Part shown: positions 1 through 64,000 of the stretch, one piece after another
How positions within the stretch are numbered: the first letter of the stretch is position 1
Layout of the letters: each line of letters opens with the position of its first letter
Source: Pectobacterium aroidearum
Lineage (GTDB): Bacteria > Pseudomonadota > Gammaproteobacteria > Enterobacterales > Enterobacteriaceae
NCBI RefSeq assembly: GCF_015689195.1
Contig: NZ_CP065044.1
Span: 4,464,001 to 4,528,000 of the forward strand
Direction: 5' to 3'
Length of the DNA: 64,000 nt
Notes under the pieces: generated by a model
What the model saw: only the letters and a program-made list of their open reading frames with translations
The model's database searches: none
Told to the model about the DNA's origin: nothing
Program-made: the position numbers and the translations under genes

Positions 1-902
1 TTAATCTCTTCCAGCAGCGCTAAAGCTTGTCGGGATAGCGGCACCAGATGTTCTGAGCGCATCTTTGCGCCACGCTGCGAATGCTTCACGCCGGGAATGG
101 CTTCGCGTTCAGCCGGTATCGTCCACATGGCGCGTTTAAAATCGATTTCCGGCCAGCGGGCAAAACGTAGCTCACTGGAGCGGATAAAAACGCACAGCGT
201 GAGTTTTAAGGCCAGTCTGGTTAACACCCGCCCTTTGTGGCGTTCTATCCTTGCCAGAAAATCCGGCAGTTTATTCAGCTTCAGGGCTGGCCGATGGGTA
301 GCTTTTGGCGCGGCTATCGCCCCGGAGAGATCTTGCGCGGGGTTGCGCTCTATCAGATCGTTCTGCACCGCATAACGCATAATATCGGTGACGCGCTGGC
401 GCAGCCGTGACGCCAAATCAAGATGACCGTTCTGTTCGACGACTTTCAGCGGCTCCAGCAGGTCTTTGGTTTTCAGGTCGGCAATATGGCGATGCCCGAT
501 AGCAGGCAGTAGATTTCGTTCCATATCGCGCCATACCCGTCCGGCGTGTGTTTCTGACCACCGATTTTGGCTAATGTTTCGGTGCCAGTCCTGCGCGACC
601 TTCGCAAAAGTATTCAACGCCTCTTGCGCCTGCTCTTTTTCTTCTTCGCGCTTTTCCGTTGGGTGGATGCCTTCCAACAGCAGCAATCGTATCTCATCAC
701 GCTTCTCTCTGGCCTTCGCCAGCGAGACTAGCGGATAGGCACCGAACGCAATCCGGCTTTCCTTACCTTCAAAGCGGTACTTGAGATACCAGCGCTTAGA
801 GCCGTTAGGACTTACCAAAAGATACAGGCCGTGCGCGTCCGCGAGCTTATAGGCTTTCTCGCGGGGCTTGGCGGTACGGGCAACAACGTCGGTCAGTGCC
901 AT
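1..902 (-). CDS. P4-type tyrosine integrase, cut by the window edge
   Basis: The reverse strand reads from an ATG at 902 through 300 codons to the window edge without a stop, so the C-terminal catalytic end is missing. The N-terminus (MALTDVVARTAKPREKAYK, then DAHGLYLLV and KRWYLKYRFEGKESRIAFG) is the arm-binding DUF4102-type domain of P4/CP4-57 integrases. It is followed by a core-binding domain (HAGRVWRDMERNLLPAIG) and the start of the catalytic domain (RSSELRFARWPEIDF, containing the first catalytic Arg). Such enzymes insert islands into tRNA 3' ends. Its start faces a tRNA-Leu gene about 220 bp away, the usual layout, so the island should extend to the left, out of the window. Whether the enzyme is intact cannot be judged. 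Confidence 0.93.
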   Translation of the reverse strand, partial: MALTDVVARTAKPREKAYKLADAHGLYLLVSPNGSKRWYLKYRFEGKESRIAFGAYPLVSLAKAREKRDEIRLLLLEGIHPTEKREEEKEQAQEALNTFAKVAQDWHRNISQNRWSETHAGRVWRDMERNLLPAIGHRHIADLKTKDLLEPLKVVEQNGHLDLASRLRQRVTDIMRYAVQNDLIERNPAQDLSGAIAAPKATHRPALKLNKLPDFLARIERHKGRVLTRLALKLTLCVFIRSSELRFARWPEIDFKRAMWTIPAEREAIPGVKHSQRGAKMRSEHLVPLSRQALALLEEI

Positions 903-903
903 A

Positions 904-958
904 ATTTGGGGGTCAACTCATAATCGAAGTGAATTGACCCTTATCTTGACCCCCAAAT
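904..958. promoter_or_regulatory. 13-bp inverted repeat upstream of the integrase start
   Basis: ATTTGGGGGTCAA (904-916) and its exact reverse complement TTGACCCCCAAAT (946-958) flank 29 bp directly upstream of the integrase ATG at 902. The proximal arm lies where the ribosome binding site should be, and a third TTGACCC lies at 934-940. This fits an autoregulatory operator or an RNA hairpin that hides the start, but nothing in the sequence decides between them. Confidence 0.55.
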
Positions 959-972
959 CATCTGGATGTCAA

Positions 973-1082
973 TGGACGAAAAAAGACCACTGTGGATAAA
1001 ACAGACAAAATCGCAGCGAGAGGAATGAAATTAAAATCGTTATTTTACAGATAGATATGGACGTTACTGGACGATTACGGAC
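973..1082. other. TGGACG repeats, possible integrase arm sites
   Basis: TGGACG occurs at 973-978, 1058-1063 and 1068-1073, and a related TACGGAC follows at 1076-1082. The repeats lie in the 220-bp gap between the integrase and the tRNA. Short direct repeats in this position commonly serve as arm-type integrase or excisionase sites. This is an inference from position; no gene is supported in the gap. Confidence 0.35.
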
Positions 1083-1122
1083 ATAAAAAAAGCCACCCTG
1101 AGGTGACTTGATTTTCATACGA

Positions 1123-1207
1123 TGGTGCCGAAGGCCGGACTCGAACCGGCACACCTTGCGGCGGTTGATTTTGAATCAACTGCGTCTACCGATTTCGCCA
1201 CTTCGGC
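1123..1207 (-). tRNA. leuX: tRNA-Leu(CAA)
   Basis: The 85-nt reverse-strand sequence begins GCCGAAGTGGCGAAATCGG and ends CTTCGGCACCA. The seven-pair acceptor stem is perfect and CCA is encoded. The anticodon stem GTTGA/TCAAC holds the loop TTCAAAA, so the anticodon is CAA. A long variable arm and the GGTTCGAGTCC T-loop are present, as expected for a leucine tRNA. It closely matches E. coli leuX, a well-known integration target next to P4-like integrases. The attachment core is probably in its 3' half, which stays intact here. Confidence 0.96.
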
Positions 1208-1382
1208 ACAGAAGTAGTATGCGGAAAACGGGTGCATTATACCGTTTGACGGCCTACGCGCAACGTTAATCCACTCTGCGTTCGGTTAAGTGCTGAAAAA
1301 ATCATCTTTGGCAACGTGTTATCCCCGCTTTGCCTTATAGGATGTGCTGATGTGCTCTGCTGGGAACATTTTCTGCAGGCAA

Positions 1383-1414
1383 TAAAAAACGCCGAGGGAA
1401 TCATCCACTCGGCG
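1383..1414 (-). terminator. Rho-independent terminator after lptG
   Basis: On the reverse strand CGCCGAG and CTCGGCG (1408-1414 and 1390-1396) form a stem followed by a run of Ts. It lies about 20 bp beyond the lptG stop. The rest of 1208-1435 holds no gene that I can see. Confidence 0.8.
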
Positions 1415-1435
1415 CTTTCTCTGGTGTAGCTGGTG

Positions 1436-2512
1436 CTATCGGCGTTTCAGCAGCAGCGCCACGCTGATGCACAGGAACACCGAACTCGGTAAGATGGCGC
1501 CCAGGATCGGCGGGATGCCATAGACCAGACTGAGCGGGCGGAAAATCTCATTCAGCAGGTAGAAGAGGAAGCCGAAACTGATACCGATTACGATGCGTGA
1601 CCCCGCCGAGACGCTGCGCAGCGGGCCGAAGATGAAAGAGACCGCCATGAGCATCATCACCGCCACGGAGACCGGCGCAAAGATCTTGCTCCACATGTTC
1701 AGTTGGTAACGGCTCGACTCTTGTCCGCTTTGTTTCAGGTACTTAGCGTAATCATGCAGCCCGCGGATCGACAGCGCATCAGGCTCCAGCGCTACCACGC
1801 CCAGTTTGTCCGGCGTCAGGTTGGTTTTCCATTCACCACTAAGCGTCTGGCTACCGCCAATCTGTTTCCCATCGCTCAAATCCGATTCATCAACCTGCGA
1901 CAGCCTCCAGACATTCCTGTCATCTTCAAACTCAGCGGAGGCCGCATAGCGTACAGAGAGCAGTTTGTTGTTATCGTCAAAGTGGTAGATGTTAACGCCA
2001 GATAGCTCTTTATCGCCCGCAACCCGTTCGATATAGATAAAGTCATTGCCGTCTTTTGCCCACAGCCCGCCCTGCGTAGAGATCATCGACCCACCGGAGA
2101 TCATCTGAGAACGGTAGTTACGCGCCATCTGTTCCCCCTGCGGAGAAACCCATTCGCCAATCGCCATCGTCAACAGCACCAGCGGGATTGCGGTTTTCAT
2201 CACGGCAGTCGCAATCTGCAAGCGGGTAAAGCCGGAAGCCTGCATCACCACCAGTTCACTGCGAGTGGCGAGTTGGCCCAGCCCGAGCAATGCGCCGAGC
2301 AGCGCCGCCATCGGGAAGAAGATCTCAATATCTTTGGGGACGCTGAGCAGCGTGTACAGCCCAGCACCCAGCGCCGAATACTCGCCCTGCCCGACTTTAC
2401 GCAGTTGGTCGACAAACTTGATGATGCCGGAGAGCGACACCAGCATGAACAGCGTCGTCATGATGGTGGTGAAAATCGTTTTGCCGATATAGCGGTCTAA
2501 TACACCAAACAT
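1436..2512 (-). CDS. lptG: LPS export permease LptG
   Basis: The 358-aa protein (E. coli 360) begins MFGVLDRYIGKTIF. It has three hydrophobic helices in the first 120 residues, a periplasmic beta-rich domain (about 130-270) and three more helices to the C-terminus, the pattern of the LptF/LptG/YjgPQ family. With LptF and the ATPase LptB it forms the ABC transporter that pulls LPS out of the inner membrane and onto the LptC-A-D bridge. Its ATG overlaps the lptF stop by one base, so the two are translationally coupled. Gene order lptF-lptG divergent from pepA is conserved in enterobacteria. Confidence 0.97.
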   Translation of the reverse strand: MFGVLDRYIGKTIFTTIMTTLFMLVSLSGIIKFVDQLRKVGQGEYSALGAGLYTLLSVPKDIEIFFPMAALLGALLGLGQLATRSELVVMQASGFTRLQIATAVMKTAIPLVLLTMAIGEWVSPQGEQMARNYRSQMISGGSMISTQGGLWAKDGNDFIYIERVAGDKELSGVNIYHFDDNNKLLSVRYAASAEFEDDRNVWRLSQVDESDLSDGKQIGGSQTLSGEWKTNLTPDKLGVVALEPDALSIRGLHDYAKYLKQSGQESSRYQLNMWSKIFAPVSVAVMMLMAVSFIFGPLRSVSAGSRIVIGISFGFLFYLLNEIFRPLSLVYGIPPILGAILPSSVFLCISVALLLKRR

Positions 2513-3627
2513 CAGGCCGCTCCTTGTGTTTTAAGAGTACGAGGCTTAAAGCGAGCGCGCACTTTGCGCATCGGTACGGTATCCCACAGGTTAAGCATCA
2601 CCGCGATGCCAAAGTACATCAAGTTGGTCAACCAGACCCATACCATCGGATCGATTTTTCCTTTACTGGCGTTAGAACGCAGCGAGCTTTGCAACAGGAA
2701 GAAGATCAGGTACAGCAGCATCGCAGGCAGCATGCTCAGCACCCTGCCCTGACGGGGATTCACCACACTCAGCGGCACCACCATCAGCGCCATAATCAGC
2801 ACCGAAAGAATCAACGTCAGGCGCCAGTGGAACTCTGCGCGCGCATCGTGCGCGTCCGAATGCCACAGGGTTTGCATATTCATTTGCTGCACGTCGCTAT
2901 TATTTAGCGTCACGCTCTGGTGGCCGATCACGGCCTGATAGTTGGTGAAATCCGTAATACGAAAATCACGCAAAAGCGCCGTGCCTTCGTAACGCGACCC
3001 GTTATCCAGCGTTACGACTTGCGCACCGTCTTCGTTTTGTTTGATATGACCGCGATCGGCAACCACGACAGAAGGCCGCGCGTTACCGCTGGGGCGCAGC
3101 TGCGCCAGAAAGACGTGCTGAAACTCCGAGCCTTTAACATTGCCAACAAACAGCACCGCGTTGCCACCCTGCGCGGACTGGAACTGCCCTTCGACCAGCG
3201 TCGCCATACCGGGGTTCGCTTTCGCTTCCGCCAGCACTTCTTCCTGATGCCGGGACGACCACGGGCTGAGCCACATGACGTTAATGGTCGCGATGACAGC
3301 GGTGAACACCGCCAAGGCCAGAGCGGCTTTTAGCAACACGCGTTTGCCCAGCCCACAGGCGTGCATGACGGTGATTTCGCTTTCCGCATAGAGGCGGCCA
3401 AACGTCATCAATACGCCAAGAAACAGACTTAATGGCAGGATGAGCTGCACCATCTCTGGCACGCCCAATCCCAACAGGGAGATAACCAAATTTGTCGGGA
3501 TTTCACCATCAACCGCAGCGCCCAGTATCCGCACTAATTTCTGACAAAAGAAAATCAGTAACAGAATGAAAAGGATGGCCAGTTGGCTCTTAAAGGTTTC
3601 CCGTACCAGATATCGAATGATGATCAC
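2512..3627 (-). CDS. lptF: LPS export permease LptF
   Basis: The 371-aa protein (E. coli 366) starts MIIIRYLVRETFKSQLAIL. It has the same six-helix plan as LptG, with the periplasmic domain at about 130-260 and a basic cytoplasmic tail (RKVRARFKPRTLKTQG). It pairs with LptG as the heterodimeric membrane part of the LptB2FG transporter. It is first in the lptF-lptG operon and divergent from pepA, with which it shares a 283-bp intergenic region. Confidence 0.97.
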   Translation of the reverse strand: MIIIRYLVRETFKSQLAILFILLLIFFCQKLVRILGAAVDGEIPTNLVISLLGLGVPEMVQLILPLSLFLGVLMTFGRLYAESEITVMHACGLGKRVLLKAALALAVFTAVIATINVMWLSPWSSRHQEEVLAEAKANPGMATLVEGQFQSAQGGNAVLFVGNVKGSEFQHVFLAQLRPSGNARPSVVVADRGHIKQNEDGAQVVTLDNGSRYEGTALLRDFRITDFTNYQAVIGHQSVTLNNSDVQQMNMQTLWHSDAHDARAEFHWRLTLILSVLIMALMVVPLSVVNPRQGRVLSMLPAMLLYLIFFLLQSSLRSNASKGKIDPMVWVWLTNLMYFGIAVMLNLWDTVPMRKVRARFKPRTLKTQGAA

Positions 3628-5422
<1,795 letters not shown>

Positions 5423-5526
5423 GGCTTTCGCGTCAGGGCAATGGCCTTATCATGTCATTGTCGTCTTATGGGCCGGACTTCCGGCCCTTATCACTTTCTG
5501 GCTCTTAGCAATCAATAGTGTGAACA

Positions 5527-5976
5527 ATGAAAAACGCAACGTTCTATCTTCTCGAACACGACAGCAAAAGCGGTGAGCTCAGCGCCCATGAGGCTCTGGC
5601 ATGCGATCTGGCGGCAGAACGTTGGCGAGCAGGAAAGCGCGTGCTGATTGCCTGCGAAGACGAGCAGCAGGCCATCAGGCTCGACGAGGCGCTGTGGCAA
5701 CGCGATCCTACTGCGTTCGTGCCGCATAATCTGGCAGGCGAAGGGCCGCGTCACGGTGCGCCGGTCGAACTAGCATGGCCGCAGCGGCGTGGCAATGCGC
5801 CACGGGATCTGCTGATTAGCCTGTTGCCGCAGTTCGCAGATTTTGCCACCGCTTTCCATGAAGTGATAGACTTTGTCCCTTACGAAGAATCCTTGAAACA
5901 GTTGGCGCGCGACCGCTATAAAACTTATCGCAGCGTCGGCTTCCAATTGACCACGGCTACGCCGCCAACTCACTGA
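5527..5976 (+). CDS. holC: DNA polymerase III chi subunit
   Basis: The 149-aa protein (E. coli 147) begins MKNATFYLLEHDSKSGELSAHE and carries the HolC fold, with the motif RDLLISLLPQFADFATAFHEVIDFVP near residues 93-118. Chi binds psi in the clamp loader and contacts SSB on the lagging strand. It lies between pepA and valS as in other enterobacteria, and its stop is 12 bp before the valS ATG, so the two are probably co-transcribed. Confidence 0.95.
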   Translation: MKNATFYLLEHDSKSGELSAHEALACDLAAERWRAGKRVLIACEDEQQAIRLDEALWQRDPTAFVPHNLAGEGPRHGAPVELAWPQRRGNAPRDLLISLLPQFADFATAFHEVIDFVPYEESLKQLARDRYKTYRSVGFQLTTATPPTH

Positions 5977-5988
5977 ATTTTGAGCATA

Positions 5989-8844
5989 ATGGAAACGAAA
6001 TATAACCCGCAAGATATCGAGCAGCCGCTCTACGAACACTGGGAAAAACAAGGCTACTTCAAGCCGCACGGCGACACGAGTAAAGAAAGCTTCAGCATCA
6101 TGATCCCGCCGCCCAACGTCACCGGCAGCTTGCATATGGGTCATGCTTTCCAGCAAACCATTATGGATACGTTGATTCGCTATCAGCGTATGCAGGGTAA
6201 AAATACTCTGTGGCAGGCGGGGACCGACCACGCAGGTATCGCCACGCAGATGGTCGTTGAGCGCAAAATCGCCGCAGAAGAAGGCAAAACTCGCCACGAT
6301 TACGGCCGCGAAGCGTTCATCGACAAAATCTGGCAGTGGAAAGGCGAATCCGGCGGCAACATTACCCGTCAGATGCGCCGTCTGGGCAACTCCGTTGACT
6401 GGGAGCGCGAGCGCTTCACCATGGATGAAGGCCTGTCCAACGCGGTGAAGGAAGTTTTCGTCCGCCTGTATAAAGAAGATCTGATTTACCGCGGCAAACG
6501 TCTGGTGAACTGGGATCCGAAGCTGCGCACCGCGATTTCCGATCTGGAAGTCGAAAACCGCGAAGTGAAAGGATCAATGTGGCACCTGCGCTATCCGCTG
6601 GCCGATGGCGTGAAAACCGCCGAAGGGAAAGACTATCTGGTCGTCGCCACCACCCGCCCGGAAACCATGCTGGGTGATACCGGTATCGCCGTTAACCCGG
6701 AAGATCCGCGCTATAAAGATCTGATCGGCAAAGAAGTGATCCTGCCATTGATTGGCCGCCGTATTCCGATTGTTGGCGACGAACATGCCGATATGGAAAA
6801 AGGCACCGGCTGCGTGAAGATCACACCAGCACACGACTTCAACGACTACGAAGTCGGTAAACGTCATCAGTTGCCGATGGTAAATATCCTGACGTTCGAC
6901 GGTGATATCCGTCAGAGCGCCGAAGTGTTTGATACCAATGGCGAAGCCAGCACCGTTTACAGCAGCGACATTCCAGAAGCCTTCCAGGGTCTGGAACGTT
7001 TTGCCGCACGTAAAGCGCTCGTCGCCGCATTCGATGAACTCGGCCTGCTGGAAGAGATCAAGGCACACGATTTGACCGTTCCTTACGGTGACCGTGGCGG
7101 TGTCGTCATTGAACCTATGCTGACCGATCAGTGGTACGTGCGCGCTGCCGTGCTGGCTAAGCCGGCGGTAGAAGCCGTTGAAGATGGTCGCATTCAGTTC
7201 GTACCAAAACAGTACGAAAACATGTACTTCAGTTGGATGCGTGACATTCAGGACTGGTGTATTTCCCGTCAGCTGTGGTGGGGTCACCGTATCCCGGCCT
7301 GGTACGACGCGAACGGCAACGTCTATGTGGGACGTACCGAAGCGGAAGTACGCAGTGAAAACAACCTCGCTGATGATGTCGTTCTGAATCAGGACGAAGA
7401 CGTACTGGATACCTGGTTCTCATCCGGCCTGTGGACATTCTCTACGCTGGGTTGGCCGGAGCAGACGCCAGATCTGAAAGCATTCCACCCAAGCAGCGTG
7501 ATGGTGAGCGGCTTCGACATCATCTTCTTCTGGATTGCCCGCATGATCATGCTGACCATGCACTTCATCAAAGACGAAGACGGCAAACCGCAGGTGCCAT
7601 TCCACACCGTCTACATGACCGGCCTGATCCGTGATGAGGAAGGCCAGAAGATGTCCAAATCCAAAGGGAACGTCATCGACCCACTGGATATGGTGGACGG
7701 CATTTCGCTGGAAGCGCTGCTGGAAAAACGTACCGGCAACATGATGCAGCCGCAGCTGGCGGAAAAAATCCGCAAGCGTACCGAGAAACAGTTCCCGAAC
7801 GGCATCGAGCCTCACGGTACAGACGCCCTGCGCTTTACGCTGGCGGCGCTGGCTTCAACCGGTCGCGACATCAACTGGGATATGAAGCGTCTGGAAGGTT
7901 ACCGCAACTTCTGTAACAAGCTGTGGAATGCCAGCCGTTTTGTGTTGATGAACACCGAAGATCAGGACTGTGGCTTTGGTGCAGGCGAGAAAGTGCTGTC
8001 GCTGGCTGACCGCTGGATTCTGGCAGAATTCAACCGTACGGTGAAAGCCTATCGCGAAGCGCTGGACGGCTATCGCTTTGATATTGCTGCCGGTATTCTG
8101 TACGAATTCACCTGGAACCAGTTCTGCGACTGGTATCTGGAGTTGACGAAGCCTGTGATGAATGGCGGCTCAGAAGCAGAGTTGCGCGGTACACGCCATA
8201 CGCTGGTTACCGTACTGGAAGCGCTGCTGCGTCTGGCGCACCCAATTATTCCGTTCATTACCGAAACCATCTGGCTACGCGTTAAAGCGCTGAAAGGCAT
8301 TAGCGCCGACACGATCATGTTGCAGCCGTTCCCTGAGTTCGATGCCGCGCAGGAAGATACGCTGGCTCTGAACGATCTGGAGTGGATCAAGCAGGCGATC
8401 ATCGCCGTGCGTAACATCCGTGCGGAAATGAACATCGCGCCGGGCAAACCGCTGGAAGTGTTACTGCGTGACGCCACAGCTGAAGCACAGCGTCGCGTGG
8501 AAGAGAACCGCAGCTTCATCCAAACGCTGGCGCGTCTGGAAAACATCACAGTGCTGCCTGCAGGCGATAAAGGTCCGGTTTCCGTCACTAAACTCATCGA
8601 CGGCGCCGAGCTGCTAATTCCTATGGCTGGCCTGATCGACAAAGCAGCAGAGCTGGATCGTCTGGCGAAAGAAGTGGCGAAAATCGAAGCTGAGATTGGC
8701 CGCATCGAAAGCAAGCTGTCCAACGAAGGCTTTGTGGCGCGCGCGCCGGAAGCGGTCGTCGCCAAAGAGCGTGAGAAGATGGACGGCTATGCCGTAGCGA
8801 AAGCCAAACTGCTGGAACAGCAAGCGGTCATCGCCGCACTGTAA
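5989..8844 (+). CDS. valS: Valyl-tRNA synthetase
   Basis: The 951-aa class I synthetase has exactly the E. coli length. HMGH (residues 49-52) is the HIGH signature and KMSKS (554-558) the second ATP motif. The editing CP1 domain lies between about 190 and 420 ([12 protein letters not shown]), and a C-terminal coiled coil begins near 885. It charges tRNA-Val in the cytoplasm. The frame is open to an upstream TTG at 5980, but ATG 5989 gives the family N-terminus ([21 protein letters not shown]), so I chose it. Confidence 0.98.
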
Positions 8845-8881
8845 CGCTAACCGGTTTCCAGACGGTAGTCTGATCGGTACG

Positions 8882-8915
8882 AAAGCCCCGTTGCAAAACG
8901 GGGCTTTTTATTTTT
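8882..8915 (+). terminator. Terminator after valS
   Basis: AAGCCCCGTT and AACGGGGCTT form a strong GC stem followed by TTTTTATTTTT. It lies about 40 bp after the valS stop and closes the pepA/holC/valS block. Confidence 0.93.
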
Positions 8916-8981
8916 GCTCGAATAAAAAGGCTTTCAATTACAATCTATTCACTTCACACGATGCAGGAATGGAGTAACACA

Positions 8982-9542
8982 ATGAGCAACACGAAGCATG
9001 ATGATGTCAGCAAATTTCTGAGCTACGTTTTACGGCACAAACCCGAAGCCATTGGATTAACGTTGAACAGCGAAGGATGGGCAAATATTGCCGAGCTGAT
9101 TAGCTGTGCGGCAAAAGACGGGCGTCTTCTAACCAGAGAAGTGATTCAATCCGTCGTCGATAACAGTGACAAAAAGCGTTTTTCTATTTCAGCAGATGGG
9201 TTATCAATCCGCGCAGCACAGGGACACTCGTCAGCGCAGGTCGATCTGCGTTACGAGCCCAAAGTCCCACCCGAGTTTCTTTACCACGGCACCGCAACCC
9301 GATTTATCGATTCAATCAATCAGCAGGGTTTGCGTCCCGGTTCACGTCAGTATGTACATTTGTCTGCCGATGAGGCGACAGCGATAACCGTCGGCCAACG
9401 GCATGGCAAGCCCACGGTGCTAAAAATAAAGACGCTGGAAATGCATCAGCAGGGGTTCATTTTTTATCAAGCGGATAACGGCGTCTGGCTAACGTTAACG
9501 GTTCCCGTGCCGTTTATCGATTCCACACCATTTATAGATTGA
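8982..9542 (+). CDS. kptA: RNA 2'-phosphotransferase (KptA/Tpt1 family)
   Basis: The 186-aa protein matches the family in length (E. coli KptA 184). It has the N-terminal winged-helix signature [19 protein letters not shown], with EGW after it, and the C-terminal NAD-binding part [25 protein letters not shown]. In eukaryotes Tpt1 transfers the 2'-phosphate left by tRNA splicing onto NAD; the bacterial substrate is not established. An ATG at 8961 is in frame, but GGAG sits seven bases upstream of 8982 and the shorter form matches the family. It stands alone between valS and a chemoreceptor. Confidence 0.93.
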
Positions 9543-9619
9543 TGAGTACGTACATGAATCGCCTGTCTTCACTTCCCAACCAGCATGAGCGAAAACAGGC
9601 GATGGCGATCGGTTAACGC

Positions 9620-11239
9620 TTAGCGGGCATCGGCCAGTGCAATGTTCTGGCGCAAGCTGGGCAGTACATTATCCATCTCCATGTTTTCTCTTGCGATCTG
9701 GAAGCGGGAAACGGACTGTTGCAAGTTAACTACCTGTTCCTGAAGTGCATTTGCCGAGGTTGCCACTTCTGATACCAAGGACGCATTCTGCTGAGTCACA
9801 CCATCCATCTGATTGATGGCGATATTGATCTGCGAAATGCCGCGGCTCTGCTCGCTGGAAGCCAGCGTGATCTCATCCATGATATCGACCACTTTTTTCA
9901 CATCCATCAGCACTTCGTCCATGGTGTTGCCGGCGACTTCAACCAGACCCGCACCCTTTTCAATACGGCTAAGAGAATCATCAATCATGGTGCCGATCTC
10001 TTTTGCTGCCGTCGCACTGCGTGCAGCCAGCATCCGCACTTCAGACGCAACCACCGCAAAACCTTTACCGTATTGACCCGCACGCGCCGATTCAACTGCG
10101 GCGTTCAGCGCCAACAGGTTAGTCTGGAAGGCGATGCCGTCGATCACGCCAACAATGTCGGAGATCTTGGCAGAACTCTGCTTGATGGAACGCATGGTAT
10201 CCACCACTTCGGAGACGACATTACCGCCGCGAGACGCAGAATTAGAGGCTTTCAGCGCCAGATCGTTGGCTTTACGCGTGTTGTCTTCGTTGTTTTTCAC
10301 CGTCGACATGATCTGTTCCATGCTTGACGCCGTTTCATCCAACGAGGCCGCCTGCTGCTCGGTACGACTGGAGAGATCGATGTTGCCGGAAGCGATTTCC
10401 TCAACCCCGACACTGATCGCATCGGTTCCGTTACGCACCACACGTACCATGTTTTCCAGCCCGTCACGCATACGCTGCACTGCGGCAAACAGGTGTGCGA
10501 TTTCATTTTTTCCGCTGCTATCAATCTGCGCACGCAGGTCGCCTTCAGCAATGCGATCAAAGACGGAAATAGCCTGATTCAGCGGTTTCACGATCATATT
10601 AGTCATGACAGACCAGGCCAGCGCCGCCAGCAGTAGTGCACAGGCGATCGCCGTGTACAGAATGGTCTCCATCAGATTCACACGCCCATTCGAATCCGCA
10701 TAGGCTTCATCAATGCTCTTCAGCTTAAAGGCCACCAGCGCTTTAGAGGATTTATCAAACGCGGCATACAGCACCGTCGATTTCCCTGCGCGCTGACGAT
10801 ATTCATCCAGATTTCCTGCGTTAAGCGCCGCAAATGCCGGATCGATAAAGTCCTGCATCAGCGTATTGCGCTTCTCGGCCATATCCGCAGAAATCACTTT
10901 CTCTTCGTCGGACTGCGGGTATTTCAGGTATTCCTGCCATTTTTCGCTGGCGCCATCAACTTTAGTTCGGGCACGGCCCAGTGCGACTTTCGCCGCCTCG
11001 ACATCCCCTTTCCCCATTAATGATTCGTACAGACGCAAATCCAACCGACCACGCAACAGCAGTTCAGAGCTGTCATTCAGTGCAACCAGCCCTGGCAGCA
11101 CTTCCATATCGACACGGGCAAATGATTTGTTTCCTGACTGAACCGCAACCAACCCTAGAACGCCGACAAAAAGCAGTAACGCCGCTAACGAAAACACCAT
11201 CATGCTGAGTGCAGTACGGATCTTTATCTTACGAAACAT
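9620..11239 (-). CDS. Methyl-accepting chemotaxis protein
   Basis: The 539-aa chemoreceptor has an N-terminal membrane helix (about 10-32), a periplasmic four-helix-bundle type sensor (about 33-188), a second helix (about 190-212), a HAMP domain (PLNQAISVFDRIAEGDLRAQI) and the cytoplasmic signalling domain with the conserved hairpin tip (IDGIAFQTNLLALNAAVE). It signals to CheA/CheW. The ligand cannot be read from the sequence. The C-terminus (IALADAR) lacks the NWETF-type pentapeptide that tethers CheR/CheB, so it may depend on other receptors for methylation. It is monocistronic. Confidence 0.95.
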   Translation of the reverse strand: MFRKIKIRTALSMMVFSLAALLLFVGVLGLVAVQSGNKSFARVDMEVLPGLVALNDSSELLLRGRLDLRLYESLMGKGDVEAAKVALGRARTKVDGASEKWQEYLKYPQSDEEKVISADMAEKRNTLMQDFIDPAFAALNAGNLDEYRQRAGKSTVLYAAFDKSSKALVAFKLKSIDEAYADSNGRVNLMETILYTAIACALLLAALAWSVMTNMIVKPLNQAISVFDRIAEGDLRAQIDSSGKNEIAHLFAAVQRMRDGLENMVRVVRNGTDAISVGVEEIASGNIDLSSRTEQQAASLDETASSMEQIMSTVKNNEDNTRKANDLALKASNSASRGGNVVSEVVDTMRSIKQSSAKISDIVGVIDGIAFQTNLLALNAAVESARAGQYGKGFAVVASEVRMLAARSATAAKEIGTMIDDSLSRIEKGAGLVEVAGNTMDEVLMDVKKVVDIMDEITLASSEQSRGISQINIAINQMDGVTQQNASLVSEVATSANALQEQVVNLQQSVSRFQIARENMEMDNVLPSLRQNIALADAR

Positions 11240-11411
11240 AAATTGTCCCTGTGGTCTGAAATAAGAGAGGGTGAGCGCCAGCTCTACAGCGGAGCCGTTC
11301 AGTTATTTACGTAATGGTCGTTATATTTCCAGGCATGCTAAACCCACGAACCGAAATAAATTCGTTATAAAACCGTAATAAAATAAAGAAACGTATAAAT
11401 AAACATATAAA

Positions 11412-11452
11412 AAAGACGATGACCGACAGAAAATAGACTTTCTGTCGGTCAT
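11412..11452 (-). terminator. Terminator of the alpha/beta hydrolase gene
   Basis: ATGACCGACAGAAA and TTTCTGTCGGTCAT (11419-11452) form a perfect 14-bp stem with a 6-nt loop. On the minus strand it is followed by CGTCTTTTTT, directly after the stop at 11459. Confidence 0.9.
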
Positions 11453-11458
11453 TAAGAT

Positions 11459-12538
11459 TTATTTTTTATTATTTTTCTGAGACTGATTTTTTTCTAAGAA
11501 ACGTTGCAGCTCATCTTTATAAAACTTCGCCGACATCATTGTGCCATGCCCGCTGGTGTCTTTACTGGCAGGAATAAGGAACAGCGTTGCCTGCTTAATT
11601 TTCTTAAGCTCATTATCCAGGATGCCTGTTTCAACAGGATTACGCTCATCATCCGCAGAGTTAATCACCAGAACGGGAGCCTTAATTTTATTCAGTTCCG
11701 GTGCCGCATTATAATTCGCGGACGACCCCCAAATATAAATAAAGTCATTGGCATCGCTGTTAGAAGGCGCAGCCAGACGATCTTCAACCAGCTTGTCCGC
11801 TTGTGCACGCGTTGGTGCTTTGCTCTGGTACGCCAGCGTGCCGCCAGTGGTGGCGATACTGAACATAATGCTCGCCGTTTTCAGCGTTGGCGGCTGCTGC
11901 GTGTAATCACCATTATTCCAGACCGGATCGTTCTTGATGGATTCAATCAGGATGCGGCGCATCATCCAGTTACGCCCAGACAATTCATTTGGCAACGACG
12001 CCATTGGCACCAGCGCATCCATCATGTCCGGGTATTTTTCACCCCAGAGCCAGGTTTGCATGCCGCCCATGGAATATCCCATCACCAGACGCAGGTGGTT
12101 AATCCCCATCCCTTCTTTGACTAAGCGATATTGTGCCTGCACCATATCGTTATAATCGTACTGTGGGAATTTCATCCGTAAGCCGTCTGACGGTTTGGAA
12201 GATTTTCCAGAACCAATGCTCTCCGGCATGATAATAAAATATTTGCTGCTATCCAGCGCCTGACCCGGCCCGAACAGTTCCCCGCCAAAGCCATTTGCGA
12301 GCAGCGCTTTAATCGGCTGGTTCGTTCCATGTAACAATAAGACGGCAGGCTTGGTTTTATCGCCGATCGTGTAGTAGTGAATACGCAGATCTTTTAATTT
12401 TTCGCCACTGTTGAAGGTAAATTCTGGCGCAATCCAGTCGCCTTCTTTGGGCTCTGGGAAATTGGCCTGTGCATGCGTTAATGGTGACAGCATTAACAGA
12501 AATGCGCCCACCACCCCTGATAGTATTCGATTAATCAT
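11459..12538 (-). CDS. Secreted alpha/beta hydrolase, MetX-like fold
   Basis: A signal peptide (MINRILSGVVGAFLLMLSP, then LTHAQA) precedes a mature domain of about 335 residues. Visible are the oxyanion region LLLHGTNQP, the nucleophile elbow GYSMGGMQ (Ser about 156), an acid in INSADDERNP (about 295) and the His in SGHGTM (about 332). Together they make a full Ser-Asp-His triad. The order and spacing resemble homoserine O-acetyltransferase-like hydrolases, but export to the periplasm argues against methionine synthesis and for an esterase or lipase role. An ATG at 12559 is in frame but would put seven residues before the signal peptide, so 12538 is preferred. The substrate is unknown. Confidence 0.85.
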   Translation of the reverse strand: MINRILSGVVGAFLLMLSPLTHAQANFPEPKEGDWIAPEFTFNSGEKLKDLRIHYYTIGDKTKPAVLLLHGTNQPIKALLANGFGGELFGPGQALDSSKYFIIMPESIGSGKSSKPSDGLRMKFPQYDYNDMVQAQYRLVKEGMGINHLRLVMGYSMGGMQTWLWGEKYPDMMDALVPMASLPNELSGRNWMMRRILIESIKNDPVWNNGDYTQQPPTLKTASIMFSIATTGGTLAYQSKAPTRAQADKLVEDRLAAPSNSDANDFIYIWGSSANYNAAPELNKIKAPVLVINSADDERNPVETGILDNELKKIKQATLFLIPASKDTSGHGTMMSAKFYKDELQRFLEKNQSQKNNKK

Positions 12539-12912
12539 AAATAACTCTGCGGTAATCATGAAGTCGTGAAGCCGCGATTCTAATGTTTATTAGGAAAAAT
12601 CCCAATAAACATGAGCGGACTAATAATAAAAAGAGATTATTCTCTGAATTTTTTATTTATCACGAAAGATTCTACAGACAGTTTTTAATAGGATGATATT
12701 TAACGAATTCCCTGCCTAAGTGCTTTACCACATTCCCCATATTCCCCATATTCCCAGCGTGAAATAGGCGCGTATAAAAACAGCAAAAAATGGATTTTTG
12801 CTCATATTTCTAGCGAGGAAAGGATCGTGTGTGATATCACCACACACGATCGACATTAGACGGGGGTTAGGTCGGGGTTGAGAATCAAGAGTTGAGAATC
12901 GGACACTGAGAA
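12539..12912. other. Gene-free stretch with short repeats and a hairpin
   Basis: The region between the hydrolase and the M48 gene is AT-rich near 12600-12720 (probable hydrolase promoter). It then has tandem ATTCCCCAT copies (about 12732-12752). A perfect hairpin GATCGTGTGTG / CACACACGATC (about 12823-12852) is a likely terminator of the M48 gene. TGAGAATC appears three times (12880-12887, 12893-12900, 12907-12914). No coding sequence is supported. Confidence 0.6.
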
Positions 12913-13950
12913 TCAGTGTTTATTCATCTCTCTTTCAATCACCTTCAGTCGTTCATCCATATCCGGGTGCGTGCTCAGCCAGTCGGGCAAATCCAACGAT
13001 TCCACTTCATCATGACTGCGGTCGTTAGCGACGAGAGCCTGATACATCGCCTGCATCGATTGCAGCGAACGCCCTTGCTGCTGCATTTCTGCTATTGCCC
13101 ACGCGTCGGCTTCCCGTTCCATGTCACGGGAAAACTGCATCTCGTTGATGAAAGCGGCAGACTGCAACACGGTATCCCCCACGCCGCTGACATCTCCCGT
13201 CATCCACATGAACGTCAGCGATACCAGTGATGAACGAACAACCATGCGCATTGGGTGGCGGTAGGCGTGGTGCCCCATTTCATGCAGCATCACCGCAGCT
13301 AACTCGTTATCACTTTTCGCCAGCGTCACCAGATCGTCGCTGATAATCAGCGTGCCATCTGCCAGCATAAAGGCATTCGGCCCGATAGGCGCAGACATGA
13401 TCTCCAGACGCAGCGGCGTTTTATCTTCCCGCATGTCTGCAGGCATAACCTGTTGAAACAGCGTTTGCATCGCCTGTTGGCGTTCAATAGGCAGCTTGGA
13501 AGGCGTAAAATCACTGTGCCGCAACAGCGTCAGCGTATGTTGCCCCAACTGCTGCTCAATGGCGGTAGGTATACGTAGCGCCAGTGCGGAACTCGCCCAC
13601 GGCAGCACGACATAAACGTAATTGATGACTATCAGAATCGTGGCGAACAGCGTGAGAATGACGCCACGCTTATGACGCTCCAGACGATGGACAAGCCCCG
13701 GTCGGCGGCGGGCGGAATACCATGCACGAAAGGTGGGATCGTCGGCAGGCACAAAGCGGCCGCCGTCAGGAAACGTTAGCGTCAGAGGAATGGAACCCAA
13801 CGCATCGGAAACCGTAACCTGCTCCAGCGAAAATGTCGTGTTCGATGACCCGGTGTTCAGCACCATCATCGAACCGTTGTCCGCTAAATGAAGAGAAGCG
13901 GCCACGCGGGCCGCCAATCCGGGGTATTGATAATGCCCCTCAATATTCAT
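12913..13950 (-). CDS. Membrane-bound M48 family metalloprotease
   Basis: The 345-aa protein has an unrecognised beta-rich N-terminal domain (1-95, ending GGRFVPADDPTF). A single membrane helix follows (about 99-118, GVILTLFATILIVINYVYVV), then a C-terminal M48 peptidase domain. The zinc motif HEMGHHAYRHP (His about 222 and 226) and a downstream EREADAWAI supply the metal ligands, as in the Oma1/YcaL/BepA group. The domain most likely faces the periplasm. The substrate is unknown; relatives act in outer-membrane protein quality control. The ERIC-like element lies just upstream of its start. Confidence 0.85.
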   Translation of the reverse strand: MNIEGHYQYPGLAARVAASLHLADNGSMMVLNTGSSNTTFSLEQVTVSDALGSIPLTLTFPDGGRFVPADDPTFRAWYSARRRPGLVHRLERHKRGVILTLFATILIVINYVYVVLPWASSALALRIPTAIEQQLGQHTLTLLRHSDFTPSKLPIERQQAMQTLFQQVMPADMREDKTPLRLEIMSAPIGPNAFMLADGTLIISDDLVTLAKSDNELAAVMLHEMGHHAYRHPMRMVVRSSLVSLTFMWMTGDVSGVGDTVLQSAAFINEMQFSRDMEREADAWAIAEMQQQGRSLQSMQAMYQALVANDRSHDEVESLDLPDWLSTHPDMDERLKVIEREMNKH

Positions 13951-13960
13951 ATTCCTGCCT

Positions 13961-14161
13961 TATACTCGTCATACTTCAAGTTGCATGTGCGTTGGCTACG
14001 CTCAAATACTCGGCCCGTCGTGGGCCTCGCCCTGAAGGGCCGCTGCACGCAGCGTTCAAATCTGCTCCCGGCAGATTTGTCACCCGAATCACTTACCTGA
14101 GTAAGCTCATCGGGATTCCTTCCCTTACCGCCTTCCTGAAACTCGAATTATTTAGAGTATA
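13961..14161. repeat. ERIC-like element, long variant
   Basis: The element is bounded by TATACTC (13961-13967) and GAGTATA (14155-14161). Its core near 14085-14118 reads CACTTACCTGAGTAAGCTCA, the dyad of enterobacterial repetitive intergenic consensus (ERIC) sequences. At about 201 bp it exceeds the usual 127 bp, so it carries inserted sequence in the left half (about 13990-14070). Such elements fold into long hairpins and are non-autonomous. It separates the yjgN stop from the M48 gene. Confidence 0.8.
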
Positions 14162-14168
14162 TAACAAC

Positions 14169-15350
14169 TTACAGACCGACGCCTAAATCGAGCGCCTGCA
14201 CAGCTTCTTCGGCCAGTGCGCTGTTTGCCGTGTCCTGATGTGCCTGAACGTGCAGCAATGCCAGATCGCCTTCAACCGCTGTTGCATTCGCGATATAGCG
14301 AGCGTGACGAATCTCTGCTACTGGCGCAGCCCAACCCAAAGAGAAAATAGTGATCAGACTATTGGTTATCAGCAGCCCCATGTAAGACAGCGTTTGCATG
14401 GAAGAGTGCAATTTCACATCGCCATTCAGCGACGTCTGGTTAAACAGATAATTACGCTGTGCGACTACCAGATAGCTGCTGGAAACCAGCACGCCCAGCA
14501 GCGCCACAATGAACATCATAATAAAATTAAAGGCATTGCTCAGTAGCATCATCAGTATGAGATCTTCATTGCCGCCGCCCATCATAATGGTTTGGAACAG
14601 CGTGAAAATGAAGGAGCTCATGAACGACAGCGCTGCGATCAGGAAAGGCACAAAAATCAGCAGGCTAACCAAGGCGAATTTAATAAATGCCGCTTTCGTC
14701 AATTCCGCTTTAAACGCGGTTTTCCCGAAGGACAGGTTATTCACATAGAAATCAAGCTGCATCATTTTCATGATGCCGTTTACCGCAGCAAACCCTGGAA
14801 TAGCAATCGCCAGTGCAATGAACCCAATCAGAATAGGGCTATTACTCTGCATACCGATCATGACCACAACAACCAGAGCGATATAAAAAGCCAGCATCAG
14901 CAGAATAGGGCAAAACAGCAATACCCAATACGCGCGGCCAGTCTGGCAATCATAGTTAAAACGGACGCCACGGTAGCTGGACATAATGGCGTTATAACGC
15001 CAGTTACGGATCACAATAATTGGAATAAGTGCCGCAAATGCCAGTGCGATAATAGTACCGAGCGTGGGTGACATCGCCAATATGATATAAAACAGAATGA
15101 TTCCAGCGATAACCAGCAAACGCCCTTTGAGAATCTGAATGGGATCTGCATGGTAATCAAAACGGTCACCGTTAATTTCCGTGTTGCCGTAAAAATAACG
15201 ACGGCGACGTACGGTAGCCCAGGCAGAATAAATGCCCAGAGTGATGACCGTTAATAACGCATTCACCAACCAAATTGCAAAATATTCCCCGGCCTTACCA
15301 TGAAATTTCACGCGATGCTGCGTGTTATTTTCTGAAGTATTGATTGTCAT
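14169..15350 (-). CDS. yjgN: YjgN family membrane protein (DUF898)
   Basis: The 393-aa protein (E. coli YjgN 398) has about ten hydrophobic segments. It shows the family motifs FHGKAGEYFAIWLVN near the N-terminus, RRRYFYGNTEINGDRFDYH, and NYLFNQTSLNGDVKLHSS near the C-terminus. Its function is unknown. It keeps its enterobacterial neighbourhood beside yjgM, rraB and argI, and is divergent from yjgM. Confidence 0.92.
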   Translation of the reverse strand: MTINTSENNTQHRVKFHGKAGEYFAIWLVNALLTVITLGIYSAWATVRRRRYFYGNTEINGDRFDYHADPIQILKGRLLVIAGIILFYIILAMSPTLGTIIALAFAALIPIIVIRNWRYNAIMSSYRGVRFNYDCQTGRAYWVLLFCPILLMLAFYIALVVVVMIGMQSNSPILIGFIALAIAIPGFAAVNGIMKMMQLDFYVNNLSFGKTAFKAELTKAAFIKFALVSLLIFVPFLIAALSFMSSFIFTLFQTIMMGGGNEDLILMMLLSNAFNFIMMFIVALLGVLVSSSYLVVAQRNYLFNQTSLNGDVKLHSSMQTLSYMGLLITNSLITIFSLGWAAPVAEIRHARYIANATAVEGDLALLHVQAHQDTANSALAEEAVQALDLGVGL

Positions 15351-15644
15351 AAACCTTTCATCCTAAAAGAAATAAGCCTCATAGACACGTCATTCGACAC
15401 GTTATGGGCATACAAAAAGCGGCTTATTTAAGCATGTCCTGTTAATCACAACAATAAAAGTTAACAGCAATTAAACAAGTTTATATACTTGTAAATTACA
15501 AGGAATAGGGAAAGCCATAGAGAAACTCACATATCCGTAACGTCAGCCTGACAGGTATAGACGTTGCATCAATGTGGTCTGAAATGGTATTACAATCGGC
15601 CAGGATCATTCCCCTCGTAAACCGTAAGAACAAGAGTACGTATT
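15351..15644. promoter_or_regulatory. Divergent yjgN / yjgM intergenic region
   Basis: This AT-rich stretch of 294 bp holds no supported ORF and presumably carries both promoters. I see no clear operator. Confidence 0.4.
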
Positions 15645-16148
15645 ATGACAACCGCGACCTCCGCCAAGCTTCAGGTACGCCCAATCACTGCACATGACGA
15701 TGCCGCTATCGCTCGGGTCATCCGTCAGGTTTCTGCTGAATTTGGTTTGACGGCTGATAAAGGCTACACCGTGTCCGATCCGAATCTGGACGCGCTGTTT
15801 GCCCTCTATAGCCAGCCGCAAAGCGCTTACTGGGTAATTGAATACGAAGGCTGTGTGGTGGGCGGCGGCGGTATTGCACCACTGGTCGCGGGTGACGAAG
15901 ATGTGTGTGAATTGCAGAAAATGTATTTCTTACCCATCGCGCGGGGCAAAGGGCTGGCGCGCCAATTAGCGATACAAGCGCTTGATTTTGCGCGTCAGCA
16001 CGGCTTTCGCCGCTGTTATCTGGAAACGACGGGTCACCTGACCAGCGCGATCCGCCTGTATGAATCATTGGGCTTCGAGCCGATTTCCCACTCAATGGGC
16101 AACACGGGCCACACCGACTGTGAAGTAACGATGCTGAAGGTGCTGTAA
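15645..16148 (+). CDS. yjgM: GNAT family N-acetyltransferase YjgM
   Basis: The 167-aa single-domain GNAT protein carries the acetyl-CoA motif [19 protein letters not shown] (motif A, with R-G-K-G-L-A) and the C-terminal [23 protein letters not shown] (motif B). E. coli YjgM has the same length and position. The acceptor substrate is not evident. It is followed by a shared terminator facing rraB. Confidence 0.92.
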
Positions 16149-16152
16149 AAGC

Positions 16153-16185
16153 AAATAAAAACGCCGCAGGGTATTCCTGCGGCAT
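16153..16185. terminator. Terminator between yjgM and rraB
   Basis: GCCGCAGG and CCTGCGGC (16163-16183) form a stem with a 5-nt loop. On the minus strand it is followed by GTTTTTATTTG, so it fits the rraB transcript best. It lies in the convergent gap and may also stop yjgM. Confidence 0.75.
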
Positions 16186-16216
16186 TCAGTGAGGCGTGTA
16201 CTTTGAGATGAATGAC

Positions 16217-16642
16217 TTAGTGGCGCTTGCCGTCATCGTCTTCGTCATAAAAATCTTCATCATCCCCGTCTTCTTCGCCTTCACCATCTGGATCTTCGAA
16301 GTAGGTACCCCAGCCGTCGTAATTCACACCGTGGCGTTCTGCCAACGCCAGCAGTTGTTCTACCTGTGCGTCGATCAGTTCCGCATTCAGCGCAACTTCA
16401 CTGATGGCATCACAGCACATCAGCAACACGCCATCTTCCACTTCCAGTTCTTCCGCATCCGTCACTTCGTAGCCCAGTTTGAAGGCTTCTACAGCGACTT
16501 TTTCCAACACTTCAAACTTCTCAGCAGAGAAATGGTGTTCAATGGTATAGAGCGCGTCAGGATCGCTGCCATCATCCAGCAGTTCTTCAATGATCAGGCG
16601 TGTCTCTTCCCGTTGCTCTTCCAGTAATTCGCGGTTTGCCAT
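16217..16642 (-). CDS. rraB: Ribonuclease E inhibitor RraB
   Basis: The 141-aa acidic protein (E. coli 138) starts [21 protein letters not shown], contains the conserved [20 protein letters not shown] block and [10 protein letters not shown], and ends in a very acidic tail ([18 protein letters not shown]). RraB binds the C-terminal half of RNase E and changes the composition of the degradosome, altering mRNA decay. It is divergent from argI, as in E. coli. Confidence 0.96.
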
Positions 16643-16732
16643 GCCTCAGTCCTCATTAATCGACGTAATATTGCTTATTGTCCCACAGCCCTGCGGCTTG
16701 CTCCACCACAAAGTTTGATATCACCACTTGAA

Positions 16733-16771
16733 TTTGAATAATTACACATATAAAGTGAATTTTAATTCAAC
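16733..16771 (+). promoter_or_regulatory. Two ARG boxes (ArgR operator) before argI
   Basis: Two 18-bp boxes lie in tandem with a 3-bp gap: 16733-16750 (core TGAATAATTACACA) and 16754-16771 (core TGAATTTTAATTCA, a near-perfect palindrome). This is the known double-box arrangement bound by the ArgR-arginine hexamer. It implies arginine repression of argI. Confidence 0.92.
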
Positions 16772-16803
16772 CAATGATGTTGAGCCACATGGAGATGTAC
16801 ATC

Positions 16804-17811
16804 ATGCAACCGTTCTACAAGCGTCATTTTTTAAGGTTAATGGATTTTACACCCGCAGAAATTGCCAATCTTTTAGCCCTGTCAACGAAACTGAAAGCCG
16901 ATAAAAAAAACGGGACAGAAGTCCGCCGCCTGCAAGGTAAAAACATCGCACTCATCTTCGAAAAAGATTCGACTCGTACTCGCTGCTCTTTCGAAGTTGC
17001 TGCATACGATCAGGGCGCGCAAGTGACCTATCTCGGCCCAAGCGGTAGCCAAATCGGCCATAAAGAATCCATCAAAGATACCGCTCGCGTGCTGGGAAGA
17101 ATGTACGACGGCATTCAATATCGCGGCTATGGCCAGCAGATTGTCGAAACGCTGGCGCAATACGCTGGTGTGCCAGTCTGGAACGGACTGACGAACGAAT
17201 TCCACCCTACGCAGCTACTGGCAGATCTGCTGACGATGCAGGAACATTTGCCGGGTAAACCGCTGTCAGAAATGACGCTCGTTTACGTGGGCGATGCGCG
17301 CAACAACATGGGCAACACCATGTTGGAAGCAGCAGCGCTGACCGGGCTGGATTTACGCCTTGTTGCGCCAAAAGCCTGCTGGCCGGATGCTGGTTTGGTG
17401 GCAGAGTGTCAGGCCGCGGCAGAGCAAACTGGCGGCAGCATCACGCTGACGGAAGATATCGCTACGGGCGTCGCAGGCGCAGATTTCATTTATACCGACG
17501 TCTGGGTTTCCATGGGGGAACCGAAAGAGACCTGGCAGGAGCGCATCGCGCTGCTGAAACCGTATCAGGTGAACGCGGCGATGATTGCTGCAACGGGCAA
17601 TCCGCAGGTGAAATTCCTGCACTGCCTGCCCGCTTTCCACGACGATCAGACGACGATGGGCCAACAAATGGCAGAACAATATGGTCTGCACGGCGGAATG
17701 GAAGTCACGGACGAGGTCTTTGAATCCGCGCACAGCATCGTGTTCGATCAGGCGGAAAACCGTATGCACACCATCAAAGCGGTGATGGTCGCTACGCTAG
17801 CGCAAGATTAA
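16804..17811 (+). CDS. argI: Ornithine carbamoyltransferase
   Basis: The 335-aa enzyme (E. coli ArgI 334) carries the carbamoyl-phosphate motif STRTR (residues 56-60), the HPTQLLADL motif and the ornithine-site FLHCLP (271-276). It makes citrulline from ornithine and carbamoyl phosphate in arginine synthesis. The frame is open from 16774, but ATG 16804 has GGAG upstream and gives the family N-terminus ([19 protein letters not shown]). Upstream ARG boxes indicate ArgR control. Confidence 0.97.
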
Positions 17812-17948
17812 GATTTAGCCTGCCTTTGATATGTTTTAAAAACAGATCAGAGGTGGGAAGGCTCTTTTTCAGTGGGATTATCCCGTGTCGATGTTCTCTC
17901 GCCTGACTCCGGGCATTCAGCAGCCCCAGTGAGTGCGGGACAATGCGC

Positions 17949-17993
17949 AATCAATTCAGGCTCAATCAATTCAGGCTCAATCAATTCAGGCTC
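17949..17993 (+). repeat. 15-bp unit repeated three times
   Basis: AATCAATTCAGGCTC is repeated perfectly at 17949-17963, 17964-17978 and 17979-17993. It lies in the 390-bp gap between argI and the PAS-HTH genes. The rest of that gap (17812-18202) shows no gene. The perfect copies suggest recent slippage. Confidence 0.9.
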
Positions 17994-18202
17994 AAGAAAA
18001 TCACCGAAAGAGGTCAGAGGATTACGGGTAGCGTCGTAGCAGGAAACAAGGTCGAGAGCCTAAGCAATGTACATAAAAAATCGGAAAGCAAGGCACGTTT
18101 GTGGATTCTTACACAGTAGTTGGATCGTTCAACTGATCCTTAACTGCTCGGCTTAGAGTCCTTTCCCGTCATTTTGACATGAGAGGCTCGAACCACAGCC
18201 CC

Positions 18203-18868
18203 TCAGGTAATCGACACATGCCCTTTTATCAGAAAAAAGGGAGGAATGTAGTTATCCCATCCTTTTTGGTTGCAGTGTTGGATCAGGGCGGTGCTGTTTG
18301 CCACTCCTGCTTTATCACAGCAACGCGTTATCCTGTTACGAAGCGTTGAGGAACTTATACCGAGTATGTCCGGAATACGGTTCTGCTTTACCCCGCTCTG
18401 CAGTAAAAGAACGGCCTCCCACTCTTTGTCGGTAAAAATATTTGCCGGTCGGGTGAACACAATGGGCTTCCTTTCGCATGGCATAAGAAAGGTTGAAAAG
18501 TAAACATTGGTGATTTCTATGTAGGTGCAAACAATCCCGTCATTGCCATCATTGAGCCGCCAAGGACGCTTCTCCACCAGAAAAGACCTGAGTCTATTTC
18601 GTCTTCCGTAATCAAATGTTTTGAGGACAATACTCATTTCATTTGTGGTCAATATTTTTTGGTCGTCATACAGTATATGACCGTAGTGTTCGCTGATATC
18701 GGGCGTTAAGTCAGTGTCGAGACAGCCTACAAGTTTATTTTCTGTTACGCCGAAATACTGACATGCCATCTTATTGCCATAAACATACTGAGAGTTACAG
18801 TCCTTTATTGCCCAGCCAAACAAAGAGTTATCAAAGTAATACTCAACAGGAGTCAAATCTGGGTCCAT
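18203..18868 (-). CDS. PAS-HTH transcriptional regulator, paralog A
   Basis: The 221-aa protein has an N-terminal PAS-type sensor (about 5-120; FGWAIKDCNSQYVYGNKMAC, then VTENKLVGCLDTD). A C-terminal LuxR-like helix-turn-helix follows (about 145-200; FTDKEWEAVLLLQSGVKQNR, IPDILGISSSTLRNRI). It should sense a small molecule or redox state and bind DNA. It begins 4 bp after its paralog ends, so the two form an operon. The shared tail (IPPFFLIKGHV) shows that they arose by tandem duplication. Ligand and targets are unknown. Confidence 0.8.
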   Translation of the reverse strand: MDPDLTPVEYYFDNSLFGWAIKDCNSQYVYGNKMACQYFGVTENKLVGCLDTDLTPDISEHYGHILYDDQKILTTNEMSIVLKTFDYGRRNRLRSFLVEKRPWRLNDGNDGIVCTYIEITNVYFSTFLMPCERKPIVFTRPANIFTDKEWEAVLLLQSGVKQNRIPDILGISSSTLRNRITRCCDKAGVANSTALIQHCNQKGWDNYIPPFFLIKGHVSIT

Positions 18869-18872
18869 CAGG

Positions 18873-19556
18873 TTAGCCTCTGATAATGATATGTCCTTTT
18901 TTCAGAAAGAACAGCGGGATGTAGTTATCAAATCGGTTATCTCTACAGTATTCCTTTAGGCCTGATACTGAATTCAAACCTGTTTTTCTGTAGCAGCTTC
19001 TGAGTCTGCTGTTAACAGCGTCGACGGTGATTGAGAGGATGCTGCTTATATCTTTAAGCATCATCCCACAGACAAGCAGGTAAATAACCTCCCATTCCTT
19101 CTCAGTAAATATTGTAGAAGGGGGCTCGAAGGTGGAGTGTTGAATTATGGTTCCATTTAGCAACGAGGTCGGTGTGATGATCCTAACATGCCTGACGCTG
19201 ATAACTGTGCCTATACAGTTGCGATGTTCATCATAGATTGGCTCCTGAATATTGTAGGCAGGCTGCATTATTTTTTCCGTGCCTTGAATATGCGTTGTAA
19301 TGGCTCTCACCGCCTTACCAGTACGCTCTATCTCTCGTTCCTGCTGATTAAAAATGTCTGAAAATTCGGCGACAGGAACAGGGATATCCCTAATATTCAA
19401 ACCTTCATAATCATAACGAGTTGATATGGTTTGCCAGGTTTTAAAGGTGTTATTGACATAAACAAAACGGGAATTTGTGTCTTTTATTGCCCAGCCGACA
19501 AGAGGATCGCTTTCAAACATTGCGATTAATCTGTCAGGTAACGTAATTTGTGTCAT
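18873..19556 (-). CDS. PAS-HTH transcriptional regulator, paralog B
   Basis: The 227-aa protein has the same plan as its downstream neighbour. A PAS-like N-terminus (VGWAIKDTNSRFVYVNNTFK) precedes a LuxR-type helix-turn-helix (FTEKEWEVIYLLVCGMMLKD, ISSILSITVDAVNSRLRSC) and the tail IPLFFLKKGHI. It is first in the two-gene operon. Base composition is more AT-rich than the flanking argI and pyrBI, which hints at acquisition, though I did not compute it. Confidence 0.8.
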   Translation of the reverse strand: MTQITLPDRLIAMFESDPLVGWAIKDTNSRFVYVNNTFKTWQTISTRYDYEGLNIRDIPVPVAEFSDIFNQQEREIERTGKAVRAITTHIQGTEKIMQPAYNIQEPIYDEHRNCIGTVISVRHVRIITPTSLLNGTIIQHSTFEPPSTIFTEKEWEVIYLLVCGMMLKDISSILSITVDAVNSRLRSCYRKTGLNSVSGLKEYCRDNRFDNYIPLFFLKKGHIIIRG

Positions 19557-19702
19557 CAGTGTATCCCTACATTAAAATTACCCTACATTAAATATGCCGT
19601 ACCTGATATGCACCTGTTTATAAAAACTGAAATAGAATAAAAAGTCTGTGACAGGCCAATGCCAGGGAAAACATCCTACATAAATTAAAGTAATAATATA
19701 CC

Positions 19703-19790
19703 TATAATCGAAAGGTCATAAGGTTTTCTAGCAAGAAAATCATTTTCTTAATAATGCCAGTCAGTTAAGCAACTGACTGGCTATTTTTTT
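19703..19790 (+). ncRNA. Candidate small RNA with own promoter and terminator
   Basis: TATAAT (19703-19708) could be a -10 box, with a start near 19714-19716. The -35 is poor. The stretch then holds a weak hairpin GGTTTTC / GAAAATC and a strong terminator: GCCAGTCAGTT and AACTGACTGGC (19756-19781, perfect 11 bp, loop AAGC), followed by TATTTTTTT. No plus-strand gene lies upstream for this terminator to serve, since the flanking genes are both on the minus strand. A transcript of about 75 nt is implied. The function is unknown. Confidence 0.5.
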
Positions 19791-19915
19791 CTATGCCTTG
19801 CGGTATTTACGTAGTTTTTCCTTTACCACTCTGTAGAAGGGGAAAACCACCGAGAGGCATCTGAGGCATCATTTTCTTCCATTTTATGGCTGAACGTTCC
19901 TTGTTCACAAAAATC

Positions 19916-20482
<567 letters not shown>

Positions 20483-20579
20483 TCACTCTTCTCAATCTCC
20501 CCTCTTCCACCCGCGTGCGTTATGCATACCGCACCCTATCCGCAACCGATTGCGATGCGTAAAAAACCACGTTTTCTGC

Positions 20580-20632
20580 TTGAAATAGCCTAGTCGGCGC
20601 GTATAATTCCCGACAGTTTGCCGGGAGGGGTC
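20580..20632 (+). promoter_or_regulatory. pyrLBI promoter and initially transcribed region
   Basis: TTGAAA (20580-20585), a 16-bp spacer and a consensus TATAAT (20602-20607) form a strong promoter. The start region reads CAGTTTGCCGGGAGG, which keeps the TTTGCCGGGAGG of the E. coli pyrBI start, where a run of Ts allows UTP-dependent reiterative initiation. Here the bases before the Ts are AG rather than AA. Confidence 0.8.
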
Positions 20633-20755
20633 ATGCACCGTTACACCAAAAAATCCGCTGCTTATGTTGGTTCTCAACCACAACTGCCATCCGGCAGCCA
20701 GCCAGCGTTTTCCTTTCCGTTGCTCAATTATTCCATTAAGAAAGCCCCTCAATGA
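20633..20755 (+). CDS. pyrL: pyrBI leader peptide
   Basis: A 40-codon ORF with a very good ribosome site (GGGAGGGG, 3 bases before ATG) encodes MHRYTKKSAAYVGSQPQLPS and continues to IKKAPQ. Its TGA (20753-20755) lies inside the attenuator stem. A U-rich stretch (about 20708-20718) precedes the hairpin. In pyrBI control, low UTP makes polymerase pause in such a stretch, the leader ribosome catches up and the terminator cannot form. A second ORF, from ATG 20664 with no ribosome site, reads through the attenuator as PLNEGLFF, like the end of E. coli PyrL. Confidence 0.75.
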   Translation: MHRYTKKSAAYVGSQPQLPSGSQPAFSFPLLNYSIKKAPQ

Positions 20756-20768
20756 GGGGCTTTTTTTT
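20741..20768 (+). terminator. pyrBI attenuator
   Basis: AGCCCCT and AGGGGCT (20743-20761) form the stem, followed by eight Ts. It lies between the leader peptide and pyrB and is the intrinsic terminator of the UTP-sensing attenuation. Confidence 0.92.
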
Positions 20769-20902
20769 GTGCCCAATCATCCACGACGGCAACCTTTGCA
20801 GGTCGTCACGTTGTGGCATCAAAAAGCGAATCAGGCATTTTTGCCGACAGCTCGGGCAGCCAGATACGACATTTCCTGTTTACTCGTTAGGAGAAAGACA
20901 AC

Positions 20903-21838
20903 ATGGTCAATCCGCTCTATCAAAAACATATTATTTCGATTAACGACCTCAGTCGGGAAGATTTAGAACTGGTGCTGAATGTCGCCGCCAGTCTGAAAGC
21001 CAAACCTCAGCCTGAGTTGTTAAAACATAAAGTGATTGCCAGTTGCTTCTTCGAGGCTTCCACCCGGACTCGCCTATCCTTTGAAACCGCGATGCACCGC
21101 CTGGGTGCCTCCGTCGTCGGTTTCGCCGACAGCAACAACACCTCGCTGGGGAAAAAGGGCGAAACGCTGGCCGACACCATCTCCGTGATCGGTCAATATG
21201 TTGATGCCATCGTGATGCGTCATCCACAGGAAGGCGCGTCCCGCCTTGCAACCGAGTTTTCAGGCGGTATTCCGGTACTGAACGCGGGTGACGGCGCGAA
21301 CCAGCATCCGACGCAGACGCTGCTCGATCTCTTCACCATTCAGGAAACACAAGGTCGCCTGAATAATATCAACATCGCCATGGTCGGTGATTTGAAATAT
21401 GGCCGCACCGTGCATTCACTTACGCAGGCGCTGGCGAAGTTCGAAGGCAACCGCTTTTACTTCATCGCCCCAGACGCGCTGGCGATGCCGGACTACATCC
21501 TGAGCATGCTGAAAGAGAAGAACATTGCTTACAGCCTGCACAACAGCATCGATGAAGTCGTCGGCGAACTGGATATTCTGTACATGACGCGCGTACAGAA
21601 AGAGCGTCTGGACCCGTCCGAATACATCAACATCAAATCCCAGTTTGTCCTGCGCGCCGCCGACCTGCACAGCGCCCGCACGAATTTGAAAGTGCTGCAC
21701 CCGCTGCCGCGCGTTGATGAGATCACCATTGATGTGGATGCCACGCCTTACGCCTATTATTTCCAACAGGCAGGCAACGGTATTTATGCTCGTCAGGCGC
21801 TGCTGGCACTGGTCCTGAATCGCGAATTGGTTCTGTAA
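20903..21838 (+). CDS. pyrB: Aspartate carbamoyltransferase catalytic subunit
   Basis: The 311-aa protein has the E. coli length and carries STRTR (53-57), [10 protein letters not shown] and HPLPRVDEI. It makes carbamoyl aspartate, the committed step of pyrimidine synthesis, and forms the c3 trimers of the c6r6 holoenzyme with PyrI. It is followed 15 bp later by pyrI, in one operon under the upstream attenuator. Confidence 0.98.
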
Positions 21839-22318
<480 letters not shown>

Positions 22319-22329
22319 TTTTCTACCTT

Positions 22330-22366
22330 GCCCCGTCATGGACATTGCCTGTCACGGGGCTTTTTT
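22330..22366 (+). terminator. Terminator after pyrI
   Basis: GCCCCGT (22330-22336) pairs with ACGGGGC (22354-22360), followed by TTTTTT. It separates the pyrimidine operon from ridA. Confidence 0.88.
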
Positions 22367-22416
22367 GAATAATGGCTGCGTCCGCGTTTCTTTTACGCCC
22401 CCATCAAGGAGATACC

Positions 22417-22803
22417 ATGTCACGCACTATCAGTACTGAGCACGCCCCTGCCGCTATCGGCCCTTATGTTCAAGGCGTTGACCTCGGCAGCATGATCATC
22501 ACGTCCGGCCAGATTCCGGTAAACCCAAAAAGCGGTCTGGTGGCTGACAACATCACCGCCCAAACGCGCCAATCGCTAGAAAACGTTCAGGCCATTATAG
22601 AAGCGGCGGGCCTGAAAGTGTCCGATATCGTGAAAACCACGGTATTCGTGAAAGATCTGCACGACTTCACCCTGGTGAATACCGCGTATGAAGCTTTCTT
22701 CAACGAACACGATGCACCGTTCCCGGCTCGCTCTTGCGTTGAAGTCGCCCGCCTGCCGAAAGACGTGAAAATCGAAATCGAAGCGATCGCCGTTCGTCGC
22801 TAA
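22417..22803 (+). CDS. ridA: Enamine/imine deaminase RidA
   Basis: The 128-aa YjgF/YER057c/UK114 protein begins MSRTISTEHAPAAIGPYVQG. It contains the active-site Arg in PFPARSCVEVARLPKDVKIE and the C-terminal Glu that positions water. It hydrolyses reactive 2-aminoacrylate released by PLP enzymes. AAGGAG precedes this ATG; the frame is open upstream to 22372, but without family similarity. The gene sits after pyrBI as in other enterobacteria. Confidence 0.96.
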   Translation: MSRTISTEHAPAAIGPYVQGVDLGSMIITSGQIPVNPKSGLVADNITAQTRQSLENVQAIIEAAGLKVSDIVKTTVFVKDLHDFTLVNTAYEAFFNEHDAPFPARSCVEVARLPKDVKIEIEAIAVRR

Positions 22804-23024
22804 GCACCATCATTGATCGTTCTCTTCTCAAGACGCACCATGATGGCTGCGTCTTGCTGATTTTTAGCGTCTTTATTCTCCCCCCTCAGTGCAGACTTTC
22901 CTTGCTACGTACCAATTAGAGGAAAAAATCGTCTTCCCGTCTGACTAGATCACGCTTTTCTCAAAATGGCGCATTTTATGCATTGCCCTGTTATCGCTAT
23001 TAAGCGTGCTGCCTGGGGATGACA

Positions 23025-24464
23025 ATGATAAAAATGAAACTTCCATCTGCGCCTTATTATGACGAGATGCTTTCGTCACAAGGCCAACAACGTCAACATT
23101 ACAATTCCTATTGGCAATGGCTTCAGCAAACCGACCAACAGGCCATTAAACAGAAGAAAGAGCAGGCAGAACTGCTGTTTCACCGTGTGGGTATTACGTT
23201 TAACGTTTATGGCGAGGAAGGAGGCACCGAGCGCTTAATTCCCTTCGACAGCGTACCGCGCATTATTCCCGCCCACGAATGGCAGTTGCTCGATCGCGGC
23301 ATCCGTCAGCGGGTACAGGCACTGAACGCCTTTCTCTACGATATTTATCATCATCAGCACATACTCAAGGCTGGGATTATCCCCAGCGAGCAGGTGCTGG
23401 CCAATGAACAGTACCAACCCTGTATGCAGGGAGTGAACCTACACAACAACATCTACGCCCACATCACCGGGATTGATATGGTGCGCAACAGCGACGGTCA
23501 TTACTACGTGCTGGAAGACAACCTGCGTACCCCATCCGGCGTCTCCTATATGCTGGAAAATCGCAAAATGATGATGCGGCTCTACCCGGATTTGTTTGCC
23601 AGCCAACATATCGCGCCTGTTGAACGTTATCCCAGCTATCTGCTTCAGACCCTACGTGAAAGCACGCTCGTTGACGATCCTACCGTGGTCGTGATGACGC
23701 CGGGGCGCTTCAACAGCGCCTACTTCGAGCACAGTTTTCTGGCGCAGCAAATGGGCGTCGAGCTGGTGGAAAGCGCGGATTTATTCGTGAAAGAGGGAGC
23801 CGTGTATATGCGCACCACGGAAGGCCCCTGCCAGGTGGATGTGATTTATCGCCGCGTGGACGATGCCTTCCTCGACCCGCTGGCGTTTCGCGCGGATTCG
23901 ATGCTCGGCGTACCCGGTCTGTTGTCCGTGTATCGTGCTGGCGGCGTCGTACTGGCGAATGCTATCGGCACTGGTGTCGCCGACGATAAATCCATCTATC
24001 CCTATGTCCCTGAGATGATCCGTTTCTACCTGTCTGAAGAACCGATCCTCCACAATATTCCGACCTGGCAGTGCCGCAACCCCAGCGATCTGCGTTATGT
24101 GCTCGATCATCTGGATAGCATGGTGGTGAAGGAAGTTCACGGCGCAGGCGGTTACGGCATGCTGGTCGGCCCACGGGCCACGCGTGGGGAAATCGAAACG
24201 TTCCGCCAGCGGTTGCTCGCGCACCCGCACAACTATATCGGTCAGGAAACCTTAGCGCTCTCCACCTGCCCAACGTTCATCGATGACGGTCTGGCTCCCC
24301 GACATATCGATCTGCGTCCTTTCGCCCTGAGCGGTGAAGAAATCCGATTGGTTCCCGGCGGTCTGACGCGTGTCGCCCTCACGGAAGGTTCTCTGGTCGT
24401 CAACTCCTCACAGGGTGGCGGCACCAAAGATACCTGGGTCATGGAGGAGGATGAATCATGCTAA
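23025..24464 (+). CDS. Circularly permuted ATP-grasp protein (Anbu cluster)
   Basis: The protein of about 479 aa has the marks of the circularly permuted ATP-grasp type 2 family. These are YGEEGGTERLIPFDSVPRII, the metal/ATP region YYVLEDNLRTPSGVSYMLEN and the C-terminal KEVHGAGGYGMLVGP with QETLALSTCP. Such enzymes resemble peptide or amide ligases; the substrate is unknown. ATGs at 23019, 23025 and 23034 are in frame; GGGG sits six bases before 23025. It overlaps the next gene by seven bases and opens a four-gene operon ending in the proteasome-like Anbu. Confidence 0.88.
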   Translation: MIKMKLPSAPYYDEMLSSQGQQRQHYNSYWQWLQQTDQQAIKQKKEQAELLFHRVGITFNVYGEEGGTERLIPFDSVPRIIPAHEWQLLDRGIRQRVQALNAFLYDIYHHQHILKAGIIPSEQVLANEQYQPCMQGVNLHNNIYAHITGIDMVRNSDGHYYVLEDNLRTPSGVSYMLENRKMMMRLYPDLFASQHIAPVERYPSYLLQTLRESTLVDDPTVVVMTPGRFNSAYFEHSFLAQQMGVELVESADLFVKEGAVYMRTTEGPCQVDVIYRRVDDAFLDPLAFRADSMLGVPGLLSVYRAGGVVLANAIGTGVADDKSIYPYVPEMIRFYLSEEPILHNIPTWQCRNPSDLRYVLDHLDSMVVKEVHGAGGYGMLVGPRATRGEIETFRQRLLAHPHNYIGQETLALSTCPTFIDDGLAPRHIDLRPFALSGEEIRLVPGGLTRVALTEGSLVVNSSQGGGTKDTWVMEEDESC

Positions 24465-25387
24465 GCCGTACTGCCAGTGAACTGTATTGGATGGCACGCT
24501 ATCTGGAACGGGCAGAAAGCCTCGCCCGTGTACTGGATGTGACCTACAAGCTTTCGATGATGCCGCGCCACAGCCAGCAGCAGCGCGATCTGGCTCTACC
24601 CCTGAATCTGACCGCCACACACGAACTCTTTCAGCAGCGCTACACCCGCTTTTCGATGAATAACCTGCTGAATTTTTTCGCGCTGGACAGCCAGAACCCC
24701 AGCAGCATCTACAACTGCATCGAAATGGCCTGGAACAACGCACACGCCGTGCGCGGCAGCCTGTCCTCCGAGGTCTGGGAATGTATCAACGCGACCCGCA
24801 TCGATATTCGTAATCTGCGGCATCAGGGGGTAGATAATGTCGGGATCGATGCGTTCTTTGACTGGGTGAAGGAGCGCTCCCACCTGTTTCGCGGCGCGAT
24901 GTTCGGCACCCTGCTGCGTAATGACGCCCAGTGCTTCATTCGCGTTGGTACGCTGATTGAGCGCGCCTATGCGACCGCACAGCTGCTGAAGGTGAAACAC
25001 CAACAGCTCAATAACGACCCCGACCCGGTACGCGAGTATTATCGTCTGGATACCCTGCTGCGTGCAGTGAGCGCACGCGAGGCGTACCACAGCATCTATC
25101 GCCAGCCGATCAGCCCAGAAACTGTCACCGAACTTCTAGTCTTACGCGAGGACGTCCCGCGTTCGCTGCACGCCTGCATCGGCGATCTGGTGCTTCAGTT
25201 GGAAGCCATCGGCAGCCAACGCGCCAAAGTGCCACATCGGCTCGCTCATCTGCTACACGTCGAGCTACGTTTCAGCACGCTGGACGACATTCTGGCGCAG
25301 GATTTATCCACGTACCTCAACAATTTCATGATTAAAATCAACGAACTGGCAGACAGCATTCGTCATACCTATCTGGAGGCGCTATGA
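24458..25387 (+). CDS. Alpha-E domain protein (DUF403)
   Basis: The 309-aa mostly helical protein opens MLSRTASELYWMARYLERAE, the family signature, and repeats conserved helices to the C-terminus (LADSIRHTYLEAL). No catalytic motif is visible. It is always found with ATP-grasp and transglutaminase partners. It overlaps both neighbours here (7 bp and 4 bp), which argues for coupled translation and a shared complex. Confidence 0.88.
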   Translation: MLSRTASELYWMARYLERAESLARVLDVTYKLSMMPRHSQQQRDLALPLNLTATHELFQQRYTRFSMNNLLNFFALDSQNPSSIYNCIEMAWNNAHAVRGSLSSEVWECINATRIDIRNLRHQGVDNVGIDAFFDWVKERSHLFRGAMFGTLLRNDAQCFIRVGTLIERAYATAQLLKVKHQQLNNDPDPVREYYRLDTLLRAVSAREAYHSIYRQPISPETVTELLVLREDVPRSLHACIGDLVLQLEAIGSQRAKVPHRLAHLLHVELRFSTLDDILAQDLSTYLNNFMIKINELADSIRHTYLEAL

Positions 25388-26205
25388 AACTCACCATCAA
25401 CCATCTCACCCACTACCGCTACGATGAAGAAGTGAAGTTCAGCACCCAGTATCTGCGCCTGACGCCGCAAAACTCCGCCCATCAGAGAATACGGGAGTGG
25501 AAGCTGACGCTACCCACCTCAGCGGTTCAAACTACCGACGCGTATGGTAATGTACTGCATGTGCTGACACTCGATCACCCTCATCAGGACATTACGATTC
25601 ATGCGGAAGGCGTGGTCGATATTCTCGACAGCGGCGCAGCAGAAAATCCCGAAATACAGGATGGGCTGTCACCGTTAGTTTTTTTACGCCCGACGCCGCT
25701 GACCGAAGCTGACGGCGAGATTCGAGCGTTTGCACAACGCTATTACCGTCCAGATGCTGCGGAGGAAAGCCTGAATACGCTGATGGCGGAATTACGGCTG
25801 AAAATGCCATATACTCCCGGCGCAACGCAGGTGCAGGATACTGCGGCGGCGGCATTTGCCATGCAGAAAGGCGTTTGTCAGGATCACACCCATGTGTTTC
25901 TCGCCTGCTGCCGTAGCCTGAGTATTCCTGCACGTTATGTGAGCGGCTACGTGTACAGTCAGGATACCCACCATGTCGCCATGCACGCCTGGGCGGAAGT
26001 GTGGTTAAACGGATACTGGCAAGGATTTGATATAACCAACAGTACCCGACAGCTCCATCAGCATCTGTGGCTGGCCGTAGGAATGGATTATATGGATGCC
26101 TGCCCGGTTCGCGGTACGCGGCTGGGAGGGGGATGCGAAGAGATGTTTTCAGAAGCTGAAGTCCGCTTGTTTGAACGGCAACAGCAGGTACAGCAGCAAC
26201 AGTAG
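25384..26205 (+). CDS. Transglutaminase-like cysteine protease
   Basis: The 273-aa protein has an N-terminal beta domain (LTHYRYDEEVKFSTQYLRLTP) and a C-terminal transglutaminase-like core. The triad is visible as Cys in QKGVCQDHTHVF, His in VAMHAWAEVWL and Asp in GFDITNSTRQ. In this cluster type it is expected to cut or form an amide bond. Its ATG overlaps the alpha-E stop. Confidence 0.9.
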   Translation: MKLTINHLTHYRYDEEVKFSTQYLRLTPQNSAHQRIREWKLTLPTSAVQTTDAYGNVLHVLTLDHPHQDITIHAEGVVDILDSGAAENPEIQDGLSPLVFLRPTPLTEADGEIRAFAQRYYRPDAAEESLNTLMAELRLKMPYTPGATQVQDTAAAAFAMQKGVCQDHTHVFLACCRSLSIPARYVSGYVYSQDTHHVAMHAWAEVWLNGYWQGFDITNSTRQLHQHLWLAVGMDYMDACPVRGTRLGGGCEEMFSEAEVRLFERQQQVQQQQ

Positions 26206-26228
26206 AATTTTTAACGAAAAGGTACCTT

Positions 26229-26966
26229 ATGACGTACTGTGTCGCCATGTGTCTGTCTGACGGCCTGGTTTTTGCCTCCGATTCCCGCACGAATGCGGGC
26301 GTCGATCACATTGCAACGTTCAAGAAACTCTATGTTTTCCAGCATGAGAATGAACGCGTGTTAGTAATCCAATGCGCGGGAAACCTGGCGACAACGCAAA
26401 GCATTATCAGCCTGCTCAACGCCCGTATTGATGCGCAGCATACGCCAAATCTCATGCAGGTTAACTCCATGTATGACGCCGCGATGTTGCTCGGGGAAAC
26501 CGTGCGAGAAGTGATTCACCGCGATAGCAGTGTTCAGCAGAACGGCAGCAATACCAATTTCGGCTGCAACCTGCTGCTAGGCGGCCAGATTGGCGGTGAA
26601 ACACATCGGCTGTTTCATATTTACCCTGAAGGCAACTTCATTGAGGCCACGCCGGATACCCCGTATTTCCAGATCGGCGAGAGTAAGTACGGAAAACCGA
26701 TCATCGATCGCGTGTTGACGATGGATACCCCTCTGGAACAAGCCATGTGCTGTGCGCTGATTTCTATCGATTCCACCTTGCGCAGTAATCTGTCGGTCGG
26801 TCTGCCACTGGATGTCATGATTTACCGCACCGGCAGTTTTGCCAGCACTGAACAGCAACGCATTACGGAAAACAACGCCTACTTCACGACGATCCGTAAA
26901 GCCTGGTCGGAAGGGCTACTGAATACTTTCCGCCAGCTTCCCCCGTTCCCCGATATTCAACCGTAA
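26229..26966 (+). CDS. Anbu, proteasome-like peptidase
   Basis: The 245-aa N-terminal nucleophile protein begins MTYCVAMCLSDGLVFASDSR, then TNAGVDHIATFKKL. After Met removal Thr2 would be the nucleophile, with Asp17 and the Lys in FKKL completing the proteasome-type site. It matches the Anbu (ancestral beta subunit) family, distinct from HslV and from 20S subunits, known to form open helical assemblies. No propeptide is present. It closes the ATP-grasp / alpha-E / transglutaminase operon, which suggests a pathway that makes and degrades a peptide-like modification. Substrates are unknown. Confidence 0.9.
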   Translation: MTYCVAMCLSDGLVFASDSRTNAGVDHIATFKKLYVFQHENERVLVIQCAGNLATTQSIISLLNARIDAQHTPNLMQVNSMYDAAMLLGETVREVIHRDSSVQQNGSNTNFGCNLLLGGQIGGETHRLFHIYPEGNFIEATPDTPYFQIGESKYGKPIIDRVLTMDTPLEQAMCCALISIDSTLRSNLSVGLPLDVMIYRTGSFASTEQQRITENNAYFTTIRKAWSEGLLNTFRQLPPFPDIQP

Positions 26967-26980
26967 TATCCACCTCCTCG

Positions 26981-27023
26981 TCGGCATTCGATAGTCAGCG
27001 TCACGCATGACGACGAATGCCGA
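26981..27023. repeat. Long imperfect palindrome after the Anbu gene
   Basis: TCGGCATTCG (26981-26990) pairs with CGAATGCCGA (27014-27023), and an inner GTCA/TGAC dyad extends the fold. There is no T-run, so it is either a weak terminator or a REP-like element. Confidence 0.55.
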
Positions 27024-27240
27024 AAACGGTATCGGGTATTTCAGATATTTCTGTATCGCCCCTCTCACTTACCATAAAAAAACGCCCGACAGACCGTCAG
27101 AGCACGCCGTGTAAGCCTTCGCGCCCCCCGCGCTCAATCTGGTCAAATGTTGTTCAAGTTCGATTTATCTACTAGGTGGGAATTTCTTTGCTCTACATCA
27201 ATTTTGCTGCGATAAAAGCGCAAACACCCCTACGCAATTT

Positions 27241-27283
27241 CAATATATAGTGCCTATCCTATAAACACGACCTACATATAGTG
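27241..27283 (+). promoter_or_regulatory. Two NrdR-type boxes before nrdD
   Basis: CAATATATAGTG (27241-27252) and CTACATATAGTG (27272-27283) are offset by 31 bp, three helical turns. They resemble halves of the conserved NrdR box family (ACACTATATATTGTGT-like). NrdR represses ribonucleotide reductase genes when (d)ATP is high. The pairing and spacing are typical. Confidence 0.78.
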
Positions 27284-27284
27284 T

Positions 27285-27349
27285 TTATCCACAATGTCAT
27301 CCACAGCCCTCTGTAACCCTTGTCGGGTAGGGCTTTTGCCTGTGGATAA
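27285..27349 (+). promoter_or_regulatory. Two perfect DnaA boxes in inverted orientation around a hairpin
   Basis: TTATCCACA (27285-27293) and TGTGGATAA (27341-27349) are both exact consensus DnaA boxes. They are inverted, and enclose an inner dyad (CCACAG / CTGTGG and AGCCCT / AGGGCT followed by TTTT). The second box is 20 bp before the nrdD start. They may bind DnaA, as at E. coli nrdAB, or form a leader hairpin. Confidence 0.7.
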
Positions 27350-27369
27350 CCTTTCCAGAGGAAGAAAAC

Positions 27370-29508
27370 GTGAAACCAGTTGTGATTAAACGGGACGGTT
27401 GCCAGGTGCCTTTTGATGAAGTGCGTATCAAAGAGGCGGTCGAACGCGCGGCACATGCAGCCGGTGTCAATGATGCAGATTACTGCGCAACTGTGGCCTG
27501 TGCGGTCGCTCAACAAATGCAGGACAAATCGCGCGTAGATATCCGCGAGATTCAGGACGCCGTCGAAAACCTGCTGATGTCCGGCAATTACAAAAAACTG
27601 GCGCGAACCTACATCGAATACCGCCACGACAGAGACATCGCACGTGAACGCCACGGTCGGCTGAATCAGGAAATTCGCGGTCTGGTCGAGCAGAGCAACA
27701 TGGCGCTGCTGAACGAGAACGCCAACAAAGACAGTAAAGTCATTCCCACCCAGCGCGATCTGCTGGCGGGTATCGTCGCCAAGCATTACGCCAAGCAGTA
27801 CATTCTGCCGCGTGATGTGGTCCTGGCGCACGAGCGCGGCGAGATTCACTATCACGACCTCGACTATTCGCCCTTTTTCCCGATGTTTAACTGCATGCTG
27901 ATCGACCTGAACGGCATGCTGACCAACGGCTTCAAAATGGGTAACGCGGAAATTGAGCCACCGAAGTCGATCTCAACCGCGACCGCCGTCACCGCGCAGA
28001 TTATCGCGCAGGTAGCCAGCCACATTTATGGCGGCACCACGATTAACCGCATTGATGAAATTCTGGCGCCGTTCGTCACCGCCAGCCATGCAAAACATAA
28101 AGCCGTAGCAGAAGAGTGGCAGATTCCAGATGCAGATAACTATGCCCTGACCCGCACGGAAAAAGAGTGCTACGACGCTTTTCAGTCTCTGGAATACGAA
28201 GTCAATACGCTGCACACCGCTAACGGCCAGACCCCGTTCGTCACCTTTGGTTTCGGGCTCGGCGTCAGTTGGGAATCGCGTCTGATTCAGGAATCTATCC
28301 TGCGCAATCGCATTGCCGGGCTGGGTAAAAACCACAAAACGGCGGTCTTCCCGAAACTGGTCTTCGCCATTCGCGATGGCCTGAACCACAAAGCAGGCGA
28401 TCCGAATTACGATATCAAACAGCTTGCGCTGGAGTGCGCCAGCAAGCGTATGTACCCGGATATCCTGAACTACGATCAGGTCGTCAACGTCACCGGCTCG
28501 TTCAAAACGCCAATGGGCTGCCGCAGCTTCCTCGGTGTTTATGAGGAAAACGGCCAGCAGATTCATGACGGTCGCAATAACTTAGGCGTGATCAGCCTGA
28601 ACCTGCCGCGTATTGCGCTGGAAGCCGAAGGCAATGAAGACCGCTTCTGGACACTGCTCGATCAGCGTCTGGCGCTGGCGAAGAAAGCGCTGATGACACG
28701 TATTGCGCGGCTGGAAAGTGTGAAAGCCCGCGTTGCGCCCATCCTGTATATGGAAGGCGCCTGCGGCGTGCGCTTAAAAGCAGACGACAGCATTGCAGAC
28801 ATCTTCAAGAACGGACGCGCCTCGATTTCGCTAGGCTACATCGGCCTGCATGAAACGATTAATGCCCTCTTCGGTAACCAAACGCACGTGTTTGATGACG
28901 AAACGCTGCGTGCCAAAGCCATCGCCATCATCGCCTGTCTGAAAGATGCTACCGAGCAGTGGAAAGACGAAACGGGCTACGGCTTCAGCCTGTACAGCAC
29001 GCCGAGTGAAAACCTGTGTGACCGCTTCTGCCGTCTGGATACCGCTGAATTTGGCGTCGTGCAGGGCGTGACGGACAAAGGGTATTACACCAATAGCTTC
29101 CACCTCGATGTAGAGAAGAAGGTAAACCCTTACCAGAAAATCGACTTCGAGCTGCCCTATCCGCCACTGGCTAACGGCGGATTCATTTGCTACGGCGAAT
29201 ACCCGAACCTGCAACACAACCTCAAAGCGCTGGAAGACGTATGGGATTACAGCTACAGCCGCGTGCCTTACTACGGCACCAACACGCCGATCGATGAGTG
29301 CTATGAGTGTGGCTTCACCGGTGAATTCGAGTGCACCAGCAAAGGCTTCACCTGCCCGAAATGCGGCAACCACGATTCGGCACGCGTTTCCGTCACGCGC
29401 CGCGTGTGCGGCTATCTCGGCAGCCCGGATGCTCGTCCGTTCAACGCCGGTAAGCAGGAAGAAGTTAAGCGTAGAATCAAGCATTTAGGCAACGGTCAAC
29501 TGGGATAA
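27370..29508 (+). CDS. nrdD: Anaerobic ribonucleoside-triphosphate reductase
   Basis: The 712-aa class III reductase (same length as E. coli) has an N-terminal ATP-cone (VVIKRDGCQVPFDEVRIKEAV). The zinc cysteines fall at 644-665 (CYECGF, CPKCG), and the glycyl-radical loop RVCGYLGS places the radical at Gly681. It reduces NTPs to dNTPs without oxygen after activation by NrdG. The promoter region carries NrdR-type and DnaA boxes. A hairpin GGGCCGC / GCGGCCC (29517-29536) lies between it and nrdG. Confidence 0.98.
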   Translation: MKPVVIKRDGCQVPFDEVRIKEAVERAAHAAGVNDADYCATVACAVAQQMQDKSRVDIREIQDAVENLLMSGNYKKLARTYIEYRHDRDIARERHGRLNQEIRGLVEQSNMALLNENANKDSKVIPTQRDLLAGIVAKHYAKQYILPRDVVLAHERGEIHYHDLDYSPFFPMFNCMLIDLNGMLTNGFKMGNAEIEPPKSISTATAVTAQIIAQVASHIYGGTTINRIDEILAPFVTASHAKHKAVAEEWQIPDADNYALTRTEKECYDAFQSLEYEVNTLHTANGQTPFVTFGFGLGVSWESRLIQESILRNRIAGLGKNHKTAVFPKLVFAIRDGLNHKAGDPNYDIKQLALECASKRMYPDILNYDQVVNVTGSFKTPMGCRSFLGVYEENGQQIHDGRNNLGVISLNLPRIALEAEGNEDRFWTLLDQRLALAKKALMTRIARLESVKARVAPILYMEGACGVRLKADDSIADIFKNGRASISLGYIGLHETINALFGNQTHVFDDETLRAKAIAIIACLKDATEQWKDETGYGFSLYSTPSENLCDRFCRLDTAEFGVVQGVTDKGYYTNSFHLDVEKKVNPYQKIDFELPYPPLANGGFICYGEYPNLQHNLKALEDVWDYSYSRVPYYGTNTPIDECYECGFTGEFECTSKGFTCPKCGNHDSARVSVTRRVCGYLGSPDARPFNAGKQEEVKRRIKHLGNGQLG

Positions 29509-29589
29509 TCCCTTTCGGGCCGCCGCAATGCGGCCCACCTTTCGCGGCACCGTTAGCACACGCCCGCTTCATAACATGGGCTCTACCGT

Positions 29590-30054
29590 ATGAATTACCA
29601 CCAGTATTATCCCGTTGATGTCGTCAACGGCCCCGGCACCCGCTGCACGCTGTTTGTCGCTGGCTGCGTGCATGAGTGTGTCGGGTGCTACAACAAAAGC
29701 ACCTGGCGACTGAATTCCGGTCAGCCGTTTACGCAGGAGCAGGAAGATAGGATCATCGCCGATCTTCAGGATACAGTGATTCCCCGACAGGGAATTTCAT
29801 TATCTGGCGGCGATCCGCTTCACCCACGGAATGTGCCTGATATCCTGCGGCTGGTCGAACGCATACGCGCGGAATGCCCGGGCAAAGATATCTGGGTCTG
29901 GACGGGCTACGTGCTGGCGGAACTGACGCCGGAGCAGCAGCGGGTGGTCGATCTCATCAACGTCTTGGTCGATGGAAAATTTGTGCAAGATCTGAAAGAT
30001 CCCGCACTGATTTGGCGCGGCAGCAGCAATCAGGTTGTCCACCGCCTACGGTAA
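29590..30054 (+). CDS. nrdG: Anaerobic ribonucleotide reductase activase
   Basis: The 154-aa radical SAM protein has the cluster cysteines C26, C30 and C33 (CVHECVGC) and the SGGDPL glycine motif. It uses SAM and a 4Fe-4S cluster to generate the glycyl radical on NrdD. It lies 81 bp after nrdD and is certainly in the same unit. It converges with the next gene, only 11 bp away. Confidence 0.97.
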   Translation: MNYHQYYPVDVVNGPGTRCTLFVAGCVHECVGCYNKSTWRLNSGQPFTQEQEDRIIADLQDTVIPRQGISLSGGDPLHPRNVPDILRLVERIRAECPGKDIWVWTGYVLAELTPEQQRVVDLINVLVDGKFVQDLKDPALIWRGSSNQVVHRLR

Positions 30055-30065
30055 TTGATAAGAGT

Positions 30066-30719
30066 CTACTGAAGCGCCGGTAGCTTACCCAACGAACGTA
30101 ATTGATCGGATTCCAGCACGGTGACCCGCGCTTTTGGTTCGGGCGAGAACGCCTGATTCAGCAATGCCTGCGCGACCGTTTTTCCCTCAATCGCCCGCCA
30201 CTTTGCTGGGAACAGGCGGAACAGCGGCGCGGCCAGGCTTTCCAGCGGGCGGCTGTCTTCTCTTTCCCCCAGCAGCATCGACGGCTGCGCCAATGTCAGA
30301 TGTTGCCAGCCCTGCTGCCGCAGCGATCTTTCCGTTTCTCCCTTCACCCGCGAGTAGAAGAAAGGCGATGTTGCATTCGCACTCAGCGAGCTAACCACTA
30401 AAAGGTGCATCGCGCCCAGCGCCAGTGCCACTTTTGATCCCTCCACCACCAGCGTGTAATCCACGTAGCGGAACGCCTGCTTACTGCCCGCCGTCTTGAG
30501 CGTCGACCCCAGACAACAAAATGCGATGTCGACAGGATCGGTCAATTGCGCCAGCGCGGCAGACAGATCGGGATCGTGCGGATTGACCACTTTCTCTGAA
30601 GACGCCAGCGGCTTACGGGTCGGTGCATAGATCGTTTCGACCCGATTATTGGCTTTCAACAGCTGTAACAACTCATGCCCCACTAACCCCGTTGCACCTA
30701 ATAACAATACCCGGCTCAT
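30066..30719 (-). CDS. NAD(P)-binding Rossmann-fold protein
   Basis: The 217-aa protein starts MSRVLLLGATGLVGHELLQL, a dinucleotide-binding GATGLVG loop. It has the atypical-SDR/HTATIP2-like features FCCLGSTLKTAGSKQAFRYV and HLLVVSSLSANATSPFFYSR (an SS...Y...K-type active region). It is probably a small oxidoreductase or NADPH sensor. Neighbours do not indicate a pathway. Confidence 0.75.
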   Translation of the reverse strand: MSRVLLLGATGLVGHELLQLLKANNRVETIYAPTRKPLASSEKVVNPHDPDLSAALAQLTDPVDIAFCCLGSTLKTAGSKQAFRYVDYTLVVEGSKVALALGAMHLLVVSSLSANATSPFFYSRVKGETERSLRQQGWQHLTLAQPSMLLGEREDSRPLESLAAPLFRLFPAKWRAIEGKTVAQALLNQAFSPEPKARVTVLESDQLRSLGKLPALQ

Positions 30720-30774
30720 CGGTTTCCCCCTTGTTCTACGTCTTGCGCTATCTCATCTTTTTCGATTTCTGCTG

Positions 30775-30827
30775 TTATTAATGACAAATGTTATTAATGA
30801 CAAATGTTATTTATGACAAATGTTATC
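30775..30827 (+). repeat. 16-bp tandem repeat, three copies
   Basis: ATGACAAATGTTATTA (30781-30796) is followed by near-identical copies at 30797-30812 and 30813-30827, and half a unit precedes them. They lie between the start of the NAD(P)-binding gene and the stop of the yhbP gene. Confidence 0.88.
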
Positions 30828-30837
30828 TCTACTGAAC

Positions 30838-31299
<462 letters not shown>

Positions 31300-31746
31300 T
31301 CAATCCACTTTCTGAACGAATGTATCCTGCCCGACCACTGGCTGGCCTTGCGCAGAATGCGGCAGCATAGCTTGCAGAGGCTGACCAGTGTGTCTGTCCA
31401 ATAACAGTGAGTGAGGTTCCCCCTCCGCGAACAGTTGCTGCTCCCCCCACTGGCGTAACGCCACAACAAGCGGGAACAGTTGCTCGCCTTTTGGCGTCAG
31501 TACATATTCTTGATAGGCCGAACTGTCGGAAACAGGCTGAACGGACAAAATACCTTCGTCAACCAACGTGCGCAGACGGTCGGTAAGAATATTTTTGGCA
31601 ACGCCCAAACTGCGCTGAAAATCGCTAAAACGGCGACGATTGTCGAAGGCATCGCGGATAATCAGCAACGCCCAGCGATCGCCAACCACATCCAGCGCGC
31701 GGGCAACGGGACACGCATCCTCTTTCAGACTTTTGCGCTTCACCAT
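31300..31746 (-). CDS. HxlR family transcriptional regulator
   Basis: The 148-aa winged-helix protein has the hallmark CPVARALDVVGDRWALLIIR, then FSDFQRSLGVAKNILTDRL and a wing around residues 66-85. The conserved Cys near residue 12 is often redox- or electrophile-sensing. It is divergent from the MFS gene at 31897 across about 150 bp and probably regulates it. Confidence 0.88.
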   Translation of the reverse strand: MVKRKSLKEDACPVARALDVVGDRWALLIIRDAFDNRRRFSDFQRSLGVAKNILTDRLRTLVDEGILSVQPVSDSSAYQEYVLTPKGEQLFPLVVALRQWGEQQLFAEGEPHSLLLDRHTGQPLQAMLPHSAQGQPVVGQDTFVQKVD

Positions 31747-31896
31747 GACGATTTCTTCCCCTTTTTCCTGTTCAGCTTGCCTTACCTACAGGCTGAAAAG
31801 CTGACCGTGCGTTTCTGGTTGCAGAATAAAACCAGAGTGTTTATGCTTCAACTGGTTTTATTTTGAAACCAACAATGAGTAGTGAAAGCTAATATT

Positions 31897-33153
31897 ATGA
31901 AAACCAGCCCTATTCATACCACGTCATCCGTCACTGAATGCGATCTTTACAGCACGCAGACGACATTGCCGCGCGCGTTAGTTTTGCTGTTTGCCTGTGC
32001 CAGCGCCCTCAGCGTCGCCAATGTGTATTACGCACAGCCGCTGTTGGGTGCATTATCGGTAGATTTTCACATCAGCATCGCTGCCGTTGGCGGCGTGATG
32101 AGCGCAACACAGCTTGGCTGTGCGCTGGCGTTAATTCTGCTAGTGCCGCTGGGTGATATCCTCAATCGACGCTATTTGATGCTCGCCCAGTTGGGTGCGC
32201 TCATCGTGGCGCTGATCGCCGTTGGGCTATCCACCACGTCCCTGGCTCTATTGATCGGCATGCTGGCCGTGGGCATGCTCGGCACGGCAATGACTCAGGG
32301 GCTGATTGCTTATGCCGCGACGGCTGCCGCACCGCAGGAGCGCGGGCGCGTGGTGGGTGCGGCACAGGGCGGCGTGGTGATTGGGCTGTTGCTGGCGCGC
32401 GTGCTGTCCGGCTTTATCGCCGATGTCGCAGGCTGGCGCAGCGTGTACTTTTTCTCCGCGCTGCTGATGCTCCTGCTTGCCGGGCTTTTATGGCGCACAC
32501 TGCCGCATCAGCTGCTTGCCCGGCAACGCCCGCACTATTCCGCGTTGCTGCTCTCTATGCTGACCCTGCTGCGTCAAGAACGGGTGTTGCAAATACGCGG
32601 CACCATCGCTTTACTGATGTTTGCTGCCCTGAGCATTTTCTGGAGCGCACTGGTTCTGCCGCTGAGTCGCGAACCGTATTTCTTTTCTCATACGGTTATC
32701 GGTGCGTTTGGTCTGGTGGGGATTCTCGGCGCATTGGCGGCGGTAAAAGCGGGCTCATTGGCCGATAAAGGCCGCGAACAGTGGGTCAGCGGCATCGCCC
32801 TGTTATTGCTGCTGACATCGTGGCTGCCGCTGTGGTTAGCCCCCTATTCTCTCCTCGCGCTGGTGGTCGGCATCATCGTTCTCGATCTGGGCGGACAGGC
32901 CATTCACGTCACCAACCAAAGCATGATTTTCAAGACGCATCCCGATGCGCACAGCCGTCTGGTTGGCTGTTATATGTTGTTTTATAGCATCGGCAGCGGG
33001 CTTGGCGCGATGGCAACGACAGCGGCGTATGACGCTGCGGGCTGGTCAGGCGTGTGCCTCCTTGGCGCAGCCGTCAGCCTGACGGCGCTGCTTTTCTGGA
33101 AAGTGACGCTGCACGCCTCAGCGCCGTCACCGGCCGATTCCACGCCATCGTGA
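31897..33153 (+). CDS. MFS efflux transporter
   Basis: The protein of about 418 aa has 12 predicted membrane helices. The DHA1-type motifs VYYAQPLLGALS in helix 1 and PLGDILNRRYLM (motif A) after helix 2 are visible. It is a drug or metabolite proton antiporter by family. The frame is open from GTG 31882, but ATG 31897 is the more likely start. Its divergent HxlR neighbour suggests induction by a toxic compound; the PLP enzyme 54 bp downstream may be in the same unit. Confidence 0.85.
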   Translation: MKTSPIHTTSSVTECDLYSTQTTLPRALVLLFACASALSVANVYYAQPLLGALSVDFHISIAAVGGVMSATQLGCALALILLVPLGDILNRRYLMLAQLGALIVALIAVGLSTTSLALLIGMLAVGMLGTAMTQGLIAYAATAAAPQERGRVVGAAQGGVVIGLLLARVLSGFIADVAGWRSVYFFSALLMLLLAGLLWRTLPHQLLARQRPHYSALLLSMLTLLRQERVLQIRGTIALLMFAALSIFWSALVLPLSREPYFFSHTVIGAFGLVGILGALAAVKAGSLADKGREQWVSGIALLLLLTSWLPLWLAPYSLLALVVGIIVLDLGGQAIHVTNQSMIFKTHPDAHSRLVGCYMLFYSIGSGLGAMATTAAYDAAGWSGVCLLGAAVSLTALLFWKVTLHASAPSPADSTPS

Positions 33154-33207
33154 TAGCGGAACAATGCTTCTTGATAAACACACCATCCTATTGATAAGGG
33201 AAAAAGC

Positions 33208-34560
33208 ATGAGCGAACTGACATTACTGGCTGATGCCGACGAGCGCGGCCGACGCTATCTGGCTGAGAATGCACAGCGTCGGGTTTTCCCCGATGCCGCT
33301 GCCCTCGCCGCGCTGGCACGTTTTGATGAAGCGCTACCGCAACAGGGCTTCTCGCCAGAAAGCACGCTGACACTGCTGGATGAGGTCGGCTCACCGGCTA
33401 CCACCGCCTCCAATGGCCCAAACTATTTTGGCTTTGTTATCGGTGCCTCATTGCCGGTCGCCGCCGCTTCCGAGCGATTAATGATCGCCTGGGATCAGTG
33501 CGCCTCCACCTTTGATAACTCGCCGGTATCCGCCACGCTGGAACGCCTCGCCAGCCGCTGGGTACTCGATGCGCTGAACTTGCCCAAAGAAAGCGCCGTG
33601 GGTTTCGGCACCAGCGCTACCGCCTGCACGCTTTCCTGTCTGGCCGCCGCGCGTCGTGCCCTGCTGGCAAAACAGGGCTGGGATTTTGACAACGATGGGC
33701 TGCTCGGTGCACCTGAAATTAAGGTCGTGATTTCGGAACTGACGCACATCACGGTGAAGAAAGCGCTGCGCGTACTCGGCTTTGGGCTGCGCCATTTACG
33801 CATCGCGCCTGTTAATGCATATGGGCAGATCGATGTCGCACAGCTTCCTCCGCTGGACGATCGCACCATTCTGTGTTTACAGGCGGGTGAGGTCAACACA
33901 GGTGAATTCGATGACTTTGCGCAGATCATTCCAATCGCTAAAGCGGCAGGTGCCTGGGTTCACGTTGATGGCGCCTTCGGACTCTGGGCCAGAGCCTCGT
34001 CCCACGCAGCGCTCACCGAGGGCATCGAGCTGGCCAATACCTGGACAACGGACGCGCATAAATGGCTGAACACCCCTTACGATTGTGCGATGGCGATTTG
34101 CCGCGATGCGGATGCGCTGGCGGAAGCCATGAACGCGGATGCCGTCTATTCCAGTGCGGCGCGAGATGCGCAGAAGAACCTGACACTCGAATTTTCCCGC
34201 CGTCCACGCGGCATTCCGGTATGGGCGGCACTGCGTACGCTGGGGCGCGACGGCGTGGCAGAGATGGTCGAACGACACTGCCGACAGGCAACCTTCATCG
34301 CCGACGGCCTGCGCCATGCGGGTTTTGAAGTACTGAATCGGGTGGTGCTTAATCAGGTTCTGCTGCGTGGGGAAACCGACGGCCAGACGACAGCAATACG
34401 AGACGCGTTGCAGGCGTCGGGCAAAGCATGGTTTGGCGGCACGATGTGGCAAGGACGTCCGGCACTGCGCATCAGCGTGTCATCCTGGCGCACGCAGGAC
34501 GACAACGTGCAGGCGCTCATCACGCTGCTGACGGAAATCAAAGCTCGAACCCCACGCTGA
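33208..34560 (+). CDS. PLP-dependent decarboxylase-like enzyme
   Basis: The 450-aa fold-type I enzyme resembles group II amino-acid decarboxylases (aromatic/glutamate type). The PLP lysine is K285 in TTDAHKWLNTPYDCAM, with HVDGAFGLWARAS upstream (Asp for the pyridine nitrogen) and GFGTSATACTLSC at the phosphate cup. The substrate cannot be read. Its proximity to the MFS gene (54 bp) suggests co-expression. Confidence 0.82.
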   Translation: MSELTLLADADERGRRYLAENAQRRVFPDAAALAALARFDEALPQQGFSPESTLTLLDEVGSPATTASNGPNYFGFVIGASLPVAAASERLMIAWDQCASTFDNSPVSATLERLASRWVLDALNLPKESAVGFGTSATACTLSCLAAARRALLAKQGWDFDNDGLLGAPEIKVVISELTHITVKKALRVLGFGLRHLRIAPVNAYGQIDVAQLPPLDDRTILCLQAGEVNTGEFDDFAQIIPIAKAAGAWVHVDGAFGLWARASSHAALTEGIELANTWTTDAHKWLNTPYDCAMAICRDADALAEAMNADAVYSSAARDAQKNLTLEFSRRPRGIPVWAALRTLGRDGVAEMVERHCRQATFIADGLRHAGFEVLNRVVLNQVLLRGETDGQTTAIRDALQASGKAWFGGTMWQGRPALRISVSSWRTQDDNVQALITLLTEIKARTPR

Positions 34561-34570
34561 GCGCGGTATA

Positions 34571-34605
34571 AAACAACTATCCCCGTAAACGCGGGGATAG
34601 GGAGA
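34571..34605. terminator. Hairpin terminator resembling a CRISPR repeat
   Basis: CTATCCCCG (34577-34585) pairs with CGGGGATAG (34592-34600). On the minus strand the stem is followed by TTGTTTTAT, fitting the unknown gene at 34636. The TATCCCCG / CGGGG core resembles the palindrome of the CRISPR repeats 700 bp away, so a relic repeat is possible. Confidence 0.6.
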
Positions 34606-34635
34606 CGTCATCAGACTACGGCGCACTAAAATACG

Positions 34636-35094
34636 CTAGACGTAAACGCTAATGCTGGAGACCTGCCCCTGAAAGCGGTTCAGCGCCTCGGCCGCACGTT
34701 GCAGGCTTTCGGTATTTTGCACTTCGCTACGGGATGATGCACCCGCGACACCCTGCTGAATGGTGTCGAAAACATTAATCGGCTGAAAGACATTGGAAGG
34801 CGGCACACTGCCGACATTTTCGCGCGGCGACGAGATAAAACCCAGTAGCGCGGAACCCTCTTCACGCCCCAACCGCCCACTGCTGACAAGGCCTTCTACC
34901 GTTTCATACAGCTCGGCGGGGCTAATGCGGGTGAAATCATACCGCGTCGTCTGACCAACAGGAACAGCACCGCTACCCGCCTGATAAGACTGAAGCTGTT
35001 CGGACAGTGCCGCTTTCTCAGCATGCTCTGTGGAACGCTTCGCCATCACCTGCTGGCTGGCAAAGACGGACGACTCTGCGGCTTCAACTTTCAT
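34636..35094 (-). CDS. Unknown small soluble protein
   Basis: I do not recognise this 152-aa protein. It has no signal peptide or membrane helix and is rich in Ser, Gln, Glu and Ala, with predicted helices at both ends (ASQQVMAKRSTEHAEKAALS; TESLQRAAEALNRFQGQVSS) around a conserved-looking RISPAELYETVEGLVSSGRL block. The start has GGAGG upstream (35098-35102), which supports a real gene. It lies between the PLP enzyme and the small CRISPR array. Confidence 0.6.
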   Translation of the reverse strand: MKVEAAESSVFASQQVMAKRSTEHAEKAALSEQLQSYQAGSGAVPVGQTTRYDFTRISPAELYETVEGLVSSGRLGREEGSALLGFISSPRENVGSVPPSNVFQPINVFDTIQQGVAGASSRSEVQNTESLQRAAEALNRFQGQVSSISVYV

Positions 35095-35272
35095 ATCACC
35101 TCCTTACGGTAACGTATGGAAGACAAAAATGATTGGCATCGCGCATCACCGTGACGGTGAATGCAAAAACGGCGTGCTTTAATACTGACACGCAATCCCC
35201 CATCGCGCCAGCCAGCAGCGGGATTTGGCCCATGCGGGGAACATGTAGACCAACATGCAACAAGGGGTATAA

Positions 35273-35484
35273 CCGTTCATCCCCGCTGACGCGGGGAATA
35301 CTGCCCCGACTCAGGTCCGGGGAATTTGATTACCGGTTTATCCCCGCTGGCGCAGGGAACACCGTACTGATATTCATGATAGCGATAACTCCTACGGTTT
35401 ATCCCCGCTAGCGCGGGGAACACGGCGGCGATTTCTGCGAGTCGATCATCAATCGCGGTTTATCCCCGCTGGCGCGGGGAATAC
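35273..35484 (-). CRISPR. Small type I-E array, four variant repeats
   Basis: Repeats of 29 nt lie at 35273-35301, 35334-35362, 35395-35423 and 35456-35484, exactly 61 bp apart, with 32-nt spacers. By repeat sense they are transcribed on the minus strand. Each deviates from the main array: the first has CATCCCCGCTGACGC and ends ATAC, the second has CGCAGGG, the third GCTAGCG, and the fourth ends ATAC. Decay of this kind marks leader-distal, old repeats. The first spacer (35302-35333) folds into its own CCCCGAC / GTCCGGGG hairpin. No leader adjoins it. Confidence 0.93.
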
Positions 35485-35516
35485 GTATATGGCTCTGATC
35501 CAACGTCAAATTCCCG

Positions 35517-35539
35517 CGATTTGTCCCTGAAGGAACAGC
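35517..35539 (-). repeat. Decayed fifth repeat of the small array
   Basis: CGATTTGTCCCTGAAGGAAC begins exactly 61 bp after the fourth repeat. It matches both ends of a repeat but lacks about six bases of the palindrome core. The array once continued towards the toxin gene. Confidence 0.65.
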
Positions 35540-35632
35540 ATAATCATCAACAAAAAATAAGAAAAATGAACACAACCCTTAAATTGTCTTATAATTAACT
35601 TATATCAGGGAAGGGTTTCGTTTGAGGGATGC

Positions 35633-35893
35633 ATGCTTAAGATTAGTTGGTCAAAACGGGCATTAAAACAACTCGGCACCATTGACACCAGATATCGAAA
35701 ACGAATCAAAGAAAAAGTGGGCGAGCTGAGTACATTTCCAGATGTGAATCTGGACCTGAAAAAACTCGAATCGTCTGGTAAACAATATCGGCTACGGGTT
35801 GGGGATTACCGCATTATCTTTGAACTAATCAACGAAATACCACAGGTGTGCGAGATACTTGAAGTCAAGCGTAGGACAACGACGACATACTAA
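35633..35893 (+). CDS. RelE/ParE-type toxin
   Basis: The 86-aa basic protein (ISWSKRALKQLGTIDTRYRK, then KKLESSGKQYRLRVGDYRII) has the family's helix-hairpin followed by a beta sheet with conserved Arg residues (YRLRVGDYRIIFE). Members are mRNA interferases or gyrase poisons; which is not clear here. It is first in a toxin-antitoxin pair, with the antitoxin 73 bp downstream. A dyad-like CTTATAATTAACTTAT (about 35588-35603) upstream may be the operator. It lies between two CRISPR arrays of the opposite sense. Confidence 0.86.
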   Translation: MLKISWSKRALKQLGTIDTRYRKRIKEKVGELSTFPDVNLDLKKLESSGKQYRLRVGDYRIIFELINEIPQVCEILEVKRRTTTTY

Positions 35894-35966
35894 GAAGGAA
35901 AGCGCATCCTTCTTTACACCACATCTGATTTTCACCCATCGAAAGAAAATGTTGGAGCAATACACT

Positions 35967-36338
35967 ATGAGCATACAAGTCATTCGGGATAAAAGCGGTA
36001 AACCTGAATATGCTGTTGTTCCGTATGAGTTATATCAGAAACTTATTGAAAATGCTGACGATCCCGCCCTCTATGAGAGCATTCCCTACGATCATGGCGC
36101 AGAGGATGACGTCTCTATTCCTCACGAAGTGGTTAGCATCCACATTGATCAAGACGTCAGCTTACAGGCAGCCTGGAGAATTTTCAGAGGCTTTTCTCAG
36201 CAAGAAGTTGCAACCGCGCTTGGCATGACCCAAGCAGCCGTCTCTCAGCTTGAATCCCCAGATTCAAGGCCGCAGAAACGCACCCGAGAAAAACTGGCTA
36301 AGCTGTACCACTGCGAACCAGAACAGCTAATCCTTTAG
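35967..36338 (+). CDS. XRE-family antitoxin
   Basis: The 123-aa protein has an N-terminal YefM/Phd-like segment (IRDKSGKPEYAVVPYELYQK) and a C-terminal HTH (FSQQEVATALGMTQAAVSQL). It is expected to bind the upstream RelE-like toxin and repress the pair. The frame is open from 35859, but ATG 35967 with GGAG upstream (35954-35957) is the sensible start. Its stop is only 17 bp from the first repeat of the main array. Confidence 0.86.
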   Translation: MSIQVIRDKSGKPEYAVVPYELYQKLIENADDPALYESIPYDHGAEDDVSIPHEVVSIHIDQDVSLQAAWRIFRGFSQQEVATALGMTQAAVSQLESPDSRPQKRTREKLAKLYHCEPEQLIL

Positions 36339-36354
36339 CCGCTTCCACGGACTA

Positions 36355-37787
36355 GGGTTTATCCCCGCTAGCGCGGGGAACACAGCAGCGTCTTTAGTGC
36401 CTCTGTTATGCCCTACGGTTCATCCCCGCTGACGCGGGGAATACATCTCATTTTCTGCCAGCTCGGCCGCATCGCCCGGTTTATCCCCGCTGGCGCGGGG
36501 AACACTGGGGAAGGCGCTCTGGTTGCCGGTGATAATGGCGGTTTATCCCCGCTGGCGCGGGGAACACGGCCTCGGCTTTATATTTCCGAGTTTTCTCCCC
36601 GGTTTATCCCCGCTGGCGCGGGGAACACTCCAGTGCGATAGTGTTCGCTGATGCGGCTGACGGTTTATCCCCGCTGGCGCGGGGAACACCAGCGCCTGAT
36701 ATGAACGCAGTCACCGCAGTTCGGTTTATCCCCGCTGGCGCGGGGAACACGGCCGAAGGTGTGGCGCACTACGCTGTCAGGGCGGTTTATCCCCGCTGGC
36801 GCGGGGAACACTTGTAAAAATCATCATGCTCCATCCATATTGTCGGTTTATCCCCGCTGGCGCGGGGAACACTGCTCTGATCCAGCCCGGGCGATATTGA
36901 CCGCCGGTTTATCCCCGCTGGCGCGGGGAACACGTCAGACAACTACCGCCCGCATCACTCAAACGCGGTTTATCCCCGCTGGCGCGGGGAACACAAAGGG
37001 TCACACGTCAGAAATAAGCTATCTCCCGGTTTATCCCCGCTGGCGCGGGGAACACTCCAGCGGCGTGATACCTGCACCGAAGGCCTACGGTTTATCCCCG
37101 CTGGCGCGGGGAACACGATATCGTGTATCAATTACCGCCTGAAAGAGTCGGTTTATCCCCGCTGGCGCGGGGAACACAGCAATACATCAGAGAGCAGTGT
37201 CATTGATTTCGGTTTATCCCCGCTGGCGCGGGGAACACTGGGGTGCATTCGATAAACAGGATGTGAATGACGGTTTATCCCCGCTGGCGCGGGGAACACA
37301 GGCGCGCCGCAAAGAAGACAAAAGTGATGACCGGTTTATCCCCGCTGGCGCGGGGAACACAATCCCGCTCTGAGGATAAGATATTCAACGACCGGTTTAT
37401 CCCCGCTGGCGCGGGGAACACCACAAAAATCATGGGATGAGGCGGCGGCTGCGCGGTTTATCCCCGCTGGCGCGGGGAACACGAGAAGCTATCAATATGA
37501 CAGCCGGCTGGAAGCGGTTTATCCCCGCTGGCGCGGGGAACACGCTGCATTTCTGTCGAGAAACGTTTGGGATGCCGGTTTATCCCCGCTGGCGCGGGGA
37601 ACACGCCGCACTATTCCTGAGTGACGCCGAACTATCCGGTTTATCCCCGCTGGCGCGGGGAACACCTCTCCGCCACTGCGCCTCATACGCTATTGCGCGG
37701 TTTATCCCCGCTGGCGCGGGGAACACATGACTTGACACCGTTTACCCATTTACCCATACGGTTTATCCCCGCTGGCGCGGGGAACAC
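36355..37787 (-). CRISPR. Main type I-E array, 24 repeats and 23 spacers
   Basis: The 29-nt repeats are spaced 61 bp (32-nt spacers; one of 33 at 36506-36538). The first three are 36355-36383, 36416-36444 and 36477-36505, then 36539-36567, and so on to 37759-37787. Read on the minus strand they begin GTGTTCCCCGCGCCAGCGGG and end ATAAACCG, nearly the E. coli I-E repeat. The two leftmost repeats are degenerate (GCTAGCG; CATCCCCGCTGACGC with ATAC), so the leader is on the right, next to cas2. All spacers differ; I did not recognise their targets. Confidence 0.98.
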
Positions 37788-37871
37788 TCTAAAATTAGAG
37801 AGTTGTTTTATAACACTTTTTTCGGCATAAAAAATTCTACCGATTTTTCCATGTTGTTAAAGATCGCTAAC
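37788..37871 (-). promoter_or_regulatory. CRISPR leader
   Basis: An AT-rich stretch lies between cas2 and the youngest repeat. Read on the minus strand it ends TTTTAGA before the first repeat, like other I-E leaders, and contains GGTAGAATTTTTT. A match to the IHF consensus (AATCAATAAGTTA, 37868-37880) overlaps the cas2 end but is about 80 bp from the repeat, farther than usual. Confidence 0.8.
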
Positions 37872-38165
<294 letters not shown>

Positions 38166-39083
38166 TTAACCCTGCCCCCGGTGGCCGCTGTCGCCAAACG
38201 GCTTCGGTTCAGGGATCGCAGGCGGCTGTGCATCATCCGGCGGTAGCGGCGGCGTAATGCCACCCGCAGACAACACCTCTTCAATCAGGGGAATTAGTTT
38301 GCTCAGCGTTTTCTGGCTGCGGAAAATATCACGACAGGCAAGCCGTACTTCACGATCCGGTTCGGCAGGGTTACGAGCTGCAATTTCAAACGCTTTCGCC
38401 ACCACACCCTCGAATTTGATGATGTCGGCAATGTCGTAAACAAAAGAGAGCGGTTTGCCGCTGTGGACAAACCCGATCGCAGGGGCGTAACCCGCCGCCA
38501 ATACCGCCGCTTCCGTAATACCGTACAGGCAGGACGTCGCCGCGCTAATGCACTGGTTAACCTTATCGCCCCGTTCCCAGTCTTTCGGGTCGTAGCGGCG
38601 GCCATTCCATTTCACACCGTACTGCTGTGCCAACAGCGTATAGGTTTGACGCACGCGGGCACCCTCAATCCCTCGGAGCTGATCGACCGAACGGCGGCTC
38701 GGTGCAGGTTCACCAAATCGGAGCTCAAACATTTTGCGCACCACTTTAAGACGCAGATCCTCATCCAGCGCCAGCTTAGCCTGATAGAGCAATTTGTCCG
38801 ACCGCGCGCCGCCGGGCTGACCAGACGCATACAACCGTACGCCCGCTTCGCCGACCCATACCAGCAGCGTCCCAACCGTTGCCGCCAGTTTCACGGCCGC
38901 ATGAGAAACTCGTGTACCCGGCTCCAACATAATGCAGGCCACCGAGCCAACGGGAATATGTGTGCGCACACCGGTTTTATCCACCAGTACAAACGCACCG
39001 TCGATAACATCAATCTGCCCGTATTGCAGAAAGATGAGTGAAACCCGATCCTTGAGTGGGATCGGGTTAAGCGGAACATACAT
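38166..39083 (-). CDS. cas1: Cas1, type I-E
   Basis: The 305-aa integrase has the metal-binding residues: Glu in RGIEGARVR (about 138), His in GFVHSGKP (about 205) and Asp in FVYDIADI (about 215). It inserts spacers with Cas2. A TTG at 39089 is in frame, but ATG 39083 follows GGGAGAG and gives MYVPLNPIPLKDR, the family start. The Pro-rich tail (about 280-305) is variable in the family. Confidence 0.97.
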   Translation of the reverse strand: MYVPLNPIPLKDRVSLIFLQYGQIDVIDGAFVLVDKTGVRTHIPVGSVACIMLEPGTRVSHAAVKLAATVGTLLVWVGEAGVRLYASGQPGGARSDKLLYQAKLALDEDLRLKVVRKMFELRFGEPAPSRRSVDQLRGIEGARVRQTYTLLAQQYGVKWNGRRYDPKDWERGDKVNQCISAATSCLYGITEAAVLAAGYAPAIGFVHSGKPLSFVYDIADIIKFEGVVAKAFEIAARNPAEPDREVRLACRDIFRSQKTLSKLIPLIEEVLSAGGITPPLPPDDAQPPAIPEPKPFGDSGHRGQG

Positions 39084-39110
39084 GATCAACTCTCCCTGTA
39101 ACGAGGCAGG

Positions 39111-39761
39111 CTATGCCCGTTTCAATAACAGCAGGCCACACCCCAATGCTTTGCTTTTCCCTAATCCTTGTCGGGCAGCCATTGCAAAGCGTTCAGCATC
39201 CGTAATATGGAGTACCCCGTCATAATCCACAGTGCTGAACATAATCGCTGTCGACTGGCCGGGCTTGTTCAGGCGGTGGCGTTGATACCCATCAACCCGG
39301 CACGACGACACCGTGAAGCCCGCGTTTTCCCCTTGGCGCACCAGCCATTCATGAGCACGCTGTTGCTGATGTTGCCACAGTTCTACACCAGATAGTCCGA
39401 CGGCTTTCGCCTGATGACGCGCATCCATCAGCACATCGCTACGTTTGCCGTCCCGCGTGACCACCGGATTAGCGCGCAACGAAAACGCCAACGCCATGCC
39501 GTTATGCCACTGCGGCTGATACAGTTTGGTTTCCACCTGAAACAGGTTGTGACCCGCCTGCGGAGCCTGTTCGGAGAGCAGATAAAATAAGCTTTTGGTT
39601 TCATGCGCGTCTTCGCGGAATAAGAATGACCGCTGCGACTGATCGGGGAAGAGCTGCCAAAGCCACTGGTGGCTGGCATAGCCCCCTGCATGCAGCCGTT
39701 TCTCCGCCATGACGCGCGGCAACGCATTGAGTTGCAGCGTTATTCTGGAAAAATACATCAT
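39111..39761 (-). CDS. cas6e: Cas6e crRNA endonuclease
   Basis: The 216-aa RAMP protein has the catalytic His in GGYASHQWLWQLFP (about 31) and the C-terminal glycine-rich loop GLGKSKALGCGLLLL. It cuts each repeat 3' of the hairpin, leaving the 8-nt handle ATAAACCG, and stays in Cascade. It overlaps cas5e by four bases. Confidence 0.96.
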   Translation of the reverse strand: MMYFSRITLQLNALPRVMAEKRLHAGGYASHQWLWQLFPDQSQRSFLFREDAHETKSLFYLLSEQAPQAGHNLFQVETKLYQPQWHNGMALAFSLRANPVVTRDGKRSDVLMDARHQAKAVGLSGVELWQHQQQRAHEWLVRQGENAGFTVSSCRVDGYQRHRLNKPGQSTAIMFSTVDYDGVLHITDAERFAMAARQGLGKSKALGCGLLLLKRA

Positions 39762-40492
39762 TCCTCTCCCTTTTCACTGCCGACATATTGCACGCGGGAG
39801 GTAAACTGCCAGCGCCGCCGATCGGCAGGCTGATCGTTGCGTGAAACCTGATACTGCGGCGTTAGCCCCGTGTCGCTTTCCTGTTCCCAGTAGCACACAC
39901 CTTCGGCATGACCGATTATCTCTAATGCGGGGTCATTCAGTGCGGGTGTCTGCTTGGCTAACTGCCACACCTCAGCAAGCGAGCCAGTAAACAGGTGTGG
40001 TGCTAACGGCACCGCAGGCGGACAACTTTTACGCCCGAAATAGAGCGTAAACACCGGTGATAGCAACGCCTCTCGCAGCGCACTTAACGAGTAAGGTGCA
40101 TCCAGCGTGGCACTAATGGCGATGTGATAATAGGCATCACAGCGGTATTCGCGTGAGGTCAGCATGGTTTCGAGCGATTGTCCCGCCTCCGGCCGCAGTT
40201 CATCACGCCTTGTATAACGCGGCACTTTGCGGTTTTCTTTCGGCATCTGCACCGTATGGTAGTCATTCAGCCAGGTTTCACGATCGGAAAGCGGCCTCAC
40301 CGCCACATGGTAATGCTGATTAAAAACTGTCAGCGCGGCTCGATCGTCACGCCGGATCCCCAGCGCCGCTGCCAGCAGCCCCAGCAACGCCGAACGGCTA
40401 GGCACCGTCGAGGTATGGCGCACCTCACCAACCGCCACTTCCCCCCACGACACCAGTGGGGCATAGATCTGGAATACCAGATAGTTATCCAT
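39758..40492 (-). CDS. cas5: Cas5e, Cascade subunit
   Basis: The 244-aa RAMP protein begins MDNYLVFQIYAPLVSWGEVA and carries SRSALLGLLAAALGI, the I-E Cas5 (CasD) signature. It caps the 5' handle of crRNA. It is coupled to cas6e (ATGA overlap) and follows cas7 by nine bases. Confidence 0.96.
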   Translation of the reverse strand: MDNYLVFQIYAPLVSWGEVAVGEVRHTSTVPSRSALLGLLAAALGIRRDDRAALTVFNQHYHVAVRPLSDRETWLNDYHTVQMPKENRKVPRYTRRDELRPEAGQSLETMLTSREYRCDAYYHIAISATLDAPYSLSALREALLSPVFTLYFGRKSCPPAVPLAPHLFTGSLAEVWQLAKQTPALNDPALEIIGHAEGVCYWEQESDTGLTPQYQVSRNDQPADRRRWQFTSRVQYVGSEKGEE

Positions 40493-40501
40493 ATCACGCC
40501 C

Positions 40502-41569
40502 CTACTGGCTGATGAAATCCAGTAACCCTTGCAGCGAACCGCCTTCGCTTTCCGCTTCCACGTTCAGTTCATAGAAAGGAACGCTACCCGCAGAGGCGTA
40601 CACCCGGTCAAATTTGGTTTTTTGTTTACGCAACAGATCGATAGCATCATTGACCTGATCGTCATTGCGGATGGGCTTGAAAAACGCGACCGACAAGGTG
40701 CGCGGCTGCTCGCTTCCCTTTTCTGCCAGCGCATAAGTTGCCAGCGCTCGGCTAGCAAAGCTGTTCTGCTTGCCGCCCGGCGATACGGTCAGCGCCGTTT
40801 CCGTCAACGCACGCAGGGTACGTGCCACCAGCGCTTCATCATGATTCAGATTTTCCAGCAGCAGATCGCGGTTAATGCAAACATAGTGATAGAACAGTGC
40901 CGAGGCAAAGCTCTGCTCGCCCATGTGTGCCGATCCGCTGTCGGCTGACGTATTCAGATCATCCACCGCCGTGAAGAAATCATCTTCGATGGTGACGGCA
41001 CTCACGCCCAGCGCGTGTGCCACCTGACAGGCCGCTTCAACATTGAATTCCGGCTCGGCGGCCAGCATCCGACCAAACAGCGCGATATCGACACTCGTGG
41101 CATCCTTACGCAGTAGCTTTAGTTCTTCGCTATTCGGCTTACGTGATTCTGCGATCAGACGAGCAACCAGTTGATCGATCAACGCCCTTTCCCGCACGCT
41201 GAAGTGAGCAAGCTGTTCGATATCGTATTTTTCCAGCGGATCTTTACTGCCTTTTTCTTCTTTTTTCGGTTTACCGAACTGCTCCGCAATGCTCTTCGCC
41301 GCTTCATCGGCCAGCTTTTCACTCATACCGCCGGCAATCAGCGCCGTGTAGATATCGCGCCCTACGCGGCGACTGCGGGTACCGATATGGCCGTCCATCG
41401 CGGACTCAAAAACCTCAGAGGTACGCCATGCACGTTTCAGGCTTTGCGAGGACACCCGCAAACGCTCGACGCCGCCAACGATTGCCGTTTTCGGACGACC
41501 CGCATCATCACGGTTCAAGTTAGAAGACGGGTAAGCGGTTAAAAAATGAAGCTGGATAAAAGTGGTCAT
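40502..41569 (-). CDS. cas7: Cas7e, Cascade backbone
   Basis: The 355-aa protein opens FIQLHFLTAYPSSNLNRDDA and has GGVERLRVSSQSLKRAWRTS, the I-E Cas7 (CasC) motif. Six copies coat the crRNA; their thumbs flip out every sixth base. It sits between cse2 (3-bp gap) and cas5. Confidence 0.97.
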   Translation of the reverse strand: MTTFIQLHFLTAYPSSNLNRDDAGRPKTAIVGGVERLRVSSQSLKRAWRTSEVFESAMDGHIGTRSRRVGRDIYTALIAGGMSEKLADEAAKSIAEQFGKPKKEEKGSKDPLEKYDIEQLAHFSVRERALIDQLVARLIAESRKPNSEELKLLRKDATSVDIALFGRMLAAEPEFNVEAACQVAHALGVSAVTIEDDFFTAVDDLNTSADSGSAHMGEQSFASALFYHYVCINRDLLLENLNHDEALVARTLRALTETALTVSPGGKQNSFASRALATYALAEKGSEQPRTLSVAFFKPIRNDDQVNDAIDLLRKQKTKFDRVYASAGSVPFYELNVEAESEGGSLQGLLDFISQ

Positions 41570-41572
41570 CAG

Positions 41573-44127
<2,555 letters not shown>

Positions 44128-44136
<9 letters not shown>

Positions 44137-44168
44137 AGTATTTCGAATGTGAAATTGGCGGTAAAAAC
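44128..44168. promoter_or_regulatory. Protospacer-like target of the crRNA-like RNA, with AAG PAM
   Basis: AAG (44134-44136) precedes AGTATTTCGAATGTG (44137-44151), which matches 14 of the first 15 bases of the pseudo-spacer at 44226. The mismatch is at position 12. The match covers the candidate -35 of the Cascade promoter. A dyad TTTCACA (44128-44134) / TGTGAAA (44148-44154) brackets it and could also be a protein operator. Confidence 0.75.
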
Positions 44169-44192
44169 TTAGCGATATGCTAAATTTAACGA

Positions 44193-44274
44193 GTTAGCGT
44201 TCCCCGTACCAACGGGGATAAACCGAGTATTTCGAAAGTGCTTCATACTTCCCCGCGCCAGCGGGGACAAACCG
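44193..44274 (+). ncRNA. crRNA-like regulatory RNA (CreR/CreA type), two pseudo-repeats
   Basis: Pseudo-repeat 1 (44197-44225) matches the array repeat at 25 of 29 bases and ends in the intact handle ATAAACCG. Pseudo-repeat 2 (44246-44274) also matches 25 of 29, with a complete hairpin. A 20-nt pseudo-spacer (44226-44245) separates them. They read on the plus strand, opposite to the arrays and cas genes. An extended -10 (TGCTAAATT, 44178-44186) predicts a start near 44193, just before repeat 1. Cas6e cuts would give a short crRNA of about 49 nt (44218-44266). Its seed matches the cas promoter region at 44137 next to an AAG PAM, so Cascade is expected to bind there. Match beyond position 15 is lost, which should allow binding but not Cas3 cleavage. 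This is inference from sequence. Confidence 0.78.
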
Positions 44275-44323
44275 CGAGAAGAAAAATAGCGAGTCAGGCC
44301 GCCAATTTAGTGGCCTAAGAGTA

Positions 44324-44665
44324 TTAAGAATGTCGTTCAAGAACCAAATCGACGCCTTCGTTTAACAATTCGTTAATGGAAACTCCGGTCGCCTGCGCCG
44401 CTACCGCCAGCGCAGCATGACGCTCTGGCGTCAAGCGCGTTGTGACTTTTCCACTGTAGGATTTATAGGGTTCAATACCATCACGGCGACATTCATCAAG
44501 GAAAATAGCGAGAGAGGTTGCCCCTTCTTTTTTCAGTTCATCAACGCTATAGGCGTAAAAATCAGCGCCGCCATTCAAGCCAATAAATTCTCCCCGGAAC
44601 ATTTCAATTTCCGAGTCAAAAGCAATAACGGCAGGATGGCCATCGATAAGAAGTTTATTAATCAT
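44324..44665 (-). CDS. hicB: HicB-type antitoxin
   Basis: The 113-aa protein has the partially degraded RNase H-like N-terminus (MINKLLIDGHPAVIAFDSEI, then FRGEFIGLNGGADFYAYSVD) and a C-terminal ribbon-helix-helix (TTRLTPERHAALAVAAQATG, VSINELLNEGVDLVL). It neutralises HicA and represses the pair. The frame extends to 44692; ATG 44665 overlaps the hicA stop by four bases. The pair sits between cas3 and the cse1 promoter. Confidence 0.9.
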   Translation of the reverse strand: MINKLLIDGHPAVIAFDSEIEMFRGEFIGLNGGADFYAYSVDELKKEGATSLAIFLDECRRDGIEPYKSYSGKVTTRLTPERHAALAVAAQATGVSINELLNEGVDLVLERHS

Positions 44666-44916
44666 GGTCTTACTCCTAAACTTTCTAACCATATCCGAAT
44701 GGAGTTAACCGCCCCTTTATCAGTGGTCGGTCTAGGATGTGGCCGATGGAAAATTTTTTTCTCACCTTGCAACAATACCGCGATCCTAGAACCTTCCCTT
44801 TCATGAATCTCAGCCCCCAGAGCAACAAAGAGAGATTCTATGTCACTCCATTTTATTGAACCATTAACTGGACGAGAAAACAGATCTGACAGCGTTTTTT
44901 GGTGTCGTTTGTTCAT
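44662..44916 (-). CDS. hicA: HicA-type mRNA interferase toxin
   Basis: The 84-aa protein has a dsRBD-like HicA fold: SIKWSDIESLFVALGAEIHE, then REGSRIAVLLQGEKKIFHRP with the catalytic His in FHRPHP. It cleaves mRNA when free of HicB. It precedes hicB in one operon; a strong palindromic operator lies 19 bp upstream. Confidence 0.9.
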   Translation of the reverse strand: MNKRHQKTLSDLFSRPVNGSIKWSDIESLFVALGAEIHEREGSRIAVLLQGEKKIFHRPHPRPTTDKGAVNSIRIWLESLGVRP

Positions 44917-44922
44917 ATCGAT

Positions 44923-44970
44923 ATGGTATCACTTTATGACACTATTTTTATAGTGTCATATTATGGTATC
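44923..44970 (-). promoter_or_regulatory. hicAB operator palindrome
   Basis: TATGACACTAT (44935-44945) and ATAGTGTCATA (44950-44960) form a perfect 11-bp inverted repeat with four Ts between. TATGGTATCA repeats flank it on both sides (about 44922-44931 and 44962-44971). This is a probable HicB autoregulatory operator. Confidence 0.75.
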
Positions 44971-45104
44971 AAACTCCAACTTTTGATGATATCAGCGCTG
45001 GCTCCCAAAGCTTGTGCCATTTCACGTTGAGAAACATTAAGCAGTTCTCTTATCGCCCACACATCTGCGATCTCATAGCGTGTCACTTTGGTTGGTGCTT
45101 TCAC
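44961..45104 (-). pseudogene. Truncated XRE-type antitoxin fragment
   Basis: A 47-codon reverse-strand ORF from GTG 45104 encodes VKAPTKVTRYEIADVWAIRE, then LLNVSQREMAQALGASADIIKSW, a helix-turn-helix like NadS/HigA antitoxins. It ends abruptly after IKSW, where such proteins continue with EQGRR, and its stop lies next to the hicAB operator. No ribosome site is seen. It is best read as the remnant of another toxin-antitoxin pair displaced or cut by hicAB. Confidence 0.6.
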
Positions 45105-45215
45105 ACCATTTTTTATGTCTACAGTTTACTCTAGGAAGTTTTTAGTCCATCAAAAAAGCGCATTTCATACCTATCGGCGAATACTGCGACAACGCCTCAC
45201 AATGCAGCTTTCCTC

Positions 45216-47936
45216 TCACGAATCCAATAGCATCAACCCAACCCGTTCGCTATAAAACGCATGGGTTTCACCCCGATTCAGCAGCAGTACCTCTGCTTGT
45301 GGGCGGTGTAATTGCTGCCGAAACCGCTCCAGCGCATCCCCTTCCAGTAGCGGTAATCCGGTTTTACGTTTCTGCCACCAGCTTAACCGAACCTGCACGC
45401 GGCTCTGTTCCCAGGCGAAAGAGTCAGATGCAGCGTAAGGCTGTGGTAGCTCGCCATCGTTTTCCGGTTTCCACGCCAGATACAGATCCAGCGTTTCCTC
45501 GCCCATACGGGTGGAGATATCCACCGCATCGCTCCAGCCAGCTTCACTGGATTGAGCACAATAACCGTGAACCAATGCTAACGATGACTGACACGCAACT
45601 GAACGCTGACCGTATCGTTCACCCAATACCTTGTTGGCTATCGCTTCCAGATCCGTAGGCACTGCGCTCTGTTCTTCATACACGCTGTTGATCAGCTGTC
45701 GCGCCGCTTCCGGCATTTTGATCGCACCGTGTTCGCGTAATATCGCCTGTGTGCGCCACAGCGCAGCATGATCGGGATAAACGTAACCGCTGTTACGCAA
45801 TTCATCGCCTAGCCAGTCAGCCTCCGCTTCCGGCTGCCAGATCGGAGCCATGATATGCAGCACCGCTGCTGGGCGCTCATCCGTTAGCGGCGCAGCGTCC
45901 GCCTCCGTTTTACGACGCCCGTCGAGAAATCGAATATGTCGCTGTAGTCGCCCTGCGCGTTGAATCAGCAGGTCGATGGGCGCAAGATCGCTAATCATGT
46001 TATCCACATCGATATCCAGCGACTGCTCGACAACCTGCGTGGCAATCAGTACCTTACCGGCACGCTCATCCGGCATACTGTCTTTGCCAAACCACGCCAG
46101 CGCCCGTTCTTCAATCGCCATCCGATCGCAAAAGGCAAAACGGCTGTGGAACAGCAACATATTTTCCTCTGCAATACCCGACTCAATAAGTTGGCGATAA
46201 ACAGCGATAGCATCATCCACCGTATTCCTGATCCAACAGATCGATTGCCCTGCCGCTACGGCCGCTTTCACGCATTCGATGCCCTGCAACCGCTCATTCA
46301 ACCAGCTAATCTTGACCTCACGTTTTACTTCCGCCCGCGTTTCCAGCGCCACTTCTCGCAGTCCTTCACGCGTTAATTGCGTCAACCAGGGGTAAGCCGC
46401 ATCGGGGTCAGGTTGTGCAACTTCACAGGCAATCCCCTGCGAAAACGCCCGCGTCAGCTTTTCACGCAAGTTGAGCGGCAGCGTTGCAGTGAGGATAATG
46501 ACGCTGCCGCCCTGCTGCGCATGAAAGCCAATCAGCAGCTCGATCAGCTTGCTCATGTAGGCGTCATACGCATGTACTTCATCCAGAATCAGCAGCTTGT
46601 TCTGTAGCCCCAATACCCGTAGCGACTGGTGGCGAAATGGCATCACCGCCATCAGTGCTTGATCGAGCGTACCCACGCCGATATCCGCCAGCAGTGCTTT
46701 CTTACGCGAGTCCGCGAACCAGATGTTGCAGTCTTTGCTGGCAGCATTTTCTCCCTTGTCATATTGTGCCTGCCCCTGACAATCACCTTCCCACAGCGAT
46801 TGCATAAAGGCTGATGACATATGTCGCGCCCCATGCGCCAGCATCAGCGAGGGATTGTGCTCTGGTGAATATAATGTGCGATAGGCTTTCGCCAGCCGTT
46901 TGTACATGGCATTCGCCGTTGCCATCGTCGGCAGGCCGACATAGATACCGCTCGCTTTTTGCTGCGCCATCAGCCGATGCGCCAGGATCATCGCCGCTTC
47001 CGTTTTCCCTGCACCGGTCACGTCTTCCAGAATGAAAAGCTGCGGCCCGTCAGCGGAAATATCAGCCTCTAACGCCTGCTGTTGCAGCGGCGTTGGCCGT
47101 TGGATAAACGGAAAAAGCTGTTGGATAGTATGAAAGGGGTCGGGAGGAAGCGTACGCGGCAAACGAGAGACGACCTTTTCTGCCGTCGGTAGCGCGTATT
47201 CACGCCAGTAGGTTTCAAGCGGCATCGGCGTGCTGCAATAGCGAAAATCCTGCTGGCGCGAGCCCAACCAATCCGCCAATACGGTCAAGCCAGCTAGCGC
47301 CCAGCTTTGCTGCTTCAGCCGGTTTCGCCAGCCTTTATCAGAGAAGCAGGCAGGAAACGTAGACGCTTCGGGAAAGCACGTTTCCAGATCGTTCAGGTAA
47401 TGTTCTACCGCCAGATAATCATCACGATGAAAGGCCAGACTACCTTTGCATTCCGCCGCCGGTTTGCCGTGGTGCCCGGTAACAATGTTCAGCCAGATCT
47501 CCAGCGTATTTTTCACCACCGAAGTGAGCTTTTTCGTCCCTAAAGGGAATAAATGGGGGATGTCATCACGCATCGTCCATAGCCAGAAGCCCAGATCGTC
47601 GTGCCTTTCACGCCCAGATTGCCCCGAATACTGGACTAACGGGGAATCTGGGTTGACATATTTGCCCTGAAAACCACGGGCAAATTTCCCGATATCGTGC
47701 CACGCTAGAAAATACGCAAACCATACGGCGACATCATCACCGCCAGATGCCAGTTCATGCAGCACATGGTTAGCCTGAAAATAGTTTCCCTTTAATAAGA
47801 AATAACCGCAGGCCGCCACATCCAAACCGTGATAAGGCAGCAGATGATAATCATCCCCCTCCAGTGCATCCGCCGATCTTTTGGCTTTTCCCCAATACTG
47901 GAAATAGTACCGACCGATGACATCTTCCGTATCCAT
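45216..47936 (-). CDS. cas3: Cas3 nuclease-helicase, type I-E
   Basis: The 906-aa protein (E. coli 888) has an N-terminal HD nuclease (WHDIGKFARGF, His/Asp about 80-81). Its helicase domains show Walker A (EDVTGAGKTEA, about 303-313), DEVHAYDAY (about 451) and ATLP. It is recruited by Cascade-Cse1 to degrade targeted DNA. It is separated from cse1 by 1.45 kb carrying hicAB, the antitoxin remnant and the crRNA-like RNA, so it must have its own promoter. Confidence 0.97.
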   Translation of the reverse strand: MDTEDVIGRYYFQYWGKAKRSADALEGDDYHLLPYHGLDVAACGYFLLKGNYFQANHVLHELASGGDDVAVWFAYFLAWHDIGKFARGFQGKYVNPDSPLVQYSGQSGRERHDDLGFWLWTMRDDIPHLFPLGTKKLTSVVKNTLEIWLNIVTGHHGKPAAECKGSLAFHRDDYLAVEHYLNDLETCFPEASTFPACFSDKGWRNRLKQQSWALAGLTVLADWLGSRQQDFRYCSTPMPLETYWREYALPTAEKVVSRLPRTLPPDPFHTIQQLFPFIQRPTPLQQQALEADISADGPQLFILEDVTGAGKTEAAMILAHRLMAQQKASGIYVGLPTMATANAMYKRLAKAYRTLYSPEHNPSLMLAHGARHMSSAFMQSLWEGDCQGQAQYDKGENAASKDCNIWFADSRKKALLADIGVGTLDQALMAVMPFRHQSLRVLGLQNKLLILDEVHAYDAYMSKLIELLIGFHAQQGGSVIILTATLPLNLREKLTRAFSQGIACEVAQPDPDAAYPWLTQLTREGLREVALETRAEVKREVKISWLNERLQGIECVKAAVAAGQSICWIRNTVDDAIAVYRQLIESGIAEENMLLFHSRFAFCDRMAIEERALAWFGKDSMPDERAGKVLIATQVVEQSLDIDVDNMISDLAPIDLLIQRAGRLQRHIRFLDGRRKTEADAAPLTDERPAAVLHIMAPIWQPEAEADWLGDELRNSGYVYPDHAALWRTQAILREHGAIKMPEAARQLINSVYEEQSAVPTDLEAIANKVLGERYGQRSVACQSSLALVHGYCAQSSEAGWSDAVDISTRMGEETLDLYLAWKPENDGELPQPYAASDSFAWEQSRVQVRLSWWQKRKTGLPLLEGDALERFRQQLHRPQAEVLLLNRGETHAFYSERVGLMLLDS

Positions 47937-47972
47937 AGATTTTACCTGTCAGAATAGCCTTTCCCGACGACC

Positions 47973-48788
47973 TCACGCCGTTGGCACATTACCCGCTAGT
48001 GCGACAACGTTTTCTTGTTCTGCGGGCGCCTTAGCGGCTTTCTCTTTTTTCTTGTCCACGTAGGTCTGTTTTTCCTGATTCTGCGTAGGTGGGGTCAGCG
48101 GGTGGGACTGACCGGTGAAGACGCCGCCTTTTTCGATGGAGAGTTCATCGGTGAAGATATCGCCGAATACTTTTCCCTGCGCCAGAATAGCCACGACGCT
48201 GGCAGCGATGCGTCCTTCAACGCGACCATTGATGATGATCTGCTGCGATTTCATTTCGCCATTTACCTGACCAGTGTGCTCCACTTTAATCGTGTTATCG
48301 CACTGCACATCGCCTTCTACCCGGCCTTCGACGGTGATATTGCCATCCACCACCAGAGATCCCGTCATGCGTGCGCCCTGAGAAATGAAGGTGTCTTTTT
48401 TCACGCGCACAGGGTTCACTGAATTAATCAACTCGTTCGATGGGCTGATCGCGGGGGAGCTGTTTATTTCACTGCGCTCTTGCGGTTCTTTTGCGTCTTT
48501 TTTGTTTTTATCAAATGAAAACATCGTGTTATTCCTTTTAACAGTATAGAAAAATGCGATCGCGACACTCGCGGCTAGTACGGCAGCCACTCCCTGACCG
48601 TAATATCGAAGGGGGAATTCGCTATAAATATCAATAAGCCAGGCGGCGACCAACAAAGCCCATAACGCCCATATTCCCCAAAGCAGGTTGTAATTACGCA
48701 CCGGGGTAGCCCCGGAAAGAGGTGGGGTAATGCATATCCTTCTCCATTCGTCCTTTTTGCAGCTTGAATCCCAGATTAATTCAGCCAC
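47973..48788 (-). CDS. Bactofilin with an N-terminal membrane segment
   Basis: The 271-aa frame has two hydrophobic helices (about 33-51 and 63-83), then the bactofilin domain (about 120-215; RMTGSLVVDGNITVEGRVEG and later GQVNGEMKSQQIIINGRVEG), a right-handed beta helix that polymerises without nucleotide. The tail (KKKEKAAKAPAEQE) is charged. The first start is GTG 48788. An internal ATG at 48527 has a much better ribosome site (AAAGGAA) and would give a soluble 184-aa bactofilin of ordinary size. Both forms may be made. It lies between cas3 and scrK, with no link to either. Confidence 0.85.
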   Translation of the reverse strand: MAELIWDSSCKKDEWRRICITPPLSGATPVRNYNLLWGIWALWALLVAAWLIDIYSEFPLRYYGQGVAAVLAASVAIAFFYTVKRNNTMFSFDKNKKDAKEPQERSEINSSPAISPSNELINSVNPVRVKKDTFISQGARMTGSLVVDGNITVEGRVEGDVQCDNTIKVEHTGQVNGEMKSQQIIINGRVEGRIAASVVAILAQGKVFGDIFTDELSIEKGGVFTGQSHPLTPPTQNQEKQTYVDKKKEKAAKAPAEQENVVALAGNVPTA

Positions 48789-48932
48789 GCTCAGTAACTA
48801 TCGGATGACAGTTCCTTTTATTTAGTCCGATGACCGTGGCAACGTGATGACTATCGCATAAATTTTCACCAACGCGATGGGGAAAAGTGCGTTTTATTGA
48901 TGTGGGTGCGTCTCTACAGCGAAGAGTATTGC

Positions 48933-48947
48933 TTAGCTAAACCGATT
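48933..48947 (+). promoter_or_regulatory. ScrR operator candidate before scrK
   Basis: GCTAAACCGATT (48936-48947) recurs, inverted, as AACCGGTTTAGC upstream of scrY. The shared motif at both sucrose promoters points to the LacI-family ScrR. Confidence 0.65.
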
Positions 48948-48994
48948 CTTCTATTTTAGCAAACAGTCTAATTCTCGTTGATAAGAGTAACGTT

Positions 48995-49918
48995 ATGGCA
49001 AATAGAATTTGGGTCATGGGCGACGCGGTTGTCGATCTCATCCCGGAAGATGCGGAACGCTATCTGAAATGCCCCGGTGGAGCACCGGCGAATGTCGCCG
49101 TTGGCATTGCCAGACTGGGCGGAAACAGCGCGTTTATCGGTCGCGTCGGTGACGATGTTTTTGGCCATTTTCTCAAAACAGTGCTGGAACAGGAAAACGT
49201 CGATATCCATCACATGGCGCACGACAGGTTCCACCGAACCTCAACCGTGGTCGTGAGCCTTGATGAAACAGGGGAACGAGCCTTCACATTTATGGTACGC
49301 CCGAGTGCCGACCTGTTTTTACAGCCGGAAGATCTACCGATATTCAACCGGGGAGAATGGCTGCACCTCTGCTCTATCGCCCTCTCACAGGAACCCTCAC
49401 GCAGTACCGCCTTTGAGGCAATGCGGCAGGTAAAAGCCGCGCAGGGGCGGGTCAGCTTCGACCCGAATATCCGTGACGATCTCTGGCAAAGCGAGCAGGA
49501 ACTGCGCGACTGCCTGACACAGGCGCTGATGCTGGCCGACGTGGTGAAGCTGTCACGTGAAGAGCTGGCTTTTCTGTGTTCAACACCGGACGTTGAAGCA
49601 GGGATTCAGCAGTTCATGCAGCGCTACCCCACACAGCTCTTGCTAGTGACGCTAGGCAGCGAAGGCGTCTGGTTGCACGATCGCCACCAACTACGACATT
49701 TTGCCGCACCATCGGTGACCCCTGTCGATACTACGGGGGCAGGAGACGCTTTCGTTGCCGGTTTACTGCATGGCCTGGCGCAGTATGACGACCTGTCACA
49801 GCCGCTTAGCTGGGATCCGATTATCGCGCAGGCACAGCGGTGTGGCGCGCTTGCCACCACGGCAAAAGGCGCAATGACCGCACTTCCCTACGCTCAGCAA
49901 TTGCACGCGCTCCCTTAG
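48995..49918 (+). CDS. scrK: Fructokinase
   Basis: The 307-aa PfkB-family sugar kinase has N-terminal GGAPANVAVGIARLGG and the C-terminal DTTGAGDAFVAGLLHG (about 246-261, catalytic Asp and anion hole). It phosphorylates the fructose released by ScrB. It is transcribed separately, 198 bp before scrY, as in other scr regulons. Confidence 0.94.
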   Translation: MANRIWVMGDAVVDLIPEDAERYLKCPGGAPANVAVGIARLGGNSAFIGRVGDDVFGHFLKTVLEQENVDIHHMAHDRFHRTSTVVVSLDETGERAFTFMVRPSADLFLQPEDLPIFNRGEWLHLCSIALSQEPSRSTAFEAMRQVKAAQGRVSFDPNIRDDLWQSEQELRDCLTQALMLADVVKLSREELAFLCSTPDVEAGIQQFMQRYPTQLLLVTLGSEGVWLHDRHQLRHFAAPSVTPVDTTGAGDAFVAGLLHGLAQYDDLSQPLSWDPIIAQAQRCGALATTAKGAMTALPYAQQLHALP

Positions 49919-50043
49919 CCCAGCCCTAATCCCTCCGTTTAATACGGTTACCGCCCGGTTTTGTAGTCAGGATCACAGTTACAGAATCGGGCGAGTGAAA
50001 TTTCTTGCTAACCCTCCTGCTGGCTTTTATTTTCCTCATGAAA

Positions 50044-51652
<1,609 letters not shown>

Positions 51653-51665
51653 CCCTTGCCCGGCC

Positions 51666-51696
51666 TTGGCGTCGATTACACGCTAATCGACGCCAA
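51666..51696 (+). other. scrY-scrA intercistronic hairpin
   Basis: TTGGCGTCGATTA and TAATCGACGCCAA form a perfect 13-bp stem with a 5-nt loop and no T-run. It probably protects the abundant scrY message or lowers read-through to scrA. Confidence 0.75.
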
Positions 51697-51731
51697 AGAC
51701 ACTGCATATCCGATTGAAAAAGAGGAATAAC

Positions 51732-53102
51732 ATGGATATCAACAAAACCGCCGCCGCGCTCATCCCCCTTCTTGGCGGAAAAGAGAATATCGCCAGCGCG
51801 GCTCACTGTGCGACTCGTCTGCGTCTGGTACTGAATGACGACAATTTGGCAGACAAGAAAGCCATCGAGAACGTTGACGGCGTGAAAGGCTGCTTCCAGA
51901 ACGCCGGACAAATGCAGATTATTTTCGGTACGGGACTGGTTAACAAGGTATATGCCGAGTTCATCAAAGCGGCAGGCATCAGCGAATCGAGCAAGTCCGA
52001 AGCGGCCTCCATCGCAGCGAAAAAGCTGAACCCACTGCAACGTCTGGCGCGCCTGCTATCAAACATCTTCGTCCCTATCATGCCGGCGATTATCGCTTCC
52101 GGTCTGTTGATGGGGCTGCTCGGCATGATCAAGACCTACGGTTGGGTCGATGCCAGCAGCGCAATCTTCGTAATGCTGGATATGTTCAGCTCCGCTGCAT
52201 TTATCATTTTGCCTATCCTGATCGGTTTTACTGCCGCGCGGGAATTCGGCGGTAACCCCTATCTGGGCGCGACGCTGGGCGGCATTCTGACTCATCCAGC
52301 GCTGACCAACGCCTGGGGCGTCGCGGGCGGCTTCCAAACCATGCATTTTTTCGGCATGGACATCGCCATGATCGGCTATCAGGGTACCGTGTTTCCGGTC
52401 CTGCTGGCCGTCTGGTTCATGAGCATCGTGGAAAAGCGCCTGCGTAAAATCGTCCCTGACGCATTGGATATCATCGTTACGCCTTTCCTGACGGTCATCA
52501 TTTCCGGCTTCGTGGCGATGTTGATCATCGGTCCGGCTGGGCGCGCGCTGGGCGATGGTATTTCTTTCTTACTCAGCACATTGATTACTCACGCGGGCTG
52601 GCTGGCCGGATTGCTGTTCGGCGGCCTCTATTCCGCCATCGTCATCACCGGTGTTCATCACAGCTTCCATGCCATTGAAGCCGGACTACTGGGCAACCCT
52701 AATATCGGCGTCAACTTCCTGCTGCCAATTTGGGCAATGGCGAACGTGGCACAGGGCGGCGCGTGTCTGGCGGTATACTTCAAAACGCGTGATGCCAAAA
52801 CCCGAGCGATTGCCGTTCCCGCAGGGCTGTCTTGCCTGCTGGGCATCACTGAAGCCGCGATATTTGGTATCAACCTGCGCTTCATTAAACCGTTCCTGGC
52901 TGCACTGGCTGGCGGTGCGCTCGGTGGCGCGTGGGTCGTCTTCAATCACGTCAATATGACGGCCGTCGGGCTGACCGGTTTTCCAGGTCTGGCCATTGTG
53001 CAAGGAGGATCGATGCTTAACTACCTGATTGGGATGTTCATTGCCTTCGGTGCCGCCTTTACCCTGTCCTTATTGCTGAAATATAAAACGGATAGCGAAT
53101 AA
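51732..53102 (+). CDS. scrA: Sucrose PTS permease EIIBC
   Basis: The 456-aa protein has an EIIB domain with the phosphorylated Cys in AAHCATRLRLVL (about 26) and a ten-helix EIIC domain (about 105-456). It imports sucrose as sucrose-6-phosphate, taking phosphate from EIIA-Glc since it has no EIIA of its own. GAGGAA precedes ATG 51732; the open frame up to 51714 starts with TTG. Its stop overlaps scrB by one base. Confidence 0.96.
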   Translation: MDINKTAAALIPLLGGKENIASAAHCATRLRLVLNDDNLADKKAIENVDGVKGCFQNAGQMQIIFGTGLVNKVYAEFIKAAGISESSKSEAASIAAKKLNPLQRLARLLSNIFVPIMPAIIASGLLMGLLGMIKTYGWVDASSAIFVMLDMFSSAAFIILPILIGFTAAREFGGNPYLGATLGGILTHPALTNAWGVAGGFQTMHFFGMDIAMIGYQGTVFPVLLAVWFMSIVEKRLRKIVPDALDIIVTPFLTVIISGFVAMLIIGPAGRALGDGISFLLSTLITHAGWLAGLLFGGLYSAIVITGVHHSFHAIEAGLLGNPNIGVNFLLPIWAMANVAQGGACLAVYFKTRDAKTRAIAVPAGLSCLLGITEAAIFGINLRFIKPFLAALAGGALGGAWVVFNHVNMTAVGLTGFPGLAIVQGGSMLNYLIGMFIAFGAAFTLSLLLKYKTDSE

Positions 53103-54511
53103 TGAAGGAAGTCCACTTATTAAAGCGCATGGCGCACGCCCTGATGTCAGGTCACTCACGGAAACAGGAAGACCCGTATCGCCCAGAATGGCATCTGTCC
53201 CCGTGCGTTGGTCTGCTCAACGATCCGAACGGATTTATTCATCACAAGGGGCGTTACCATCTGTTTTATCAGTGGAATCCTTTGTCTTGTGCCCACGGAG
53301 CGAAATTCTGGGGGCACTGGAGCTCTGCCGATCTGGTGAACTGGACACATGAGCCCGTCGCACTGGTGCCGAGCGAAAGCTATGAAAGCCACGGCTGCTA
53401 CTCCGGTTCTGCCGTAGTGGATCAGGGAGCGCTCATGCTGATGTATACGGGTAACGTGAAATACGACGACGGCTCGCGTACCGCGTTTCAGTGCCTCGCC
53501 CGTGAGAATCCTAACGGTGAATATGACAAACTGGGAGCGGTTCTGACGCTCCCTGACGGCTACACCGGACACGTTCGCGATCCCAAAGTGTGGCGTCATG
53601 ACGACCGCTGGTACATGGTGCTCGGCGCACAGGATCTCGACCTACAGGGGAAAGTGCTGCTCTACCGTTCTGACGATCTGCTGGCATGGGAAAAGATCGG
53701 CGAGATCGCCGGTTCCCGTCTAGGCGGACTCGGGGATTTTGGCTACATGTGGGAATGCCCGGACCTGTTCCCGTTAGATGGAAAAGACGTACTGATTTGT
53801 TGTCCGCAAGGCGTTCCCGCCGAAGAAGAGCGCTACCTGAATACCTTTCAGGCTGGCTATGTTATCGGCTCACTCAATTACGACAATGGTGCTTACCCGC
53901 ATCAGGACTTCCACGAACTGGATCTCGGCTTCGAGTTTTATGCCCCACAAACCACGCTGAGCGAAGACGGGCGACGCCTGCTGTTCGGCTGGATGTCGAT
54001 TCCCGATGAGAATGAATTTTTTGAACCGACGATCGAATACGGCTGGATCCATACCATGACCTGCCCACGCGAGCTCACGCTGCGTGGCGATCGTGTTTAT
54101 CAACGTCCCGCGCGTGAACTGCAGCAGCTACGCAGGCAACAGTACACCTGGCATGGTGCCGCAGACTACGCCTCTCCGCTCCATGCCAACAGCGCGGAAA
54201 TCCTTATCACCGTTCAGGGAGAATTCCAGCTCAGCCTCGCCTCTCAGTTGGTTCTCTGCTGGGATGGAGAACGCGTCACGCTGAGCCGTCGCAACCGCCG
54301 CACTGGCGAACCCGAACACCGCTACTGGCGCGGCGAGCTGAGCCAATTGCAGATACTGTGCGATCGCTCCAGCGTTGAAATCTTCATCAACGACGGTGAA
54401 GCCGTGATGTCTGCGCGTTATTTCCCAGAAAGTGAAGCGACCATGACGTTCAGCGGCTCTGGGCGATTAACGCTACAGCACTGGCTGTTAGCGCCATGCG
54501 TGATAGAATAA
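53102..54511 (+). CDS. scrB: Sucrose-6-phosphate hydrolase
   Basis: The 469-aa GH32 enzyme has the nucleophile motif LLNDPNGF (about 39-46), the RDPK stabiliser (about 160) and the acid/base WECPDLF (about 217). It splits imported sucrose-6-phosphate into glucose-6-phosphate and fructose. It is translationally coupled to scrA. Confidence 0.97.
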   Translation: MKEVHLLKRMAHALMSGHSRKQEDPYRPEWHLSPCVGLLNDPNGFIHHKGRYHLFYQWNPLSCAHGAKFWGHWSSADLVNWTHEPVALVPSESYESHGCYSGSAVVDQGALMLMYTGNVKYDDGSRTAFQCLARENPNGEYDKLGAVLTLPDGYTGHVRDPKVWRHDDRWYMVLGAQDLDLQGKVLLYRSDDLLAWEKIGEIAGSRLGGLGDFGYMWECPDLFPLDGKDVLICCPQGVPAEEERYLNTFQAGYVIGSLNYDNGAYPHQDFHELDLGFEFYAPQTTLSEDGRRLLFGWMSIPDENEFFEPTIEYGWIHTMTCPRELTLRGDRVYQRPARELQQLRRQQYTWHGAADYASPLHANSAEILITVQGEFQLSLASQLVLCWDGERVTLSRRNRRTGEPEHRYWRGELSQLQILCDRSSVEIFINDGEAVMSARYFPESEATMTFSGSGRLTLQHWLLAPCVIE

Positions 54512-54541
54512 CTTTCCTTTTTTCTGATAGCAGACCTCGCG

Positions 54542-55561
54542 GTGAAACCGACTAAACGCATAACAATCAGTGACATCGCCGCGCTGGCCGGTGTATCAAA
54601 ATCCACTGCCAGTCTGGTACTTAACGGACGTAGCAAAGAGTTTCGCGTTTCTGATGAAACCCGCGATCGCATTTTGGCCGTCGCGCATGAGCAGCGTTAT
54701 CAGCCCAGCATTCACGCCCGTTCGCTGCGTTCCTCACGCAGCAACACGCTGGGTCTGGTGGTGCCAGAAATGACCAACTACGGCTTTGCCGTGATTTCCC
54801 GCGAGTTGGAGATGCTGTGCCGTGAAGCAGGGCTACAGTTGCTGATTGCCTGCACCGACGAAAACGCCAGTCAGGAGATGATGGCGGTGAACAGTCTGGT
54901 TCAGCGTCAGGTCGATGGTCTGATTGTCGCCTCCAGCCTATTGAGCGATATCGAATATCAGAAAATTAATCAGCAGTTACCTGTCATACAATTTGATCGG
55001 GTGATTGGTGATTCCACGCTGCCGATGGTGATTTCCGAAGCGGTAGAATCCACGGCAGAAATGGTCGAACGTATCGCTCGCCAACATCGTGACGAGTTCT
55101 ATTTCCTTGGCGGCCAGCCGAGAATCTCTCCGACTCGCCACCGTCTGGAAGGCTTCCAGCTCGGGCTGGCACGCGCAGGCATCGACTGCAAGCCGGAATG
55201 GATTATTCATGGCAGCTATCACCCCAGCGCGGGTTATGAAATGTTTGCCCAACTGTGTGCAACGCTGGGTCGTCCGCCAAAAGCGCTGTTTGTCGCCGCC
55301 TGTGGCCTAATGGAAGGCGTGCTGCGTTATATGAACCAACATAACCTGATGGAAAGCGGCATCCGACTATGCTGCTTTGACGATCACTATCTGTTTGATT
55401 GTTTACCGTTGAAAATCGATACCGTGGCGCAGGATTGTGAAAATCTGGCACGCAACAGCTTTGAGATGGTAACCAGCCTGATTGCACAGCAGCCGCTTGA
55501 AGAAGATCGGCGCTACATCCCGACACGGATTCACTGGCGTCACCCTGACTCGCGGGCATAG
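54542..55561 (+). CDS. scrR: LacI-family sucrose repressor
   Basis: The 339-aa regulator has an N-terminal HTH ([20 protein letters not shown]) and a periplasmic-binding-like effector domain. It is expected to bind the GCTAAACCGGTT sites before scrK and scrY and release them on fructose or fructose-1-phosphate. The start is GTG 54542. It lies 30 bp after scrB, so it may be partly read from the scr operon. Confidence 0.94.
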
Positions 55562-55605
55562 GCTTAACGCCCAAAGCTCCTTGCCGTCATCCAGAAGCTA
55601 CAGAC

Positions 55606-55652
55606 GTAAAAAAAGGAACGCGGTTTGGACATTCATCCCGCATTCCTTCTTA
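55606..55652 (-). terminator. Terminator of exbBD
   Basis: AAGGAACGCGG (55613-55623) and CCGCATTCCTT (55638-55648) pair with one mismatch. On the minus strand a run of Ts follows. It lies in the convergent gap and may serve scrR as well. Confidence 0.85.
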
Positions 55653-55670
55653 ACACACAACCTTCAACCG

Positions 55671-56096
55671 TTATTTAGCGGCAGCGGTTTCCGCACCAAC
55701 CAAGCCAACCTTGAGGTAGCCCGCTTTACGCAGTGAATCCATCACGCTCATGATGGTTTCATAATCGACGCTTTTATCTGCCTGAAAGAAGATCGTCGTT
55801 TCTTTGTTAGCACTGGTTTTCGCATCCAGCACCTGAGCCAGCGACTGCTCGCTAACGACCTCTTCTCCCAGAAACATTTGCTTATCCGCTTTTACCGTCA
55901 GATAAAGCGGTTTTTCCGGTCGCGGCTGCGGCGCTGCCGATGACGCAGGCAAATCGACACGAATGTCCACGGTTGCCAGCGGTGCCGCCACCATGAAGAT
56001 AATCAGCAGAACCAGCATGACGTCAATGAACGGCGTGACGTTAATGTCATGCATTTCACCGTCATCACTCACGTCCTCCTTCAAATGCATCGCCAT
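55671..56096 (-). CDS. exbD: TonB-system protein ExbD
   Basis: The 141-aa protein (same length as E. coli) has a single N-terminal helix with the essential Asp in NVTPFIDVMLVLLIIFMVAA (about 25) and a periplasmic domain. With ExbB it uses the proton gradient to energise TonB. It starts 3 bp after exbB. Confidence 0.96.
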   Translation of the reverse strand: MAMHLKEDVSDDGEMHDINVTPFIDVMLVLLIIFMVAAPLATVDIRVDLPASSAAPQPRPEKPLYLTVKADKQMFLGEEVVSEQSLAQVLDAKTSANKETTIFFQADKSVDYETIMSVMDSLRKAGYLKVGLVGAETAAAK

Positions 56097-56099
56097 GAC

Positions 56100-57110
56100 T
56101 TAACCCACCCGCAGTTTATGCGCTGCTGAAGACGCCCGGTTGTCGTTGCTGGCAGCCACGTCGAGATCGCGGCTTTGCAGCAGCAGCACTTGTGCAGCGA
56201 CATCGCCGACCATCGCTTTGTAGCTGGCGATCGAACGTGCAAAGACGTTATAGATAACCACCGCAGGAATTGCGGCAACCAGACCAATCGCCGTCGCCAG
56301 CAGGGCTTCTGCGATCCCCGGCGCGACCACCGCCAGATTGGTGGTTTGCGTCTGTGCAATACCGATGAAGCTGTTCATGATGCCCCATACCGTACCGAAC
56401 AGCCCCACGAATGGCGCAACCGCACCGACCGTTGCCAGATAGCCGTTACCACGCCCCATATGACGACCAGTAGCCGCCACGCGACGTTCCAGACGAAATG
56501 CGGTACGTTCTTTAATCCCGTTGTTGTCATCAGAACGTGCGGAAAGTTCCAGTTCGTTCTGCGCATCCACCAGCAGTTGCTGTGCAACGCTGCCAGTTTT
56601 GAACGCGTCCGCCGTTTCCAGTGCATCATCCAGCGTTTTCGCCTGTTCCAGTGCCAGATATTCACGGCGCAGGCGGCGTTTCGCACCAGACATCTCAACG
56701 CTTTTACTGAAGAAGATCGCCCAGGTAATCACGGAGGCCAGCAGTAAGCCGATCATCACCGTTTTCACCACGGCATCAGCGTGCTGGTACATACCCCAGA
56801 CGGATAAATCGGTTTTCATCAGGTTATTGGTGCCCGGTGCCGCACTGGCAGGCAGCGCGAGTGCGGACGCAGGTGCCTGTGCATCAGCAGTCACAGGGGC
56901 AGCAGGAGACGCCACAGCAGGCTGAGAGGCAGTAGCAGCATTCTCTGTCGATAACGGTGCCGTTGCAGGAGCCGCAAACGCATTTCCACTTAGTCCCGCC
57001 GTACACAGCAGGATAACCAGCACGCTACGGGAAAATGCGCTGAACGCGCCACGTTTTTTTTGCCAGGTTGATAACACCTGTTGAGTTGTATTACTGACAG
57101 CCGTCTTCAC
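56100..57110 (-). CDS. exbB: TonB-system protein ExbB, long form
   Basis: The 336-aa protein has a cleavable-looking N-terminus (about 20-47, LVILLCTAGLSGNAFA) and an Ala/Pro/Thr-rich stretch (about 48-95). The MotA/TolQ/ExbB core follows, with three membrane helices (ATVGAVAPFVGLFGTVWGIM). E. coli ExbB (244 aa) lacks this extension. I chose GTG 57110 because GGAGG lies six bases upstream. The frame stays open to 57242, with implausible residues. A Fur-like box lies further upstream. Confidence 0.92.
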   Translation of the reverse strand: MKTAVSNTTQQVLSTWQKKRGAFSAFSRSVLVILLCTAGLSGNAFAAPATAPLSTENAATASQPAVASPAAPVTADAQAPASALALPASAAPGTNNLMKTDLSVWGMYQHADAVVKTVMIGLLLASVITWAIFFSKSVEMSGAKRRLRREYLALEQAKTLDDALETADAFKTGSVAQQLLVDAQNELELSARSDDNNGIKERTAFRLERRVAATGRHMGRGNGYLATVGAVAPFVGLFGTVWGIMNSFIGIAQTQTTNLAVVAPGIAEALLATAIGLVAAIPAVVIYNVFARSIASYKAMVGDVAAQVLLLQSRDLDVAASNDNRASSAAHKLRVG

Positions 57111-57227
57111 GCTGTGCCTCCACCATTCGTTCTGTACAATCATGTGTTCTGTACAATACCCGCACATACCCACAGGTATGATGCCGCAATAACGCAGCCT
57201 GAAATGATACCAAACCCTGAACGAATT

Positions 57228-57246
57228 GATAGTCGTTCTCATTATT
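57228..57246 (-). promoter_or_regulatory. Fur-like box before exbB
   Basis: The reverse-strand sequence AATAATGAGAACGACTATC matches the 19-bp Fur consensus at roughly 13 positions. It is about 120 bp upstream of the exbB start, which suits iron repression of the TonB system. Confidence 0.6.
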
Positions 57247-57811
57247 ATTTACACCAGATAACGCACTTTTCTTGCGTTCTGACAGAGTTTTTGGGGGTAT
57301 TGCCTGCATATCGGCAGAAAAAGCATAAAAACAAGAAAGAAGGTGTGCATTACGGAATATCCCAGGCGAGATAGCCCGAAAACACGGCGTGATATCCCAG
57401 ATATTATGATCGAATTTTTATTATCAGCTTTTTGTGATCAACATTAAGTTATCACACCATTTCACAATGGCTGACGATAAGTTTTCTGAAACAAATAGAT
57501 ACATAAGAACACAATAAGATAAATAAAAACACCATGTTACGCATATTCCTAAGAGTCAAATAGGAATGAAATCCATATAAAACAGCATTTCATATTAGCT
57601 TTTTCTTTTGTGACACGAGTCATTCTACAAAGTTGTATAATAGGTTAGCTTAACTCGTAGAGAATACCGACGAGCGCCACAATAATATCTAATGGTTAGC
57701 CGTCTTCTCATCATTAAACCCACTCTTCATTACTCTATTTTTCATGGGTTTATATTTTTAATATCACCATTTGATTATCGATAATGTCACCCCACCTCTG
57801 GAGATAATTCA
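57247..57811. other. Gene-free AT-rich region before the TRAP operon
   Basis: No ORF with coding character is seen. The stretch from about 57410 is very AT-rich with TTTTTGTGATCAACATTAAG and TTATCACACCATTTCACAAT nearby, CRP-like half sites without proper spacing. It presumably carries the TRAP operon promoter and its control sites. Confidence 0.4.
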
Positions 57812-58789
57812 ATGAAGCTGTCGAAAACATTGATCGGCGTTTGTCTGGGTTCTACTGCACTCCTGATGAGCCAAGCGATTCAGGCACAACAAATTAAAGC
57901 CTCTGATGTTCACCCTGAAGGTTACCCTAATGTCGTCGCAGTTCAGAAAATGGGAGAGAAATTAAAAGCCGCCACAGGTGGCAGGCTGGAAATTAAAACC
58001 TTCCCCGGCGGCGTATTGGGCGATGAGAAGCAAATGATTGAGCAGGCGCAGCTCGGCGCGATTGATATTATCCGTGTATCCATGACGCCCGTTGCCGCTA
58101 TTTTACCGGAAATAGAAGTCTTCACACTGCCCTATATTTTCCGTGATGAAGATCATATGCATAAAGTACTGGATGGAAAAATCGGCCAGGAAATTGGTGA
58201 CAAGATTACCCATAGCAGCAAATCAAAATTGGTTTTTCTGGGCTGGATGGACGCAGGAACGCGTAACTTAATCACCAAACAGCCGGTGGTGAAACCGGAA
58301 GACCTCAAGGGCATGAAAATTCGCGTCCAGGGCAGCCCGGTCGCGCTGGCAACGCTAAAAGCCATGGGCGCCAACTCGATCGCGATGGGCGTTAGTGAAG
58401 TCTTCAGTGGCATGCAAACTGGCGTCATTGACGGCACTGAGAATAACCCACCAACGTTTGTCGCACACAACTACCTGCCTGTCGTGAAAAACTATACCTG
58501 GAGCCGCCACTTCATTATTCCTGAGCTGTTCCTGTACTCCAAAACCAAATGGGACAAACTTTCTCAAGAGGATCAGGATCTTATCCTGAAGCTGGCGAAA
58601 GAAGCGCAACAAGAACAGCGCGTGCTGTGGAATGAATATACTCAGCAATCTCTGGATAAAATGAAGGCCGGTGGCGTTCAATTCCATGAAATTGATACCG
58701 AGTACTATTTCAAAGCCACACAGCCCGTACGCGATCAATTTGGTGCCAAATATCAGGATCTGATTAAAGCCGTCGCTGACGTCCAATAA
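57812..58789 (+). CDS. TRAP transporter substrate-binding protein (DctP)
   Basis: The 325-aa periplasmic protein has a signal peptide (MKLSKTLIGVCLGSTALLMS, cut near QAIQAQ) and the DctP fold with the carboxylate-binding Arg in LKGMKIRVQGSP (about 170). VSEVFSGMQTGVIDGTENNP follows, the family's signature. It binds an organic acid, possibly a sugar acid in a pectin degrader, but that is a guess. GGAG precedes the ATG. Confidence 0.93.
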   Translation: MKLSKTLIGVCLGSTALLMSQAIQAQQIKASDVHPEGYPNVVAVQKMGEKLKAATGGRLEIKTFPGGVLGDEKQMIEQAQLGAIDIIRVSMTPVAAILPEIEVFTLPYIFRDEDHMHKVLDGKIGQEIGDKITHSSKSKLVFLGWMDAGTRNLITKQPVVKPEDLKGMKIRVQGSPVALATLKAMGANSIAMGVSEVFSGMQTGVIDGTENNPPTFVAHNYLPVVKNYTWSRHFIIPELFLYSKTKWDKLSQEDQDLILKLAKEAQQEQRVLWNEYTQQSLDKMKAGGVQFHEIDTEYYFKATQPVRDQFGAKYQDLIKAVADVQ

Positions 58790-58805
58790 TCAATATCTCA
58801 TCTCA

Positions 58806-58833
58806 GCGGATAAATAGTCTGCTATTTATCCGC
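58806..58833 (+). other. dctP-dctQ intercistronic hairpin
   Basis: GCGGATAAATAG and CTATTTATCCGC form a perfect 12-bp stem with loop TCTG and no T-run. A second hairpin CTTCGCGG / CCGCGAAG (58865-58886) follows. Such stems often allow high binding-protein expression relative to the membrane subunits. Confidence 0.78.
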
Positions 58834-58903
58834 CATCATGAATAGCCTCGTATTAACAATTACCCTTCGCGGTTCACTCCGCGAAGTGAATATAGGTGGC
58901 GCA

Positions 58904-59410
58904 ATGGCACAGTCTTATCTTTCCAGCATGGATGTACTCTATCGTATTGCCATGTGGGTTTCTGGTCTGGCGTTATTAATTATGACGATCGTAATTCCTG
59001 TCGGTATATTCGCACGCTATGTATTAAATGCCGCATTATCCTGGCCAGAACCCATTTCAATTATCTGTATGGTGACGTTTACTTTTGTAGGCGCAGCCGT
59101 CAGTTACCGTTCCAACTCACATATTGCCGTCAGTATGTTAACCGACAGATTGCCAGAATCCGGTAAGAAGATTTGTGTTCATCTGTCGAACCTCCTGATG
59201 CTCTTAATCAGCCTGTTTATTCTCTATTACAGCACGTTACTTTGTCTGGAATTATGGGAACAGCCCGTTGCGGAGTTTCCGTTATTGACTGCAGGTGAAA
59301 GTTATTTACCGCTGCCTATCGGTTCGTTAATCACCGTGCTCTTCATCATCGAAAAAATGTTTTTCGGCCCGCAGGATAAACGCCCTGTGGTAATGCTTGG
59401 CAGTTCTTAA
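58904..59410 (+). CDS. TRAP transporter small membrane subunit (DctQ)
   Basis: The protein of about 168 aa has four hydrophobic helices and the DctQ motif ALSWPEPISIICMVTFTFVG with SHIAVSMLTDRLP. It partners DctM. The frame opens at 58838, but that part overlaps a hairpin; ATG 58904 has AGGTGG upstream and ATG 58928 is also possible. Confidence 0.9.
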   Translation: MAQSYLSSMDVLYRIAMWVSGLALLIMTIVIPVGIFARYVLNAALSWPEPISIICMVTFTFVGAAVSYRSNSHIAVSMLTDRLPESGKKICVHLSNLLMLLISLFILYYSTLLCLELWEQPVAEFPLLTAGESYLPLPIGSLITVLFIIEKMFFGPQDKRPVVMLGSS

Positions 59411-59425
59411 TTCGGAGCCAATACC

Positions 59426-60718
59426 ATGGATGCATTTATTCTGATTGCCTCACTGGCCGTGTTGTTAGCGGTCGGTGTTCCCGTCGCCTACGCGGTAGGG
59501 TTAAGCGCCATTGTTGGCGCGCTCTGGATCGATCTGCCGCTTGAGGCTGTCATGATCCAGGTTACCAACGGCGTGAACAAATTTTCGCTGCTGGCAATTC
59601 CTTTCTTTATTCTGGCTGGGGCAATTATGGCCGAAGGCGGGATTGCTCGTCGGCTGGTCAGCTTCGCTTACATCTTTGTCGGCTTTATTCGCGGCGGCTT
59701 ATCGTTGGTTAATATCGTCGCCTCTACCTTTTTCGGCGCGATATCTGGCTCCTCCGTCGCAGACACAGCCTCAATCGGCTCGGTGATGATCCCGGAAATG
59801 GAGAAGAAAGGTTATCCGCGCGACTTCTCCGCCGCCGTCACCGCCAGCGGATCCGTACAGGCCATTTTGACACCGCCGAGTCACAACTCCGTGATCTATT
59901 CGCTGGCAACCGGCGGTACGGTTTCAATTGCCTCGCTGTTTATCGCAGGGATCCTGCCCGGCCTGCTGCTCAGTCTGACCATGATGGTGATGTGCGTCGG
60001 TTTTGCCCATCGCCGCGGCTATCCAAAAGGCGAACGTGTGCCGTTCCGTCAGGCGCTGAAAATCTTTGTCGATACCCTATGGGGGCTGATGACGGTCGTC
60101 ATCATCATGGGGGGGATTCTGTCAGGTATTTTTACCGCGACCGAGTCTGCGGCCATCGCCTGCCTATGGTCCTTCTTCGTGACCATGTTTATCTATAAAG
60201 ATTACAAGTGGTCGGAACTGCCCAAGCTGATGTACCGCACGGTCAAAACCGTCACGATCGTGATGATCCTGATCGGCTTCGCCGCCGCGTTCGGTGCCAT
60301 CATGACTTACATGCAGTTGCCCGCCCGCATCACCGAGTTTTTTACCTCCATCTCGGATAACAAATACGTCATCCTGATGTGTATTAACATCATGCTGCTT
60401 CTGCTGGGTACGCTGATGGATATGGCGCCGCTGATCCTGATCCTGACACCCGTTTTGCTGCCCGTCGCTCTCTCGCTCGGCATCGATCCGGTGCATTTCG
60501 GCATGATCATGCTGGTGAACCTCGGGATTGGTCTGATTACGCCGCCAGTGGGATCGGTACTTTTCGTCGCCAGTGCGGTGAGTAAACAGAAGATAGAACA
60601 GGTCGTTAAAGCGATGCTGCCCTTCTACTGTGGGCTCTTCCTTGTGCTGATGCTGGTCACGTATATTCCGGCCATTTCGCTGTGGCTGCCCAAACTCTTT
60701 GGCGTTCATACGGGTTAA
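59426..60718 (+). CDS. TRAP transporter large membrane subunit (DctM)
   Basis: The 430-aa protein with about 12 helices has the family blocks VNGVNKFSLLAIPFFILAGA, FGAISGSSVADTASIGSVMI and GIGLITPPVGSVLF. It is the sodium-coupled channel of the tripartite carrier. It follows dctQ by 15 bp and ends at a terminator. Confidence 0.95.
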   Translation: MDAFILIASLAVLLAVGVPVAYAVGLSAIVGALWIDLPLEAVMIQVTNGVNKFSLLAIPFFILAGAIMAEGGIARRLVSFAYIFVGFIRGGLSLVNIVASTFFGAISGSSVADTASIGSVMIPEMEKKGYPRDFSAAVTASGSVQAILTPPSHNSVIYSLATGGTVSIASLFIAGILPGLLLSLTMMVMCVGFAHRRGYPKGERVPFRQALKIFVDTLWGLMTVVIIMGGILSGIFTATESAAIACLWSFFVTMFIYKDYKWSELPKLMYRTVKTVTIVMILIGFAAAFGAIMTYMQLPARITEFFTSISDNKYVILMCINIMLLLLGTLMDMAPLILILTPVLLPVALSLGIDPVHFGMIMLVNLGIGLITPPVGSVLFVASAVSKQKIEQVVKAMLPFYCGLFLVLMLVTYIPAISLWLPKLFGVHTG

Positions 60719-60730
60719 TCTGTCCCAATT

Positions 60731-60780
60731 GCGCCATGTTTTCTGGATTGTATTGGATAACATGGCGCTTCTTGCTTTCT
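60731..60780 (+). terminator. Terminator of the TRAP operon
   Basis: GCGCCATGTT (60731-60740) pairs with AACATGGCGC (60759-60768), followed by TTCTTGCTTTCTT. The loop is long (18 nt). Confidence 0.7.
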
Positions 60781-60962
60781 TCCTGAAATGTTTTCATCTA
60801 CCTCCCATCTTATCCTACTTACGCCCACACGCAGCCCAAGCCGTGATAACGTAGAGTTAATACATTGAATAGCGCCCCCTTGTTTCCTCACACTCTCACT
60901 ATCGGGAATATCTGGCGTATTGGGTCATCCGGCAGGATTGAATAGAAAAGGTAATAGTGGTT

Positions 60963-62153
60963 ATGACAAGCAAAAAAACGGCAACAGCGTTAGTCGCCGC
61001 AGGACGCAGCAAGAAATTCACCCACGGCTCCGTAAACCCCGTTATTCAGCGCGCTTCCTCGCTGGTATTCGATACCGTGCAGGACAAGAAGCACGCCACC
61101 ATTAACCGAGCCAAAGGCGCGTTGTTCTATGGTCGCCGCGGTACGCTGACCCATTTCGCATTTCAGGAAGCGATGGTGGAGCTGGAAGGCGGTGTAGGCT
61201 GCGCGTTGTACCCCTGTGGTGCCGCTGCCATTTCTAACGCAATCCTCTCTTTCGTTGCGGCAGGCGATCACATTCTGGTGACGGAGTCGGCCTACGAACC
61301 GACACAGGATTTCTGCACGAAAGTGCTTAACAAGCTGAACGTCAGCACCACCTATTTCAACCCGCTCATCGGTGCCGATATTGCCGAACTGATCCAACCC
61401 AATACCAAAGTTGTCTTTCTCGAATCGCCGGGCTCCATCACCATGGAAGTCCATGATGTGCCCGCGATCGTACAGGCCGTGCGCCGCATCAATCCCGAAA
61501 TCGTTATCATGATTGATAACACCTGGGCAGCAGGCATTTTATTTAAAGCATTCGATTTCGATATTGATATCTCTATCCAGGCGGGTACGAAATACATCGT
61601 TGGCCATTCCGATGCCATGCTCGGCACGGCAGTGGCGAATGAGCGCTGCTGGGCACAACTGCGCGAGCATTCCTATCTGATGGGACAAATGGTGGACGCC
61701 GATACCGCCTATGTCGCCAGCCGTGGCCTGCGCACGCTGGGCGTCAGGCTCAAACAGCATCAGGAAAGCAGTATCCGCATTGCGAAGTGGCTGGCTGAGC
61801 GGCCGGAAGTCGCCGTCGTTAATCACCCTGCGTTGCCAGAATGCAAAGGGCATGAATTCTACGTCCGCGATTTTAACGGCTGCAACGGCTTGTTCTCCTT
61901 TGTGCTGAAGGAGAAATTAAGCAAGGAAGCACTGGCGCACTATCTGGATCATTTTGAGCACTTCAGCATGGCGTATTCCTGGGGGGGCTTCGAGTCTCTG
62001 ATTCTGGCGAATCAACCGGAAGAACTCGCGGCGATCCGCCCGGCGAGCGGTGTGGATTTTACCGGCACACTTATTCGGTTACATATTGGACTTGAAGACA
62101 GTGACGATCTGATCGACGATCTGGCCGCGGGTTTCAGCAGGCTGAGCGCCTAG
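60963..62153 (+). CDS. metC: Cystathionine beta-lyase
   Basis: The protein of about 396 aa (E. coli 395) has the PLP lysine in [20 protein letters not shown] (about 210), with YGRRGT and MIDNTWAAG. It cleaves cystathionine to homocysteine in methionine synthesis. GTG 60957 is two codons upstream and has better spacing to AAAGG; ATG 60963 aligns with the E. coli start. In E. coli it lies next to exbB; here the TRAP operon separates them. Confidence 0.94.
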
Positions 62154-62474
62154 CAAGGCGTCAGCAAGCTGACGCACTGTCAAACGGCAGGAAAAAATAC
62201 AGAAAATGTGACGGCCATAAGGCCGCCATGTCTTGATTTCCCCTGCGGGGCGGTGGGTAATGCGTTATGATAATCATGAGTCAACGCTTACTAAAAAACC
62301 GCGTTACCTTAACCAAAAATTAAGCATTAAGCTTTATCGTATTCTCACAACAATGCGGCAAAGCGTTTTGCCCATACTGATTTTAGGGCTTGATAGGCAG
62401 TAGATTTCAGGTAACCCAGCGTTCCACCGCCGCTGCCTGAAAGATAGTGAATATCGTCACTGGCGGGAAGTAAT
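62154..62474. other. metC-yghB intergenic region
   Basis: GCGTCAGC / GCTGACGC (about 62157-62175) forms a hairpin just after metC, without a T-run. GGCCATAAGGCC (62213-62224) is a small palindrome. The rest presumably holds the yghB promoter; no gene is seen. Confidence 0.5.
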
Positions 62475-63134
62475 ATGAGTGTGGTTCACGACATTATTCA
62501 GGCGCTCTGGCAGCAGGATTTTAGTGCACTGGCCGATCCCCACGTCATTTGGGTGGTTTACGGCATTCTGTTCACGACGCTGTTTCTGGAGAACGGTCTG
62601 CTGCCTGCCTCTTTTCTGCCCGGCGATAGCCTCCTGCTGCTCACCGGCGCCATGATTGCCAAAGGCGTAATGAGCTTTTTCCCTACGATGATCCTGCTCA
62701 CCATCGCAGCCAGCCTCGGCTGCTGGCTCAGTTACCTGCAAGGGCGCTGGCTGAGCGATACGCGTCTGGTAAAGGGCTGGCTATTACAGCTTCCCGCCCA
62801 CTATCACCAACGCGCCCATCATCTGTTCCATCGCCACGGCCTGATGGCGCTGCTGGTTGGCCGCTTTTTAGCATTTATCCGCACGCTGCTGCCGACAATG
62901 GCCGGTATTTCCGGGTTAAATAATACGCGCTTTCAAATCTTTAACTGGCTCAGCGGTTTGCTGTGGGTCGGGGGGATTGTCACGCTCGGCTATGCGCTCA
63001 GCCACATTCCGCTGGTCAAACGCTATGAAGATCAGGTGATGACCGCGCTGATCCTGCTCCCGATTATTTTGCTGATCAGCGGCCTGATTGGCATGGCTGT
63101 CGTAGTGTGGCGTAAAAAACGTGCCGTCGCCTAA
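62475..63134 (+). CDS. yghB: DedA family membrane protein YghB
   Basis: The 219-aa protein has the DedA/SNARE-associated domain with [20 protein letters not shown] and [19 protein letters not shown], whose acidic and Arg residues are essential in relatives. It has about five membrane segments. DedA proteins act in lipid carrier recycling and in membrane energetics. E. coli YghB has the same length and neighbours. Confidence 0.94.
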
Positions 63135-63163
63135 TTGGGCTACCGCACGTTTTCTTAACGCTT

Positions 63164-64000
63164 TCAGCTTTCCTCAACCACCATATTGCTGGCCTTTAAT
63201 CTCGCCGCTTCATCGCTTGGCGTCGCACCGAAATAGCGCTTAAATTCCCGGCTAAACTGCGACACGCTCTCATACCCTACGCGAGCCGCCGCGACTCCCG
63301 CTCTCAGCCCCTCGTTGATCATCATCACGCGCGCTTTATGTAAGCGATAGGATTTCAGATACTGCAAAGGCGATGTGTTGGTCACCGCTTTGAAGTTATG
63401 ATGAAACGCCGAAATGCTCATGTTCACTTCGGCTGCCAGCTGTTCCACATTCAGGTTATCGGCATAGTGGTTTTCGATACGTCGCAGAGACTTGGCAATC
63501 TGACTGAAGTGCGTGTGCCGATTAACCAACGCCTGTAATGCTGCACCGCGTTCGCCGCAGAGCATATGATAGATAATCTCGCGCACAATCGTCGGCCCCA
63601 GTACACGGGCATCGCGTGGGTTATCCATCGCATCTAACAGCCGTTCAACCGCACACAGAATCTCATCGGTCAGCGGCGCGCTGTTCACCCCGCACGTACA
63701 AGAACAGGGGCGGACCGCGCTATCGTCGTCACCAATGTCGATCAGCAAGTCCTGAAGCATCTGGATATCGATACGGATCGCCATCCCCACCAGCGGATGT
63801 TCAGCGCTGGCTATCGTTTCACATTCGAACGGCAGCGGCACCGTCATCAGCAGGTAGTTTTCCGGGTCATACTGGAAGGTTTTCCCCCCTACATAGCCAA
63901 TCTTTTGCCCCTGAAAAATGATGACGATCGTCGGCTCATACATGACCGGCACGCGCGGGTGGTGCTGTTCCGTATAAAGAATTTTGACCTGAGGCACGAG
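63164..64000 (-). CDS. yqhC: AraC-family regulator YqhC, 5' end outside the window
   Basis: At least 277 residues are present; the frame stays open to the window edge and the family is about 318 aa, so a short N-terminal part is missing. An N-terminal cupin-like sensor ([20 protein letters not shown]) precedes two AraC helix-turn-helices ([20 protein letters not shown] and [20 protein letters not shown]). E. coli YqhC senses aldehydes such as glyoxal and activates yqhD. A Cys pair in SCTCG (about 100) may be the sensor. Confidence 0.9.

Follow-up and report, generated by a model that had tools for sequence, protein, structure and literature searches.

A candidate self-targeting mini-CRISPR upstream of the type I-E Cascade operon of Pectobacterium aroidearum

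A mini-array between cas3 and cse1

The window, as we call the whole stretch of DNA analyzed here (64,000 nucleotides of Pectobacterium aroidearum contig NZ_CP065044.1, positions 4,464,001 to 4,528,000), carries a complete type I-E cas gene set, encoded entirely on the minus strand. The interval between cas3 (45216-47936) and cse1/casA (42189-43763) holds the genes hicB (PF05534) and hicA (PF07927), together with a mini-array. Downstream of cse1 lie cse2, cas7e, cas5e, cas6e, cas1 and cas2e (37872-42265), and two array segments (35273-35545 and 36355-37800) contain 32-nt spacers and repeats that read from the minus strand.

The mini-array reads in the opposite direction to these arrays, its parts following one another on the plus strand, as a first, sequence-only reading of this DNA had proposed. 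Pseudo-repeat 1 (PR1, 44197-44225), the putative source of a 5' handle AUAAACCG (44218-44225), is followed by a 20-nt guide, or pseudo-spacer, AGTATTTCGAAAGTGCTTCA (44226-44245), and by pseudo-repeat 2 (PR2, 44246-44274), the putative source of a 3' hairpin, which hicAB adjoin. Fold computation gives a 7-bp stem with a 4-nt loop in both repeats, the stem being kept through a paired C:G to T:A change (PR1 TCCCCGT/ACGGGGA vs PR2 TCCCCGC/GCGGGGA). From the letters and the fold, and with the Cas6e cut position known from E. coli, we predict a mature plus-strand RNA of 49 nt (44218-44266), made up of the 8-nt handle, the 20-nt guide and a 21-nt 3' repeat part. An Rfam scan returned a single sub-cut-off match (Chlorobi-1, 20 bits vs 50), taken as chance.

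The predicted target lies upstream of cse1, the first gene downstream of it. There, on the plus strand, an AAG PAM (44134-44136) precedes the protospacer sequence AGTATTTCGAATGTG (44137-44151), which equals guide positions 1-15 save position 12; the target ends 45 nt short of PR1, and the cse1 start codon is found approximately 370 nt downstream. On re-reading, the coordinates and letters of the two repeats, the guide, the PAM and the target, as well as the single mismatch within positions 1-15, agree with what had been claimed for them. According to the available part of PMC5904413, every sixth guide position is flipped out in E. coli, and matches are counted below for those 13 of positions 1-15 that are not flipped out. 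A search of the 4,995,896-base genome for AAG followed by guide positions 1-15, allowing any base at 6, 11 and 12, hits this target and nothing else; the target is also the only site in the whole window matching the guide at 11/13 positions or better.

Ordinary arrays consist of near-identical repeats and full-length spacers; the two repeats here differ, and their spacer is 20 nt long. The locus instead presents degenerate cognate repeats around one guide, next to the cas operon but not part of the arrays, and limited PAM-proximal complementarity, with the cognate PAM, upstream of the first effector gene, both of which are criteria for CreR. This mini-CRISPR RNA, which regulates cas genes (Liu et al. 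2023, Cell Host Microbe, doi 10.1016/j.chom.2023.08.005), is reported for types I-B, I-E and V-A in the available parts of PMC13131331, PMC12737573 and PMC12948488; the RNA is described there as partly complementary to the cas promoter, much as the window guide partly matches a site upstream of cse1, and in CreR the Cas effector is the repressor. Since the mechanism is published, and a review includes type I-E, the window element is not new in kind. No published description of this element in Pectobacterium was found among the matches listed, a scope that comprises titles and abstract openings and leaves out the contents of Liu et al. 2023 and Shmakov et al. 2023.

Guide and target in Pectobacterium, Brenneria and more distant loci

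Twenty-five genus genomes, including that of the window, were searched with the cse1-upstream DNA. Fourteen match at all, twelve of them in the cse1-upstream region and the remaining two by repeats only. Five of the twelve harbor a mini-array and a matching target (G000, G019, G017, G018, G011), two have a single repeat with neither guide nor target (G023, G014), and five contain neither mini-array nor target, which indicates that the element is dispensable. The target is missing from all seven Pectobacterium loci that lack a mini-array, including the two that keep one repeat. A similar element is present in Brenneria izbisi (L037), found with a strict hairpin scan that took the place of a looser one giving mostly chance matches.

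The five Pectobacterium loci carry two guide alleles. Across these loci and B. izbisi, each guide matches its own target at 12-13 of 13 positions; when guides and targets are crossed, the match is 11-13/13 inside an allele group and 5-9/13 between groups. Compared with the window, guide and target have both changed and still pair at six positions in L004, five in L007, six in L037, and one each in L032 and L036, as against one broken non-flipped position each in L004, L007, L037 and L032, and none in L036. Mismatches fill 10 of the 12 cells at the flipped-out positions 6 and 12 and 4 of the 78 elsewhere, so that non-flipped positions, too, are mismatched in some cognate pairs; because the six loci are related, a Fisher value on these cells is no true probability. 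Independent divergence of seed and target in related genomes, which the sequence-only reading had named as grounds for giving it up, was not found: guide and target co-diverge. By a criterion of this analysis, rather than one from a source paper, this co-divergence indicates that the pairing is conserved by selection.

The wider survey covered 104 cse1-upstream regions, drawn from 59 loci found by a Cse1 scan of one-genome-per-species contigs, from order genomes with PF09481 (present in 40 of 394, of which 38 were fetched), from the window, and from six further Pectobacterium genomes. The number counts loci rather than genomes: L064 and L091, both 97,323 bases long, look like one contig, a single genome contributes the three loci L086-L088, and the L110 region, ended by a contig end, is only 497 bases long. 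A positive required a hairpin and CC before the guide, with at least 12/13 matches at the non-flipped positions of 1-15. L133 (G018) and L132 (G011) were anchored differently in this site survey, in which the L133 target fell outside and was missed, and L132 was counted; L004 and L007 stand in for them, respectively, in the held-out and promoter tables described below.

An AAG-flanked site was found in 17 of the 104 regions with four PAMs allowed, and in 17 with all 64 trinucleotides allowed, in which case all non-AAG trinucleotides together yielded seven matches. Shuffled regions, generated by resampling dinucleotide steps (Markov) without keeping exact counts, gave some match in 12/520 and an AAG match in 0/520. 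The 17 positives include Methylomonas fluvii, Methylobacter, Saccharophagus and Amphritea, with unrelated guides, and in all 17 the mini-array and cse1 flank the target.

As a safeguard against circularity, selection was repeated using nothing but a stem of 6 bp or more, AAG, and agreement at positions 1-5 and 7-9, which gave 15 matches in 15/104 regions, several of them related and hence not 15 independent cases. At the held-out positions 10, 11, 13, 14 and 15, guide and target agree in 15, 14, 15, 14 and 13 of the 15, respectively, and at positions 12 and 6 in two and four. Agreement fades past position 15, with 7/15 at position 16, 4/15 at position 17 and 1-5/15 from there on, columns that for short guides extend into PR2. 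Pairing over 15 positions, two of them free, is thus the signature of the group, and the two particulars that the sequence-only reading had singled out in the window, the mismatch at position 12 and the end of pairing after position 15, both belong to it.

The window guide is 12 nt shorter than the spacers of the window's own arrays. Measured by hairpin position in 18 loci, guides are 20 nt long in the window, L032, L036 and L107, 21 nt in L004, L007, L037 and L114, 22 nt in L062, and 31-32 nt in the other nine; short guides therefore occur in more than one lineage. Five nucleotides of the window guide are left unpaired, and many more in the nine long ones. The mini-arrays of L045, L046 and L058 have 32-nt guides whose unpaired part contains a near-palindrome of the seed (e.g. 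CTTC...GAAG), with PR1 handles that look intact and PR2 handles that are degenerate. Mini-array-like repeats upstream of cse1 in Brenneria roseae (L038) and in L076 were set aside, as their guides match nothing nearby above shuffled guides.

The element could in principle be the dead remnant of an ordinary array, its self-match due to chance or to one old self-acquisition. Its repeats are indeed degenerate, and lone repeats with neither guide nor target persist in L005 and L006, but co-divergence, the AAG bias and the pattern at positions 6 and 12 contradict this explanation, to which we assign next to no probability and which we reject.

Proposed autorepression of the cas operon and rival readings

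The element is very probably a CreR-type mini-CRISPR that represses its own cas genes, with Cascade, loaded with this guide, lowering transcription of the operon that encodes it. At the level of sequence, the co-divergence of guide and target supports the original proposal of a self-targeting, crRNA-like repressor of its own Cascade operon. In the mechanism we envisage, the mini-array would be transcribed on the plus strand, and Cas6e would cut the transcript to an RNA of approximately 49 nt, to be loaded into a short Cascade. Shortened guides form Cascade with fewer Cas7 subunits. The complex would bind 44137-44151 through the PAM and the 15-position match, cover the cse1 promoter and lower cse1-cas2 transcription; pairing would be shorter than Cas3 needs, leaving the site bound and uncut. 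Repression would ease once Cascade is occupied by array crRNAs or anti-CRISPR proteins; in CreR, the available part of PMC12737573 reports release by both crRNAs and Acr proteins. The available part of PMC5904413 reports that Cascade of E. coli can bind with as few as 5 bp and that interference and priming demand more than 18 bp, so a 15-position match should bind Cascade without licensing Cas3.

Promoter candidates, scored with a sigma-70 table, bear on where bound Cascade would sit. In the window, a weak computed candidate for the cse1 promoter, TTGTGA-16-TACATT (44108-44135, minus strand), has a -35 that overlaps the PAM; it ranks third by score there, and the same position ranks first in L032 and L036. 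An equally computed, weak alternative, TTCACA-16-GAAAAT (44153-44126, minus strand), straddles the target. Nine of 18 loci have, among their three best-scoring candidates, a cse1-strand -35 that starts in the PAM: besides the loci already named, it ranks first in L037, L045 (TTGACA-17-TATTAT) and L004, and second in L046, L065 and L007. The first-ranked -35 starts 5-21 nt past the PAM in L058, L065, L066, L095 and L096; in L081 and L114 it is the -10 that abuts or overlaps the target, and L062, L099 and L107 follow no clear pattern. This geometry lends weak support to promoter occlusion. Against the CreR reading weigh the weakness of the cse1 promoter candidates, the roughly 370 nt from target to cse1 start codon, a consensus scan that yielded no plus-strand promoter directly upstream of PR1, the unpaired guide nucleotides, the Pectobacterium loci with neither mini-array nor target, and the few mismatches at non-flipped positions.

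The position of the target also suits a different account, in which the main role of the mini-array is to regulate its own transcription, Cascade covering the promoter of the element and any effect on cse1 being secondary. The 45 nt between target and PR1 are where that promoter should be, and they include a plus-strand TATGCTAAAT-like stretch (44176-44185). Against this account, the L081 mini-array points toward cse1 with its target beyond the far end, where Cascade could not cover the promoter of the element, and just 56-137 nt separate the target from the cse1 match in L081, L099 and L096. We consider it improbable as the main function, and it and cse1 repression are not mutually exclusive.

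The cas3-cse1 gap hosts toxin-antitoxin pairs that differ among loci (window 44324-44916; L033:1045-1884; L129:1126-1763; L004:763-1397; L037:1168-1802). HicAB is found in the window and in L002/L032, and MazE/PemK in L004/L133, L005/L130, L129 and B. izbisi (genomes G012, G018, G023 and B. izbisi); L003/L036 and L007 have neither, a 51-residue stretch of hicB remains in L006/L131, and the P. carotovorum gap contains a HigB-like toxin with an HTH protein. In P. brasiliense (L031:433-2201), the same gap contains a two-gene module of 252 and 343 aa with no Pfam match at 0.001, and similar sequence is present in L034 and L128. A short direct repeat occurs in the window at 44279-44303 and 44498-44522 (80%); the L006 sequence passes from one copy into the other, with part of hicB left, as if recombined between them.

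Such neighbors raise the question of a CreA-like antitoxin guide that keeps the adjacent hicAB repressed. CreTA and CrePA modules, in which ectopic repeats and a partially matching guide make Cascade a repressor, much as proposed here, are known (available parts of PMC9458426 and PMC12737573); hicA and hicB adjoin PR2, and another AAG-flanked site, located at the stop codon of hicB (44316-44333), resembles the target at 10/13 positions, counted by eye. That site, however, is mismatched at seed positions 7 and 8 and is absent from L002 and L003, and hicAB is present in just two of the five Pectobacterium loci with a mini-array, whereas the guide pairs upstream of cse1 in all five. The pairs vary while guide and cse1 target stay paired, and are thus not the conserved target of the element; in contrast to CreTA and CrePA, this target lies upstream of cse1 and at no toxin promoter, and HicAB is a protein pair confined to some loci. 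A CreA function for HicAB is therefore very unlikely and was rejected, no adjacent toxin-promoter match having been found within 800 bases on either side or, at 11/13 or better, in the whole window.

A prophage array in P. polonicum and implications

Conserved standalone repeats are said by Shmakov et al. 2023 (NAR, doi 10.1093/nar/gkad495) to form mini-arrays whose guides partly match cas8 or cargo promoters, and some crRNA-like mini-arrays in that work reportedly sit in phages. A search of viral contigs with the PR1 handle and guide found one, L160 (IMGVR_UViG_2900074995_000003, identical to G017:C33, of a genome taken as P. polonicum; 10,217 bases), which contains L018 letter for letter. 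Its scanned genes encode an Rz-like spanin, endolysin, holin, integrase, Q-like antiterminator, NinB and a DnaB-like helicase. At about 2446-2678, adjoining the Rz gene, it carries an array of five degenerate type I-E repeats and four short guides (s1-s4), spaced 49-50 nt apart. With G-U pairs permitted, a 7-bp stem is possible in all five repeats; when the array is folded as a whole by computation, three of them form it locally, and the first and last pair together. A looser viral pattern, matching 26 contigs, was discarded, as by eye no type I-E-like repeat is present in the 30 bases before the match (in L154, a CCCCGCGC-rich stretch), as was a search with the L107 guide, which gave three contigs, none with a repeat before the match.

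Two of the four guides match known host targets. Guide s3 matches the cse1-upstream target of its own host at 13/13 positions and those of the window and L032 at 12/13; it differs from the L032/L036 guide only at the flipped-out positions 6 and 18, and from the window guide at positions 10 and 18. Guide s1 matches the targets of L007 and L004, the other Pectobacterium allele, at 12/13, and differs from their guide only at positions 12 and 18, both flipped out. Guide s2 differs from the L004 guide at positions 3, 8, 14 and 18. By exact pattern, targets of s2 and s4 were found in 0/25 genus genomes; in the collected regions, the best AAG site for s4 reaches 10/13 (L076) and s2 has none with 10, and in prophage loci neither has a site of at least 10 behind AAG.

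Further copies of the array were sought at several levels. Four other genus loci that share the Rz gene (L177-L180) have no paired repeats, only scattered matches with up to five mismatches. In 392 family genomes, no further copy was seen among the matches listed (L162, L164 and L167 inspected, with mostly two candidates scored per genome); among 50,697 phage records, 20 contain short repeat-like pieces, none covering 80% of the array, and plasmids gave no match at 1e-5. With no target found for s2 and s4 and no further copy seen, the array is a single case, half of whose guides are explained.

We regard it as reasonably probable, from these guide matches, that L160 carries a phage-borne, multi-allele CreR mimic: an anti-CRISPR array of copied host CreR guides that would press cas transcription down whichever allele the host carries, with s2 and s4 serving alleles not sampled here. 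On entry, the array would load host Cascade with extra CreR guides. Alternatively, it may act against other phages, or may be a captured, decaying copy. Phage-encoded CRISPR-repeat mimics that act on host Cas proteins are described as Racrs in the available part of PMC10651486; those are solitary repeats forming aberrant Cas complexes, whereas L160 carries guides as well, two of them fitting the target upstream of the host's cse1.

Taken as an autorepressor, the element would let evolution show which features Cascade may require to repress a site and leave it uncut: AAG, pairing at 13 of the first 15 positions, positions 6 and 12 free, and a stop at 15. The same pattern recurs, with unrelated guides, in several gammaproteobacterial lineages, and from it one would expect cas expression in these strains to depend on the crRNA load. 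Should the prophage array prove functional, a phage would have made an anti-CRISPR out of the host's own brake, one that tracks the host's alleles, and an arms race over cas regulation would become directly testable.
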